Of a stretch of 64,000 bases of DNA, positions 1-64,000 are shown piece by piece. The DNA is taken from positions 434,001 through 498,000 of the forward strand of contig NW_017566996.1 of NCBI RefSeq assembly GCF_001661265.1. The letters run 5' to 3'. Under the pieces are notes generated by a model. It was not told the DNA's origin. It ran no database searches and saw only the letters and a program-made list of their open reading frames with translations. Both the position numbers and the translations under genes were made by a program. Position 1 is the first letter of the stretch. The number at the start of each line of letters is the position of its first letter. Source of the DNA: Saitoella complicata NRRL Y-17804 (Eukaryota > Ascomycota > Saitoellomycetes > Saitoellales > Saitoellaceae).

Positions 1-402
1 AGAGAAATCTGGAAGAGACCATGTTAGCCTCGAGGTCCGAAAACGAACAGTTGCTCTTCATGTCATGAACACTTTCGAGTCCGAAAGAAAACACATCAGG
101 TATGTCATAAATTAGGTAGCTGACTTTTTTTCAGCAACGGAGAAGTATCCTCTTGCCAAATGCCGTGATCATCTCGCGTGTTTTCTTCCCGGACTCACCG
201 GAGTTGACAGAGCCGAGCGGTAAGAGTATACTCACGTTGTGTTGTTTTGATCGTTGATTGTTGGTGACTGTTGGTCGAAGTCGAGGAGCGCAAAGCAGAA
301 GTTTTTGTAGGCGCAGCGTGGGAGCGCCGTTCCTGGTGGAGGGAGACACGTGCCACCCGTACAACACACCCAGCCCTACAACGACTGCCAATTGCGATTG
401 CG
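1..402. other. 5' flank of USO1, no gene recognised
   Basis: No reading frame here resembles a known protein. The stretch contains the presumed promoter and 5' leader of the USO1 gene, whose ATG is at 403. Open frames on the minus strand look like chance frames. Confidence 0.5.
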
Positions 403-3400
403 ATGGATCTCCTGGCGAAAGGCCTCTCGGTACTGTCCGCGCAACCGCTGCACCAATCCGCCGACGAGGCCATCGCGAAGCTATGTGATCGCTTGCAATA
501 CTCAACCTTGCTTGAGGACCGGAGGGCTGCTGTCCTGGGACTGAAGGGGTTCTCTAGGGATTTCAAGGAGGTTCGTGTCGTGCCACAATGACAATACCCT
601 GTTTCTGACCTGGTGGCACAGCAAGTTGCAACAGGAGGTCTAGCAGGACTCTTCGTCACACTCACCCGTGACGCCGGCGACCTCGACACCCTCAAAGCCG
701 CTCTCGAGACCCTCCTCGTCCTCTTCTACCGCGACTCAAACGATCCACAATCCCCCGACCTCCAAACATGGATGGCAGACGCCTTCATCTCCGCACCCCA
801 AAACATCTCCTCCATCATCGAGATCCTCGACCAAAATGATTTCTATGTTCGATTGTTTGCACTACAACTGCTGGCCAGTTTAATGGGTGTACGAGGAAAC
901 AAGATGAAGGAGCTCATGTTTGCGGATCCGACGGCGTTGTCGAGGTTGGTTGCTACACTTGGTGATGGGCGCGAAGCGGTACGGAATGAGGGGTTGTTGC
1001 TGTTGATTGCGCTGAGTGATGCGAATACGGATATCCAGAAGCTCATTGCGTTCGAAAATGCGTTCGAGAGGTTGTTTGAGGTCGTTGAGATTGAGGGTGG
1101 GTTGGATGGGGGAATCGTGACCCAGGATTGTCTACAGTTGCTCAACAACCTGTTACATCACAATACTTCGAACCAGACGCTGTTCAGGGAGCTCGGAAGC
1201 GTTCCGAGATTAGCAAAGTTACTGGCGGACGGGAAGGCCGAGACACGATGGAATGAGCAAAAGGCAACGAACTTGTCAGCATCAATTGCTCTGACCAGAG
1301 CATTCGTCGAGCGCGGCGCTCCAGGTATCGAGGCAAATCAGAAGGTTATGGCATCCTCGGGTATCTTGGACAGCCTCGTCGAGATAGGATTCTCGGATGC
1401 ATTGCCAATAGGCGTCCGTGCTCATGCTTTGACCACCTGTGCCGACTTGATCCGTTCAAACCCTCAGAATCAGGACTTGTTTGCGCGGTCAAGAGTCGTG
1501 GGTGCCCCTCCGCCGCTTGCTCCCGGTACCTCGAGGGCTTCGACGCCCGGGATGGGCAAGACCATCAGTCCGGTCATGGAGCTGCTGTTGATTGCACTGT
1601 ACTCCGAGTCTGCAGAATTCTTCGAGCTGCGTGCCGCCGCCGTTCTCTGTTTCCAGGGTTACATCCAAGATAACGACATCGCAAAAGGCCATATCGTCGA
1701 ATACCTCATCGACATCTACTTCCGATCACAGAAGAACCAGAACACGGACGGCGAACCGGGATTGCTAGACTGCATTCTGTGGCTAGAACAGTCCAGGGCA
1801 CGGAAGGATCCGTATAAGGTATGGTTCGCCTGTGTGCTCTTGATGCACCTCCTCTTCGAAAACCCTAGGACGAAGTCATTGTTGCATGCTGTAACGATTG
1901 GTGGTGATGAGGATGTCGTTACGGCCGTGCAGACACTCGCGGCGAACCTCGTCACGTCTATCCGACATTCTCTTGATCCGCGGATTTCGCTCGCGTATGC
2001 TATGCTGCTGTGTGCGTGGCTGTGGGAGGATACACCATCCGTCATCGATTTCTTACATGAGAGTGGGAATGTGTCGAGTCTCCTGGGGACTGTGGCCGGT
2101 AGTGGTGGTGGGTCCACGGAGGTGATGGTGCAGGGGCTGTGTACGTGTTTGTTGGGTATGTGCTACGAGTTCGATGAGGGTGATTCTCCTATACCGAGGG
2201 AGAGGTTGCATTCGATGTTGGTGGACCGGGTAGGCAAGGATCAGTTTGTCAATAGGATCGCACGGTTACGGCAGTCGCCTGAGTTCCGGGATCTCACGGT
2301 GGATTTCGCGTTCTCGTCGACTGATGCGCAGGGTTTGCCGAATGTTTACTTTGATTTAACGTTTGTTGAGTTTCTGAAAGATAATTACAGCAGGATCCAA
2401 AGGTCGGTTCGTCGGGATCCGTCGGCGTTTGAGCCGGTGCCCGTGGTGAAGGGTGGTGAAGTCAACGGAGACCTTTCAAAGCAGCTTGAGGCGTTGAGGA
2501 TTCAGTTGCAGGAGAAGGACAGGGAGGTTGAGCGAGCGCGGGAGAATTTGCGTGGTGAGCATCAGTCGAAGCAGGACGAGCTTGCCAAGAATAACCATGA
2601 CTTGCGCGCTCAGCTCGAGGCGGCCAAAGCTGAGGCAGCAAAAGCCCAGGATGAAGTAGCAGCAGCAAAGAAGAAGCTTGAGCAGGAGGCGGAGTCTACG
2701 GCCGGTAAAGCTGGCGAGGCACTGGAGCAGAAGGAGGCACAGTGGACTGAAGAGCGTGAGAAGCTTCGGAAGCAGTTGGACGACTTGAGACATGAACTGC
2801 AGGCGGCGTTAAAGGAGAACAGGCAGACTGCATCGCAGCTTCAACAGAGTCTGGAGGATCTCGACAATATCAATGACATGACTTCGAAGAAGTTGAAGGC
2901 TAAAGATGAGGCTCTTGAGGCTGCGAAGAAACAGGTTGATGAGCTCAAGGCAAAGGATGCTGAGTTGAAGAAGGTCCAGGAGGAAATTAATGATCTTCGG
3001 AAGAAACTCAATGACTCCAAGAGTTCGGCTGGGGTCAATGACAAGGAGGTGAAGCGTTTGCAGAAGGAGAAAGATGACATCCAAGAACAACTTGACAAGG
3101 TTCAGTCATCGGTGTCTAGCAAAGACGCGGATCTCGAGAAGGCGAAGAAGGAGACGGTTGAGATTCAAAAGAAGTTGGATGAGTCGAAGAAGGCTTCTGA
3201 TAAGGCGGCAAAGGAGAAGGCTGATCTGGAGAAGAAGGGCGAGGAGGCTAAGAAGGCTTTGGAGTCTGCGAAGGCAAATGTCAAGCGCCTTGAGGGCGAG
3301 AAAGCTGACTTGCAGAAGAAGCTTGATGAAGCACAGGCCTCATCCGAGGCCTTGGATACACTGAAGAAGAAGTACGCGGACTCACTGAAGCAGGTTATGG

Positions 3401-3594
3401 AAGCCAAGGGCTTGAAAGACAAGGTCAAGGCCGCAGAAGAGAAGGCTGCAGAGGTACAGAGTGAGATGGATGACTTGTTGCTCGTACTCGGAGAATTGGA
3501 AGATAAGAGGGCAAAGGACAAGGAGAGACTGAAGGCTCTTGGCGAGGAAGTCTCTGAAGCAGAGGACGACGAGGAAGACGATGATGAGGAGTAG
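403..3594 (+). CDS. USO1: General vesicular transport factor p115/Uso1
   Basis: Long coiled-coil tether that captures COPII vesicles at the Golgi, working with Rab1/Ypt1 and SNAREs. Exons 403-570 and 622-3594 (intron 51 nt) give 1046 residues. The N-terminus has the family signature around residues 23-50 (KLCDRLQ, then LLEDRRAAVLGLKG). An armadillo-like helical head runs to about residue 600. From about 635 to 1015 there is a Lys/Glu-rich coiled coil, and the protein ends in an Asp/Glu tail, as in yeast Uso1 and animal p115. The start ATG is placed where the family begins (MDLL). The exon join gives FKE-QVATGGL without a frame break. Shorter than S. cerevisiae Uso1 (about 1790), in line with other filamentous fungi. 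VMA6 follows on the same strand. Confidence 0.95.
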
Positions 3595-3786
3595 ATGGAT
3601 TGATTACATCGCATCCTAGCGTGCGTAACTTACTTTACGATATATCGATATATCCATTTCATCAAATATGCTTCTTACCCAACCTTACCGCTCACGGGCG
3701 TGCTGCCAGCTGCAGGCCAGAGTCGCCGATGGCGCGCTGTCGTACAGCCCCGAAACGTCATCCACGACCAACACCCAATTCCAAGG

Positions 3787-4947
3787 ATGAACGACATGCT
3801 CTTCTTTAACGTGGACAAGTACGGCATTGTTCGTCTCTGTTGCCAAGATTATCGTGTTAACGAATGTGTAGCGGCTACATTGAGGGCGTTGTCCGAGGCT
3901 ACCGCGCCGGCCTCCTTACCAACCAAACCTACCAAAACCTATCTCAATGCGAAACCCTAGACGATCTCAAACTCCAGCTCTCCGCAACAGACTACGGAAA
4001 CTTCCTCGCGAACGAGCCATCACCAATCAGCACCTCCACCATCGCGGACAAAGCAACCGAGAAGCTCGTTGCTGAGTTTAGATATCTGAGGGGACAAGCA
4101 GTAGAGCCACTGGCGAAGTTCTTTGATTATATTACGTATGGGTATATGATCGATAACGTCATCCTCCTCATCACTGGCACATTGCATGAGCGGGATACGC
4201 ACGAGTTGCTGGATAGGTGTCATCCCCTCGGATGGTTCGATACGATGCCAGCGTTGTGCGTGGCGACTACGGTTGAGGAGTTGTATAACAGTGTGCTTGT
4301 CGAGACGCCGCTTGCGCCGTATTTCAAGCATTGTCTCTCGGCTGCGGATTTGGATGAGATGAATATTGAGCTCATTCGTAATTCGCTGTATAAGGCGTAC
4401 CTGGAGGATTTTGCGAGATTTTGTGATGGGTTGGGTGGGATTACTGCGGAATCGATGAGTGAGATTTTGGGGTTTGAGGCGGATAGGAGGAGTATTTCCA
4501 TTACGCTTAACTCCTTTGGGACGGAGTTGTCGAAGGAGGATAGGCAGAGGCTCTATCCTAGTCTGGGGAGGCTGTATCCGGAGGGTGACTTCCTGCTAGC
4601 TAGGGCTGACGATTTGGAGGGTGTGAAGCTTGCTTGTGAGGGTGTTAGCGAGTACAAGGGCTTCTTTGAGCAGGGCTTGGGAGGAACTGGCGCGAATCAG
4701 AAGACGTTGGATGATTACTTCTTTGAGCGGGAAGCTCATTTGAACAAGTTGACGTTCTTGCAACAGGTAGTTCTGGACATTTCTTCTCGATTGGGTGTGA
4801 AGGCTAACGGAATTACAGTTCCATTATGGGTTTATCTGGGCTTGGCTGAAGTTGAAGGAGCAGGAGATCAGGAATATTGTCTGGATTGCGGAGTGCATCG
4901 CACAGCAACAAAAGGACCGAATCAACAACTATATTGCGGTATTTTAA
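3787..4947 (+). CDS. VMA6: V-type proton ATPase subunit d
   Basis: Subunit d of the V-ATPase; it sits on the membrane Vo ring and couples it to the central stalk in vacuolar and endosomal membranes. Exons 3787-3818, 3872-4766 and 4819-4947 (introns 53 and 52 nt) give 351 residues, matching the family size (about 345-350). Landmarks are the N-terminal NGYIEG...RGYR...GLL block, the [19 protein letters not shown] block, and the C-terminal [17 protein letters not shown] segment, which appears only after the last intron is removed. The first ATG of the frame giving LFFNV was chosen; a second Met three codons later is also possible. Both introns have GT-AG ends. Confidence 0.95.
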
Positions 4948-5097
4948 AGGGGTGGGTAATATTTGGGGCACTATCGTTCAATTCAGGCTTTGCTGGTTCA
5001 AGCACTACAATTCGTTCAACCCCTCCAAACAAGAAGCATACTCCGTACTCCGTGTTCTAGTGTTATTGTACCCTATGGTATTGACATCGTGTTCCTT

Positions 5098-6077
5098 CTA
5101 TTCCATCTTGTGTCCCTCGACGTTACCGGCCTCCTGTACAGGAGCCTTCTTCTCGCCCTTGCTCCTACGACGAAGAGCGTCGATCATCTTGCTGAACCAA
5201 TACACGTTCAAGAAGTTCAAAGACGCGTTAGCAGCGAGGTAAGTGTACGCCAACCACCCCGGAACAACATCCATTCTCGAGAAGATGTCGGCTGTACGTC
5301 AATCCTGTTAGTGAACGTCCTTCCCGCATCAATAACAGCTTTGAACGTACCGAAATACTGGTAAGCAGCATACCACCCCCACACAATCCTAACAGAAAAG
5401 AAAGTCGTCATGAGCATAACGCCGTTAATCATCTGTGCGAAAGATCCGGTCATGTCGCATTTATCGAGGAAGTAGTGGATATTGAGGAAGGGCGTCGAGA
5501 GTTCGAAGAAGAGGAAGGCAGGGCCGTAGTACATTGCGAAGGGGCGGAAGGAGAAGAGGAAGACGAAGAGGGAGGCGAGTCCGTGGACGGCGAAACCGGG
5601 GCCGAAGAGGTTGATGTAGCGGATTGAGACGTAGGAATCCCACTGTAAGTCATCATGTCAGCGATCTCACTATATTGTGACGAGCGTGGACGAGTTTGGA
5701 CGACATACCAAAAAGTATCCACAAGCCATGGCATAGACATCCGCCCCGAAGGGACTGTATGCAGTCAACTTATCCTTCTTCAAATCATCGTCATAGATCA
5801 ACGTGATCGCGGCAAAGATACAGATGATGATACATTGCACCTGGGACACGACATGGATATTCCAATTAATCTTTCCTCTTGTCTTCAATTTGCCGTATGA
5901 TCTTGCCGCGAAGATCTTGGAGATGAATGGGGAGAGGAGGAAGATCGTCTGGTAAAAGAGGGCGGAGCCGAGGAGGACGTGGAAGTGGGCAGCGAGGGCG
6001 GGGAGGTTGATGGCGCGGACGTAAGGCTCAACCAGGACTCGCCATTCGGAAGGAGGTGGAGGGAAGAAGGGTTTCAT
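5098..6077 (-). CDS. TLC-domain (TRAM/LAG1/CLN8) membrane protein
   Basis: Polytopic membrane protein of the TLC family (TMEM56/YPR114W-like), probably in the ER. Its biochemical role is not known to me; it lacks the ceramide-synthase Lag1 motif. Exons 5709-6077, 5351-5642 and 5098-5291 (introns 66 and 59 nt) give 284 residues. About six hydrophobic helices are visible, with NIHVVSQVQC and a short YFLDKCDMTGS loop typical of TLC proteins. The C-terminus is charged (ALRRRSKGEKK). The start is the ATG giving MKPFFPPPP; frames upstream begin with a non-ATG codon. It is convergent with VMA6 (150 bp between stops) and divergent from the nucleoporin gene. Confidence 0.85.
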
Positions 6078-6438
6078 GGTTGGTTGATTGAGCAATCCGT
6101 GAAGACCTGTTTTTCTCAGGGTCGCAATGGAGCGGTTACCTCAGGAAAGTCCGGGGCGCGGTCGGGTCCCCGACCCCAACAAACGTGGATTACTACAGTT
6201 GAGCGATTGATATTTGTACATGCAGATTATCTCTGGATTGCAAGCTCTTACATCGTCCAATATTGCTCATGACTGGCAATGTTTACTTGTTGGATGGCTG
6301 GGCATATCAGTCACCTGAGTTGATGCATCCCCTGCGTGCCATTACCGGCGAATACAAACGTCGTCCAAAACTCATAATCATCCAGCAAACAACATCTCGA
6401 CACCTATCCCGGTACCATCTTACGGATCAGCTATCGTT

Positions 6439-9223
6439 ATGGACAGATTATCCTCATCCCGAAAGGCGGAGAGGCGCCGTCATTCGTCGCCTTATGCTAG
6501 GCCTGCAGAGACACCGCGTAGACAGCGTCGTTCGACATCGCCAGAGGTGGGTTTCATCAATTGATTTCTTGGAATGAAGTGCTAATGTATCTGGTAGACT
6601 CCGAAGAGTAGTATTATTCAACGCGCTAGGTCGTTCTTGAGCCCGCTTTTCCGTGGGACGCCGTCGAAGCACGAGGATAACGACGAGGAAGAGGATGATG
6701 AGGGTGAGACCGAGGGATCTGGGTCTGAGATGGAGGAAGACCAGGATGAGGAAGGCTCCGGTCAAGAAGAGAGTGGTAGTGTCGGCGACAGAATCGGGCG
6801 TGGCGGCCTTCTCAAGAGGCTTAGCCTCAGGAGACTCCCCGAAATTCCTCCTCTTCGCCGCCGGCGCAACAACCTCCTCCAACCCCCTCTTCCCTTCATC
6901 CTCCTTCACCGGCGTTCCCGGCTCTGCAATCGCAGAAGTGAGCTCATACTTATCCTTCTTCTCCACCGCCGCAACAGGCGAACGCGACGGCGAAGATCTG
7001 GACCCCGTGACCGTAGTCGCCAAAGGCTGACGACCCCTATACGGCGAAGCCACAGTCGGACCATAGTAATTCGGCCTCCGCACCGACGAAACTCTCGACG
7101 CGCTCGCTGTCGTCCCCGAGGTAGAAGGCGCAAATGTCCGTTCCGGTGTAAACAACGGGTAATAGGCCGGCGATCCCATCGGCGGAACCGAGCTGGTCCT
7201 AACTGGCGTCCCCACAAACCCAGGAACCGGATCCACAGCATTCTTCTGCATTAAACTCATCACACCCTCAATTTCGACAGCGGACATGGGCTTATCACCA
7301 CGGCTCGCGAAAAAGTCGGCAAGGATTTGGTTAGGGGAGTCGGAAGGAGCAGCAGCTGCAGAGCCGCGGGATGGGGTGGAGGGGTGGGAGGGGGCTTCGG
7401 AGGGGGGGCGGAATGTGAAGGTGGAGGAGGCGGGGCGGGGGTGCGATTGGGAGATTGGGAGGGTAGGGTAGAGGTTTGCTGAGCCGTTGGCGGAGGCGTC
7501 TTCCTCCTCGTCGCCCTCCCTCCAAAGAAGCCGAGAAGCCAGACCGCCTCGGCTCTCCTCGACATCTTAGGCGAGGCAGAGTCCCGTGAGCCGGCGTCGA
7601 ATGATACGTATGTCCCCCCTACTGATCTATCGGTTTTCTTGAACCCGTACGCGAAGGAGGGCGGTGCCACGCCCAAGAAGACAGAGAGAAAGAGGGCGGA
7701 GGAGGCGGCGAAGTCTCACACTCCGAAAAAGGCGGAGAGAAGCGCAATTGAGGTTATTGAGCGGACGGCACCTAAGCCCGCTGAGACGGAGCAGAAGAAG
7801 GAGAAGTCAGCATCGCCTGCGCCGCCCAATTTGCATTCGTTTACGCCGAGCAAGACGACGGGAACGCCAGTAGGGACTCCGTCGAAGTTTGAGTACAACA
7901 AGTACAAGCCTGTGCGGAGCTCGAAATTGAGTCAGGGCTTCTCGGTGCCCAGTCCGGATCCGGTTGAGAAGGTTGACAATAACAAGGAGGAGGAGAAGAC
8001 GGAGGAGGTGAAGGAGAAGCCCGCGACTCCTGTGATTAGTTTCGATGCGAGTGCGGCGAAGCCTGCGGCGGCGTTCTCGTTTGGTGCACCTGCTGCTGTT
8101 GCGAAGAAGGAGGAAGAAAAGAAGGAGGAGCCTGCGCCGATTGCTGGCTTCTCGTTTGGTGCGCCGAAGACTGCCGTGCCTCCCCCTGCTCCTTCATTCT
8201 CGTTTGGGGTGCCGGCTGCAAAGCCTGCTAAAGAGGAGGAGGCAGCCCTGGTTACTACTGCTACTTCTTCGGGATTCAGCTTCAAGCAGCCTACTACTGT
8301 CTCGGACGAGTTAAACTCATCCGTTGACACCAGTGCCAGTTTGTTCGCGTTCAAGCCTTCGAGCGATGAGAGTGCCAAGACCTCTGCTACCGTGTCTTCT
8401 GCCACTATCTCTTCTTTGGTCTTCTCCAAGACTGCTGAGAAGGATGTGAAGGAGTTGGCTGCGGACACGGATGTTAAGGGTCTTTCTTCGTACAGCTTTA
8501 CGGTGTTGCCGGTTGCTGATACCACGTCTGCTGCAGCGAAGAAGGCGTTGGTTATCCCGGTGAGTGAGTTGCAAGTGTACGACTTTACCAAGAAGGCAGA
8601 GGTTATCCAGACGCAGACGCATCAGGCTACGCTTAGTTTTGATTGGGCTGCTGCTGGGATGAAGATGCCGCAGAAGGCTGTGGATGAGTGGGGTTGTGAT
8701 GTCTGTCTGGTCACCAACAAAGCCACCGCTGACAAGTGTATTTCGTGCGAGACGCCGAAGCCAGCGCAGAAGACAGCGGCGAACACGCATGTTTCGACAC
8801 CGAGTTTTGATTGGGCTGCTGCTGGGATGAAGATGCCGCAGAAGGCTGTGGATGAGTGGGGTTGTGATGTCTGTCTAGTCACCNNNNNNNNNNNNNNNNN
8901 NNNACACGCATGTTTCGACACCGAGTTTTGATTGGGCTGCTGCTGGGATGAAGATGCCGCAGAAGGCTGTGGATGAGTGGGGTTGTGATGTCTGTCTAGT
9001 CACCAACAAAGCCACCGCTGACAAGTGTATTTCGTGCGAGACGCCGAAGCCAGCGCAGAAGACAGCGGCGAACACGCATGTTTCGACACCGAGTTTTGAT
9101 TGGACGGCTGCTGGGATGAAGCTTCCGCAGAGGGCGGCTGATGAGTGGGAGTGTGGGGCTTGTATGGTTACGAATAAGGGGGATGCTGGGCGGTGTATTG
9201 CTTGTGAGAATCCTAAGTCCTAA
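6439..9223 (+). CDS. FG-repeat, RanBP2-zinc-finger nucleoporin (Nup153-like), interrupted by an internal inversion
   Basis: Nuclear-basket type nucleoporin. Exon 1 is 6439-6546, the intron 6547-6597, and exon 2 starts at 6598. Plus-strand coding covers the basic N-terminus (TPRRQRRS, then IIQRARSFLSPLFRGTPSK) and an acidic stretch up to about 6789. From 7516 it resumes with PPKKPRSQTASALLD, NPYAKEGG, FSFGAP repeats (residues rich in FG) and at least four zinc fingers of the form W-x-C-x2-C-x10-C-x2-C, ending at 9223. Between them, 6784-7515 is coding only on the minus strand and carries the conserved GDKPMSAVEIEGVMSLM region. As written the gene is disrupted. A 20-N gap in the zinc-finger array also breaks frame. 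With the segment re-oriented and the gap at 67 nt, the protein would be about 926 residues. Identification as a nucleoporin is firm; the orthologue name is not. Confidence 0.85.
6784..7515. other. Inverted segment inside the nucleoporin gene
   Basis: Bounded by GGCGAC at 6784-6789 and its reverse complement GTCGCC at 7510-7515. The reverse complement of the interior is open throughout and continues the flanking frames exactly: SGSVGD then EEEDASANGS on the left, EKAATPDSVA then LPPKKPRSQT on the right. Both hexamers lie in codon phase and the segment is 732 nt, a multiple of three. Read on the plus strand the segment gives Arg-rich nonsense with stops. Confidence 0.8.
8635..9220 (+). repeat. 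Tandem 168-bp zinc-finger repeat
   Basis: Copies start at 8635, 8803, 8924 (after the gap) and 9092. The unit is 168 bp (56 codons) and encodes SFDWAAAGMK, PQKAVDEW, a C-x2-C-x10-C-x2-C finger and a linker. Copies 1-3 are nearly identical at DNA level, which points to recent duplication or homogenisation. The last copy is diverged (WECGAC, RCIAC). Confidence 0.9.
8884..8903. other. Assembly gap (20 N) within the zinc-finger repeat
   Basis: Twenty Ns replace sequence between GTCACC and ACACGCATG. In the intact copies these two anchors are 67 nt apart, so the true gap is at least 67 nt, or 67 plus multiples of 168. The nominal 20 nt shifts the reading frame. Confidence 0.95.
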
Positions 9224-9654
9224 GATGGAGGGGGAAAATCTGATGTGGGGAGTTGGTGTGGTGGGTGCGGTTGTGCAGTGTCTGACGAGTATTCTACAGC
9301 ATAGCCTGTCGTGAGGGGTCTTTTGGTGATATGAAGGATTTTATGATAATAAAATATGGTAATCAAAACATTCTCTCGGTGTAAGCTATCCCATAAGTGT
9401 TCACGTCTCCATTTGTAATTGACCGGGCTACAGTACTGACGACCGCGCACGTCTGCGAACGAAAGCAGCCGGCAGTCTACGTCAACTGCACCATAAAGCT
9501 CGATAACGCCAGCAATTGATCGCAGGACATCTCGATCGACTTCTCCGTATTACGTCGTTGTACATGGTTCAGCAGCTGCACTACGGAAAATTAGTTTAAG
9601 GGCATCGAACAACCCGCATCGACAAACTCAACACCAGACGACAACACATACAAA
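9224..9654. other. Intergenic, nucleoporin 3' end to RSM7 promoter
   Basis: No coding frame or RNA gene recognised. It contains an A/T-rich stretch near 9340-9360 likely to lie in the nucleoporin 3' UTR, and the RSM7 leader just before 9655. Confidence 0.5.
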
Positions 9655-10463
9655 ATGTTCGCAGCAAGAAGAGCACTCTACACCGTCTCGGCACGCCCCG
9701 TTCTCCATGTGGCTCCCCGTATCGCCGTCGCGACCAGATCATATGCCGATAAGCAGGGTGCGCCGACCAAGTCCCACCCCGATGCCACCATGCCCCACAT
9801 CACCGAGGAGACCAAGGCATACGAGAGGATTTATGAGAAGGGAAAGCCTACCACCGACCAATCACCAGTGGAGGATGAGGGCGTGACTGCACAGGAGCTG
9901 ATCGAGGGTGACGCCGAGGCCGAGAAGAACGCACCAGAGGTTGTGAAGGAGAACTTGAACAAGTTCGCCGTACCAGAACCTTTGGAAAAGGGAAAGTACG
10001 ATGATATTGTCCAGTTATTCGTAGGTGTCATCATGAAGGACGGAAAGAAGGCTCGTGCGCAGAACGTTTTGCAGAAGGCATTTGATGTCCTTAAGCTGAA
10101 GACAGGCGGAAACCCTTTGCAGGCTTTCGCGGAGGCTATGGAGAGGGCTGCACCGTTGATGTCAATCCGTACCAGTGTCAAGGGAACCAAGAAGGTTCAG
10201 GTGCCTGTACCATTGAACGAGAGACAGAGGCACAGGCATGGAATCAGGTGGATCATCAAGCAGTATGTTGCACATGATTCTCGGCAAATGGATGAGCTAA
10301 CAATTTTTGCAGCTCCGAGTCACGAAAGCACAAAGAACTCCACTTGAGGATTGCGGATGAGTTGCTTGCTGTCTTGGATGGAACCAGCAACGTGTTCAAC
10401 GACAAATTCGAAGTTCACAGGCAGTGCTTGCTTAACCGTGCCAGTGCTTCTGTCCGTGGTTAA
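9655..10463 (+). CDS. RSM7: Mitochondrial small-subunit ribosomal protein uS7m
   Basis: uS7 of the mitochondrial ribosome, a primary 16S-like rRNA binder in the head of the small subunit. Exons 9655-10262 and 10313-10463 (intron 50 nt, branch gagctaac) give 252 residues. The first 30 residues are basic and lack acids up to the Asp in SYADK, a typical mitochondrial presequence. The S7 core starts near residue 120 (YDDIVQLFVGVIMKDGKKARAQ), followed by NPLQAFAEAMERAAPLM and the PLNERQRHRHGIRWI block. The second exon supplies the ESRKHKELHLRIADELL helix. Confidence 0.95.
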
Positions 10464-10660
10464 GTGTACAACTATACCAGCCTACTTGAAGGCATTATTT
10501 AGCATAGCAAAGAACTATTTGGATAATTCTCGTGTTCGTCCCTGTTTGAAACCCTGCGTCATAATCTGCACGGTTAAGTCCCCACGTAAACCCGGCACTT
10601 GCAATTGAGCACAGCGCATAAACAGTCAACATTTGAAGGGCAACCAGTTCCAACACCCTG

Positions 10661-12967
10661 ATGGATCAAGAAGATTCAACGAATAGATCATCAATAGAAA
10701 GCCTTGCAGCATCTGGCATCTTACCTGTTGACCTTCCTCGATCACTGGACGACGCACGACCATTGTCTTTACCTAGAGCAGCATCCAATTTTCTCGATCC
10801 ATGGACAAGTCAGAATACCGAACCAGATGATTTACCACTACCGCAACCAGCGCAATTGAACTTCGGCTTCGGCGGTGGAGAGGAAGGGGACGATGTGGAT
10901 AGCATTCTCAATGATCCGTCGTTATCCGACTTTACCAGGCGACAGCAATTGCAAGAGGTGTTTGGCCGAGCGGCATCAAATGGCGATCTCGACGTAATAC
11001 GAAAAGTTATTGATGGACCGGGGCAGAAACTTGTTGATGTTGATGCGCAGGATGAGAGTGGGACGACGCCGTTGATCATGGCAGCGTGTTTCGGTCGAAC
11101 AGATGTTGTGAAGGCATTGTTGGAGGCGCACGCGGATGTGAACAAGCAGGACAAGTACGGGTGGACAGCTACGATGTGGGCCTCAAACAACAATCATCCG
11201 GATCTGATTAAGGAGCTTGTTGCGCATGGTGCGTCCACCACGACGAAGACTACGAGTGGGCGAACAGCATTGGATTTCGCGGCGCCGGAGACATCTACGG
11301 AGGTTGCTGGATTCTTGACGAGAGGTAATGACGATAGTCCTGAGATTGGGACGTTGGGCATGATGGCTGGTTCGGACGATTGGTATGACCGAGGCGGGTT
11401 CTCGGAGGATAGGTTTGAGGAACAGATGGCTGAGGATGAGTTTCAAAAGAGGTTGATGATGGAGAGTGCGGCGAATTTGGAAGTGGATTTGTCCAGTTTG
11501 GGGTTGGATGATACGACTGATTCGCCATTTCTGGAGGAGATTGATGAGGGGCCGTCGTTTGATTATAGTCGGTGTTTGCCGTCGCAGATGTTTGTGTTTT
11601 CCGAGGAGGACCTACCGCATATCTTTGATGTTGTCATCACCCGGATGCAGCCCGTGCGGTCACCAGCCCAGAAGCCTGTTCCTGCCAACGTGCTCTTTCT
11701 CTGTGCGAGATTTGCACATTATTTCAGTACGCCAGAGTTGATGATGAAGCTGCTGGATGGTGCAGTGCTGCGGATACAGGATGTCACCAAGAAGCGAGCA
11801 GAAGACATGGCAAATCTGGCGTTCTGGATTTCGAACTGCACGCTGCTGTTATACCATATGAAGAAGGACCAGGGTTTAGTGGGCGTAACTATTCCACACC
11901 AGCAGGAGATTTCGGAGCTGATCAACGATATTTGGATGCTGCTCATCCAAGATGCGGAGCGAAGACTGGATAAAGTTCTCGATGCTGGAATGTTGGATAA
12001 TGAGACCATTCCGGGCTTGCAGAATGTGCAGTTCGAGAATGAATGGAGATTATTCAGGTCGCGGAAGAAGGAGGCGCCTGTTGAGGGCGTCCGGCCACCT
12101 TCACCACGGCGAAGAGCCGGACCCTCGCCGAGGAATATCACATCATTGCTGTCATCGACATTGTTCGTGATGGAAGCGTACGATGTGCACCCTGTCATTA
12201 TCGCTCAAACCTTTTCGCAACTGTTCTTCTGGGTTGGAGGAGAGCTGTTCAACCGCATAATCACGAAGAAGAAGTACTTGGCACGAAGCAGAGCAATGCA
12301 GATCCGAATGAATGTCAGTGCTTTGGAAGATTGGGCAACGCGCACCAACATTTTACGAAAAGAGGAACAAAGCGAGATGTCGTCACAGCCGAGCATCCAT
12401 GAGGCAGCACGGCACCATCTTATACCTGTTAATCAGCTCCTACAGTGGCTGCAGGTGTTATCGTCGATTGGGGATGATGTAGATGCATTGGAGACTACCC
12501 GTGAATCACTGCACAGACTCACCCTGCCACAGCTCGCACGGGCAGTGCGAGATTACCGGTATGAAGTGGGTGAAGGCAAGCTTTCTTCCGCGGTGAAGAA
12601 GATTATCTTTGATGTGCCGACTCAGAAGGCGGATGAAAAGCAGAAGATCGACAGTCTGGCTGATCATCTGTATGAAGAGGAGGATGCGATCACGTTGGAT
12701 ACCACGTACATGTTACCATTCAAGCTTGCCACTACAACTGAGATGATTCTCGCGTACGGTGCCGGTATCGGTGGTACGAACCGGGAAAGGGAGAGAAGAT
12801 ATACCCCGTTCCTTCCTGCCGAGTTTTTGGATAAGCTTGATGCGGAGAAGAAGAAGGCTCAGGGCGAGATTGAATCTGGGAGTAACGGCAAGACTTGGGA
12901 GGAGGAGGCTGCTGGTATCGAGGATCTGCGCAGAGCTGATCTTTCGACAGTGGAAGCGCGATGGTAA
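10661..12967 (+). CDS. Ankyrin-repeat and DIL (dilute) domain protein
   Basis: Single-exon 768-residue protein of the fungal 'DIL and ankyrin domain' family. Two to three ankyrin repeats lie at about residues 100-215 (GTTPLIMAACFGRTDVVKALL, then GWTATMWASNNNHPDLIKELV). A DIL domain like the cargo-binding tail of class V myosins spans about 340-665 (FCARFAHYF, ISNCTLLLYHMKKD, LFFWVGGELFNRII and SALEDWATR). There is no motor domain. The role is not established here; DIL domains bind cargo adaptors and Rab-linked partners, so a vesicle or polarity function is an inference. The start is the ATG followed by DQEDSTNR. Confidence 0.85.
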   Translation: MDQEDSTNRSSIESLAASGILPVDLPRSLDDARPLSLPRAASNFLDPWTSQNTEPDDLPLPQPAQLNFGFGGGEEGDDVDSILNDPSLSDFTRRQQLQEVFGRAASNGDLDVIRKVIDGPGQKLVDVDAQDESGTTPLIMAACFGRTDVVKALLEAHADVNKQDKYGWTATMWASNNNHPDLIKELVAHGASTTTKTTSGRTALDFAAPETSTEVAGFLTRGNDDSPEIGTLGMMAGSDDWYDRGGFSEDRFEEQMAEDEFQKRLMMESAANLEVDLSSLGLDDTTDSPFLEEIDEGPSFDYSRCLPSQMFVFSEEDLPHIFDVVITRMQPVRSPAQKPVPANVLFLCARFAHYFSTPELMMKLLDGAVLRIQDVTKKRAEDMANLAFWISNCTLLLYHMKKDQGLVGVTIPHQQEISELINDIWMLLIQDAERRLDKVLDAGMLDNETIPGLQNVQFENEWRLFRSRKKEAPVEGVRPPSPRRRAGPSPRNITSLLSSTLFVMEAYDVHPVIIAQTFSQLFFWVGGELFNRIITKKKYLARSRAMQIRMNVSALEDWATRTNILRKEEQSEMSSQPSIHEAARHHLIPVNQLLQWLQVLSSIGDDVDALETTRESLHRLTLPQLARAVRDYRYEVGEGKLSSAVKKIIFDVPTQKADEKQKIDSLADHLYEEEDAITLDTTYMLPFKLATTTEMILAYGAGIGGTNRERERRYTPFLPAEFLDKLDAEKKKAQGEIESGSNGKTWEEEAAGIEDLRRADLSTVEARW

Positions 12968-13823
12968 CAGCATAATGATTCCACTCTTTGGCGTTTTCGG
13001 TGCGCGGTTAGGAACAAGACTAGCATATGATACAGGCATGAATTACAAGCGTTATCTGTCTTAGTCTCCTCGTATGTGTAAATGATCGACAATCTCGATG
13101 GTTTCATGTCCTAACGGCTCTTGTACACCCGTGCTCGTTCAAAATATTAAAAGACATCTCAAACATGGTCTCCTGAATCTATTCGTACACCTATACTCCT
13201 TGTAATTGGCCTTCATCGAGTTGCGGAAGCTCTCCATACCTCTCAGTCTTGACAACTGGTGTACGAAAAGCATACAACCGGTCCGGTCTGGTATCTACGC
13301 AACGTCCAAGAGATCGATCACTGATAGCACACACATCACTCTCAACGGCATTGTGAAGCGCACTCGGAGCTCAACGTCAAGGAAGCGACCACTCCTCATC
13401 GATGTTTCGTCTCCCGGATCGGTCTCGGAATTTCCCACGCTATGATTAAGCTGCGAAATAAATACCCAAACTATTCTTGCGCTGTTGACATGGCATGCTG
13501 CCATTTGTACAAGATTGGTTCCCTCAGAACTCAGTCTTCAAACAGGCATCTTCAATGGTTGCCACTGACAAGCCTTTCATCCTGGGTTTGGTGTAAGCAT
13601 CCGTGCGTGTAAGGGCGTCGACATGGACATTGGAAAGCACAACGCGTGTTGCTTTGATAGTCATCACTTTTCAGTCCAACGATCGTAGATATCTGTTCTC
13701 ATAGCATGCACACGATGTCCTTTGAACATCCACAAGGACTGTAACTGCAAAATAACACCTCCAAACAAGAAATCGTTCAGATAACAAATATATGGTTGCG
13801 CTCACTGTCACGATAATCGTTTC
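12968..13823. other. Intergenic before tRNA-Arg
   Basis: The 3' flank of the ankyrin-DIL gene and about 0.8 kb with no recognisable gene. Short open frames at 13206-13445 (plus) and 13295-13504 (minus) overlap each other and match no family I know. Confidence 0.5.
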
Positions 13824-13896
13824 GGCCTGTTGGCGCAATGGTTAGCGCATCCGTTTCCGGTACGGAAGGTTCCCGGTTCAAGTCCGGGGCAGGTCG
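13824..13896 (+). tRNA. tRNA-Arg (anticodon CCG)
   Basis: Complete cloverleaf of 73 nt. The acceptor stem is GGCCTGT paired with GCAGGTC, with discriminator G. The D stem is GCGC/GCGC and the anticodon stem TCCGT/ACGGA with loop TTCCGGT, so the anticodon is CCG (13857-13859), reading CGG. The T stem is CCCGG/CCGGG with loop TTCAAGT. No intron is present. Confidence 0.95.
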
Positions 13897-13900
13897 CCTG

Positions 13901-13914
13901 TTTTTGTTTTTTTT
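13901..13914 (+). terminator. RNA polymerase III terminator of the tRNA
   Basis: T5 then G then T8 begin five bases after the tRNA end, the usual oligo-T stop for Pol III. Confidence 0.8.
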
Positions 13915-14167
13915 GTGTGTCATCTGACCTCCCTTTAAGCATAATTCGTGGACGCGAAAGGGTCTTGGACTGACGAAAGTCCTTTTTATTGCGCATCCAG
14001 TTCGCCTTTGATTGCTGTGAGCTTTCGCCCGTGGCAACTCTGCTCGTGGCTTCCCGAGTTCGGCAAAGTGCTCTTCCCCAGTCCTTGCCCCTGCAACGTT
14101 GACATTCGCATCTTTCTCCCAATATTTCCACATCCACCAGCTTGGGGAAAAGAACCAAACGCGAATC

Positions 14168-15009
14168 ATGTCGGAATCACCAATAATCGAAACCATCTCC
14201 TCCGTCCCCGGCGGCCACCCCTTCCAATCCCTCGACATCCTCCGTCCTGCATCCTTCGACTCCTCAACCGTCTCCCGCTGGGTCATCTTCATCCACGGTG
14301 GTGCATGGTAATCTTGAAAGTGAAGATTCTTTTACAACAGAGACTGACGACTTCAAAAAATTACAGGCGAGATCCAAACAACACCAGCAAAGACGGACAT
14401 CCACTCCTCACCTCCCTCCTCTCCACCACCACAACCACCACTTCCCCTCCCTTCGGGTGCGCATCACTAAACTACCGTCTCTCACCCGACGTAACACACC
14501 CCGCTCACCTGGATGACTGTATCTCCGCTCTCCGCCTGCTACACGAGCAATATGGTATGCAAGAGTATATCCTCGTCGGGCACTCCGCCGGTGCGACACT
14601 GGCATTCCAAATCGCCCACGCCCTTTCACCCTCACAGAAAGGAGACCTCGGAACCCTGAAATCATTAATATGTACAGAAGGCCTCTACGACCTCGCTGAT
14701 CTATGCACGGAATACCCTGACTACACCTCCTTTGTCGAATCCGCATTCGACTCGGTCCGTGCCGCATCGGTCGCAAGTCCGGTGAATCTGTTAGAAGGTG
14801 TGGAGAAAGAGGGGGTTGAGGTTGTGTTGGTGCAGAGTATGGAAGATGAGTTGTTGAGTCCGTGGCAGACGGGTCTTATGGAGGAGAGGTTGGAGAGGAG
14901 GGGGTGGAGTGTTGAGGTTAGGGGGGCGGCGGGGAAGCATGATGAGGTGTTTGTTGGACCTGAAGTAGTTGAAGTCGCTAGAGAGGTGATCGAGAAGGTG
15001 TGGTCGTAA
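14168..15009 (+). CDS. BNA7: Kynurenine formamidase (arylformamidase)
   Basis: Hydrolyses N-formylkynurenine to kynurenine in the tryptophan-to-NAD pathway (cytosolic alpha/beta hydrolase). Exons 14168-14307 and 14367-15009 (intron 59 nt) give 260 residues. The oxyanion motif HGGAW at 43-47 is formed across the splice. The nucleophile is Ser120 in GHSAG. The likely acid is Asp207 in a MEDELL loop, and the likely His is His238 in GKHDEVF. NYRLSP at 82-87 is the usual substrate-side motif. The start ATG is the first in the frame leading to HGGAW; it lies 271 bp after the tRNA. Confidence 0.9.
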
Positions 15010-15257
15010 GGTTTGGGGGTTGTGGTACGGCAGGGGACATTGAAGCGTTGACGGATAAGAATGCTACGAACAAGGTAGACGTGATAGAGATGCACCAGTA
15101 TGCTTATTAGGCCTTCGCGTACGAAAGGACTGCCTCCTAAATCTAATCAAATGACCAAGCACCGAAACGCCAGACCCAATTGCTCAAACACCCCGGGTAT
15201 GACGCGTCCCAGATTTCCAGAACGCGTAAAGCTTCAAACGCCATATCTCGCATCCCA

Positions 15258-15681
15258 TCACGAGAAATCCAATGACATCTGCGCGGCAACAGCCTGCAAA
15301 TCATCAACCTGTAAGAGCATTGTGAGCATGAACCTCTTGATCCCCATCAAAGCAATCACCTCGAGCATGACAGCCCTATTCTCATCCCCCTCCTTCGCCA
15401 TCCTCGCTTTCTTCTCTGCGACAGCGCGGTGTACAGCTTCTGTACGCAGTTGTTAGCTCACGATCCTCAAGAAAAGAGGCTTACAAAGGCATACCAGTTG
15501 CGAAGATTTTCAGGTATTCACCCGCCATTGCAAGTGCGGCGGCATTGGTCTTTGTCTCGTCAGGATGTGCGAAGGCGCGTTGGAAGATTTTGTTGAGGGT
15601 TTGTGGAGGGAGGGAGGGCATTGCTTGGAGGTCGAATACCTCGTTGGTGGTGCTTGTGTTTCCGTTTGCGTCTGATGACAT
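15258..15681 (-). CDS. MHF2: CENP-X / MHF2 histone-fold protein
   Basis: Small histone-fold partner of CENP-S/MHF1, acting at kinetochores and with FANCM-type helicases in fork repair. Three exons: from the start to 15495, then 15360-15439 and 15258-15308 (introns 55 and 51 nt; the second is a multiple of three and readable through). Once both introns are removed the family core appears: LPPQTLNKIFQRAF, NAAALAMAGEYLKIFATEAVHRAV, then VMLEVDDLQAV and the terminal QMSLDF. The start used is the Met of MSSDANGN (105 residues). An in-frame ATG at 15858 would add 59 residues and overlap the divergent SDR gene; which is used cannot be told from sequence. Confidence 0.85.
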
Positions 15682-15834
15682 TGTGGATGGCTGGGATGGT
15701 GTTTTGTCTACGTTACCGAGGAGGTCTTTTGTGCCTGGCGGGATGTTCGATGATGATGTAACAGCCAAGGGTAGTCCCAATCGATCCGCAAATGGATCGC
15801 CTTCCCTTAAGATCCTCCATAATCTCAATACGAA

Positions 15835-16878
15835 ATGTTCACGCGCATCACTCGCCATTCCGCTTCCCGCTCGATCACCTCCACGGTTTTACGTCATCCT
15901 TACCCACCCCTCTCCCACCTCGCCTATAAATCCCCTCTCACCTCCTCCATTTCCAATGTCAAACCGATCAGAACCTTCACAACAACACAAATTAGAAAAA
16001 TGCCCACCAACGCCGCTCCCACAGCAGACCTCGTCGCTTCCTCCCTCTTCGACTGTTCCGGTCTCGTTGCCGTCATCACCGGTGGTGGAACGGGTATCGG
16101 TCTCATGATCGCCCAGGGACTCGCCGCGAACGGTGCCAAGGTCTACATCATCGGTCGTCGTAAGGACGTTCTCGAAACTGCGGCGAAGGAGCACGGATCC
16201 GACACGAAGGGTGAGATCATCCCCCTTGTAGGCGATATCACGGATAAAGCGCAGATCGAGGAATTGGCGCGCCAGATCAAGGAGAAGGAAGGACAGGTTA
16301 ACTTGCTTGTCAACAATGCCGGTATCTCGGGTCCTACTGGAAAGGCAGAGGGTAAGGACGCGGAAGAGTTCAAGAAGAATCTTTGGGGACAGGAGTTCAG
16401 TGAGTGGAATGATGTCTGGAACACCAATGTCGCTTCGCACTACTTCACCACCATCGGATTCCTTCCCCTCCTCGAGGCGGGAACGAAGTCGAAGACTGGA
16501 TTCTCTTCGTCGATTATCAACATTTCTTCGATTTCTGGGTTGACGAAGGACCACCAATCCCACTTCGCGTACAACTCCTCCAAGGCCGCATCGATCCACC
16601 TCACCCGCCTCATGGCAAAAGAGTTCGCGCCTCTCAAGATCCGCGTGAATACCATCGCTCCTGGTGTCTTCCCCTCGGAGATGACGACGGATGAGTCCGA
16701 TGACAGGAATGTCTCCGTGTATGACAAGGAAATGGAGATTCCCGCCGGAAGAGCTGGCGATGTCAAAGAGATGGTTGGGACGGCGTTGTATTTGGCGAGT
16801 AAGGCTGGGTTGTACACGAATGGTGTTATTATTCCGGTTGATGGTGGGTTTTTGTTGAGTGGACCTTCCGCTTACTAA
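15835..16878 (+). CDS. Short-chain dehydrogenase/reductase, possible mitochondrial presequence
   Basis: Classical SDR of about 292 residues plus an N-terminal extension; substrate unknown. From the ATG at 15835 the cofactor motif GGGTGIG is at 83-89, NNAG at 160-163, the active-site Ser about 231-232 and YxxxK at Tyr246/Lys250. The arginine in GRRKD after the second strand suggests NADPH preference (inference). The first 55 residues contain no Asp or Glu and end in RTFTTTQIRKM, as in a mitochondrial targeting peptide. A second in-frame ATG at 16000 would give a cytosolic enzyme, and a TATA box lies 75 bp upstream of it. No intron. Confidence 0.85.
   Translation: MFTRITRHSASRSITSTVLRHPYPPLSHLAYKSPLTSSISNVKPIRTFTTTQIRKMPTNAAPTADLVASSLFDCSGLVAVITGGGTGIGLMIAQGLAANGAKVYIIGRRKDVLETAAKEHGSDTKGEIIPLVGDITDKAQIEELARQIKEKEGQVNLLVNNAGISGPTGKAEGKDAEEFKKNLWGQEFSEWNDVWNTNVASHYFTTIGFLPLLEAGTKSKTGFSSSIINISSISGLTKDHQSHFAYNSSKAASIHLTRLMAKEFAPLKIRVNTIAPGVFPSEMTTDESDDRNVSVYDKEMEIPAGRAGDVKEMVGTALYLASKAGLYTNGVIIPVDGGFLLSGPSAY
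15925..15931 (+). promoter_or_regulatory. TATA box, SDR gene
   Basis: TATAAAT in the context CGCCTATAAATCCCC, 75 bp before the internal ATG at 16000. If it directs transcription, the mRNA would start near 15955 and exclude the ATG at 15835. Confidence 0.45.
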
Positions 16879-17496
16879 ACCAAAACGTCACGGATGTGGT
16901 AGGATACGATAGTGGATGACTAGGAATATACCAACTGGCCTTGATGGTCCACCTTTTTATGAAGTTATTTTTGCTACGGCAGCTGTGCTGCCCTTGTCCA
17001 CTGTTCAACGGTACCCGTTCTTCCCACGCTCATTGAGAAAACTTCAACGAACCAACCTTGAACGTCCGTGAGTTTAACATAATCATTCGTTGATGTCTAG
17101 AAGTGTCAAGACATTTCACGGCTCATGATACATTTTCTGGACGTCTGACTCTCATTACTCTCCGGCATGCTTGGTAATTAAACCTTGTTTCGTAGCATGC
17201 ATATCCGCGTTTCAAACAGACTCCCTTGCTCGAAAAAGCTTACCCAAGCAGCAGGGATAAGAAGGAAAAATGCCCAGCCTCCTTCTGACGCCCCCTTCTC
17301 TATAAATCCCCGTCCTCCTCGCTGATTCGAGGTTTGTCCTCAGTCAACCCACTCACTACATCCCCATCACCAAAAGAAGACGCAGGTCGTCTTCGAGTTT
17401 TTGTGTTTCGTTTCACTTCATCCGTTTAAGTTATCAGTTTTTGCGGAGCAGGTCTCTTGCAGCATTCCATCTCTTACGTTCAAGAATCATTCGATA
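16879..17496. other. Intergenic, SDR 3' end to cupredoxin promoter
   Basis: No coding frame recognised. The right half holds the cupredoxin promoter and a leader of roughly 165 nt. Confidence 0.5.
17301..17307 (+). promoter_or_regulatory. TATA box, cupredoxin gene
   Basis: TATAAAT in CTTCTCTATAAATCCCC, followed about 30-100 bp later by a pyrimidine/CA-rich leader and the ATG at 17497. TATA boxes are common at strongly regulated fungal genes for secreted proteins. Confidence 0.55.
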
Positions 17497-18315
17497 ATGT
17501 ACGCCTTCTCTACGATCACCTCTCTCCTCGCCTTCTCGGCCGCACTGGTTGCTGGTCAGGCCAACATCACGGCTGCTTTCCTCAATACCACTGCTGTCAA
17601 TGTTACGAGCAGTAACAAAGCTATTGATGGCGGTGCGTTGGCGAACACCTCTTACGCCTCTTCGTCGGCTGTTACGCATGTTGTCGAGGTTGGAAAGGGT
17701 GGGTTGACCTTCAACCCGCCCCAGCTCCAGGCTGCCGTCGGCGATATGGTCCAATTCCAATTCTGGCCCAAGGTACTTCCCATCACTCTCCCCTCCCCCT
17801 TCATTCACCTAACCGTTGTCGAACAGAACCACTCCGTCGCCCAAGCCGCCTTCGCAAACCCCTGTGCTCCCATTCCCGCCGCCGCCGGCGTCGCCCAATT
17901 CTGGTCCGGCTTCATGCCCGTCTCTAACTCCTCCACCTCCATCCCGACCTACACCATCCTCGTCAACAGCACCACTCCGCTCTGGTTCTACTGCTCGCAG
18001 GGAGACCACTGTCAAAGCGGAATGGTCGGTGTGATTAACCCTACTTCCAATAAGACGCTCGAGGCGTTCAAGGCTAGTGCGGCAAAGGCGACGGAGAACC
18101 TCAGTCCCGGGCAGGTTCCGGTTACTGGGGCCAATGGGACGGTGGTCGGGGCGAATGGTACTGTGAGTGGGACTACTGGGGGGCGTGTGAACTCTACTTC
18201 GGCGAATGGGACGATTGCGAGCTCTTCGACTGGTGGTGCTGGACACTTGAATGTCGATGTCATGACTGTTACCTTGGCTGTTGTTACCGGTCTCATTGGG
18301 TTTTCCTTCGTTTAG
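17497..18315 (+). CDS. Secreted cupredoxin with probable GPI anchor
   Basis: Extracellular blue-copper-like protein of the fungal GPI-anchored cupredoxin group; role unknown, possibly cell-wall or redox related. Exons 17497-17772 and 17827-18315 give 254 residues; the 54-nt intron (branch cacctaac) is a multiple of three. A signal peptide covers about residues 1-20 (LLAFSAALVAGQA). The cupredoxin core has FNPPQLQAAVGDMVQFQFWP and candidate type-1 ligands: the His of NHSV, then Cys, His and Met in FYCSQGDHCQSGM. Many N-glycosylation sequons follow, then a Gly/Ser/Thr-rich linker and a hydrophobic tail ending GLIGFSFV, as expected for GPI attachment. Confidence 0.9.
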   Translation: MYAFSTITSLLAFSAALVAGQANITAAFLNTTAVNVTSSNKAIDGGALANTSYASSSAVTHVVEVGKGGLTFNPPQLQAAVGDMVQFQFWPKVLPITLPSPFIHLTVVEQNHSVAQAAFANPCAPIPAAAGVAQFWSGFMPVSNSSTSIPTYTILVNSTTPLWFYCSQGDHCQSGMVGVINPTSNKTLEAFKASAAKATENLSPGQVPVTGANGTVVGANGTVSGTTGGRVNSTSANGTIASSSTGGAGHLNVDVMTVTLAVVTGLIGFSFV

Positions 18316-18804
18316 ATAGCCTTGGTGAGTTGTGAGATCTCTGGGCGTTGTTTGGATGATTGTATATTCTTGGTGATGGAATCTGATAACTTAGACACAA
18401 CACGATGTGCACTGTTCGTAGTAACGTAGGGCATGATGAGCGCTGTAAAGGTCCAGAGCACCTGAATTAAGGTAGGTCTTTTTTTGAACGGGGTCGTAGG
18501 GGTTAGTCACCTTGCTCTCAGTAGTTGACAAGGCCCAGACTGGTATGTACAAACCTTATTATTGACCCAAAGGTATGCGATCTAAATCAAAAGCACCGAA
18601 CGAACGCCGGTTGAACAACGCCGCAGCACAAGAAACCCTAATCTTGCATATATTGCGCAATCTATCGTACCACGCTTCGTGAATGTTGAATATTCGTAAA
18701 GCCACTCAGCCTCATTACATCCCAAAACAACCTCTTTCTCCCTCCTCGATATCGTGCTCACCTTCAGATCCTCCGTTCGCTCTGAACATTTGGCCTTTTG
18801 ACGC
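18316..18804. other. Intergenic between convergent cupredoxin and DGK1
   Basis: The two 3' UTRs face each other here. No further gene recognised. Confidence 0.5.
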
Positions 18805-19860
18805 CTAGATGATGTACTTCACAACCACCTGCAACAAGCATGCGCTGACAATAGGAATGACCACATTGTCATCCAGGCCAAAGACATCCAATTGCTCGGC
18901 GAAAGCTCCAATGATACCCGTGATGGCGCACAAACCTCCCAAACTGACCTTGCTGGTCTTCGGGTTCCAGCTCAAGGTTTCGGCAGATCCACCTCCGGGG
19001 AAGAAGTACTCGTCCTTGTAAGTAGCCAATACGCCCCAGAAAAGGTAACCAGCAGCAGAACCAACCGCGGCAGCAGAAAGGGTACCGATGAGGGACTTGC
19101 CGGGGCGAAGGGAAGGACCGTAGCGTCCCCACGCACGACCGAAGCCAGAGGCAGCAGTATCGCACCACGAAAGAAGAAGAAGAGAAACAATGGCAATGTC
19201 CTGTGAGAAGGTGCATCAGTGGGACATTCCACGAAATCTTACGATCAAGAAGCTTCTCACCTTGGGGAAGAATTTCATTACTGTCCAGGCACCGACGAGA
19301 TACCAGATAACTCCATTCCATCCCATACGTTCCGACTCACGCATCAAGAAGCCGAGGACACGGATGTAGAAGTTGTTGAAGTTTTGATAATTGAAACGGA
19401 GCCAATCGGCCGCAACGATTGGGACCAACATGTAGAGGAGGAAAGGGGTAACCGAGGTGGCCTCGACACCGGCACAGTACATCGCAAGTGCAAGGAAGCC
19501 GATGGAAGAATGAAGTGCTTTTCTTTGGAGCTGTTTGCTGGTCAGTTATATTCATTGAACTGCAGATTTTCAACAAACCTCGTAGACACGCGCAATCCTT
19601 GCCCAGAACGTCTCCTTCAGCACAATCTCTTCCTCATCCTCAACATCACTCGCCAAAATAGACTTGCTCCGTCTTCTTCTCGGTCTTGATCGTGCGGTAT
19701 CATTCAACTCTGATCCCGAACTCAAGGCTGACTCGCGTTCAGGGGAAACGGTTAGGATATTGTTCTCATCGAGAGATGTAAGTCGTCCTAATGACGGGGT
19801 ACCCGTAGGCTTTGTCATCGACCGTGTTGCTGGCCTGTGAGTAGGCGATGGAGACGACAT
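18805..19860 (-). CDS. DGK1: CTP-dependent diacylglycerol kinase
   Basis: ER/nuclear-membrane enzyme that uses CTP to make phosphatidate from diacylglycerol, opposing the Pah1 lipin. Exons 19579-19860, 19261-19530 and 18805-19200 (introns 48 and 60 nt) give 315 residues. A polar, Arg-rich N-terminus (RPRRRRSKS) is followed by LQRKALHSSIGFLAL, the ADWLRF segment and the hallmark SWCDTAASGFGRAWGRYGPSLRPGKS that marks the dolichol kinase/Dgk1 fold. Five to seven hydrophobic helices are seen. The start chosen is MSSPSPTHR; an upstream in-frame ATG-like codon would add 30 residues. It is divergent from ARP10, 186 bp apart. Confidence 0.9.
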
Positions 19861-20046
19861 TTTCGCTGTTCTCTCGATCTTCTTGGTTTTGTCGAAGTAT
19901 GGGATTTTGTGAGACGTGTCGACGTTACAGCTCGACGCGCCAGACGTCACCCAAGAGTACGACTGACCTGTAAATATCCGGATATCTGGAAAGCCTCCGA
20001 AAACTCATGAAATCACTGTGAGAGGGTCAATTGATACTGGGTGAAT

Positions 20047-21446
20047 ATGGCCTCGCTACTTTCTTCGATCACGGGGCGGAAGACAGCTTCTTCACCGCAG
20101 AAATCACCGTCGAAGGCATCGTCTCGACCACCGCTTGTTGCTCGTGCTCTATCACGGCGGACGACATCGGGACTGTCTGAGACTCAAGAGCAGGACCGTG
20201 TTGTGCTTGACATCGGCTGCCGGTACATCCGGGCAGGGTTCAGTGGAGAGGCAACCCCATTGGCCTCAGTACGCATGGCGACAAAAGGCATGAAAAGGCA
20301 TTGGGAAGGTGGACGGAAGACATGCAATCCTGTGTGTATGCTTGAAGGGGAAGTTGGGACGCTATGGGGACTGGATGTACGGGATTGCGACACGGGAGTG
20401 CTCGACGATACACTGGAATTGTACCTCCGGCAAATATACCAAAGGTACGTTCGTACCAGATTCTTTCGAGGGCAAGAGATTAATGTGATCGCAGATACCT
20501 CCTCGTCGACAGCAAAACCAAGAAAGTCATCCTGACCGAATCACCGCTAACGCCAATACACATCAAAATGGCAATGGCACGAATACTGTTCACCTACTTC
20601 CAAATCCCCTCAATAACCTTCATATCCTCGCCAACCGCAGCCTGCGTCGCTTCCGGCGTCCGTAACGGGTTTGTGATAGATATCGGATGGCAGCAGACTA
20701 TCATTACCCCGGTCTACGATTTGCGACCATTGACACCGTTTATCGTCCGTACAGGTATAGCAGGTAATCGTCTCCATAGACGTGTCGAATACCTCCTCCG
20801 AAACTATGGGTTTCCCCCACTACCGCCAAACTCTCGAGCCGAAGACACTGAAGACTTCTGCCAACGCGGCTTAATCTGCCTTCCCACGACACGAATTCCG
20901 TCACCCAAAACCACCGCAGACGAAGATTTCCGATCAACATATGACAGCGATACCCGTACCTCTGACGTCGAATGGACTGCACCGACGACTGGAGAGCGCC
21001 ACATGATTCCCGGCTGGATCCGGGATGCGGCGGTCGAGATCTTCTTCGAGGGTGCGGAGGACGAGTATCAGGATAATGATGCGAGGTCACTACCCCAAGC
21101 CGTGACGCATTCTCTCCGGAAATGCTCGAGGGACATTCGTGCGCAGGTTACGCGGAACGTCATCCTCACAGGCGGCTGCTCCAATATCCCTGGTATCCGT
21201 ACCCGTATCCGATCCATCGTCCAATCCTCACTCTCCAAAATAACTGGATCGGCGGATGCCGGGGAGAGGGTGAGGGTACTCGAGACTCCGAATGAAGCGG
21301 CATGGGTTGGTGCTAGTTTGTTGGGGAGTATGCGGGTACAGGGATTATTTGAGATTACGAGGGGTGAGTGGTATGAGGGTGTTGGTGTGCCGGACTGGAC
21401 GCAGTTTAGGGAGATTGTGGGGGTGGAGGCGGAGGCGAAGGGATGA
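20047..21446 (+). CDS. ARP10: Actin-related protein 10 (dynactin pointed-end)
   Basis: Arp10/Arp11 of the dynactin pointed-end complex, the dynein cofactor used in nuclear and vesicle movement in hyphae. Exons 20047-20444 and 20495-21446 (intron 50 nt) give 449 residues. Actin-fold landmarks: phosphate-1 loop VVLDIGCRYIRAGFSGE, phosphate-2 FVIDIGWQQTIITPVYD, and NVILTGGCSNIPGIRTRI near the C-terminus. The N-terminus is a Ser/Lys-rich extension of about 45 residues. The divergence from conventional actin fits Arp10 rather than Arp1-3. Confidence 0.88.
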
Positions 21447-21711
21447 TCGAGGACGGAGGGGGGAGGAAATGAAAGCTGTAGCTTATAGCACAGATATCTT
21501 GCGGTAGTAGCCAAAGGCAAGACCGCAGACAGCAGAGCAGGACGTCAAGGGACGGACACAGCAGGCAAGGGAATATGCAATGTATTTTCGATTCCGTATG
21601 CAAACTATGCATGATCTTTATACAAGAAACTTTTAGAGGACCCCAAAACTCCGGTTTGAACAAATAGCCTTTTGCCAACTTATAATCACACACTCTCTTT
21701 TCACCACCACC

Positions 21712-22641
21712 TTACATAGTAATCTCCCTCGTAACCGAGTAATCATCCAATCCCAATCTCGTGATCGTCTTCACATACGACTCCGGATCCTTTCTTCTCA
21801 GATACTTCAACAAACCCTGCCTCTGGTGCACCATCTCCCTCAAACTCTTCCAGGCAGCAAGGTCCTTCTTCTGGACTTTGCAGTGTGAGGCAAGGAAGTG
21901 GATCCTGGCCGTCAAGATCGCGGATTGGACTTCGGTCGAGCCAGTATCTCCCGGAGCGCGCTGGAACTGGAGACGAGCGTACTCGATGTTTTTAAGTTGA
22001 AGGGCCGGGGAGTTGGATTGCTCGAGGTTGAGAATACGTGCCATTGCAGCTTTCTTGTGTGCAGCCACTTTACGGATCTCAGCGACTTGGTAGGCGGGAG
22101 ACATGGTGTTTAGTTTTGCGGGTTTGTTTTCGAAGAATTGTTGCGCATCGTCCGACGTAGCCTGCAATTCGGAAAGCAAAGGCTTGCTTTGGACGGTTTC
22201 TTCCTGGTTGGGGCCACCAGCGAGGAAGATCTTGGTTCCTTCCTCAATTTCTTCGGGTGTTGCGTCAAGGGCACGGATTTCTGCTTCCTCGGCTGCGTCA
22301 AAGACTTCGCGGGCGTGTTCTGAGGTGACGAAGAAATTGGCCCGGTCAGGCCATTCTTTTTGAACCTTCTCGGTCGAGGACAAGAGAATCTCTGTCGGGC
22401 GGAGGAGGCCCCTGGTAAACTCTGTTGGTCGTCCAAGGATGTAGTCACTAGTATTCGTGCGCTGCACCTTGAGCTCTGCCTGCCTGGCGATGTTCTTCTT
22501 CTTTAGACGGATGGCTGCAAGTCTGCGTTTGGTGACCTTGTGTACGGGGGCGGTGGAGGAGAAGGTACGGGCAGCGATGTTTGAGGGGATGGAGAGGGTG
22601 AGGGAGCGGAACGCGGAGGTGAGGGAGGTTGATCTGTTCAT
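21712..22641 (-). CDS. MRPS28: Mitochondrial small-subunit ribosomal protein bS15m
   Basis: bS15 of the mitochondrial small ribosomal subunit. Single exon, 309 residues. The presequence (first 35 residues: Ser/Arg-rich, AARTFSST) is followed by a mitochondrial extension. The S15 fold is at about 215-295: GDTGSTEVQSAILTARIHFL, then HCKVQKKDLAAWKSLREMVHQRQGLLKYLRRKDPESY. The ATG giving MNRSTSL was used; the frame is open further upstream but begins at a non-ATG codon and is low-complexity. It is divergent from NOP58. Confidence 0.92.
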   Translation of the reverse strand: MNRSTSLTSAFRSLTLSIPSNIAARTFSSTAPVHKVTKRRLAAIRLKKKNIARQAELKVQRTNTSDYILGRPTEFTRGLLRPTEILLSSTEKVQKEWPDRANFFVTSEHAREVFDAAEEAEIRALDATPEEIEEGTKIFLAGGPNQEETVQSKPLLSELQATSDDAQQFFENKPAKLNTMSPAYQVAEIRKVAAHKKAAMARILNLEQSNSPALQLKNIEYARLQFQRAPGDTGSTEVQSAILTARIHFLASHCKVQKKDLAAWKSLREMVHQRQGLLKYLRRKDPESYVKTITRLGLDDYSVTREITM

Positions 22642-22980
22642 CGTACTGGCAATGGCGATAACGCGAGGACGGGCGAACGAAAGGAAACGGGGGAAAAGCG
22701 ACAAGCTGCGTAAACGGGTGGACTCTGATCTCCCTCGAATGCGAAGACTTGAATCAGGCGAAAAGGCCGTTGAAGATGATACAAGAGGTTCTGGTTGGAT
22801 TCCGTCTGGCTCCAGGATTTCTTCGAGCAAGGTGCGGCGATCGCTGCTTGTTCGGGGTGTAGTCAGGGCGCACGAAAAAAGTGGCCAGGCAGAACGGCGA
22901 GCGAAACGAACGACGACCTCGACGACCTCGACGACCTCGACAACCCCGACGACTCGACTATCCCGCCAGCGCACGATACA
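22642..22980. promoter_or_regulatory. Divergent promoter between bS15m and NOP58, with 9-bp tandem repeat
   Basis: A 339-bp interval between two divergent ATGs, so both genes' promoters lie here. At 22912-22949 the 9-bp unit GACGACCTC repeats about four times, the last copy imperfect. No other gene seen. Confidence 0.6.
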
Positions 22981-24818
22981 ATGGGTGGACTTCTGTACGT
23001 CTCCTTCGCTCCGTTTATCGTTGGATCAGGCTGACCTCTCTTGCAGTATTCTCGCTGAAACCAGTGCCGGTGTTGCCGTCTTCAAGGTTAGTCCCATTGC
23101 TCGGCAAATGGAAAGGACGAATGAATCACAGTCCTTTCTGAATTTGCGCAAGCAAACGCAAATAGAATGATGAGATGTTGACTGTGTCGTTTTTCTATTT
23201 GTAGGCAAAGGACAAGATCCTCAAGAAGCCCGAGAACCTTGCCGAGGAGTTCCAGACCGCTGAGGGTGCTGCCAACTTGTATGTTGTCATTGTCGCTGGA
23301 GTCATATACAGATGTTAATTGTTGCGCAGGTTGAAGCTCCAGGCTTTCTCCAAGTTCGAGTCTACTGCCGATGCTCTCGACACCGTCAACGCCTTGATCG
23401 AGGGTAAGGTCTCCTCCAAGCTCCAGAACATCCTCGAGGACATCTCCGACAAGAAGTCTTCCCTCGTTGTCGCCGACCCCAAACTCGGTAACGCCATCAA
23501 CAAGATCGCCGGCCTCGACTTCAAGATCATCTCCGACTCCACCGTCGCCCCTCTCTACCGTGGTATCCGCGAGCACCTTTCTTCCCTCATTACCGGTCTT
23601 ACCCCCGATGACTTGAAGATCATGTCCCTCGGTCTCTCCCACTCTCTTTCCCGTCACAAGCTTAAGTTCTCTACCGACAAGGTCGACACTATGATCGTCC
23701 AGGCTATCGCTTTGTTGGATGATCTCGACAAGGAGCTCAACACCTACGCTATGCGTGTCAAGGAGTGGTACGGATGGCATTTCCCCGAGATGGGCAAGAT
23801 CTTGTCCGACAACCTCGCCTACGCTCGTGTCGTCAAGACCATGGGTTTCCGCACCAACGCCTCTACCACCGACCTTTCCACCGTCCTTCCCGAAGAGCTC
23901 GAGGAGGCTGTCAAGCAGGCCGCTGAGATCTCCATGGGTACCGAGATCACCGACGACGATTTGGAGAACATCAACCTCCTCGTCGACCAAGTCCTTTCTC
24001 TCTCCGCCTACCGTGCGCAGTTGTCCGACTACCTCCGTAACCGTATGCAGGCCATCGCTCCCAACCTTACCGCCCTTGTCGGAGAGTTGGTTGGTGCACG
24101 GTTGATCGCCCACGCTGGTTCCCTCATCAACCTCGCCAAGCAGCCCGCTTCCACTATCCAGATTTTGGGTGCCGAGAAGGCCTTGTTCCGTGCTTTGAAG
24201 ACCAAGCACGACACACCCAAGTACGGTCTCATCTACCACGCCTCCCTCATCGGACAGGCTGGTGTCAAGTCCAAGGGTAAGATCGCGCGTATGCTCGCTA
24301 CCAAGGCCGCTCTCTCCCTCCGTGTTGACGCGCTTGGCGACGAGAAGAACGACACTGGCGCCCTTGGTTTGGAGTCGAGATTGAAGGTCGAGAACCGCCT
24401 GAGACAATTGGAGGGTGGTAAGCCCATCTCCTCCGGAAACGCGAACCAGACCCCCGTCGGAACGCAATCGACGAAGAAGTTTGAGTTGAACGGTGCTTCT
24501 GGGTACAATGCTGACGCCGATATGGCCGACGCACCTGTGGTCAAGTCTGCTGCTGACAAGGTTGGCTCTAAGCGTTCAAGACAGGATGAATCTGATGCTG
24601 AGGATGAGGTTATGGCTGAGGTTGAGGAGTCTGGTGCTGTTGAGTCTAAGAAGGAGAAGAAGGACAAGAAGGAGAAGAAGGATAAGTCTTCCAAGAAGCG
24701 CAAGTTGGAGTCTGAGGAGGCGGAGGAGGAGCCCAAGTCCAAGAAGGACAAGAAGGACAAGAAGGAGAAGAAAGAGAAGAAGGAGAAGAAAGAGAAGAAG
24801 TCCAAGAACAAGGATTAA
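22981..24818 (+). CDS. NOP58: Box C/D snoRNP core protein Nop58
   Basis: Nucleolar core protein of box C/D snoRNPs that guide rRNA 2'-O-methylation and 18S processing. Exons 22981-22994, 23047-23086, 23205-23278 and 23330-24818 (introns 52, 118 and 51 nt) give 538 residues. The tiny first exon encodes MGGLL and joins to [20 protein letters not shown]. The NOSIC and Nop domains follow ([63 protein letters not shown]). The C-terminus is a long [11 protein letters not shown] tail, typical of Nop58 rather than Nop56. The splice joins are supported by continuous family similarity. Confidence 0.95.
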
Positions 24819-25190
24819 GTGGTGAAGTGGGGTGAAAATGGGGAGAGTGGAAGAGACTATGATCTAATGTTGTAGCATATTGGGTTGTTTTTTGTGCGTT
24901 TTCTATTTGGTTCATTGGTTATACGGGCTGCATTGTGGGTTATCTTTTGCTACGATCATTATACTACCACGGTTATACAGGTCCATCTGTTACTGTTCAC
25001 TGTTCATCGTTCTCTTGGTCATGGGCCTGTTGCTGGAGCTGCACGTGCCCTGGCTGGTCTCGAAAAGTGGTAACGCGGAGAGCTCAAAAACCTTATTAGA
25101 GCACCCAAGTTATATCAATCCAGCAATCTGTTGGACCCTCTGATCCCCTCCATCATTCCTGCTCAACTCCTCCCCGATAACTCCGAAGAC
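24819..25190. other. Intergenic NOP58 to PRS5
   Basis: The NOP58 3' UTR and PRS5 promoter. No RNA or protein gene recognised. Confidence 0.5.
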
Positions 25191-26387
25191 ATGACAAGAA
25201 ACCTTGTCGTTTTCGGTACCTCTTCGCACCCGATACTCACCAGCGCAATCTGCGACCGCTTGGGTATCGCAGAAGGAAATGCCCAGCTTGGGAAGTTCAG
25301 TAACGGAGAAACCTCTGTCCAGATCTTCGACTCGGTTCGAGAGAAGGATGTGTACATCATCTCGCCTGGATCTGGGCACGTCAACAATAACTTGATGGAG
25401 TTGTTGATCATGATCTCGGCGTGTAAGACTGCGAGTGCGAAGAAGGTTACAGCTATCCTCCCTGTCTTCCCATACTCCCGGCAACCGGATTCTACGCATA
25501 GGAAGACCGGGGCACCATTGTTGCAGCGGACTGTGAAGGAGATTGAGAAGAGTGCCGGTACTTATACGTTTGAGTCGAGACCTGGGACGCCTGCGCCGAC
25601 GGAGAAGAAGGGTTTCAACTTGGGTGATGTGAAGGATAAGGAGTTGATGCCCCCTCCGAGCTATAATGGTGGAGGACGGCCACCGGTTGAAGAAGTTATG
25701 AAGAAAACGAGTGGGTATAAGGATTGGATCGCCCAAGCTGGTACGCTGGTCGCGGATCTCCTCACCTGTGCCGGCGCGGATCATATCATCACCATGGACC
25801 TCCACGATCCCCAGTTCCAGGGATTCTTCGATATCCCCGTCGACAATTTGTACGGAAGGCCATTGTTGCAGAGGTATATTGTCAGCCAGATCCCGAATTA
25901 TCAGGATGCGGTGATTGTCTCGCCTGATGCTGGAGGCGCGAAGAGAGCGACTGCGATTGCGGATTCGCTACAGATGGATTTCGCACTTATTCACAAAGAG
26001 CGGAGACCTAACCGGCCGAAGATTGGAGATAGGGAGGTTGCTAGTATGATGCTCGTCGGGGACGTCGAAGGCAAGGTTGCGATCCTCATCGATGACTTGC
26101 TCGATACTGGCAACACCATCACCCGCGCTGCTAAAGTCGTAAAAGACCACGGTGCGACAGCCGTCTACGCACTCACAACCCACGGCATCTTCTCCGGCGA
26201 TGCGATCCAGAGAATCAATGCGAGTGCGTTGGATCATATCATAACGACGAATACTACGCCGCAGGAGGAGAATTTGAGGTTGTGTTCGAAGTTGGATATC
26301 ATTGATGTTGCGCCGGTTTTCGCTGAGGCGGTGAGGAGAATTCATAATGGAGAGTCGGTGAGTATGTTGTTTGATTATGGCATGTAA
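25191..26387 (+). CDS. PRS5: Ribose-phosphate pyrophosphokinase, Prs5 type
   Basis: Makes PRPP from ribose-5-phosphate and ATP for nucleotide, His, Trp and NAD synthesis. Single exon, 398 residues. Motifs: GKFSNGETSVQI, FPYSRQPDSTHR (ATP loop), ITMDLHDPQFQGFFDIPVDNL, SPDAGGAKRATAIAD and the PRPP loop LIDDLLDTGNTIT. An insert of about 60 residues after GAPLLQR, carrying TFESRPGTP, resembles the first non-homologous region of yeast Prs5. The second yeast Prs5 insert is absent. The C-terminal ESVSMLF also matches Prs5. The first Met in frame is the family start (MTRNLVVFG). Confidence 0.92.
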   Translation: MTRNLVVFGTSSHPILTSAICDRLGIAEGNAQLGKFSNGETSVQIFDSVREKDVYIISPGSGHVNNNLMELLIMISACKTASAKKVTAILPVFPYSRQPDSTHRKTGAPLLQRTVKEIEKSAGTYTFESRPGTPAPTEKKGFNLGDVKDKELMPPPSYNGGGRPPVEEVMKKTSGYKDWIAQAGTLVADLLTCAGADHIITMDLHDPQFQGFFDIPVDNLYGRPLLQRYIVSQIPNYQDAVIVSPDAGGAKRATAIADSLQMDFALIHKERRPNRPKIGDREVASMMLVGDVEGKVAILIDDLLDTGNTITRAAKVVKDHGATAVYALTTHGIFSGDAIQRINASALDHIITTNTTPQEENLRLCSKLDIIDVAPVFAEAVRRIHNGESVSMLFDYGM

Positions 26388-26508
26388 GGGTCTTGATTAT
26401 AGAGAATAATTTGAATGTACGCATAACTCATTTGTTTGTGCAGGTGGTTGTGATCTGATTGGGTATATTGGGTATATCGACGATCGCTGGCTATCGCTCT
26501 CGTTATGC

Positions 26509-27702
26509 TTATATCTTCTCCGCAACACTACCACCACTGAGCCTCGCTTGTATCGCTGCATGATTCTTGACGCCCTCAACCCATTCATCGCCGAAGACGT
26601 CCACACAGGCGCCAGTAAAGTCCACACCTACTCTCCCAAGACTTTGTGCGCAGTAGAGTAATTGCGTTAGTAGAGATTGCCGTCCACCTGTGTCTGTCAT
26701 CTGAGGGACGTGTTCCTCTAGTGTTTCGCGGATCGAGGTAACGAGGTTTTGCGCGAATGACGGTAGGAGATTCTTTGCGAAAGTCCGTTCCACCAGACCA
26801 GTACCATCGCCGTGTGATGACAAGCCGTCGACGGCGGTGTCGTCGGGGAAGATGGAGCGGTATTGCATGAATATCGCAAACCCGTATTCTCGAATAAGCT
26901 CCACGTATCTCTTCATATATCTTGCTGAATCATTTTGCAATGGTTTCAGTGTCCCAATCATATCCTCCAAATGCTTCCATCTCGACAACAGGAAGATATA
27001 CCGCAGTTCTGGATCCGTTAATTGTGTACTTCGCCGGAGATATCCTATGACTTTGATCGCGGTGGGTAGTTTGATAGATTGTCGCAAGAGAGTGAGCAGG
27101 TTTGATACCATGTCCTCCATACTCGAATCAACTTCTTTCACCAACTCCTCTAGTAGGGGATGCTCCGAGAATCGCATAGATAGTCGCCGGACGTGGGCGG
27201 TGAGATCCATCGCTTCGGTGTAGTACCCGTTTTGTACGCATGTCGCGACCAGCGACGGCATCTCCAGGATATCGAGTAGTCTGTCGTGGTTTGAGAGGAG
27301 GAGGGATGCGCGGGTTCGCTCGGTTGATTGCGCGGAAGCGAAGGTGTTGAACTCCCCTACTGCATTGCCTAGTTTCGTACATTGCTTTGAAAGACCGTCG
27401 ACGCCGGTGGAGAGGGTCTCGTAGCTTGTGCGGTACGCGTCTGCGTGATCTGCGGCTGAGACGAATGCGTCGTGGTCGCGTTGGCCTGAACTCTTGAGGG
27501 TTGCTGATAATGAGGCTTTTTCTGATTCGAGTGCTTGTTGTTCGTTTGCGAGGGAGGGAAGGGAGATGCTCGTTAGGCGGGAGAGGTAGGAGGTGATCGT
27601 TGGTGTGGAGGTTGAGGAGATGATCTGCTTTAGAGGATCTAGGATGTCGAGAAGGGGACCGAATGCGTAAGAGTCATCCTGAGCTGATTGATCTGTTGAC
27701 AT
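26509..27702 (-). CDS. COG8: Conserved oligomeric Golgi complex subunit 8
   Basis: Lobe B subunit of the COG tether for intra-Golgi retrograde vesicles (Dor1 family). Single exon, 397 residues. Family features: the N-terminal YLSRLTSISLPSLANEQQALESEKASL block, a helical NHDRLLDILEMPSLVATCVQNGYYTEAMDL region, and RYIFLLSRWKHLEDMIGTL. The start is MSTDQSAQ. A possible intron with a donor GTGAG and acceptor CACAG lies in the 5' leader (about 27720-27760). PRP3 lies upstream on the same strand, 199 bp away. Confidence 0.88.
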   Translation of the reverse strand: MSTDQSAQDDSYAFGPLLDILDPLKQIISSTSTPTITSYLSRLTSISLPSLANEQQALESEKASLSATLKSSGQRDHDAFVSAADHADAYRTSYETLSTGVDGLSKQCTKLGNAVGEFNTFASAQSTERTRASLLLSNHDRLLDILEMPSLVATCVQNGYYTEAMDLTAHVRRLSMRFSEHPLLEELVKEVDSSMEDMVSNLLTLLRQSIKLPTAIKVIGYLRRSTQLTDPELRYIFLLSRWKHLEDMIGTLKPLQNDSARYMKRYVELIREYGFAIFMQYRSIFPDDTAVDGLSSHGDGTGLVERTFAKNLLPSFAQNLVTSIRETLEEHVPQMTDTGGRQSLLTQLLYCAQSLGRVGVDFTGACVDVFGDEWVEGVKNHAAIQARLSGGSVAEKI

Positions 27703-27901
27703 AGGACGTTGACAGCTGAGCTGTGAACTGACAACCAAGTTCGCTGTAGAAAACTCACGGTGTTCGAGTTGGTTGTACTTGGCTGAGACGAGACCACTCG
27801 TGCAGCTGCATTCTACGACATGTTACACCAGGGCCTATTTGATAAAGGATTCTCAATTGCCTTGGAGAATAGTTCGTATTGTCGGTACAGCAATGAAATG
27901 A

Positions 27902-29452
27902 TTATAGATCCTTCTGAACCTTGCCCCACGCCTTCGCCGTCGTCCACATCTCCACACAGTTCCCCCTTGTAAGCACCTCCCTCGCCGTCTGCTCATCCTC
28001 ACACCTCCTATACTTCCACATCCTGAAATTCCTCTGCCTCAAGTCCCCTTCCCACACCAACTCACACCTATTCTTCGTCAAATCCTGCTCCATATCTCCA
28101 TCTAAGTCTTCCCGCAGTGGAGCGTTTTTCGAGGCATCGGTCCAGTCGATTCGTTCGAGCATGAGATGTTTGTACTTTTTGACGGATTTTGGACCGCCTT
28201 CGACGATGACGAGGTTGAAGGAGGGGTTGAGGATGCCGACACCGGTGAGGCCGTGTTGATTTGCGTTGACTTCCACTTTAAACTTATTCGATCCTGGTGG
28301 CAAGAACTCGATTCTGAATACGGCGCAGCGGATACCCTTATCCCCGTCTTTCTCCAGTTTCTCCAAAACCTTTTCTCGGCGCTGATCGGGGGTGAGTTTG
28401 CGTTCCTCGTTGTCTTGCTCGTGTGCCTCTTTTCTTGCGGCGACTTGTTGGCGGACTTCACGCTCCACAGCCGTGGGATCCTTTACCGCCTCGGAGGTGA
28501 GTACCCGCATCAAGTTGTTCAACTTGACCTTCGGCGGATCAGGCGGGATCAATCCAAGACGCTGTTGATCTTGTTTGTCCTTTAGACGTTCAGCGCGTGC
28601 TTGCCGTCGAATCTTCTTCTGCTCCTTCTTCGTCAACACGAGCGGTCGAGCGGGAACCGGCTTCTCCCCAGGCGGAGGAATCGGGATAGGGTGCTGGACA
28701 TAAAGCGTAACAATCGAATCCGGGCCAGCGATTTTGAAAGGCTCGTCGTAGCTCTTGTCCGTCACGAGACCTTGATCCCACCACTCCACTTCAGGCGGCT
28801 CCTCCTTCCTGAACGCATTTTCAGAAGTATCGAGTTCGTCTTCGAACCCTGCCTTTCGTGCAGTCGCGGCGATACTCCGCTTGAGTTCTTCGAGACGGGC
28901 TTGTTGCCGGAGAGCGGCGGCTTGCTGGATATACCGTCCGTGCTCGACGAACTCGAATGACCGCCCCGCGCGGGATTTCGTGGGGTTTGCGCCGAGGGAG
29001 GGATCGAAGTAGGAATTTTGGGAGAGGTCTTCGTCGGGAGTGTCGTAAATTTTGAGCACTTTCCGCTTCTTGGATTGGGTTGTGGTGATATCACCCATGA
29101 GAGCAGGGTGGAGACCGACTTTGAGACCACTGCCACCGGCTTCGGATCGCCCAGCTTCCTCGAAATGTCTAGCCCCTAAGGCGCTTACTCGACCACTAAC
29201 TTTGGCTTTCGCTTCGGCGACACGCCGTTGCAGGTCTGCCATGTCAATACCAGGAGCTGAAGATGGAGACGCGGCGCTGGCGTTTCCAGCTCTCATGGCA
29301 GCGAGCTTGGCAGCGATCTGTGCCTTCGCTTGTGCGATGATGTCGACCTGGGACATACCGGCGCTTCCCGTAGCAGCAGGATCGGGACCGCTCTTGAGTT
29401 TCTTTCCAGGAGAATCCTCACCGCCGTCACGAGGCCGTTTTCTCTGATCCAT
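27902..29452 (-). CDS. PRP3: U4/U6 small nuclear ribonucleoprotein Prp3
   Basis: Component of the U4/U6.U5 tri-snRNP that clamps the U4/U6 duplex. Single exon, 516 residues. The N-terminus is Ala/Lys-rich. The PRP3 domain (about 180-380) has YFDPSLG, PPEVEWWDQGLV and HPIPIPPP...LVLTKKEQKKIRRQ with KDKQDQQRLGLIPPDPPKVKLNNLM. The C-terminal DUF1115 domain (about 390-515) has CAVFRIEFLPPGSNKFKVEVNANQ and CELVWEGDLRQRNFRMWKYRRC. The start MDQRKRPR was chosen because the open frame upstream begins at a non-ATG codon and contains the (GACC) repeat. Divergent from RPA190. Confidence 0.95.
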   Translation of the reverse strand: MDQRKRPRDGGEDSPGKKLKSGPDPAATGSAGMSQVDIIAQAKAQIAAKLAAMRAGNASAASPSSAPGIDMADLQRRVAEAKAKVSGRVSALGARHFEEAGRSEAGGSGLKVGLHPALMGDITTTQSKKRKVLKIYDTPDEDLSQNSYFDPSLGANPTKSRAGRSFEFVEHGRYIQQAAALRQQARLEELKRSIAATARKAGFEDELDTSENAFRKEEPPEVEWWDQGLVTDKSYDEPFKIAGPDSIVTLYVQHPIPIPPPGEKPVPARPLVLTKKEQKKIRRQARAERLKDKQDQQRLGLIPPDPPKVKLNNLMRVLTSEAVKDPTAVEREVRQQVAARKEAHEQDNEERKLTPDQRREKVLEKLEKDGDKGIRCAVFRIEFLPPGSNKFKVEVNANQHGLTGVGILNPSFNLVIVEGGPKSVKKYKHLMLERIDWTDASKNAPLREDLDGDMEQDLTKNRCELVWEGDLRQRNFRMWKYRRCEDEQTAREVLTRGNCVEMWTTAKAWGKVQKDL

Positions 29453-29743
29453 CCTCTTCAAACGTCTTCTTGAATTGTAATTGTGCGTATGCCGGCACTT
29501 GATTCTTACGCGGTCGTGGCTGGTGTGGCTGTGTGCATGCGGTACAGGATTTTTTGAACAGCTGCTCGAAGCAGCACGCAGTTGCTTACGGCCGACCGAC
29601 CGACCGACCGACCGTACGGACATTTTCCAATTGAAGGGAAAGGCAACGGTCGCAATTCCCCCCCTCCCCCCACCCGTAGCAGGTCTACAGTCACGTTGCT
29701 CGGGGTTTACCAACAGTGAAAGTGAGAGTCGCCCTCGACCACC
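29453..29743. promoter_or_regulatory. Divergent PRP3/RPA190 promoter with (GACC)n microsatellite
   Basis: A 291-bp interval between divergent ATGs. GACCGACC-type tetranucleotide repeats (about five units) occur near 29597-29616, and short C-runs near 29657-29675. It holds both promoters and 5' leaders. Confidence 0.6.
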
Positions 29744-32700
29744 ATGAATATCGCACGCCCTGTGTCATCTGAGATCACGAGGATTGAGTTCAGCTTCTTG
29801 TCGACGCAGGAGGTTGAGCAGCTTTCCGTGAAGCAAATCACAAACCCCGTCCTCCTCGATAACCTCGGTCACCCTACCCGTGGTGGTCTTTACGACCTCG
29901 CACTCGGTCCTTTCTTGCGCGGTACTGTCTGTGCGACATGTTCCCTTGACGAGCGGTACTGTCCTGGTCACTTTGGTCATATTTCGTTGCCGGTACCTGT
30001 GTACCACCCCCTCTACTTCACCCAAATGTACAACCTTCTGAGATCGATTTGTCTGTATTGTCACCACTTCCGATTGGCGAAGACCGAGGTACATCGGTAC
30101 GCATGTAAGCTCAGGCTTATTGATGCTGGGTTGTTGATCGAGGCCGAGGACCTTGATTTGCTGCAAGCTAAGGTTAAGAAGGGAGGCAAGAAGGCTGAGA
30201 GCAAGGAGGAGGAGGACGATGAGGAGACCGATGATGATGATGCGGATTCATTCATGGAGCGTCGGGATAAGTACGTTAGAGATTGCCTCCGCCGTGCTGG
30301 TCCCCACAAGACGAAGAAGACCACTATGCTTGGTGAAGCTCGGCGACGCCTGATTTTGGAGTTCTTGAAGAAGCTCGGATCCCGTAAGAAGTGTGACAAC
30401 TGTCAGGCGATTTCTCCTTCGTACCGCAAGGATGGGTATGCGAAGATCTTCGAGATGCCTCTGAACAAGAAGGCGGCTCTCTACATGCAGCAAGCCGGTA
30501 TCCGCCGTGTCAACGTCTTGAACTCCTCGAAGGCAAAGGGCGCTACTAGGGATGCGGATGCCATGGATGTGGATGAGGAGGATAATGGTATCTCCACCAT
30601 GTCTGACGACGAGAACGAGGTTGACATCGAGGAATCCGACTTGAAGTCCTCCGGAGCATCTGGCAAGTACGTTCCATGTGCCGAGATCCGCAACCATCTC
30701 CGCCTCCTCTTCATCAACGAGCGTCAAATGTGCAGCCTTCTGTATCGTGCTCGCGGCAAGGATGGATCCGGCGCCGACCAGTTCTTTATGCACGTGCTTG
30801 CTGTTCCTCCCACCAAGTTCCGTCCTCCATCAAAAATGGGTGACGCTGTTCACGAAAACATTCAAAATGAGCTCTTGACCAAGGTCCTTCAGTCTTGTCA
30901 GATGATTCGTGATCTGAATGACCAGATCCAGAAGTCTCAGGACCCTGAGGCTGATGAGGATGCGAAGAGCTTGGGCAAGGTGTCTTTCGAGAGATTGATC
31001 AACGCCTTCGTACAAGTTCAGCATGATGTCAACTCCTTCATCGACTCTACCCGCAACCCAACTACCTTGCCTCAAGGAAAGCTACCACCACCGGGTATCA
31101 AGCAAGTTCTTGAGAAGAAGGAGGGTCTTTTCCGTAAGCACATGATGGGTAAGCGTGTCAACTACGCTGCTCGTTCCGTCATTTCTCCAGATCCCAACAT
31201 CGAGACTTCTGAGATTGGTGTACCACCGGTTTTCGCTACCAAGCTTACATACCCCGAACCTGTGACACCCTTCAACGTCCAGGAGTTGAGACGTGCAGTG
31301 ATCAACGGACCTTCAGTTTGGCCTGGTGCCACTCACATTCAGAACGAGGATGGTCGTCTTGTCAGTTTGGCAACCATGTCCGTCGAGCAGAGAACCGCTT
31401 TGGCGAACCAGCTCTTGACCCCTCAGGATTCTCGTGTTTCTGGCTTCGCCAACTCCCGAGTGATGTCCACTAACAAGAAGGTCTACCGCCACTTGAAGGA
31501 TCAGGATGTTCTCTTGCTCAACCGTCAACCTACTCTCCACAAGCCCTCTATCATGGCTCACCGTGCTCGTGTGTTGCCTGGAGAGAAGACCATTCGCATG
31601 CACTACGCCAACTGTAACACATACAACGCCGATTTCGATGGCGACGAGATGAACATGCACTTGCCGCAAAACGAGATCGCTCGTGCTGAGGCTATGATGA
31701 TCGCCAACACTGACTCTCAGTACCTCGTACCCACTTCCGGTGACCCATTGCGTGGTCTTATCCAGGATCATGTTGTTATGGGTGTTTGGATGTGTAACAA
31801 GGATACTTGGTACACTCGTGAAGAGTACCAGCAGCTTTTGTACGGATCCTTGAAGCCGGAAGACTCGACCGCCAATGAGGGCAGAATTCTTACCCTTCCT
31901 CCCGCTATCATGAAGCCCAAGCCCATGTGGAGTGGAAAGCAGATTTTGTCAACTGTCTTGCTGAACTTGAAGCCCTCGGACCGTCCCGGACTGAACTTGC
32001 GTGCCAAGGCTAAGGTTGCCGGAAAGTTCTGGAGTCCCAAATCTGAGGAAGGTGTGGTCATCTTCCACGATGGTTACCTCTGCCAGGGTGTTCTCGACAA
32101 GGCTGCTTTCGGTGCAAGTGCTTACGGTCTTGTTCACTCTGTCTACGAGATTTATGGTGCTACTATCGCGGGTAAGTTGCTCAGTGTTCTCGGTCGTCTT
32201 TTCACAAAGTACACACAGTCGCGCGGATTTACCTGCCGAATGGATGACTTGCGTTTGAACCCGGAGGGTGACAGGTGGAGGAACGACTTGAAGAAGGCGG
32301 GTGCGAACTTCGGTACTGATGCTGCTCGCGAGTACGTTGGTCTTTCCAAGGAGTCTGATGGTTCTAAGCGTGATGCTGCAGAGCTTAAGAAGCGTATGGA
32401 GGAGGTTCTCCGTGATGATGAGAAGCTTGCCGGTCTCGACTCTGCCATGAAGGGTAAGATGAACGGATTGACTTCGTCTATCATCAACAAGTGTATCCCT
32501 GATGGTCTGTTGAAGAAGTTCCCTCATAACCACATGCAGACCATGACTGTTTCTGGTGCTAAGGGTTCCAATGTCAACGTGTCTCAGATCTCTTGCTTGC
32601 TTGGTCAGCAGGAGCTTGAGGGTCGGCGTGTGCCAATCATGGTGTCCGGAAAGTCCTTACCTTCGTTCAAGGCGTTTGACACCAACGCTCGTGCTGGTGG

Positions 32701-34813
32701 TTTCATCGCTCAGCGTTTCTTGACTGGTATTCGTCCTCAGGAGTACTACTTCCATTGTATGGCTGGTCGTGAAGGTCTTATTGACACTGCTGTCAAGACC
32801 TCTCGTTCCGGTTACTTGCAGCGTTGTTTGATCAAGCATTTGGAAGGTATCCGTGTGCACTACGATCACACTGTTCGTGACAGTGACGGTTCTTTGATTC
32901 AGTTCCACTACGGAGAGGATTCCCTTGACGTCACCAAGTCCAAGCACTTGATGGAGTTCGAGTTCTCTGCTCGCAACTACAAGTCTTTGATTCAGAAGTA
33001 CAATGTCGCCAGCTCATTGTCCGCTCTCGACTCTCAAACTGCTATCGATTACGCCAAGAAGGCATTGAAGAAGCCTGCGAAGTACGATCCTGTCTTGTCT
33101 AAGTACGACCCCAGCAGGTACCTCGGTGCCATGTCTGAGGCTTTCCAGACTGCTTCCGAGGAGTACGTTGAGAAGAACCCTCATGCGCTTATCCAGGCAA
33201 AGGGCAAGGAGTCGAAGCTCGCTACTGCAGCTGCTGTCCTCGACAAGAAGAAGTTCCGTGCGCTTATGCAACTCAAGTACATCAACTCCCTTGTCCACCC
33301 AGGAGAGGCCGTCGGTATTCTTGCGTCGCAGTCTGTCGGTGAGCCTTCTACTCAGATGACGTTGAACACTTTCCACTTTGCTGGATTCGGTGCCAAGAAC
33401 GTTACTCTTGGTATTCCCCGTCTTCGTGAAATTGTCATGACTGCTTCCGCCGAGATTAAGACTCCTACCATGACTCTTGCTATCAAGGATGAGGTCACTG
33501 ATGAGCACGCTGAGAAGTTTGCTAAGAGCGTCTCCAAGCTTATTCTTTCCCAAGCCGTTGACAAGGTCTCTGTTACCGAGCGCATCACTGGCCAGAAGGG
33601 CAACGAGTCTCGTCAAAAGATCTACAGCATCCGCCTTCAGTTCTACTCAAAGTCTCAGTACCAGGAGGAGTACAACATCACTCAGGAGGATCTCGAGCGT
33701 TGCATGACGAGCGCTTTCATTCGCAAGCTTGACATTGCCATCCGCAAGGAGACTAAGAAGGGTTCCAGGAAGTCAAAGGACATCGGTGCCGACGATGCTC
33801 TTCCCGAGATTGGTAAGGCCTCGCGTGCGGCTGCTGCCACTGCTGAAGTTGATGAGACTGCCAACGTTAATGATGATGCTGAGTCCGACAATGGTGATGG
33901 TGATGCCACCAACGCCAAGTACGCCTCCCGCGAGAAGGGCCAGGCTTCCTACGAAGCGCCCGATGATGACGACAAGGAGATCATCAGGAAACAGGGTCGT
34001 GCAGATGAGGACGAAGATGATGAGGAGGATGTTGGTCGCACTGAGCCTGCGGACGATGACGATGAGATGCTCAGCGATGAGGATGAGGAGGAGTACGAGA
34101 AGCGACAACTCGCCAAGAAGCAGGCTAGCAAGTCGTCGGCAACCAGGATCGCCGAGCGCCGCGAGAAGGTCAAGGACTTGTTCCAGAACGTCTCTGATTT
34201 CTCTTTCGATGACGTTAACGGTGAATGGTGTGAGGTTGAGTTGACCTACCCGTCCGACTCCCGTAAGCTCTTGATGGTCAACATTGTCGAGCAGGTCTGC
34301 ACGCAGACTATCATGCACGAGTTGAAGGGTATCGACCGATGCTTCAGGCTCCCCAACGAGTCCGAGATGGACACTTCTCGCAACTTGGCGACTGAAGGTA
34401 TCAACTTCAAGGGCATGTGGGAGTACCAGGACATCATTGACAAGGACACCATGTACTCCAACGATATCGCTGCCATCCTTCGGACGTACGGTGTCGAGGC
34501 TGCTCGTAGTGCCATCGTTCGTGAGGTGTCTGGTGTCTTCGGTGTCTACGGTATCGGTGTCGACACCCGTCACTTGTCTCTCATTGCCGACTACATGACC
34601 TTCGAGGGTGGATACCGCGCTTTTAACCGTATGGGTATCGAGTCCAGCTCTTCACCATTCCTGAAGATGTCTTATGAGACTACTTGTCACTTCTTGACGC
34701 AGGCGTCGCTCTACAAGGATTACGAAACTCTGGAGTCTCCCTCGGCATCGGTTGTTCTTGGTAAGATTGCGGGTGTGGGTACTGGTGCATTTGACGTGCG
34801 TGTGGCTTTGTGA
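29744..34813 (+). CDS. RPA190: DNA-directed RNA polymerase I largest subunit
   Basis: Catalytic largest subunit of Pol I, which transcribes pre-rRNA. One uninterrupted exon, 1689 residues, near the family size. The N-terminal zinc site is C-x2-C then HFGH (residues about 64-80: CATCSLDERYCPGHFGH). The active-site metal motif NADFDGDEMN is at 628-637. Other landmarks: LLNRQPTLHKPS, the bridge helix/trigger-loop area HPGEAVGILASQSVGEPSTQMTLNTFH, and a Pol I-specific acidic insert (about 1390-1465). Both the early insert (EEEDDEETDDDDAD) and the later one are Asp/Glu-rich. The ATG sits in CCACCATGA, a good initiation context. Confidence 0.97.
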   Translation: MNIARPVSSEITRIEFSFLSTQEVEQLSVKQITNPVLLDNLGHPTRGGLYDLALGPFLRGTVCATCSLDERYCPGHFGHISLPVPVYHPLYFTQMYNLLRSICLYCHHFRLAKTEVHRYACKLRLIDAGLLIEAEDLDLLQAKVKKGGKKAESKEEEDDEETDDDDADSFMERRDKYVRDCLRRAGPHKTKKTTMLGEARRRLILEFLKKLGSRKKCDNCQAISPSYRKDGYAKIFEMPLNKKAALYMQQAGIRRVNVLNSSKAKGATRDADAMDVDEEDNGISTMSDDENEVDIEESDLKSSGASGKYVPCAEIRNHLRLLFINERQMCSLLYRARGKDGSGADQFFMHVLAVPPTKFRPPSKMGDAVHENIQNELLTKVLQSCQMIRDLNDQIQKSQDPEADEDAKSLGKVSFERLINAFVQVQHDVNSFIDSTRNPTTLPQGKLPPPGIKQVLEKKEGLFRKHMMGKRVNYAARSVISPDPNIETSEIGVPPVFATKLTYPEPVTPFNVQELRRAVINGPSVWPGATHIQNEDGRLVSLATMSVEQRTALANQLLTPQDSRVSGFANSRVMSTNKKVYRHLKDQDVLLLNRQPTLHKPSIMAHRARVLPGEKTIRMHYANCNTYNADFDGDEMNMHLPQNEIARAEAMMIANTDSQYLVPTSGDPLRGLIQDHVVMGVWMCNKDTWYTREEYQQLLYGSLKPEDSTANEGRILTLPPAIMKPKPMWSGKQILSTVLLNLKPSDRPGLNLRAKAKVAGKFWSPKSEEGVVIFHDGYLCQGVLDKAAFGASAYGLVHSVYEIYGATIAGKLLSVLGRLFTKYTQSRGFTCRMDDLRLNPEGDRWRNDLKKAGANFGTDAAREYVGLSKESDGSKRDAAELKKRMEEVLRDDEKLAGLDSAMKGKMNGLTSSIINKCIPDGLLKKFPHNHMQTMTVSGAKGSNVNVSQISCLLGQQELEGRRVPIMVSGKSLPSFKAFDTNARAGGFIAQRFLTGIRPQEYYFHCMAGREGLIDTAVKTSRSGYLQRCLIKHLEGIRVHYDHTVRDSDGSLIQFHYGEDSLDVTKSKHLMEFEFSARNYKSLIQKYNVASSLSALDSQTAIDYAKKALKKPAKYDPVLSKYDPSRYLGAMSEAFQTASEEYVEKNPHALIQAKGKESKLATAAAVLDKKKFRALMQLKYINSLVHPGEAVGILASQSVGEPSTQMTLNTFHFAGFGAKNVTLGIPRLREIVMTASAEIKTPTMTLAIKDEVTDEHAEKFAKSVSKLILSQAVDKVSVTERITGQKGNESRQKIYSIRLQFYSKSQYQEEYNITQEDLERCMTSAFIRKLDIAIRKETKKGSRKSKDIGADDALPEIGKASRAAAATAEVDETANVNDDAESDNGDGDATNAKYASREKGQASYEAPDDDDKEIIRKQGRADEDEDDEEDVGRTEPADDDDEMLSDEDEEEYEKRQLAKKQASKSSATRIAERREKVKDLFQNVSDFSFDDVNGEWCEVELTYPSDSRKLLMVNIVEQVCTQTIMHELKGIDRCFRLPNESEMDTSRNLATEGINFKGMWEYQDIIDKDTMYSNDIAAILRTYGVEAARSAIVREVSGVFGVYGIGVDTRHLSLIADYMTFEGGYRAFNRMGIESSSSPFLKMSYETTCHFLTQASLYKDYETLESPSASVVLGKIAGVGTGAFDVRVAL

Positions 34814-35000
34814 AGCGGCCATGGGAACAGCATTTCTTAGACTTTCTTCTTTTTCCTTCTTTGTTTCGCATTGTTAGCGGTTATATCTTGGTCATCCGTT
34901 CGGTGTTTTCGGGATTTGCAGATTTGTAGATAGCACAAAAGAATTGATGGGTTAATTATCACACCATATATTTATTGCATATTCAATATTCTATCGTGAT

Positions 35001-37436
35001 CTATGCTTGATCCTTCTTCTGATGGACCTCCAATAATTTCAGCGTAAGTGCCGCTAGGAAGCCTGGTGTTGTCTTCTTCTCAGCCAGCCACTCCGTCATC
35101 AACGCGTCCATCTCCTGACTCCATTCCTCATCAGTTGTTTCTCCCGTCCGCATAAGCGTTCCAGTATCCAAGTTAATCACGATCGAAGCCTGCTTGTCCT
35201 TCGCCAACGCAGACACCAACCGCACTCGACCTTCGGGCAAGAACTCCATCTTGTAACCAAGAAGATTCCACACCGCTTCTCGGGACTCTTGCATCTTTGC
35301 GCCGATGACTTCTTTGAGTCTGGATGTCCTAATTTCACTCTGCTTCAGTGCAGCCTCCATTTTCTTGATCTCCTTCCGTACCAAAGTCAAAGTCTCAGCT
35401 GGTACCATATTCCCACAATCCTCAATCCGACCTTCAACCTGCGCCAACAACGAGGCATTCTCGGCTTTGAGCAGATCGAGTTCTTCTTGACGTGTAGCGT
35501 GGTAATTGACAGTCGGGTTACTCTTCAACTGCAAAATCCGCGTCTGTCCAACCTTCGCAAGTTTATCGAGTTCTTCAATCTGAGCCTGTAACGAAGTCAA
35601 CTCCTTCTTCAACAAGATATCCTCTTGTTGAAGTTTCGCGAGGTCGTCTTGCAACTGTCTGTTCCGACGCGTTAACTCTCCCAACCTCTCATCCTCATCT
35701 TCCTCACGTTTCCGCTTAGCACCCGTGACGATGGCATCGACGTCGATAAGACCAGCCTTTGCAGCATTCTCCGAGTCTTCAGAGATGAGTTTCGCGAGTT
35801 CGGTTTTGTAGTCAGTCAACATGACCTCCATATCATTCAATCTTTTCGCCTTTTGCTCGTCGTAGCTGCCTTGCATGAACATACTTTCCTCATCATCATA
35901 TGTCTTGAGTTGTGCCCGAAGAAACTCCACTTCCTGCAATGCCAAGGCTTTCTGACGCTCAAGACGTAACTTGATCCGGTCCATAACGGCCCATTTTGCA
36001 GTCTTGGTGGCGAGTTCCTCCTTGACCTCCTTCAACTCCTTTTCCCACTCGCTAGCTTTGCTTTCTTGGGAGCTCAGTTCTACCTCTACACGACCAAGTT
36101 TCTCAAGAACGATAGCGCGTTGCCCGCGTTCTTCTGCCAAGGCCTTACATACAGCCTCGGGTGTAGCACCCCCAATATCCTCGTTCGCCTCCAAGAACGA
36201 GATCCACTGTGCGCGTTCACGCTGTAACTCGCTGATCTTCAGTTCAGCTTCGGCTTTGCGTTCACGCAAATCCTCCATCTGCTTCAGCCGCGTCTCCAGG
36301 ATCGATTTCTCCTCCGTCAAGACAGCGATGGACTGTGCTTTTTCCCTCAAAGAATCCAGCTCGGTTTGTTGACGACGGTTGACAATCTCCAGTTGCCGGA
36401 GCTCATCCAGCTTATGGCTAAGTTCACGTTGAACAGTAGCCATCTCTTCCGCATCCACACCTCTCGACTCCAACTCCTTCACCCTCTCCTCCAATATCGT
36501 AGCCTTCTCCTCACTCGCTGCCAACGCATTCGACTTCTCCGTAAGTGTCTTACTCAGCGACGCCATTTCCTCCCGCATTTGCGCATTCATCGCCTCATAG
36601 TTTTCCACTCTGGCATGCATGCCGTCTAACTCTTGTTGAGCGTTTTCAACAAGAAGGTGATTTTGCGTATCCAGATGGGCTACTTTCTCCTTCATTGCGC
36701 TATTTTCCTCACGCAGGGTTTTCGCTTCCTTTGCAGTCTCCGCTTTGACCTTTGCAAGCTCTGCCCGCAAATCATCTAGCTCAGCAGCTTGTTCTTGGCT
36801 TCGTTCGAAGAGGAAACGTTTGTCTGTTTCCAACCCATTCACTTTCTTCGTTTCTTCTAGGGCACGAGCCTGTGTTTCTCTCTCCTTTGCCTCGAAGTGA
36901 AGTTTCGACCTCTCACTATCCGACTGCAGATTCGATAACTCATACTGCAATTTCTGAAGCTGTACCAAAAGTTCCGCGGATTCACTATCACCCTTCCTAG
37001 GCGTGCCGACGATTGATCTGCGAGCACTGTACGGCGTACCGGCCGCGGATCCGAAAAGTGAACGGGCGGGGGTTGCTTGTAGGAACCTTGGCGACTCTCC
37101 TGCTACCAGCTGCATTTGTGCTCGGCGGGCGGTTGAGCTCGCGGGTGTAGCTACGTTTATGAAAGGATCATTGCCCGACGCGGGCGCACCCGTATCCGGC
37201 GGATCGAACCGGACTGGTGAGAAGTACAGCAGATCATCTTTAGACACCGGTGCAGATGCTGGAGTTGGCGAAGCAGCGGACGTTGGAGGTTGTGGAGCAG
37301 CAAAAGCCGGTGGAAGGCTTGGTTGTGCAGGAGCAGCTGGCCTGGCTCCAGCGAGCATGTGGATGCGCGAGGTGGGCGCCGGGATCTTCGACGGCCCTAT
37401 CGACATCCGTTTCTGAAATGGATTCTCCTTCGACAT
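35001..37436 (-). CDS. MAD1: Spindle assembly checkpoint protein Mad1
   Basis: Coiled-coil checkpoint protein that loads Mad2 at unattached kinetochores. Single exon, 811 residues. The N-terminus (1-160) is Pro/Ala-rich and basic, and residues about 165-630 are continuous coiled coil. The Mad2-interaction motif is visible at 633-641 (RILQLKSNP), comparable to human VLHMSLNP. The Bub1-binding RLK motif is at 706-708. The C-terminal RWD fold follows (VWNLLGYKMEFLPEGRVRL). The start is MSKENPFQ; the frame is open upstream only from a non-ATG codon. Divergent from TBCD, 146 bp apart. Confidence 0.92.
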   Translation of the reverse strand: MSKENPFQKRMSIGPSKIPAPTSRIHMLAGARPAAPAQPSLPPAFAAPQPPTSAASPTPASAPVSKDDLLYFSPVRFDPPDTGAPASGNDPFINVATPASSTARRAQMQLVAGESPRFLQATPARSLFGSAAGTPYSARRSIVGTPRKGDSESAELLVQLQKLQYELSNLQSDSERSKLHFEAKERETQARALEETKKVNGLETDKRFLFERSQEQAAELDDLRAELAKVKAETAKEAKTLREENSAMKEKVAHLDTQNHLLVENAQQELDGMHARVENYEAMNAQMREEMASLSKTLTEKSNALAASEEKATILEERVKELESRGVDAEEMATVQRELSHKLDELRQLEIVNRRQQTELDSLREKAQSIAVLTEEKSILETRLKQMEDLRERKAEAELKISELQRERAQWISFLEANEDIGGATPEAVCKALAEERGQRAIVLEKLGRVEVELSSQESKASEWEKELKEVKEELATKTAKWAVMDRIKLRLERQKALALQEVEFLRAQLKTYDDEESMFMQGSYDEQKAKRLNDMEVMLTDYKTELAKLISEDSENAAKAGLIDVDAIVTGAKRKREEDEDERLGELTRRNRQLQDDLAKLQQEDILLKKELTSLQAQIEELDKLAKVGQTRILQLKSNPTVNYHATRQEELDLLKAENASLLAQVEGRIEDCGNMVPAETLTLVRKEIKKMEAALKQSEIRTSRLKEVIGAKMQESREAVWNLLGYKMEFLPEGRVRLVSALAKDKQASIVINLDTGTLMRTGETTDEEWSQEMDALMTEWLAEKKTTPGFLAALTLKLLEVHQKKDQA

Positions 37437-37582
37437 CGTGCAAATATTCGTCGGACGGTGTGCGTTTGTTTGGGCGGGTGCAGGCAACGCAGGAGACAGG
37501 CAGCGGATGCACCCAGCAGTAGAACATCGATAAACTAAACAAACCTTATTGACAATGACAAGCGCTCTGATTTACCGCTGCA

Positions 37583-40500
37583 ATGGATGGAAGTCATGAC
37601 GATGACATCGTAGAGCTGTCACCCTCGATCGCAACATCCTTAACTACGACTTATCTTGACGCTCTCAGTTCCTACCTCTCCAGAACGACACCGTTGACTT
37701 TGGATGGTCCCGGCTCAACGGAGGAAGATGCACAGGAAGAGCGCGAGGTAGATAAGATGCTTGAAGGGGTCCGTTTTCCGTTCATCGACTTTCAAGAGCC
37801 ATACTGATTCTGCCTAGTAGCTGAACCTCTTTCAGGAACAACCCCACCTCCTCGATCCTTTCCTTCCAGACCTCATCACTCCCATAACCGATCTCCTCAC
37901 ACCCCTCATTCTATCCACCGCCGTACTTCAATCACGCGCGGAACGGCTATGCAAAATCCTATATACGTACTCCAAGCTCCGCTCACACAAGATCATCACG
38001 ACATTTCTTCCGCCGGATGTGTATCTCCTCGAACCACTCCTGTCGCACCTGTCATCGGATTTGATACAGTATACATGGCAGGCAAGATACGTGCTGTTGC
38101 TATGGGCTGGGTTGGTGTTCATGGCACCGTTCGATCTACAGACAATTGATTCCGCCACGGAGGGACAGCAATCTTTGGTCGAGCGCGCGGTGCAGATCAT
38201 CAAGGTTGAACTCGGTAGGAGCGGAAAAGAGAGGGATGCGGCCGCAATCCTCGCGGCACGAGTCTTGACGAGGAAGGACGTTATTGCGCAAGGTGGGTTA
38301 CGCGCCTACACCGAATGGTGCAATGAGAAATATGGTATAGCGAGTCCGATGCTGAAGTCAGGGATTTTGGCGTCCCTGGCACAGATTTACCGGTCGGGTG
38401 AGAGGGAGACACTGAGGAAGGAATCGGAGCACGTTTGGGGCCTTATCGAGGCGGCGGAGGGGGATCAGAATGATATTCATATTCGGAAGTTACGGGTCAA
38501 GTTGGCTTCGAGGATTGGGTCTACCTTGCTGCCGCCAAGACATGCGAAGGAGGTGGAGGAGGGAGATGTATCGGAGTTGGTGGATGCGGTTATTGATGCG
38601 TTGTTAACGGCGTTGAGGGATGCAAGCACGATTACGAGGTATTCTGCCGCAAAGAACCTAGCTGCACTTACATCGCGTCTGCCACTTGCTTATCAATCTG
38701 AGGTCGTTGATGCGGTCCTTGCGTTCTTTGAGGAGAATGGTGGGTTTGCGCAGGGTTTTGAGCAGGTGAATGATGCGTTGTGGCATGGTGCTACATTATG
38801 CCTGGCAGAGTTTGCGCGTCGCGGAGTTGAGGTTGAGGACACGGACACAGTACGGAATGTGGTGCTGGCTGCACTCAAGTTCGAGCAGCGACGGTCCGGG
38901 ACGTATGCTCTGGGCGCACACGTCCGTGATGCAGCGTGTTATGCGATTTGGTCGATGGTCCGATCACCGGTGTCGTCAACTAAAGCAGTCGTCGGGACTC
39001 AGTCCGTAGCGGAGGAGCTTGTAATCAGAGGGTGCTTCGATCGTGAAATCAATGTTCGACGCGCAGCGAGTGCGGCATTCCAAGAAGGCGTGGGAAGGAT
39101 GGGTATTTGGGAAAGGGGTATTGAGGTCCTGGGTATCATGGATTTCTTTGCGGTTGGGGTCAGGAGGATGGCTGCGCTCGATGTTGGGGTTAAGTTGTTT
39201 GCACTACAACAGTATAGGGGGTGCATTGTACAATACTTGGTGCAGGACGGTGTTGAACATTGGGATTTGGAGCTGCGGACGTTGGTAGCGAAGTGCTTGG
39301 AGGAGTGTGTGCGAACTGGTGTTGAGGGGGGTGAAGAAGCTGTTGTTGACGAGTTGAAGGGCATGGTGAGGAGGTCTGCAGACGCAACTGATGTTGGTGT
39401 AAGGCAAGGTCTGACTGTTGCGATCTCTGCTATTATCCGGGGAAGCGCTTCGCAACGTGGGCTATTCAAGCAAGAAGTCAACGTGGTGAAGGACATCGTC
39501 GCATTGGTAGGCGGTTTACCTCCATACCTAAGGAAAGGGGTGCATAGCGGGATGATGCTCACCGCTACATGTGTCCTCATCACGGCACTCGCTGACGCTG
39601 GTGTTGATGTTGGTGAGACTGGAAGGAAGGAATGGTTGAAGCTCGTTCACCTAACACTTGCGAAATCTGACGAGTCCACGCAAGAGGCCGGAGCGCATGC
39701 CACGAGAGCCGTGTTCGCTGCATGGGATCTTTGGATTGAGATTGCAGTGTTTGTTAAGTGTATCGATGTGCGGAGTAGCAGGGAAGTACGACGAGGGTAT
39801 GCGAAGGCACTTGGTGTCATTGCTTGGGATAAGCATCCGAATGAGGTGGGAAGGGTTGTGAGGGCGCTCTTGAAGGCTACAGAAATCGAGGAGAACGAAT
39901 TTGTCAACGATGGCGAAGCGAGACGGGATGCAACCCATGCACTCGCGCTCATCCTGAAGAGCGCTGGTGCGAGGATGGAAGTGGCATTGGTGAAGGAAGT
40001 GGGGAGTGGCTTCCTGAGGTGTCTTGAGGATTACGCTGTTGATTCCCGAGGTGATATCGGCAGTTGGGTACGGAGAGAGGCGATGTACGGGCTTACTGTT
40101 GCGTTCACCGCAGACTTGTCAGAGGGTGCCGTGGATGCGGAGGCGTGGAAGAAGGGATTCAGTGGTATACTCAAGCAATCTGTGGAGAAGCTGGACAAAC
40201 TTCGAAGTTTTGCCGGAGAATGCATTAAGACGATCATGGAGGCCGGCAAGTTTGAGATGGAAGACGTTGCGAAGGAAGTCCTTGCAGACGCCACGCCAGA
40301 TTTCTGGGCCAGTCCTGGAATGTTCTTCCCAAAGATTGTGGAGCTTTTGGTGGTTGAAGAATGGAGACTGCCGATTCTTTCTGGCTTAATGACGAGTGCA
40401 GGTGGTGCTGGTGAGTCATTGTTAAGAGCTGCGAGCACAGCACTGTCGAATTACCTTGAAGGACTTCCCGACAACGATGAGGATGGTGCACCATTGTCGC

Positions 40501-40988
40501 TGACACAATTCATGGACGCATTGGTTGCGGTCATTGAGGACAACAGCGACAAAGACCGTGTTATCATCCCGTGTTTCGAGTACACGAGTACGATGTTTGA
40601 CATGCAGATCCCCCAACGACTTGCGGATACATACACCTTCAACAGATTTATTTTCCTCGTCCAGAAGGCGGCATACAAAACCACATCTATCCCGAAACTC
40701 CTCGCGGTGTCGAAACTCTACGCCGGTCTTGCATCTCTTGAGTTCTCAGCAGATACGTCTCCGAATACGGCGGTGAAGACCAAGGCACTTGGCAAGCTTG
40801 TCGGGATGTTACGGCATCCATTCCCGAGGGTGAGGGCAGTAGTGGCGGAGCAGTTGTATCTCGTCGTGAGTACCTGGCCTGAGTGTGAAGAGGTCGAATG
40901 TCTGTTGGTGGAAACCGACTGGATGGGCAGTGTGAAGGAGACGAAGGGAGTCTATGAGGAGTTGAGGAAGGGGTTGCGGATCGCGTGA
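37583..40988 (+). CDS. alp1: Tubulin-folding cofactor D
   Basis: Cofactor D (S. pombe Alp1, S. cerevisiae Cin1) captures beta-tubulin and assembles alpha/beta heterodimers. Exons 37583-37768 and 37821-40988 (intron 52 nt, GTCCGT...AGTAG) give 1117 residues. After this splice the family motif LFQEQPHLLDPFL reads through; TWQARYVLLLWAGLVFMAPFDL follows. The rest is HEAT/armadillo-like: TRYSAAKNLAALTSRLP, HGATLCLAEFARRG and HVRDAACYAIWS. The stop at 40986-40988 ends in GLRIA. A GT-AG pair just after (40985-41030 area) could add a short alternative tail, but family length favours the stop used. Confidence 0.9.
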
Positions 40989-41246
40989 GTGGAACATGTG
41001 TTGCGAATATGGCGTTGACTGACATCCTAGGCATGCTAAGGGAGCACGAAGTCGAGATACACAACCTGATTGGAACAGATCTTTAGGTATAGACAGCCAA
41101 AAAAATTACAGTCGTTGTTCAACGGAGAGAGCGATGTGACCGTGCGAAAATATGCCTTGCACGGCGATAGAAGAAAAGGCAATCATAGGCCCCTTCTTCT
41201 GCTGCGTATAATGGGTATCTACTTACCTATGTCCATACATACAGCC

Positions 41247-42482
41247 TCACTCTTCCCTCCCCATCGCAAAATCGACAGCCTCCCTAACCCCCTCCCTCTC
41301 CACCTCCTCCCACTCCCCAGCCCCAGAAACACTCCTAATAACCCCCTCCTTCCACGCCCCCGTGCCCAATGCAGTCCTGCCCACCCCTTGCGCCAAATCC
41401 TTTGCGAGGAGGGTGGCGAGCGTGTCACCAGGCCCAATTGAGAGGAACCTCATCGGTTCTGGCTCAGGCAAGGGTTGGGATTCCGAGGATCTAGCATTTG
41501 CGTCGAGGATGTACTCGATCGATTGTCGCCATCTGACAGGGCGGGTGAGGTGGTTGTAGAGGTGTTCGATCAGGAGGTTGCGGGTTTCGTGGGGTTTTGC
41601 TGTAACGTTCGAGATCACGACTGGTTTTAATTCATCCAAACGTGCGTCTTGACCGAGGGAGATGCCAAACCCGTCAATGTACTGTTTAAGGTCCCTGGCT
41701 GCTTCGGCCATGAGCATAGAGTGAAAAGCACCGCTGACTTCCAAATCCGTCATCCGGACCGCAACCCTTCGTGCTCCTTCACCCTCAGACCCAAACCCTA
41801 CTCGAGCCGCGCGGCTGATCTCGGACTTCGCTTTCTCGAGTCCGTCTCTCGAACCAGCAATAATGACCTGCGTCTTTGAGTTATGATTCGCGATCCCTAC
41901 ATCCCCAATTGATTCCGCGAACCGCTCCAGCCGACCCATATGATCCGCAGGACATGATACAGCAAACATCCCACCTGGGTTACTCATAGATGCAGCTTGC
42001 ATAACTAAACCCCTGTACCCAACAATCTTGACCGCCTCCTCATATTTCAACACCCCCGCCGCAGTGAGCGCAGCATATTCCCCTAACGAGTGTCCCATCA
42101 CGTACTTGGCCTTCTTCACATCCAACCCAAACTCCGTCTCAAGTACCCTCAATATCGCAACGGAACTCGCAAAAATTAGCGGCTGTGCGATATGTGTGCC
42201 CAGTGGTCCCTTCAACGGGGTGCTTGAGGAAGGAGGTGAGGTGATGTAGTGCGTAAGGTCTGTGGAGAGTAACTCGGAAGCTTCACTGAGGGTCTCTCGG
42301 GCAATCCGAAAAGTAGAGAGGAGGGGGGCGAGGAGGTGGGGACTGAGAGAGCCTTGGCCGGGGAAGAGGACTGTTAGGGGTTTGGTGGTGGTTGTAGTTG
42401 TTGTGGCAGTCGTAAGAAGGCGATGGATGTGATCATGGTGAGCGTTGAAGGAGAGCTTGAGGCTGGCCAACGCTGATCGCAT
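41247..42482 (-). CDS. MCT1: Mitochondrial malonyl-CoA:ACP transacylase
   Basis: Loads malonyl groups on mitochondrial ACP in type II fatty-acid synthesis, needed for lipoate. Single exon, 411 residues. The presequence (first about 33) has Arg/His/Ser and a Thr run. FPGQGS is at 40-45, the nucleophile Ser132 in GHSLGEYAAL, Arg157 in YRG, and the catalytic His254 in SGAFHS. NVTAKP and LTRPVRW follow, all standard FabD motifs. The ATG giving MRSALASLK was used. Convergent with TBCD. Confidence 0.93.
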   Translation of the reverse strand: MRSALASLKLSFNAHHDHIHRLLTTATTTTTTTKPLTVLFPGQGSLSPHLLAPLLSTFRIARETLSEASELLSTDLTHYITSPPSSSTPLKGPLGTHIAQPLIFASSVAILRVLETEFGLDVKKAKYVMGHSLGEYAALTAAGVLKYEEAVKIVGYRGLVMQAASMSNPGGMFAVSCPADHMGRLERFAESIGDVGIANHNSKTQVIIAGSRDGLEKAKSEISRAARVGFGSEGEGARRVAVRMTDLEVSGAFHSMLMAEAARDLKQYIDGFGISLGQDARLDELKPVVISNVTAKPHETRNLLIEHLYNHLTRPVRWRQSIEYILDANARSSESQPLPEPEPMRFLSIGPGDTLATLLAKDLAQGVGRTALGTGAWKEGVIRSVSGAGEWEEVEREGVREAVDFAMGREE

Positions 42483-42679
42483 TATTGTGCAAAATGGGTG
42501 GGGCACCGGGGATGATGGTGCCCGTCTACGTTACAGGCGCTAATGGGCGACCGTGCGCAAGGATACCCTTTTCGGCGATAGACATAATAACCATTCACCA
42601 AGAAGAACTCAAAGAGCCCTATCCTGAACTCCCGGAACATATCTTATCACACCATTCACGTGTATGTAATACGCGACAA

Positions 42680-44318
42680 CTACTCTCCTTCCGGCACTGG
42701 CGTATAGAAATATGCGTGTTTCAGCGCCTCGGCTGCTGGGATGCGAGTTGTTGTGTCGTAATCAAATATTCTGTCAAGTAGGTCCAAGAACCTCTGGTTC
42801 AAACTCGTCTTTGGTGGGATGATGTGCTACGAAACATATCAGCAGCGCTCCATAATAGGTGTCAGAAGGGAAACTCACGTCCAAAGGCTTCACGGCCTTC
42901 ACATACTTTCGGCTTTGCCTTGTCGTATCATCATTGGGATAGTCAAGCTTGCCGTCTCTTCCGAAAAATTTGGACCCATCCTTGGATCTCTGCACCTTGT
43001 CCTTCACACGACTAGGGACCTTTCCACAGATTTGCTCCATCATTGCAAGATGCTCCAGGTTGTCATGAGTCTGGAAGAGAGCTTCTCCCGTGTGGAATTC
43101 AACCAGGATACACCCGATCGACCACATATCGCACGCATAAGACCACCCAGTGCCGAAGATGATTTCGGGTGCTCTGTAATGCCGGGTCGATACCACATTT
43201 GAATGATACTCGTCATCGAAAGTAGCTGACCCAAAATCAATGAGGCGGATTTCCGTATTCAGCAGGATTTTTCTCGTTTTGTAAGCGGATCCACGTTTCG
43301 CTTGATACTGCACTTCCCGGTACTCGCTGTTAACCAGCAAAATATTCTCCGGCTTGAGATCCGTATGGATAAGTCCGAGGGAATGCAGGAAGTTAACTGC
43401 ATCCACCAATTGCTTCCCGAATAACTGGATATGACTTGGCGGAAATGGGATGAACGAATTTAACTTCAAGAAGTCGAAAACGGAGATGCCAAGCAGATCC
43501 GTAACGATGCAAATATGGTTCCGAAAGTCAAAACAATCCCGCAAATGAATGCATCGGTGAAGGTTATCCGGGTCTCGCTCGCGGAGAGTCTTCAGGACCC
43601 TCAACTCAACCTTGCTCGCATCTCGATATTTCTGAACAGCACGAATGACTTTGATCGCCACGTATTTCTGATGTGTACGATCCCAACATTTCACCACCTT
43701 TCCGAATGTCCCCTGACCAAGAATATTCATGATCTTGTATCGAGTCGTCAACGACGCTTGAGCCACCGGGATGTAGTGACCCTCAGTGTCCGTGATGAGT
43801 GTATTTGACGTAACAGGTTCATTGATAGGCCTCACATAGACATCCGTGATCTTCGCTGGTGTAGATGGCGTGTATTGCACTGTGCGCCGTTGTCGTTTTG
43901 GTGCTGGTGGTTGGGGTTGCGGTGCGTAAACCGGAGCAGCCACATACGCAGGATAGTACGCAGCGGTACCACCATTGTAGTATGCCGCCGGATACACAGG
44001 TGCTACCGGCGCAAGATAGCCAACCGGCTGGCGGTAGTATGCGTTCTGTGCTGACTGCAGATATGCATGGTCATCGTACACCGGCTGCCGATACTGCTGC
44101 TGCGACCTCTGCTCCGTCGCCCTCCGTCTCTTCGAAGTTGGATACCGTGGATCCTCTCGATCTGTATATCCATTGCGAGGTGCTTGTGGTGGTGGTGTGT
44201 CGTCTATGACGATCACGTCCGCTGGATTGTTGCCCCCATAGAACAGATCCCAATTAACGGGGGATTCTCGCCTGCGCTTCGACCGCTGCGCTGTTGTCGA
44301 AGCGGAGGTGGTAGACAT
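42680..44318 (-). CDS. KNS1: LAMMER (CLK-type) dual-specificity protein kinase
   Basis: Nuclear LAMMER kinase (yeast Kns1, S. pombe Lkh1), which phosphorylates SR-type splicing factors and, in yeast, Pol III regulators. Exons 42879-44318 and 42680-42826 (intron 52 nt) give 528 residues. A disordered N-terminus with KRRR, SKRRR and PKRQRR nuclear-signal-like clusters contains a Tyr/Pro/Ala-rich run (90-140). Kinase domain: GQGTFGKV 201-208, Lys223, HTDLKPEN 318-325, DFG 361-363, and the signature EHLAMM 422-427. The last exon completes subdomain XI (DYDTTTRIPAAEALKHAYF). Confidence 0.95.
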
Positions 44319-44930
44319 GTATCCAGTTGTTGTTACGGTCGCCAAACTGGTTGAGTATATGGATCAATTGTTCCGATGGACTCAGTACGAGTCCGGTGGT
44401 GTATGCAGATAGAAGTGGCTTACACGTTATCAGCGTTGATCCGTGCAGTTTGAAAGTAAATTCGATAATTGATCCGATCTGAGTGTCCTGGTAACCGGTT
44501 AGGATGCTAGTTTGGGGTCGCCCAGGCTCCGACTAGGTAAACATACTGTCCCAAAGGGTGCCGTTCGTGGTAATACTTGGATAACTGGATGATCTCGCGA
44601 GTACAGAAGCCGGCAATGCTTCTGAGGAATGTATGGATGCTCTGGTAGTTGTACAGTCGTTTCAACGGCGTGCAGGCTGACAAAGCGTCACACAGCCGTC
44701 GGATTTGCGGTTGTCCTCAACTCGGCGGTGCAGCACGGCTATGTCACTCGACGCCCTGCAGCTGACAGCAGACCTCGAAGATCTGGAAAATCATCAGAAG
44801 TATATGTAATAATTTATTATTCTACAAGGTATCCAGTGCGAGGCCCAAAAGCTCCAGTCCTGCCCCATAAACATGATCGTCGCTCGTGAGAACGGGGTAT
44901 CGTAGATCTCCAGTAAATCAATGCGTGCGC
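44319..44930. other. Intergenic between LAMMER kinase and hybrid kinase genes
   Basis: Holds the LAMMER kinase promoter and leader and the 3' flank of the histidine kinase. No other gene seen. Confidence 0.5.
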
Positions 44931-47900
44931 CTACTCTGGTGTATCGCTCCTCTCGCTCGTCGTCTCACTCGTCGATTCACTTGACCTTCTAACCTTTTGA
45001 CTCAACGGTACAACACTTTGCAGCGCAGCTGCAAGTCTTTTGGGTAGAATAGGCTTAGGTATATGATCCTGTGAAGATGTCAGGCTTGGCAAAACACAAA
45101 GGTATTGGATTACGACTGACCTTCATTCCGGCTTTCAAACACTTCTCCTTATCGCTAGACATGGCATTAGCCGTCTGCGAGAAATGTTAGTTCAGCAAGT
45201 TCAATGAACGACTTATTCCGAACCTACCATCGCAACAATTGTAGGCTGTCGCCATGGTTCCGGCCATTTCCGTAGAATTTCTGCCGTTGACTCGTAACCA
45301 TCGAGACGAGGCATTTGCACATCCATCAGTACCACGTCGTACATTTGGCCATCCTTCGCTAGCCTCTCGCATGCTTCCACTGCCTCAAGACCATCTCGTG
45401 CGTGATCAGCCGCGTATCCGAACCGCTTCAGGTGCTGCAGAGCGACCTTCGTATTGATGGGGTTGTCTTCTGCCAAGAGAATCCTCAACGGGTGCTCATC
45501 GCTCAGTAAGCCCTTTACTGCAGGCTTGTTCACACCGCTGGAAGCCATAGTCGCAGGCGCACTGCTAGACCTCTTGGTAGGACTTGGTGTAGACAAGACA
45601 CCCTGGACGGCTTTGATCAAGCGGCTCCTTCGGACAGGCTTGACAAGATAATCAGAGATATTGAGCTTGTGGAAATCGTCCGGGATTGGAGCCCCTACAG
45701 ACGCAAGGAGAATGACTTCCAACGCCGGATCAGCCTTCTTCAAGCTTGAAGCAGTATCTTTGATTTCTTGTGGTTCATTCAGGGCAATGAAGGCTACAGA
45801 GAAGTGACGAGGAGGATGATCTCCAATAGCCCTAACGGCACCATTCACGTCCTTGACCACGTTGGGCCTGAGACCAATCGAGCGCAATGTTGATGATAGA
45901 ATCTCAGGCGACGTCGGGCTCGGGTGAATGATCAAACATCCGTTAGAGGATGGCGCAACACCCTGTACAACCAGATTTTCCTGTTGCTTACCAACGTGGA
46001 ACAATGCCGTAAAGTGGAACGAAGTCCCTTGTCGCTCTTTGCTCTCAACCCAGATGGTGCCGCCCATAAGGTTGACAAGACGCTTAGAAATCGCCAAACC
46101 AAGTCCGCTTCCTCCATACTTCCTCGTAGTCGATGAGTCAACTTGAGAGAAGGACTGGAACAGACGTGCGAATGCAGATTCAGGAATACCAATACCGGTG
46201 TCCTGCACCGTGACCTTCAACCTGTACCGCTGCCCTTGTGGATCTGACGGTAACTCTTCCGCGCCGATACGAATAACAATCGTTCCTTGGTGCGTGAACT
46301 TCACCGCGTTTCCGAGAAGATTGAGAATGACCTGACGGAATCGCGTCATGTCACCAATAATGGTGTCAGGAACGTATTCTCCATCTGTGATGTATCCGAT
46401 ATCAAGACCCTTGTTACTGGCGGGCTCAGCGATGACCTGGAGCGCACTCTCAACGCAGTCACGTAAAGAGAATGGTTCCCGCTCAAGCTCGATCTTCCCT
46501 TGCTCGATCTTAGACCAATCCAAGATTCCATCGATGATGTTCAAAGTCAACGTGGCCGAGTTGTGAATGGTCTCGACGTAATCACGCTGCGTGGTCGATA
46601 AGGGAGAGTCTAACAGGAAGATCGACGCACCGATGACTGCGTTGAAAGGCGTTCTGATTTCGTGTGACATGTTTGCCAGGAAGACACTCTTTTGCACTGT
46701 AGCTTCTTCAGCGGCCTTCTTCGCAAGCTCCATGCTTCTGTAGAGCCTCGCCTTCTCAATAGTGACTGCTGCTTGGGTACACAGGAGATTGAGGACCTCA
46801 AGACGCTGAGACGTAAAGGCGTTAGACGCGTGTCTGTTCTCCAGATACAATACACCCATAGGTTTCAACTGGCTCTGGATAGGCATACACAGCACTGACT
46901 TCGCCCGATTTGCATGGAAGTAACTATCCCTTCCCCAGGTGCTATCGAACTTCACATCGTTGGCACGTTCTCTGACAAGTGTTTCACCAATCCGGCCGGT
47001 GAAGTTAAGCATCGAGAAGGGGCAGACGTCCGTCCTAGTACTGGCAAGCTCGTGGTCCACAATTGTCACGTCTGTCAACAACCCCTTTGTTTCGATATAC
47101 AATTGTCCATCAACGTCGATCAAGGCCAGGACACCGTAATCGGCTCCAGCAGTTTGAAGCACGGACTTCATGAGCGTCAAAATAACATCTTCGAGACGAA
47201 CGCCTTCGGAAATAACCAATGACGCCTTGAGGACGGTTCGCAGATCCAATTCAGAGCCCATGCTCGATGTCTGATCGTCTTTCGTACGGGATGATGTAGA
47301 TGTAGTATCGATATCTTCCTGCGCACCGGAGAAATCTGATGAAACATAAACTTGCTCAGTGAAGAGACTTCCCATATGCCCTCCGGATTGCGATGAAGTA
47401 CTGCGATCCTGCAACGAGGGACGACGTCTGCGCATCACATCGGCCACATGTTTAGTATTCGCTGGAGGAGAACTTGCTGGAAGGCTCGTCTTGCTAGAAA
47501 AGGGTTCAAAATGGATGGTAGGTGAATGGTCGGACATTTGCCTTCCACCTTCACTGACCTGGCCAAGAACCATGCGGTCTAGACTTGCGAAGGCAGTCTT
47601 CTCCGAGGTAGGAGTCATAACAAGCTGACCTTGCGAAAGCAGAGAAAAGCCAACTGAGGTACTGAAATCATCTGACCAGGTCGTAGCGAGGTAGTCAGCT
47701 TTCGCATTGGCACCCCATATGGTGTACAGCCGGTACGCTTCACGAATGTACTGAGTAGACCGGTGTTTCGAGATCGGCCGTAGCCATTTTGCGGCGCGCT
47801 CGTTGTACCATGCAGCATCAGCAATAGAGTTGGATGATGTAGCAGCTGAAATGGCCTGATCGAACAAGTCAAGTGTTTGCAAGTCCTTCCCAGAACATTT

Positions 47901-50900
47901 CGACAATTCAGCGTCAAGGAAGAATAATTTGTGTTGGAACACGCCTGCTGAAGTTACGGCGAATTCCCTAACCCGCTGAACGTATTGCGCCAGACGTCGT
48001 GCTTGGACTTCAGAAAGATCTTCGAGGTCGAGATAGATAGAGATGGCCAGGAACTCGTACATGACCTTGTAGTACGAGCCCATCACCGAAGAGGCCAGCT
48101 CTTCGCATTTCTCTCCAACTTCAAGAGCCAGTTCAGTCTTCTCGAACTGTACCGCCAGGATCATTCGCCAAAGGTAATACACATATGCGTGCGACTGTGA
48201 CTCGCACTGTTCAACTGCGGCAATCTCATCAGCTCCACCAAGAGCTTCGCCTTGAAGAGAGGCCAAATCTGGATTACTGTTGAGACCCCTGAGGTTCAAA
48301 ATGCCTTGTAGCGGGATGTTCATCCAGAGAAGGGCAAGCTTGCTCTTCAACTTTCGCACCAAAGGCGCTGCTGCAAGTAGATTGTTATGTGCCTGCTCCA
48401 GGTTACCACCGGCAAGAGCTGAGAACACAGGGATCTCAACAGCGGCGAACCCGGCGTATGCCAGATCATACGTAGTGAAACTCGTCGAGACACAAAGCTG
48501 AAAGTTGCGAAGTGCTTCACTCAAAGGCTCATGGAAAATAGAGATATGCCCAGCAAAGACCTCGTAGATAGCAGGTGCGATAGAAGGCACCATGGGCTCA
48601 CTCTCCACCAGGGTCACAGACAGCTTACCATAAGCATAACTGCGCACCAGATCATCACCGCCAAACTCGCAGAGAACACAAGCCGCCATTAACAGAGGGT
48701 ATGCACTGTGTGTTGACATACCATGCTCTCTGGAGATAACCAAAGAGGTATAGCATACGCATTCCAGCAAGTCCGGCTTGCCCATGTAGACCGGCAACAC
48801 GATCATTGCCAGGATTTCCTGCACGAGAAGTAAACGCTCATCCGACAATTTCCTCGCTTCACCCATGGCCTGGATCTCTTCCGGTGAAAGCATGATTTGC
48901 GGCCTCAGATTTCTCGCCTGCTCCGCAGCAGCCTCTGGATCAATCGGGATGTGGTACTCAAGGAACGCCAAACCCTGCAGACCACTCTGAATGGAGCCTA
49001 GCAACTCCCCTTGACCCATCTGACAATTGATCTTCGAGATTATGCCCTTTGCTTTATCCGTTGCTGTCCTTCCCCTTTCAGTAGCAATGTCGCATAAAGC
49101 GATGGCTTCCTCGTAGGCCGCTGAAGAGTACAGGGCGTCGGCAAGAGCCATATGCGTCTCAAGGGTCATGTCATACTGATCATCCCATGATGTGGGTTTC
49201 AGCAGACTATGAGCCGTGCGAATGTACTGAAGCGAAGCATCGAATGCAGTCGCCTTACCCGCTTTCATACCAGCCCGAAGATTGAGGTTGATCAGCTCCG
49301 TTCTATCTTCGTCACTGAGGGAATCCAGATCGGCGTTGAGCTGATTAACGATCTCATAGATGAAAGCCTCGACCTGCTCCTCGGAGAAGCACTGTAACAT
49401 ACGCTTACCGATCATCCTGTGAACGGCGGGGCGCTCCTTTGCATCGATGAGGGAGTATGCGGCTTGCTGAACACGATCATGCAAGAACCGGTACGTGATC
49501 GCAGCGCTCCCATCCGGTGCGGTGCCTGACGGCGGACTCACATTCGGTATTGGGCTGATGCTGGACCGTCTATCGCTCGTCGTTAATACCTTCAAGCTAT
49601 TCTGCTCTGCCTTGAGACTGTCATCCAACCACGTTCCCATCGCTCCAGGGATCTTATAGCTCGAGCTCGTAGGCATTACTAATCCGTTTTCTAACGCACC
49701 CCAAAGATCCTTCGCGGTATCCTCAAGCGACCTCTCCGACACGAGTGCAAGCACCGAGAGCTGAAACCGGTTCGTCCCGATACATGCGGCCAACTTAAGA
49801 ACTTCCTGAGTCTCCAAACTGAGGTTCAACATCTGCATGACAAGCAGATCCACAACAGTGGGTGGTAAGTCCTCCGCCTCGATACTCGCCAGATTGAACT
49901 TCCACATCGAAGACTGGAAATCGAAAGAGATATGCCCTTGTCGATGTAACGATTTCAACAACTGGTTCACGAAGAACGCGTTTCCCTTCGTCTTCGCAAA
50001 GACCAACTCGGTCAAAGTCTGCATCTCACGATCATCCGGACTCTGTCGTCGAAGTGTCTCCCCAATGACTGAACGAACACTGTCCATACCCAATGGTCCA
50101 AGCGTCAGCTCCACCAACTGTGTCCCCGCATCTTTCATGAGCCTCAATGCACCGTAAAGGTGGTGGTCAGAATCGACTTCGTTATCACGATAAGCCCCGA
50201 TAATGAGTAAACACCGGTTCTTCGACTCCGCAACAGACGCCGCGATCGACGAAATCAACGCAAGCTCACCAGGCGAACTCCACTGCAAATCATCCAAGAA
50301 CAAAACCAAGCCCTTCCGTGTAAACACCCCAATGAACTTCTGGAATACCGCCTTGAACCGGCTTTCGCGCTCAGCAGGACCGAGTGCGGTCATCGGCTCA
50401 ATCGCATAATTCGGACCTAGAAGTAGTGCGACCTCAGGAATGACATCAACCAAAACCGACGCATCCGTATCGATAGCTCTCAGCACTTCCTTCCGCCATC
50501 TCTCCAAACTCCGCGTACTCTCGCTCAAAACCTGCCTAATCAAATCCTGCAATGCTTGAATTAATGAGAAGAACGGCATGCCACGCTTGTACTGATCGAA
50601 TTTTCCCGTCAGAAAATGGGAACGGTTGGCGACGACGGGACGTTGCATCTCGTTGACGAGTCGTGACTTTCCAACACCAGAATATCCGGATACGATCACC
50701 ACGCATGTACCTCCATTCTTCCGCACACGCTCGTAACAGTCGTTCAGTTTCTCCAGGTCCTTCTCCCTTCCGTATAGCTTCTCTGACACATTGAATTGCG
50801 ATGCCTGATCCGTCAATCCTGCTCTGAAGTCAATAAGTGGTGAGTTTGTCGACAAGCTCTGCAGGAGTAGCGCCAAATCTGACTTCAAGCCGGATGCGGT

Positions 50901-51836
50901 TTGATATCGATCTTCGGCATTTTTCGAAAGAAGCTTCAGGATGACGTCGCTGAGTTCTGGAGGGATGTCGGGGTTGAGTTCGTGGGGTGGAATGACCGGT
51001 GCCGCAATATGCTGGTGAATAATCTCCAGTGAATCCCTTGACCGGAATGGCGGGAACCCAAGACAAGCCTCATATAACACCGCACCGACCGCATAAAAGT
51101 CCGCCCTCGAATCGACACTCCGGTTCATCCTTCCCGTGCATTCAGGGGCAAGATACGGTAGCGGCAGAGACGACTGTCGCAACCCTATTGACGGCGCATC
51201 TTCCCTCTCCAACCTCGAATATGAATCCCATCCAGCCAACCTCGCGTGTCCATCCGGTTTAATGATGATATTCTGTGCCGTGATCGAGCCGTGTGTAATC
51301 TTAAGTGTATGCGCCGCTATCAATGCCGAACATAAATCATCCGCGACCTTCAGCAATGCCGGTATCGTCTCCTTGCTCAACTCCCTCGGTGTGAGATTTG
51401 GTTCCAGAGACAATGGTTCGATTCCTGACCCTTCCGTGATGTATGGTTGTTCGCTGATATGCACTTCCCTCAACGTCTTCATATCCTCGCATTTATAAAT
51501 CAACATCATCCCTCCATCCTGCCCGACATACTCCCACGTAAACGGCTTCAAACAATTCGGTAAGTCCGTCTCCGAGAAATCCGCCCACAATCTCCACTCC
51601 TGCCGTAACCGTGCCAGTGACTCTAAATGAGAACATGGACATACTTTGAGAAACTCCGTCTGTGATCGCGAGACCGAAAATGCCACAAAAGTCTGAATAT
51701 AACCGACGCAGTTGATCAACCGAAGGTTCGTGTATCCGGCGATGTAGGTAACGATGTCATGAGGCAGTGAAACCGGGGTATTTGAGGTGACCGGACTCGT
51801 GGCTATAGTCTTGACGGAGCCTCCATCAGACGACAT
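44931..51836 (-). CDS. Group X hybrid histidine kinase (Ser/Thr kinase-like, AAA, GAF, HisKA, HATPase, receiver)
   Basis: Large stress-sensing phosphorelay kinase of fungal group X, like S. pombe Mak2/Mak3, which feed Ypd1 and the Hog/Sty1 pathway. Exons 45228-51836, 45121-45174 and 44931-45068 (introns 53 and 52 nt) give 2266 residues. A protein-kinase-like domain covers about 40-335; its catalytic loop reads THGSITAQN in place of HRDLKPEN and the DFG is replaced by AGW, so it looks inactive. The P-loop of a large ATPase (SGYSGVGKS) is near 390. The GAF domain is at about 1530-1690. HisKA: phosphoacceptor His1725 in MSHEIRTP; HATPase: NLLGNAVKFTH, DTGIGI, GSGLGLAI. A receiver-like region without Asp comes next, then a real receiver with Asp2172 in LMDVQMP. 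The last two exons supply AMTANAMSSDKEKCLKAGM and the KPI motif. Confidence 0.94.
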
Positions 51837-53095
51837 CGTTTCCCTTTCCACTCGAGGGTCGAGCAGCAGTCCGTCTCGTCTCGTCGTTCAGTAGCGATGC
51901 TGCTCTGGTCTCGAGCTCGGCGTGGTGTGGCTGTTCCAGCCACGGGGATTCAAGAGCTCCAAACGGCCGGCGCGCGTGAATCGGTCGGTACCCCAGGCAG
52001 GCTATGATCGATCGACGAAACACGACGTTGGCAAATGCCGTGCTTTCCAGCCGATTGGATGGGGTCGTTTTGCACCGGAAGGTTAGAGTTCAGTCGGGTC
52101 ACAAACAAATACGGCCCGAGCCTCTCAACGGCGCCGGCTGTGGACGCTACGCTGCTCCCGCGGGCGCTGGTGAGATTGAAGCGAGATCGATATCGACGTC
52201 AGCGGGGCAGACGTCAAAATACCGTAAGCAAAGGATGGGTGTAAAATTTCTTGTATCAAACATCTCATATACTTGAAATTGTCGTCGGCTTCCACGACAC
52301 TTTCGGGGTGTGCGTCCTCGTGTTCCGGAATTCATGCCGTTTGAGACGCCCTGTGAGCCTCGGGGACAACAGTTTTGCCGGCCATCCGGAGGAGTAAGGA
52401 GCTCCGCGACCATGGCAAAACTTCGTCGTAAAGATAGCCATTGGATTTCTCTGTGCATTTGAACGCACAGGAGCCCTCTACGGTATGGGGGTTTCTCAAT
52501 CCAATACTTTCGCGCATGTTGGGCGAGACTGTGCGGATCTACGTATACATACATGTCGAGATTTCCCACGCCCTTGACAATCGTCGATGTCCCGGTAAAG
52601 TGTATCGCCAGCCCAAACGTTCAATGTCATCTGACCTTACTCCGGACTACACTTTACACGCCGCTTTCCGGGCATGCGCATATTGGGTCAACGGGTGAGA
52701 GCAACTTGGAACCGGGAGGTCCGGATTATTCCGCCCTTATGAGAGAACTTGGACTAAGCAGATACAGGACAAGGAAGATGGAAACGTAAGTAAGCATCAG
52801 AAGAGTGATCAATTCTCCTAACAGTGATTTTGTGTGCACGGCCAAACGAAAAAACAAACATTCCCAAACCGAACCCAGCAAACTTAGGCCTCGAATCCCG
52901 GTGTCCCGTAAACAAGAAAAGCAAGAAAAACTCCCAGAATAGTATAGTAAAAAGAAGAAAACCCATGTGAAACCCTAGTAACCGTGAAAGAACCAAACCA
53001 GCGTATATCAGAACCATTGCCAGTGACTCATGGCCTGCGTGCAGACTAGGAGGTGGCAAAACGACCCATCAACTCAGAAGAGATTGAGTGGGTGT
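51837..53095. other. 1.26-kb intergenic region, hybrid-kinase promoter side
   Basis: Upstream of the hybrid kinase and downstream of histone H3. Open frames (for example 52147-52569 minus) show no recognisable domain and overlap others. I see no RNA gene or repeat. Confidence 0.5.
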
Positions 53096-53777
<682 letters not shown>

Positions 53778-54495
53778 TGCTAATGTTGGTTACTGGGGTG
53801 GAGTGGTGTTGTTGAGTCAGAAGGGTTGGGGCGGGGGGATTGCGCGGCTTATATGTGAAAAGGGGGTGAAAGAGCGTCTGGAAAGCGCGCCGAAATGTGG
53901 CCTTATTGCGCAGCGTTGATGCTTCACTGTCAACTCGCGCGTCCGAAGCTCTGGCGGACAATGCACGTGCGGGGAGCGCGACGAAACCGCGAATCGCCGA
54001 GTCGGGAAGCCTTACACTGGAAAGGATCAACATCGAGCACAGTCAAAAGTCCATGGAATCAAACTGAAAAAGAGACGACATTAACGTGATTTTCTTTCAG
54101 GAATGTCACACTTTCTGCGACCTCAAATTCACTCAAGTCACTTCTAGGGTCTCCCCGATTCGGCCAGAGTCTGCCGCATCGGGCAGTTCAAGTACACAAC
54201 TTCCAAAATAGATTTCAACGTTACCGCGCGATCGGCATCACACCAAAAGTTCGTGCACACAACTTCCGCAAACAAAAAACTCTGAGTTCCATCCGATCGT
54301 AGGACCATGGTGACTTCATGACTCCCGTAGCTCCCTTGCCCGGTCCTTTTCTCAATCGTCGTTTTTGCTTCGTGGATAAAAAGAGCGCCCCATCCACTCT
54401 AGCCATCCCATCGATCCATCTTCGCCGGCCAACTCGTCTACCAATGAAGAACCTCCACAGTTTACCTCCAACAAACAACGAGGAGCACAGCAAAG
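53778..54495. other. Upstream region of histone H3
   Basis: Carries the H3 promoter on the minus strand. No histone H4 or other recognisable gene is found here. Confidence 0.5.
53848..53855 (-). promoter_or_regulatory. TATA box, histone H3
   Basis: Minus-strand CATATAAG about 72 bp upstream of the H3 ATG, a plausible TATA element for a strongly transcribed histone gene. Confidence 0.5.
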
Positions 54496-54870
54496 ATGAC
54501 TCACGACTACCCTCACGTTAATATCAACCAGATCGACCACCGCTCCTACTATATCCCCGACTGGCCCCGCGACCGCGAGTACTAGTACACGACCTGCTCT
54601 TTCACTCCCTCGTCCAAATGCCAAGCCACCCATCCTGTCGCCGCAAAGAGGGGGATCACGGACCAGTACGGCAGGAAGATCAAAAAGTCGAACAAAGTGC
54701 CCATGTGTGGTCAGCTGCCACCAAAGTTCAACCGCGCGAAGCCCTGGGCCGAGCCGCAGTATTCCGAGAAGCACGCGAGTCGTGAAGCACGCGAGTTGAA
54801 CACCATCTTCTATGAACCTTGGAAGAATTTGAACTCTTGGTGTACACTTATCCGTGGGAAGATTTGGCGG
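54496..54870 (+). pseudogene. Doubtful small gene with in-frame stop
   Basis: Not recognised. An ATG at 54496 opens a frame (MTHDYPHVNINQ, then YYIPDWPRDREY) that meets TAG at 54583-54585. It stays open beyond this with coding-like sequence (GITDQYGRKIKKSNKVPMCG, FNRAKPWAEPQYSEKH, NTIFYEPWKNL). The ten codons before the stop all end in G or C, like real genes in this window. Options: a decayed gene, a sequencing error, a 69-nt intron (GTTAAT at 54517 or so to TACTAG) that would remove the stop, or chance. The 3' limit is uncertain because the frame runs on into the PEX20 5' region. Confidence 0.3.
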
Positions 54871-55037
54871 GACTTTGGGGGCGCGCAAACCGCAGCTGGC
54901 TGCACACAGCAGCAGTACGCACTCCATGTCTCGGTTGGCACGCAAGCGGAGACCGACCCCGATACACCACCAACAGCATACACCTCCTTCGAAAGCTTGA
55001 TCAAGGATCACTTGAGCAACCAGCAATTGACCCAACG

Positions 55038-56294
55038 ATGGACTCGTTCGCAGCATCTTGCGGCCCTTCAAATCCGCTACAGACACTCTCAAAGCACCAA
55101 CAGCATGATACCTCTCTTCAGCGGGACCGGTTCAACTCGCAGGGTCCAGCAAGTCAACGGCAGTCGTTCAGATCTACGCCGCAGATAGATCCGCAGCTAC
55201 AGCATGAAGCTGAAGCATTTATGCGGGGAGAGCCATTACCGGGACCTGAGCTTGGAATGGGGATGGGAATGGGTATGAGGGGTGTTGGTGCGAGGCCTCA
55301 GGGTGGTGGGATCGGCATGGATGGGTGGGCGGATGACTTTCAGAGACTACAAGTGTCACAGCCAAAAGCACAACCACTTTTTATGGCCGTGAACGGGAAG
55401 GGCAAGGCGGTCATGGGAGGTGGAAGAGGTGGGTGGGGTGCAGAGTTCCTCGCTCAGCGTCGACAAACAGCGCCGCCGCAACCTGCCTCACAAGCATACG
55501 CCGCACAACGAACAGGCATGGGCATGAGCATGGGTTATGCCGGTGTGGGAGGACAGCTCTATCACGAACAAGTACAGCAACAACCCACGATGAACCAACA
55601 AGAACAGGTGAAGCACGACCAAGCCTTAGACCAAGCATTCGCCGAAGCAGAGAAGCATGCTTTCGAGAGTATCAACGTGGAGCAGGACACGATAGAGATC
55701 CAGAAGTGGGATCAGCAAGGTCTTGTGGAGATGTACAGGGACAAGATGGATGAAGTACTCCGGGAGAAGGGGGCGGGCGCGGATCCGCTCGAGGTGTATC
55801 ATCATACGGAGAGTGATATGCTCAATACATTTGCGCCAGAACCCGAACTTGAGACTGCTGCTGAGCAACAGACAGACAAGCCGGTCAACCACAACGACGC
55901 ACTTGCCGCCACCGCTGGCTCTTTACTCGAGAGCCTCAAAGACGAAACAGACGAGAAATTCCAACAATCGAGTTTCATGCAGCTCATGCGCAAACTCCGA
56001 GATGGCGAGGTTCACGTTGAAGGCGACAAGATGGTCGAGACCGTCGAACCCGTCACAACCTATGGACATACAACCCAGGACACGCACTGGCCACATACCA
56101 AAAGCGGTGCATTCACCCCCGTTACAGACGCGGATATCCACCGTGCCGGAAGACTCGAACGGAGCTGGGGCGAAGACCTCGATTTCGAGAAATTCGAGAA
56201 CGAGAATTTCTTTGGGAGGGGCCAGTGGGGTGGAACAGCAGCTGACCCCGGAAACGCAAATAGGTGGGAGAATCCGAATTTCATGGAGGGGTGA
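55038..56294 (+). CDS. PEX20: Peroxin 20 (Pex7 co-receptor)
   Basis: Cytosolic co-receptor that, with Pex7, imports PTS2 proteins into peroxisomes in filamentous fungi. Single exon, 418 residues. The N-terminal CGPSN motif places the conserved Cys at residue 8, the usual mono-ubiquitination site for receptor recycling. Two WxxxF Pex14/Pex13-binding motifs are present (WADDF 97-101, WGAEF 133-137). Gly-Met dipeptide runs occur at 72-80 and 160-166. The Pex7-binding block is at about 311-333 (SSFMQLMRKLRDGEV). The ATG fits the family start; the frame is open upstream but from a non-ATG codon. Convergent with SKI8. Confidence 0.92.
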   Translation: MDSFAASCGPSNPLQTLSKHQQHDTSLQRDRFNSQGPASQRQSFRSTPQIDPQLQHEAEAFMRGEPLPGPELGMGMGMGMRGVGARPQGGGIGMDGWADDFQRLQVSQPKAQPLFMAVNGKGKAVMGGGRGGWGAEFLAQRRQTAPPQPASQAYAAQRTGMGMSMGYAGVGGQLYHEQVQQQPTMNQQEQVKHDQALDQAFAEAEKHAFESINVEQDTIEIQKWDQQGLVEMYRDKMDEVLREKGAGADPLEVYHHTESDMLNTFAPEPELETAAEQQTDKPVNHNDALAATAGSLLESLKDETDEKFQQSSFMQLMRKLRDGEVHVEGDKMVETVEPVTTYGHTTQDTHWPHTKSGAFTPVTDADIHRAGRLERSWGEDLDFEKFENENFFGRGQWGGTAADPGNANRWENPNFMEG

Positions 56295-56404
56295 GCGTAA
56301 TGAGCCGATGTGTACGATGTGTCCGCCGATCGAATGGGAGAGTACGATATAGATACCCAACACCACCAAACCACCAAATGCAATGCAAGTTCTTCTTTAT
56401 CTTT

Positions 56405-57432
56405 TTACTCCGATGCAGCAGCCCTATACCATCTAACATCACCCACCGCACCCACCGTAACGAACCCCTCAATCCCCGTCTTCGTCCAGCTCACGTCCCA
56501 AACCGGACCCTCATTATCACTAACCGTACACACGCACTCCCGTGTCCGTACATCCCACACCTTGACTTTTCCATCCACAGCGGCTGACGCGATATATTCT
56601 CCAGTTCTATTCCAGTCTAGAGCGAATACCCATCGGTTGTGGCCTGTTAGTGATGCGACCTGTTCTCCTGACCGCGGGTCGTGGAGACATATCGTTTCTG
56701 AGTCGCCGACGGATGCCAACAAACTACTTCCCGGACTAAACTTCACCCCTCTGACCGTATTTGAGCCATGTCCTGGTAGCGAATGAAACATTCTTCCCGT
56801 TTCGGTGCTAAAGATGTAGAGGCCCCCGTTTTGGTGGCCGGTTGCGATGTACCGACCGTCGGGGGAGTAGGCTATGCAGGTGCCGAATGAACCGCGGGTA
56901 TCGTCTGAAGCGAGGCGGGAGGATGATGCGAGATCGTAGATTGTCATTTTTCCGGCGTAGGAGGTTGTTGCGAGGGTTTTTGTGTCGGGGGAGAGGGCGA
57001 TTGACCATGCTGTGTCTTTTGAGCCTGGTTCTGTAGGCTCTACATTAGTCACCATATACAGGCCAATACCAGAAGAGCCCACCTTCGATTCGTCCTACTT
57101 CTTTCATTTCTTCCAGGTCCCACACTATCACCTCTCCAGCAAACCCAACGCTTACCATCCTGTTTCCCTCGGCATTCACAGCCAAATGATGGATACCCGC
57201 AGCATGTGGTGTTTCTATTGTGTTTATCAGGGTATGTTCAGGACTTGCTGCGTCCCAGAATTTAATTGTTGAGTCTCCGGAGGCTGTGATGAGGTGTGTG
57301 GAGGTGAGGATGGAGGAGTAGATGTCTGAGGAGTGTGCGGAGGGCTCGTGGTGAGCTGTGAGGAATTGGGTTGACTGTAAGACGCATGTTAGTCAATGAC
57401 GAGAGCGATGAACCCTTAAGTCTTACAGGCAT
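56405..57432 (-). CDS. SKI8: WD40 protein Ski8
   Basis: WD-repeat subunit of the Ski2-Ski3-Ski8 complex feeding the cytoplasmic exosome; in some fungi it also acts in meiotic recombination. Exons 57427-57432 (ATG CCT only), 57083-57374 and 56405-57030 (two introns of 52 nt) give 307 residues. About seven WD repeats are visible, including HLITASGDSTIKFWD, CIAYSPDGRYIATGHQNGGLYIF, FALDWNRTGEYIASAAVDGKVKVWDV and the family-typical ending with VWDVSW...VRWYRAA. A family name other than Ski8 (WDR61) would be the same orthologue group. The second intron could end at TAG or CAG nine bases apart; CAG gives the usual length. Confidence 0.85.
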
Positions 57433-57718
57433 CTCTTCGGGGCGTAGGCTCCTTCCTTTTCCAGCTGCTTCACTTTGGTCTCGAGGAGTTCAGCTGTGAC
57501 GTCGGCAAGGCCAAATGAGATGAAGAAAACGCCTGCTGTTCGAGCTTGGACGGGAATGAAAAACACTTGGTATTATGTTCAAAATACATTGATGCATCTC
57601 GTTTTCCAGCCGTCCGAGGAAATCCAAAGTCCCAGGCACATTGCAGGCGTACACGAAGCTGGGTGAATATCGCAACCCCCACACCAAATTGTTGCAAGAA
57701 GGCAGATCACCCACAGTC

Positions 57719-58461
57719 ATGCCCCGCGACTATAGAGCCCTCCGTGTCCACCAGAAGGCGTCCGACCTTCTCGCTGGCAAGCAACTCAAGATCGAGCCAG
57801 CATGGTACCGCCCTATTCTCCACCGTCCACCATCAACGAACATCGTCATGCAGAAGAGGAACCCAAGAAAAATCGATTATCCAGAGGATAACCTAAGGGC
57901 AGAGTTCTACAAAGAACACCCGTGGGAGTTGGCAAGGCCGAGGGTTATCACCGAGAACGATGGGAGAGATTACGATAAGTATGATTGGAGCATGTTGGAG
58001 CAGCCAGGAAAGCCGCTAGATGGTGAGAGGTATGTCAAACACCCCTTTTACGTAGATTCGCGAACCGATGCTAACGTTCTCACAGCGTCGTGCAACACCA
58101 GTTATGGCTCATGCGTAAAGCCGGCATGTCAAAGCAGAACGCCTACCTCCAAGCCTGTTTCCAATTCTACAAACTCCGCGCCAGATCTGAAGTCCTCCAG
58201 CGTATCGCCCGCGAAGAGAACCTTCATAACGGCTGCGGCACGATCTGGAACAAGAGTGTTTTGGAGCGTGCATATGAGAAGGAGGGCAAGGTCGTTCAGG
58301 ACTGGCTTGAGAAGGCGACTGCGAGGACTCGGGAGGGTATGACGCGCCAAGGCACGGCAGGAGGTGTCCAGGCCTGGGCAGATGAGTTGCTTCAGGAGGA
58401 AGAGGCACCGGCAGCGGAGGTAGCAGTAGAGGGAGCACCTGCCCCTGCAACAGCGGCATAG
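57719..58461 (+). CDS. RSM25: Mitochondrial small-subunit ribosomal protein mS23
   Basis: mS23/Rsm25 of the mitochondrial small ribosomal subunit. Exons 57719-58029 and 58086-58461 (intron 56 nt) give 228 residues. Family blocks: YRALRVHQKASDLL near the start, PPAWYR-like EPAWYRPI, KIDYPEDNLRAEFYKEHPWELARPRVI, DWSMLEQPGKPLDGESVVQ across the splice, and QNAYLQACFQFYKLR with REENL. The tail is Ala/Glu-rich. Divergent from SKI8 with 286 bp between ATGs. Confidence 0.92.
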
Positions 58462-58657
58462 GGGTGGAGCTGGGGATGTGAATGAGAGATCTGAACTTGA
58501 CACACAAAAATTGGATTTCATGTTTGGGTAGTGGTTGTTATTATGGCGTTTGGAAGGCATGCACATGAAACCAAACAAATTTGATGCATTTGGAATACAA
58601 TCCCTGGGTATATTACTACTCCTCCTGACTCCCTATCTTTGCAATGGTGCGCTTCAT

Positions 58658-60015
58658 TCAGCGCAGCTTCCTCGCTTTCTCGTACAACAGGTCTACGACA
58701 TCCCCAAGGTGCTTCATAGTCTCCACTGCTTGGTTATACAACACCTCCTTCTCCTGCTCCTCGAAGATCTCCACGCAGCCACTACCTTGGTCGAGCACGC
58801 CCTTCAACACCTTGTCCAAGATCATTTGTGACAACTTGTTCTCCACCTGTTGCTGACTCAGCTGGATGGTCTCTGCGATATACGAAATCTCCACCCGTGA
58901 AAAGGGCTGCAAGATGCGCAAAAGGTTAGACTCGAGGAGCGAGTCGTAGAGTGCCGTAAAGTGCTGGCGAATGATAGGATCGGTCTGAAGCTCCGATTTG
59001 TAGTTGCTTAGCGCTTTCTCGAATTCCGCGAGACTCTTCTTCTGGTGAGCCACCGCGACAGCCTTCATCGCCTCCACCTCGCGGCCGACGTACTTTTGCG
59101 CCATCTTGCTGCCGATCACGACACCGAGGTCGTCGGTTTCCGACATCATGATCTTGCACAACAGCATGTATTTCAATGCCCTGACAGCATCGCCGTACGT
59201 GTCGACCGCAGCCTCCTTGTTCGATGCAGAAGGAGAGTTGATGCCCGCGTACCCCTCCAACGCCTCGAAGAAGTAGGAGTAGCCAGTCTTGAAATCCCTA
59301 TCATCCGCATGCAAGATACCGGACTGCATATCCAATCCAGCTTGAAGCAAGGGTGGGCAGTAAATCGAGTTGGCGTTCGTGCGGGCTGCGGTGAGGGCGG
59401 CTCTTGACTTGGCGAGGTTGCGCAATGCGGAAAGCACGCGTGACTCCAAGAGGTGTACCTCGACAAGCATAGCCTTATCGTCAAGCTTCTTCAACTCACG
59501 CAACAAGGTCTCGATCAACTTGAGCGCATCCTGGAATTGCGCGTTCTCCAAGTACAACCCAATCAACTTTGCCTCCAGCGTTTGGCGGAGAAAGATTCGC
59601 TTGTCGTTTAGGGCCCATTCGATGCATTCTTTGGTGATGCTGATTTGGACGGGGGTCGCGGAGGGGATTGGGTTGAAGTCGTCGATGAGGGTACGGATGA
59701 TCTTTGCGGACTTGGCTTTGGCGAAGGAAGACATGAATGTCCGAGACTTGCGGACAAGGTCGGCGAGGGCATCAATGTTTCTGTCAACATACGTTAATCG
59801 TCATTCCATAATCATTCAGTTGGCGAAACATACTTCTGATCCCTATACAACTCTCCCAAACCAAGCAATGCATCTTCCTGCTCTCTCACCACAGTATCAT
59901 TCGTGTTTCCTAGCTCAGTAGAGAGAATGGCAACATAACCCTGCTCGGCAGAGTGAAGGTCGCCTTTCTTGTGAGCGTCTTTGGCTTGCTGAAGTTGTGA
60001 TGTTGCGTCAACCAT
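58658..60015 (-). CDS. RPN6: 26S proteasome regulatory subunit Rpn6
   Basis: Lid subunit (human PSMD11) that bridges the 19S lid and 20S core. Exons 59834-60015 and 58658-59780 (intron 53 nt) give 434 residues. TPR-like helices run through 1-300 (IIRTLIDDFNPIP, FLRQTLEAKLIGLYLENAQFQDAL, LESRVLSALRNLAKSRAALTAART). The PCI domain is at about 300-400, with YDSLLESNLLRILQPFSRVEISYIAETI and VENKLSQMILDKVLKGVLDQGSG. The length and order match the family. Confidence 0.96.
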
Positions 60016-60438
60016 TGTCGTTGAATTGCACTGATTGTCCGGGTCTGTATGCTTCGAGTCTCGGTGTAGTGGTTTGAATGCGCGTACGTCACCTAAGGCA
60101 CGTGAGGGCTGCCGGGTTTGTACTTCTTGGTTGAGGTTAACTTAGGGGTGTAAAAACGGCGCGCAAGTCAATTGAAGAAACGGGGGATCCTCAATTGGAA
60201 ACCGGAGAACTACAAAAAGGGATGGTGCAAACAGCGGGAAACGGGCAAGACATGAACTGAGCCAGATAGGATAACAAGCAGATCTTTCAACACGTAAGCA
60301 CCTCCTTCAAGAAACGACCTTCAATCGCGAGTAAGGTTGCTTCAAGCTGCATTCAAGCCAGGGCGAAACGCTCGAGCCCAGCCGGTGCGCGTGCTCCTCC
60401 AAACAGCATATACCCGCGACTCGTCGCATACAACCGCA
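60016..60438. promoter_or_regulatory. Divergent promoter between RPN6 and SNF12
   Basis: A 423-bp interval between divergent starts; no other gene seen. I could not identify a certain proteasome-associated control element. Confidence 0.5.
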
Positions 60439-61936
60439 ATGATCCCAGCAGGCGCAAGACCTCCTCAACATACTGTCCCAGGATACCAACGTCGCCGAGG
60501 TCCTCCCGGTCTGCCGCCGGGTCCTCCACGTCAACCATCTGGTCTTACGCGGTTGAATAAGCCAATATTGCGCGACGTGCCAAAGAGAATTGCTGAGCTT
60601 GTGCCGAATGTGGAAGTACGCAATATCCTGAATGCCTTTTGTGCAGTACTGATGGAGTTGCCTTTCAGGAGTACAACAGTCTACGCGATGTTGAGCGACG
60701 GCTCGACGCGGTGATGATGCGCAAGAGGGGCGATCTGGGAGAAGCCATTGACATTCCACGAAGGGTATGTTTTCATTTGCATAAGTTGTAGTGCATTCTC
60801 TGACCCTCTTTATACAGACCAAGCAAACACTCCGTATCTTCATTTCAAATACTGCCTCAGACCAGCCATGGCAGGCCACCGACCAACTCGATACAAACGC
60901 GTTCGATTTCGAGACCGGTGCTATCCCGTCCTGGACCCTGAAGATCGAAGGCAGAGTATTGGAAGACGATTCGAAAAAATTCTCGGATGTCGTCAGAAGT
61001 GTCGTGGTGGACATTGAGCGAAGTCGGGACTTGTATCCTGACGGGAATGTCGTTGAGGTACAAGCATCCCATGAAAAAGCAGTCTCGACCATGCTAACAA
61101 GGCCAATTCTACAGTGGCAGCAAAACCCCAACCCTGCACAGCGCGGCCCAGCTTTCGACGCCCTTGAAATCAAGCGCAAAGGCGATACCGACTGTCCCGT
61201 ACGCATCCACATCCACCCCCTCCTCCTCGCCGAGAAGTATAAGATTCACCCATCTCTTGCCAATGTTATTGACATGCGGGAGGGCAACATGCCTGAGATT
61301 GTCATGGCCCTCTGGCGCTACGCGAAATACCATAATCTCCAAGACCCGGAAGAGTTGAGAATGATCAATTGCGATATGGTGTTGAAGCATCTCTTTGGCG
61401 TGGACAGGATTGCATTCGCGGACCTGACGCAGGCGTTAAGGCCCTTGACAAATTGTCCTGCTGACCCTATTACGTTGACATATACTGTCAAGGTGGATCA
61501 GGAGACGACCATGGCTCCCACGGCCTTCGACATCGAGATTGAGACCTACGATAATGAGTCTACGAAGGAGATTGCCAGCCTCTTGTCTGCTCTTTCTACC
61601 CCAGATCCCAAGATCCTCGAACTTGACGACAGAATCTCCGTTCTCATTGGCGCTTTGGATGCTAATCGTCTTAAGCGTCAGTTTTTCCTTGAGTTCTCCA
61701 AGGACCCCACGAACTACCTCAAACGATGGATTGATGCGCAATCACGTGATCTTGAGGTGGTCCTTGGTGACCGTGCTGTTGATGAGGAGGAGAGTCGGAA
61801 ATCCGACTTTTATCAGAAGGAATGGATGGATGAGAGTGTGTGGCATTACCTTGCGGCACAGACGCAGAAAAAGGTACAGGAGATTTTGGCAGCGCAGCAG
61901 ACAATGAGTGCACCACCGGCGGGTGGAAGAAGATAG
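60439..61936 (+). CDS. SNF12: SWI/SNF complex 60-kDa subunit (Snf12/Rsc6, SWIB domain)
   Basis: BAF60-type subunit of SWI/SNF or RSC chromatin remodellers. Exons 60439-60615, 60669-60764, 60818-61057 and 61115-61936 (introns 53, 53 and 57 nt) give 444 residues. After splicing, the N-terminal block EYNSLRDVERRLDAVMMRKR is followed by TLRIFISNTASDQPWQ, both diagnostic. The SWIB/MDM2 fold is at about 205-281 (KYKIHPSLANVIDMREG, MALWRYAKYHNLQD, CDMVLKHLFGV). The Pro/Arg/Gly-rich N-terminus starts at MIPAGARPP. The fourth exon ends in PPAGGRR. A single BAF60 gene usually serves both complexes in filamentous fungi, so Snf12 against Rsc6 is not resolved. Confidence 0.94.
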
Positions 61937-62033
61937 GAGGGTGGATGGAAAGATGAGGGGAAGGGAGCGGACGTGGGATTCATAGCCCATTTATGACAGG
62001 AGTTGTTACTTGATCTTAGATTGTATGGCGGAG

Positions 62034-63501
62034 TTACCTTTTCTCAATGAACTCCGCACCACCTATGAACGGCCGCAACACCTCAGGAATCCTCACTCTC
62101 CCATCCTCCGTCTGCCCATTCTCCAAAATCGCAATAATCATCCTTGGCACCGCAACGGCCGTTCCATTCAGCGTATGTACGAACTTCAACCCATCCTGCG
62201 TCCTATATCTCGTATTCAACCTCCGTGCCTGGTAGTCTGTGCAATTCGAAGCAGAGGATACTTCACCCCAGCCACGGGAAGGCATCCAAGCTTCGATATC
62301 GTATTTGCGGTATGCGGATGCGCCGAGTTCGTGGGTCGGCATGTCGAGGACACGGGCGTGGAGGCCAAGTTCTGAGACGATTTCCTCCTGAAGTGTGCGG
62401 ATTTCCTCGAGCATGGCGTCTGATGCGTGGGGTTCTGTCCACGCAAAGAGTTCGATCTTGGTGAACTCGTGCACACGGTAGAGGCCCTTGGCATCGAGTC
62501 CGCCTGCGCCTGCTTCCGCACGGAAAGCGCGGCCGACACCGACGACGCGGCGGGGGAGGGATGATTCGGGGAAGATGGTGTCGATTTCGAGACCTGCGAG
62601 GGGAATTTCGGCGGTTCCGGCTAGGCAGAGGTCGACAGTATTGTCAGCTGATCCGTGTGAGACGCGGTATGTCTGGTCATCTGCCGCGCCCTCTCTGGGT
62701 CTGAATCCACATGCCGCAGCGACTTCAGTTCTCACGACATCGGGTGGTCTCACTGGCATGAAACCCTTTGAGATCGCTTTTTGGAGGGAGTAGTTGATGA
62801 GGGCCTGTTCGAGGAGGACTGCGGAATTTTTGAGGTAGTACCATGAGCCACCTGAGACTCGGGATGCGGCGGTGAAGTCGACGAGGTCCAGGTCCTGCGC
62901 GATGGTGACGTGGTCCTTGAGGTTAGGAGTGTCAAGCTTGGAGGAGGGGTTGAGGAGATCGACAGTTATTGCGTTTTCTTCGGGGCCGAGGGGTGCGGAG
63001 GGGTGGGTCGTGTTGGGTAGCGTCAATCCTGTGTTGAGGAGTTGTGCTTCTGTATCCCGTAATGCTTGCTCCTGCGCTTGAATGGGCGCTTTAAGCTTGC
63101 TGGCTTCCTGTACTAGTTCCTTCTTTTTGCCATTGGGAGCCGCTTTGATGCGATCCGTTAACGCATTTCGTTGTCGGAGCATGTTGTTCAATCCCCTTGT
63201 CTTCTCGGTAAAATCATCGTAGAACGCAACGAGCTTTGCCACATTCGGTGCTGCCTTTGCGAAATTTCGATCTACACAGTTCTTCTCGACTAATTCCGCA
63301 TTGTCGCGAACGTATTTGTAGTCCAACCGGGGCTTGGGAAGGGGGCTATGGGCGGCCGAGGAGACTGCAGGGATCGATCAGCTCCATTGCTCCACTCTCA
63401 ACGACCACGTCTCCAAGCGCACCTGCGAAAGTTCTTCTGAGCTTCTGTGGCTGGACCGCTCGTCGTCCGCCGGTCTTACAAGCTGTACAGACCCAATTCA
63501 T
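62034..63501 (-). CDS. DIA4: Mitochondrial seryl-tRNA synthetase
   Basis: Class II SerRS charging mitochondrial tRNA-Ser. Exons 63423-63501 and 62034-63364 (intron 58 nt) give 469 residues. The first exon plus the start of the second encode a basic presequence (KTGGRRAVQPQKLRRTF); the coiled-coil tRNA-binding arm is at about 30-130. Motif 2 is in GRAFRAEAGAGG...GLYRVHEFTKIELF. Motif 3 covers GTAVAVPRMIIAILEN. The serine-site region has SSASNCTDYQARRLNTRY. The call as mitochondrial rests on the presequence and bacterial-type core. Convergent with SNF12, 97 bp apart. Confidence 0.93.
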
Positions 63502-63810
63502 GATTTCCAATATTCGGTAGGTAACGTCGACAACCTCGGATGCACGTGAGGCTCAACGCGCATCGCACCTGCAGGGCACCTGAACCTTACGAGACGAGCA
63601 ACGACGAGGAATAACAGAAGGCAATCAGATAGAAGGTACGTAGTCTTGTCATCGCGTTTAAGGAATGGAATTGGTCGAGGAGCTCTGTGGATCTTCGCGT
63701 TCGGCTTGACTCTAAAGTTCTGCTTCAGGAGCTTTTGGTGTTTCTATTTCTTCGACGACGCGACATATTGGTGCAATGAATGCTAACATTGCTTGCTACA
63801 GTCTGTCATT
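63502..63810. promoter_or_regulatory. Divergent promoter of SerRS and CCT3, with 5' UTR intron
   Basis: A GT-AG pair (GTACGT at 63636 to CTACAG at 63800) just before the CCT3 ATG suggests a 165-nt intron in its leader. Confidence 0.5.
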
Positions 63811-64000
63811 ATGAACGCCCCTGTCATCGTCGTCAACAACAACGGCGAACGCCAAACCGGCCGTAAGGCCCAGACCTCTAACATCACCGCGGCCAAGACC
63901 GTCGCCGACATCATCCGCACATGTCTTGGACCAAAAGCCATGTTGAAGATGCTCCTCGACCCTATGGGCGGTGTCCTCCTCACCAACGATGGTCACTCCA
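63811..64000 (+). CDS. CCT3: T-complex protein 1 subunit gamma (CCT3), 5' part
   Basis: Gamma subunit of the cytosolic chaperonin TRiC/CCT that folds actin and tubulin. Only 63 codons are inside the window; the gene runs off the right edge. Visible features: [21 protein letters not shown], then [16 protein letters not shown] and [14 protein letters not shown], the first ATP-site motif of the family. Confidence 0.95.

What the first reader, a model, noticed from the sequence alone, without database searches (positions are those of the whole stretch)
6784..7515. A 732-bp inversion inside a nucleoporin gene, bounded by a 6-bp inverted repeat
Plus-strand coding stops making sense at 6789 and resumes at 7516. 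Between these points only the minus strand carries conserved nucleoporin sequence. The edges are GGCGAC (6784-6789) and GTCGCC (7510-7515), both in codon phase, and turning the segment round gives one open frame across both joins with sensible protein on each side. That exact fit argues that the uninverted form existed recently. Six bases are too short to mislead a normal assembler, so a real rearrangement, a polymorphism or a chimeric clone should be considered as well as misassembly. If real, this strain lacks an intact copy of the protein at this locus, or the segment switches.
Basis: partly seen in the sequence, partly recalled or inferred. Interest (0 to 1): 0.75.

Follow-up and report, generated by a model that had tools for sequence, protein, structure and literature searches.

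The report
Assembly-specific inversion inside a nucleoporin gene
In one of two public genome assemblies of the same yeast strain, about 750 bases inside a nuclear-pore gene run backwards, while the other assembly and a sister species have them the normal way round; it is most likely an assembly error or a recent accident in one culture, not a switch.

Summary
The window is Saitoella complicata NRRL Y-17804. A protein from another assembly of the same named strain (P0001) and one from S. coloradoensis (P0002) have the normal order. Of 45,000 breakpoint pairs tested, one inversion (two equivalent coordinate pairs, 6772-7518 or 6771-7519) yields P0001, 717 of 717 residues compared. It is lossless, with at most 1 bp of junction homology. 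GGCGAC/GTCGCC lies inside the segment, 12 and 3 bp from its ends; such a pair arises in 24% of simulations. No repeat marks the true edges, so nothing supports a switch. The gene has another flaw 1.4 kb downstream: 20 Ns flanked by 101 identical bases. I judge an assembly-specific error most likely (0.6), a real inversion in the sequenced subculture second (0.33). Reads decide; none were available. A deposited protein (P0003) carries about 63 wrong-strand residues because of it.

The parts
6439..6546 (+). Exon 1 of the nucleoporin gene (starts MDRLSSSRKAERRR)
   Evidence: Reading frame, splice sites and identity to P0001
6547..6597 (+). 51-bp GT-AG intron
   Evidence: Splice sites located; the spliced, turned protein equals P0001
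6598..6771 (+). Exon 2 left part, acidic; last residues in normal order ...GSGQEE
   Evidence: Matches P0001 up to the left breakpoint
6772..7518 (-). Inverted 747-bp segment (6771-7519 is equivalent); encodes 249 nucleoporin residues on the minus strand
   Evidence: The only inversion among 45,000 pairs that yields P0001; 249/249 residues vs P0001, 227/249 vs P0002
6784..6789 (+).
7510..7515 (+).
6938..7495 (+). Apparent 558-bp false intron that the deposited model P0003 uses to skip the stops (limits inferred by me from P0003)
   Evidence: P0003 residues map to 6919-6939 and 7498-7530; GT/AG ends printed
7519..8883 (+). Rest of the coding region up to the Ns: FxFG motifs, first RanBP2-type zinc finger, second one cut by the Ns
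   Evidence: PF00641 E=4.3e-8, one stretch, in the plus-strand reading of 7516-8883; order as in P0001/P0002
8884..8903 (.). 20 Ns; the 101 bp before them (8783-8883) equal the 101 bp after (8904-9004): read here as an unmerged contig overlap
8904..9223 (+). 3' end of the gene with the last zinc fingers and the stop
   Evidence: Open frame; matches the end of P0003

Best explanation
The inversion belongs to this one assembly, not to the species. A stretch of about 750 bp inside an ordinary nucleoporin gene was written into the consensus in the wrong orientation, for example when a gap-closing or local re-assembly step pasted in a patch back to front. The gene itself makes an FG- and zinc-finger-containing nucleoporin that works like the nuclear-basket proteins Nup153, Nup124 and Nup1. 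Shown: two records under one strain name disagree, and the sister species agrees with the uninverted one. Inferred: that the wrong one is this assembly, and how the error arose.
For: P0001 (G7K_4717-t1, recorded as S. complicata NRRL Y-17804, on a contig of 174,615 bases) is identical to the turned gene at 717 of 717 residues compared, and P0003 (SAICODRAFT_69974, same strain name, on a contig of 590,873 bases) carries this window's arrangement. S. coloradoensis P0002 has the normal order. P0001 most likely comes from the 104-contig assembly of paired-end and 3-15 kb mate-pair reads with RNA-seq-guided gene calls (PMC4447899, whole text read); that link is my inference, since no call ties the G7K prefix to it. 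There is no amino-acid divergence in the segment. The same gene has a second apparent assembly flaw 1.4 kb away: 20 Ns with 101 identical bases on either side. The deposited model appears to need a 558-bp intron to skip the stops.
Against: The junctions are base-exact and lossless, with no Ns, no duplication and at most 1 bp of homology. Long inverted repeats, the usual assembler cause of inversions (recalled), are absent, and a wrongly placed contig would normally leave a gap or a duplication. I found no second example: my scans for other inversions covered the window only and were too insensitive to count, and more of the genome could not be fetched. How this assembly was made was not seen in the listings searched; apart from PMC4447899 those papers were not read for it.
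Confidence: 0.6

Rival explanations
1. A real, recent, balanced inversion arose by two breaks and blunt or 1-bp end joining in the subculture sequenced for this assembly. It truncates the nucleoporin after 94 normal residues; 160 wrong-strand residues follow before a stop. The stock behind the other record kept the intact gene.
For: Lossless junctions with 0-1 bp homology look like end joining of a real molecule rather than a graph error. Zero protein divergence fits a very recent event. The zinc-finger repeat number also differs between the two records.
Against: Spontaneous small inversions becoming fixed within one strain's stocks are rare (recalled, not tested). It would break a gene conserved with the sister species. 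A neighbouring apparent assembly flaw makes this stretch suspect.
Confidence: 0.33
2. The segment is a reversible switch, or both orientations coexist in a culture.
For: Both orientations are on record for one strain name.
Against: The true edges have no inverted repeat: aligned flanks agree at 6 of 20, 9 of 40 and 14 of 60 positions. The longest inverted repeat within 150 bp is 10 bp, 40 and 11 bp off the breaks, and 13 of 100 shuffles do as well.
Confidence: 0.03
3. The inverted form is the true one and the record behind P0001 is wrong.
For: None beyond the exact junctions.
Against: The sister species has the P0001 order, the turned gene is one open frame, and the deposited inverted model appears to need a false intron.
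Confidence: 0.03

Closest known systems
Local inversion misassemblies in short-read genome assemblies
   Same: One record differs from another of the same named strain by orientation only; a flawed N stretch lies close by
   Different: No inverted repeat at the edges and no Ns or duplication at the joins, which such errors usually show (recalled)
Nup153 / Nup124 / Nup1-type FG nucleoporins of the nuclear basket
   Same: FxFG motifs and RanBP2-type zinc fingers; the sister protein P0002 matches Nup153 and RanBP2 structures over its zinc fingers. From memory, the N-terminal SSIIQRARSFLSPLFRG resembles the membrane-binding helix of such proteins; not tested
   Different: The Pfam Nup153 domain PF08604 was not listed for P0001, P0002 or P0003; animal Nup153 hits cover 10-18% of the query, one row 32%. 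That this is the zinc fingers is inferred from the Pfam column
Invertible DNA switches (invertons)
   Same: A segment found in both orientations under one strain name
   Different: No terminal inverted repeats, and the segment is an internal piece of one coding exon

Membership tests
Assembly-specific misorientation | Another assembly of the same named strain has the other orientation | tested here: met
   P0001 vs P0003, on contigs of different length
Assembly-specific misorientation | Closest relative has the other orientation | tested here: met
   P0002 S. coloradoensis
Assembly-specific misorientation | Own raw reads contradict the printed junctions | not testable with these tools
   No reads held
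Assembly-specific misorientation | Long inverted repeat, gap or duplication at the joins (usual for such errors, not required) | tested here: not met
   Lossless joins, at most 1 bp homology, no Ns
Real balanced inversion by end joining | Balanced, short or no homology at breakpoints | tested here: met
Real balanced inversion by end joining | Present in DNA of the sequenced stock | not testable with these tools
   Needs PCR or reads
Invertible DNA switch | Inverted repeats at the ends of the segment | tested here: not met
Invertible DNA switch | Both orientations in one clone | not testable with these tools
   Needs reads
Nup153 family (Pfam PF08604) | PF08604 match | tested here: not met
   Not listed at E<=1 for P0001, P0002, P0003
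RanBP2-zinc-finger FG nucleoporin | PF00641 zinc fingers plus FxFG motifs | tested here: met
   PF00641 E=4.3e-8 in window 7516-8883 and 7.3e-14 in P0002; FSFG motifs read directly

The most novel reading that the evidence does not exclude
The inversion is physically real in one stock of S. complicata: a nuclear-basket-type nucleoporin was lost within a single type strain by a lossless, nearly homology-free inversion. A reversible form of this is not excluded but has no support.
Probability: 0.33. Interest if true: 0.35.

Novelty: not a real feature. Interest (0 to 1): 0.12.

Why it matters
If it is an artefact, a deposited genome and its protein (P0003, SAICODRAFT_69974) need correction, because the protein contains wrong-strand residues and lacks 249 conserved ones. 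If it is real, it would be a clean natural loss-of-function allele of a basket-type nucleoporin in an early-branching ascomycete and an example of stock divergence within a type strain. Either way, the case shows that a short inverted repeat seen near a break in coding sense should not be taken as the breakpoint without an independent sequence.

Tried and rejected
Rejected: the GGCGAC/GTCGCC repeat as breakpoints (fixes the edges elsewhere; chance 0.24). Rejected: a 10-bp in-phase inverted repeat GGAGGAAGAC at 6732-6741/7498-7507 (seen as overlapping 8-mers, as 10 bp) as the site; it lies 40 and 11 bp off the true edges, and 13 of 100 shuffles reach 10 bp.

Tried without result: codon-usage scans of the window for further inversions. 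The first form listed two hits, the focal inversion (edges off, 6781-7566) and 23664-23849. I judge the second a false positive from its translations without a test. That form detected only 10 of 163 simulated inversions. A Viterbi form listed nothing, so it missed the focal inversion, and it found 23 of 108 simulated ones. Neither says how common such inversions are. Papers: none holds both 'Saitoella complicata' and 'AllPaths'; 8 papers held three of four terms on the genome project, none of them 'AllPaths' (listing only); 'Saitoella complicata' with 'nucleoporin' gave 0 papers; 11 papers held two of 'Saitoella', 'inversion', 'NRRL Y-17804' (8 listed, listing only). Searches were likewise seen as listings; of the papers in them I opened PMC4447899, PMC5741268 and PMC7912804. 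Pfam finds no domain in the minus-strand reading of 6784-7515, so the segment's identity rests on the orthologues. A profile search gave no further close orthologue beyond the Saitoella proteins; P0011 and P0013, which were in its alignment, are not in its list.

Full report
Identity of the window. The window lies in a 14,122,262-base, 34-contig genome, contig C5. A search with the gene read in its turned form returned three near-identical proteins: P0001 (G7K_4717-t1, Saitoella complicata NRRL Y-17804), P0003 (SAICODRAFT_69974, same strain name) and P0002 (YB2330_004373, S. coloradoensis). P0003 contains the window's own wrong-strand residues (SGSVGDRIGRGG...), so I take the window to be the assembly behind P0003. 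From memory, the SAICODRAFT prefix is that of the Joint Genome Institute; no call shows this. P0001 and P0003 lie on contigs of 174,615 and 590,873 bases, so they come from different assemblies. P0001 most likely belongs to the 104-contig assembly made with SPAdes from paired-end and 3-15 kb mate-pair reads, with RNA-seq-guided gene calls (PMC4447899, whole text read). That link is inferred, and the paper does not print the strain number; the protein record does. Saitoella is described as believed saprophytic (PMC7912804, passages).

What is there. Exon 1 (6439-6546), a 51-bp intron and the start of exon 2 read normally on the plus strand. Inside exon 2 the plus strand fails, with two stops, and the minus strand is open. 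Turned round, the gene is one open frame to the Ns. I tested 45,000 pairs of edges (6600-6899 by 7450-7599) against P0001. Only 6772-7518 and 6771-7519, which give the same sequence, match throughout: 717 of 717 residues compared, and still identical when the comparison was extended to window 8700. Every other pair matches for at most the first 96 residues. The minus-strand reading of the segment is identical to P0001 at 249 of 249 residues and to P0002 at 227 of 249. Its local alignment scores are 1277 and 1183, against at most 62 for any plus frame. Against the distant P0013 (Lipomyces) and P0011 (Cantharellus) it scores 188 and 90, versus at most 85 and 57. P0013 on its own is a weak hit (E=0.063). 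For P0003 a plus frame scores 300 and the minus strand 62, as expected for a protein that carries the wrong-strand reading.

The edges. The joins are lossless: no base is lost, gained or repeated, and the ambiguity is 1 bp. A pair of 6-mers like it, in the right phase, between zones 6760-6810 and 7483-7566 turns up in 24% of 2000 simulated sequences of this composition. At the true edges the flanks agree at 6 of 20, 9 of 40 and 14 of 60 aligned positions. The longest inverted repeat within 150 bp of both edges is 10 bp, offset by 40 and 11 bp; 13 of 100 shuffles do as well. Nothing at the edges resembles a recombination site.

Consequences in this assembly. Read as printed, the frame gives 94 normal residues, 160 wrong-strand ones and a stop at 7252-7254 (my count). 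The deposited model P0003 instead joins 6939 to 7498, skipping the stops with what I infer to be a 558-bp intron at 6938-7495. By the coordinates, that protein has 63 wrong-strand residues and lacks the 249 true ones. The 732-bp query (window 6784-7515) found one match in the genome, the window's own. A search of the genome for other copies of the protein did not complete, so an intact copy elsewhere is not excluded at the protein level.

A second flaw in the same gene. At 8884-8903 stand 20 Ns, the only Ns in the window. The 101 bases before them equal the 101 after, so I read them as two overlapping contigs left unmerged; the tools note that withheld stretches also read N. With the overlap counted once, two 168-bp zinc-finger units differ at one base. 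This assembly then has three fingers. P0002 has two, and P0001 has two by eye, the second cut short by its gene model so that Pfam lists only one. I cannot tell whether the other assembly collapsed a repeat or this one gained one.

What the gene is. It has FSFG motifs and RanBP2-type zinc fingers (PF00641); the sister protein P0002 matches solved structures of RanBP2/Nup358 and Nup153 over its fingers. Pfam's Nup153 domain was not listed, so I do not file it in that family. It works like the nuclear-basket FG nucleoporins Nup153, S. pombe Nup124 and yeast Nup1. The orthology of those three is the subject of a title I saw in the reference list of PMC5741268 (passages); I did not read that paper. 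The inverted part holds the stretch SPNQILADFFASRGDKPMSAVEIEGVMSLMQ, similar to SPNQMLAKFFREKGDAPLSSIEVQGVMALMQ in the Lipomyces protein.

Artefact or real? Two records under one strain name disagree, and the sister species sides with the uninverted one. That fits an error in this assembly or a recent event in its stock. For an error: errors are commoner than fixed small inversions within a strain (recalled), and there is a flawed stretch 1.4 kb away. For a real event: the joins are exact, with no repeat, gap or duplication, and an ordinary assembler confusion does not easily give that. A replaced patch put in backwards would give it, but this is conjecture. I put error at 0.6 and real inversion at 0.33. 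My attempts to see whether this assembly has more such inversions failed: the codon-based detectors, run on the window only, recovered 10 of 163 and 23 of 108 simulated inversions, the second missing the focal one, and 12 requests for more of the genome did not complete.

Verdict. It is most likely an assembly-specific inversion, possibly a stock-specific one, and I found no evidence for a switch. No paper in the library holds both 'Saitoella complicata' and 'nucleoporin'.

Noticed in passing
window 8783-9004: The 20 Ns at 8884-8903 are flanked by 101 identical bases on each side: apparently an unmerged contig overlap inside a 168-bp tandem zinc-finger repeat.
   Followed up: yes
window 8636-9223: Zinc-finger copy number differs: three in this assembly after counting the overlap once, two in S. 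coloradoensis P0002, and two by eye in P0001, the second cut short by its gene model.
   Followed up: partly
window 6439-10480 (P0001): The model G7K_4717-t1 runs past the nucleoporin's end into the next gene, a ribosomal protein S7 (PF00177); probably a gene-calling error.
   Followed up: partly
window 7516-9223: An ascomycete nucleoporin with RanBP2-type zinc fingers: the other hits with PF00641 were animals, Cantharellus, Schizophyllum, Rhizophlyctis and one unnamed protein (P0017), while the Lipomyces hit has no Pfam match. Only about 8,000 candidates sharing most words were scored per search, so absence elsewhere is not shown.
   Followed up: no
window 592-3594: Open frame of 1000 aa matching the Uso1/p115 vesicle tether head (PF04869, E=3.8e-94) and C-terminal region.
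   Followed up: no
window 23664-23849: Weak inversion candidate of the codon scan; judged a false positive from its translations, not tested. From memory the plus-strand protein looks like Nop56/Nop58, lying opposite a long antisense open frame.
   Followed up: partly
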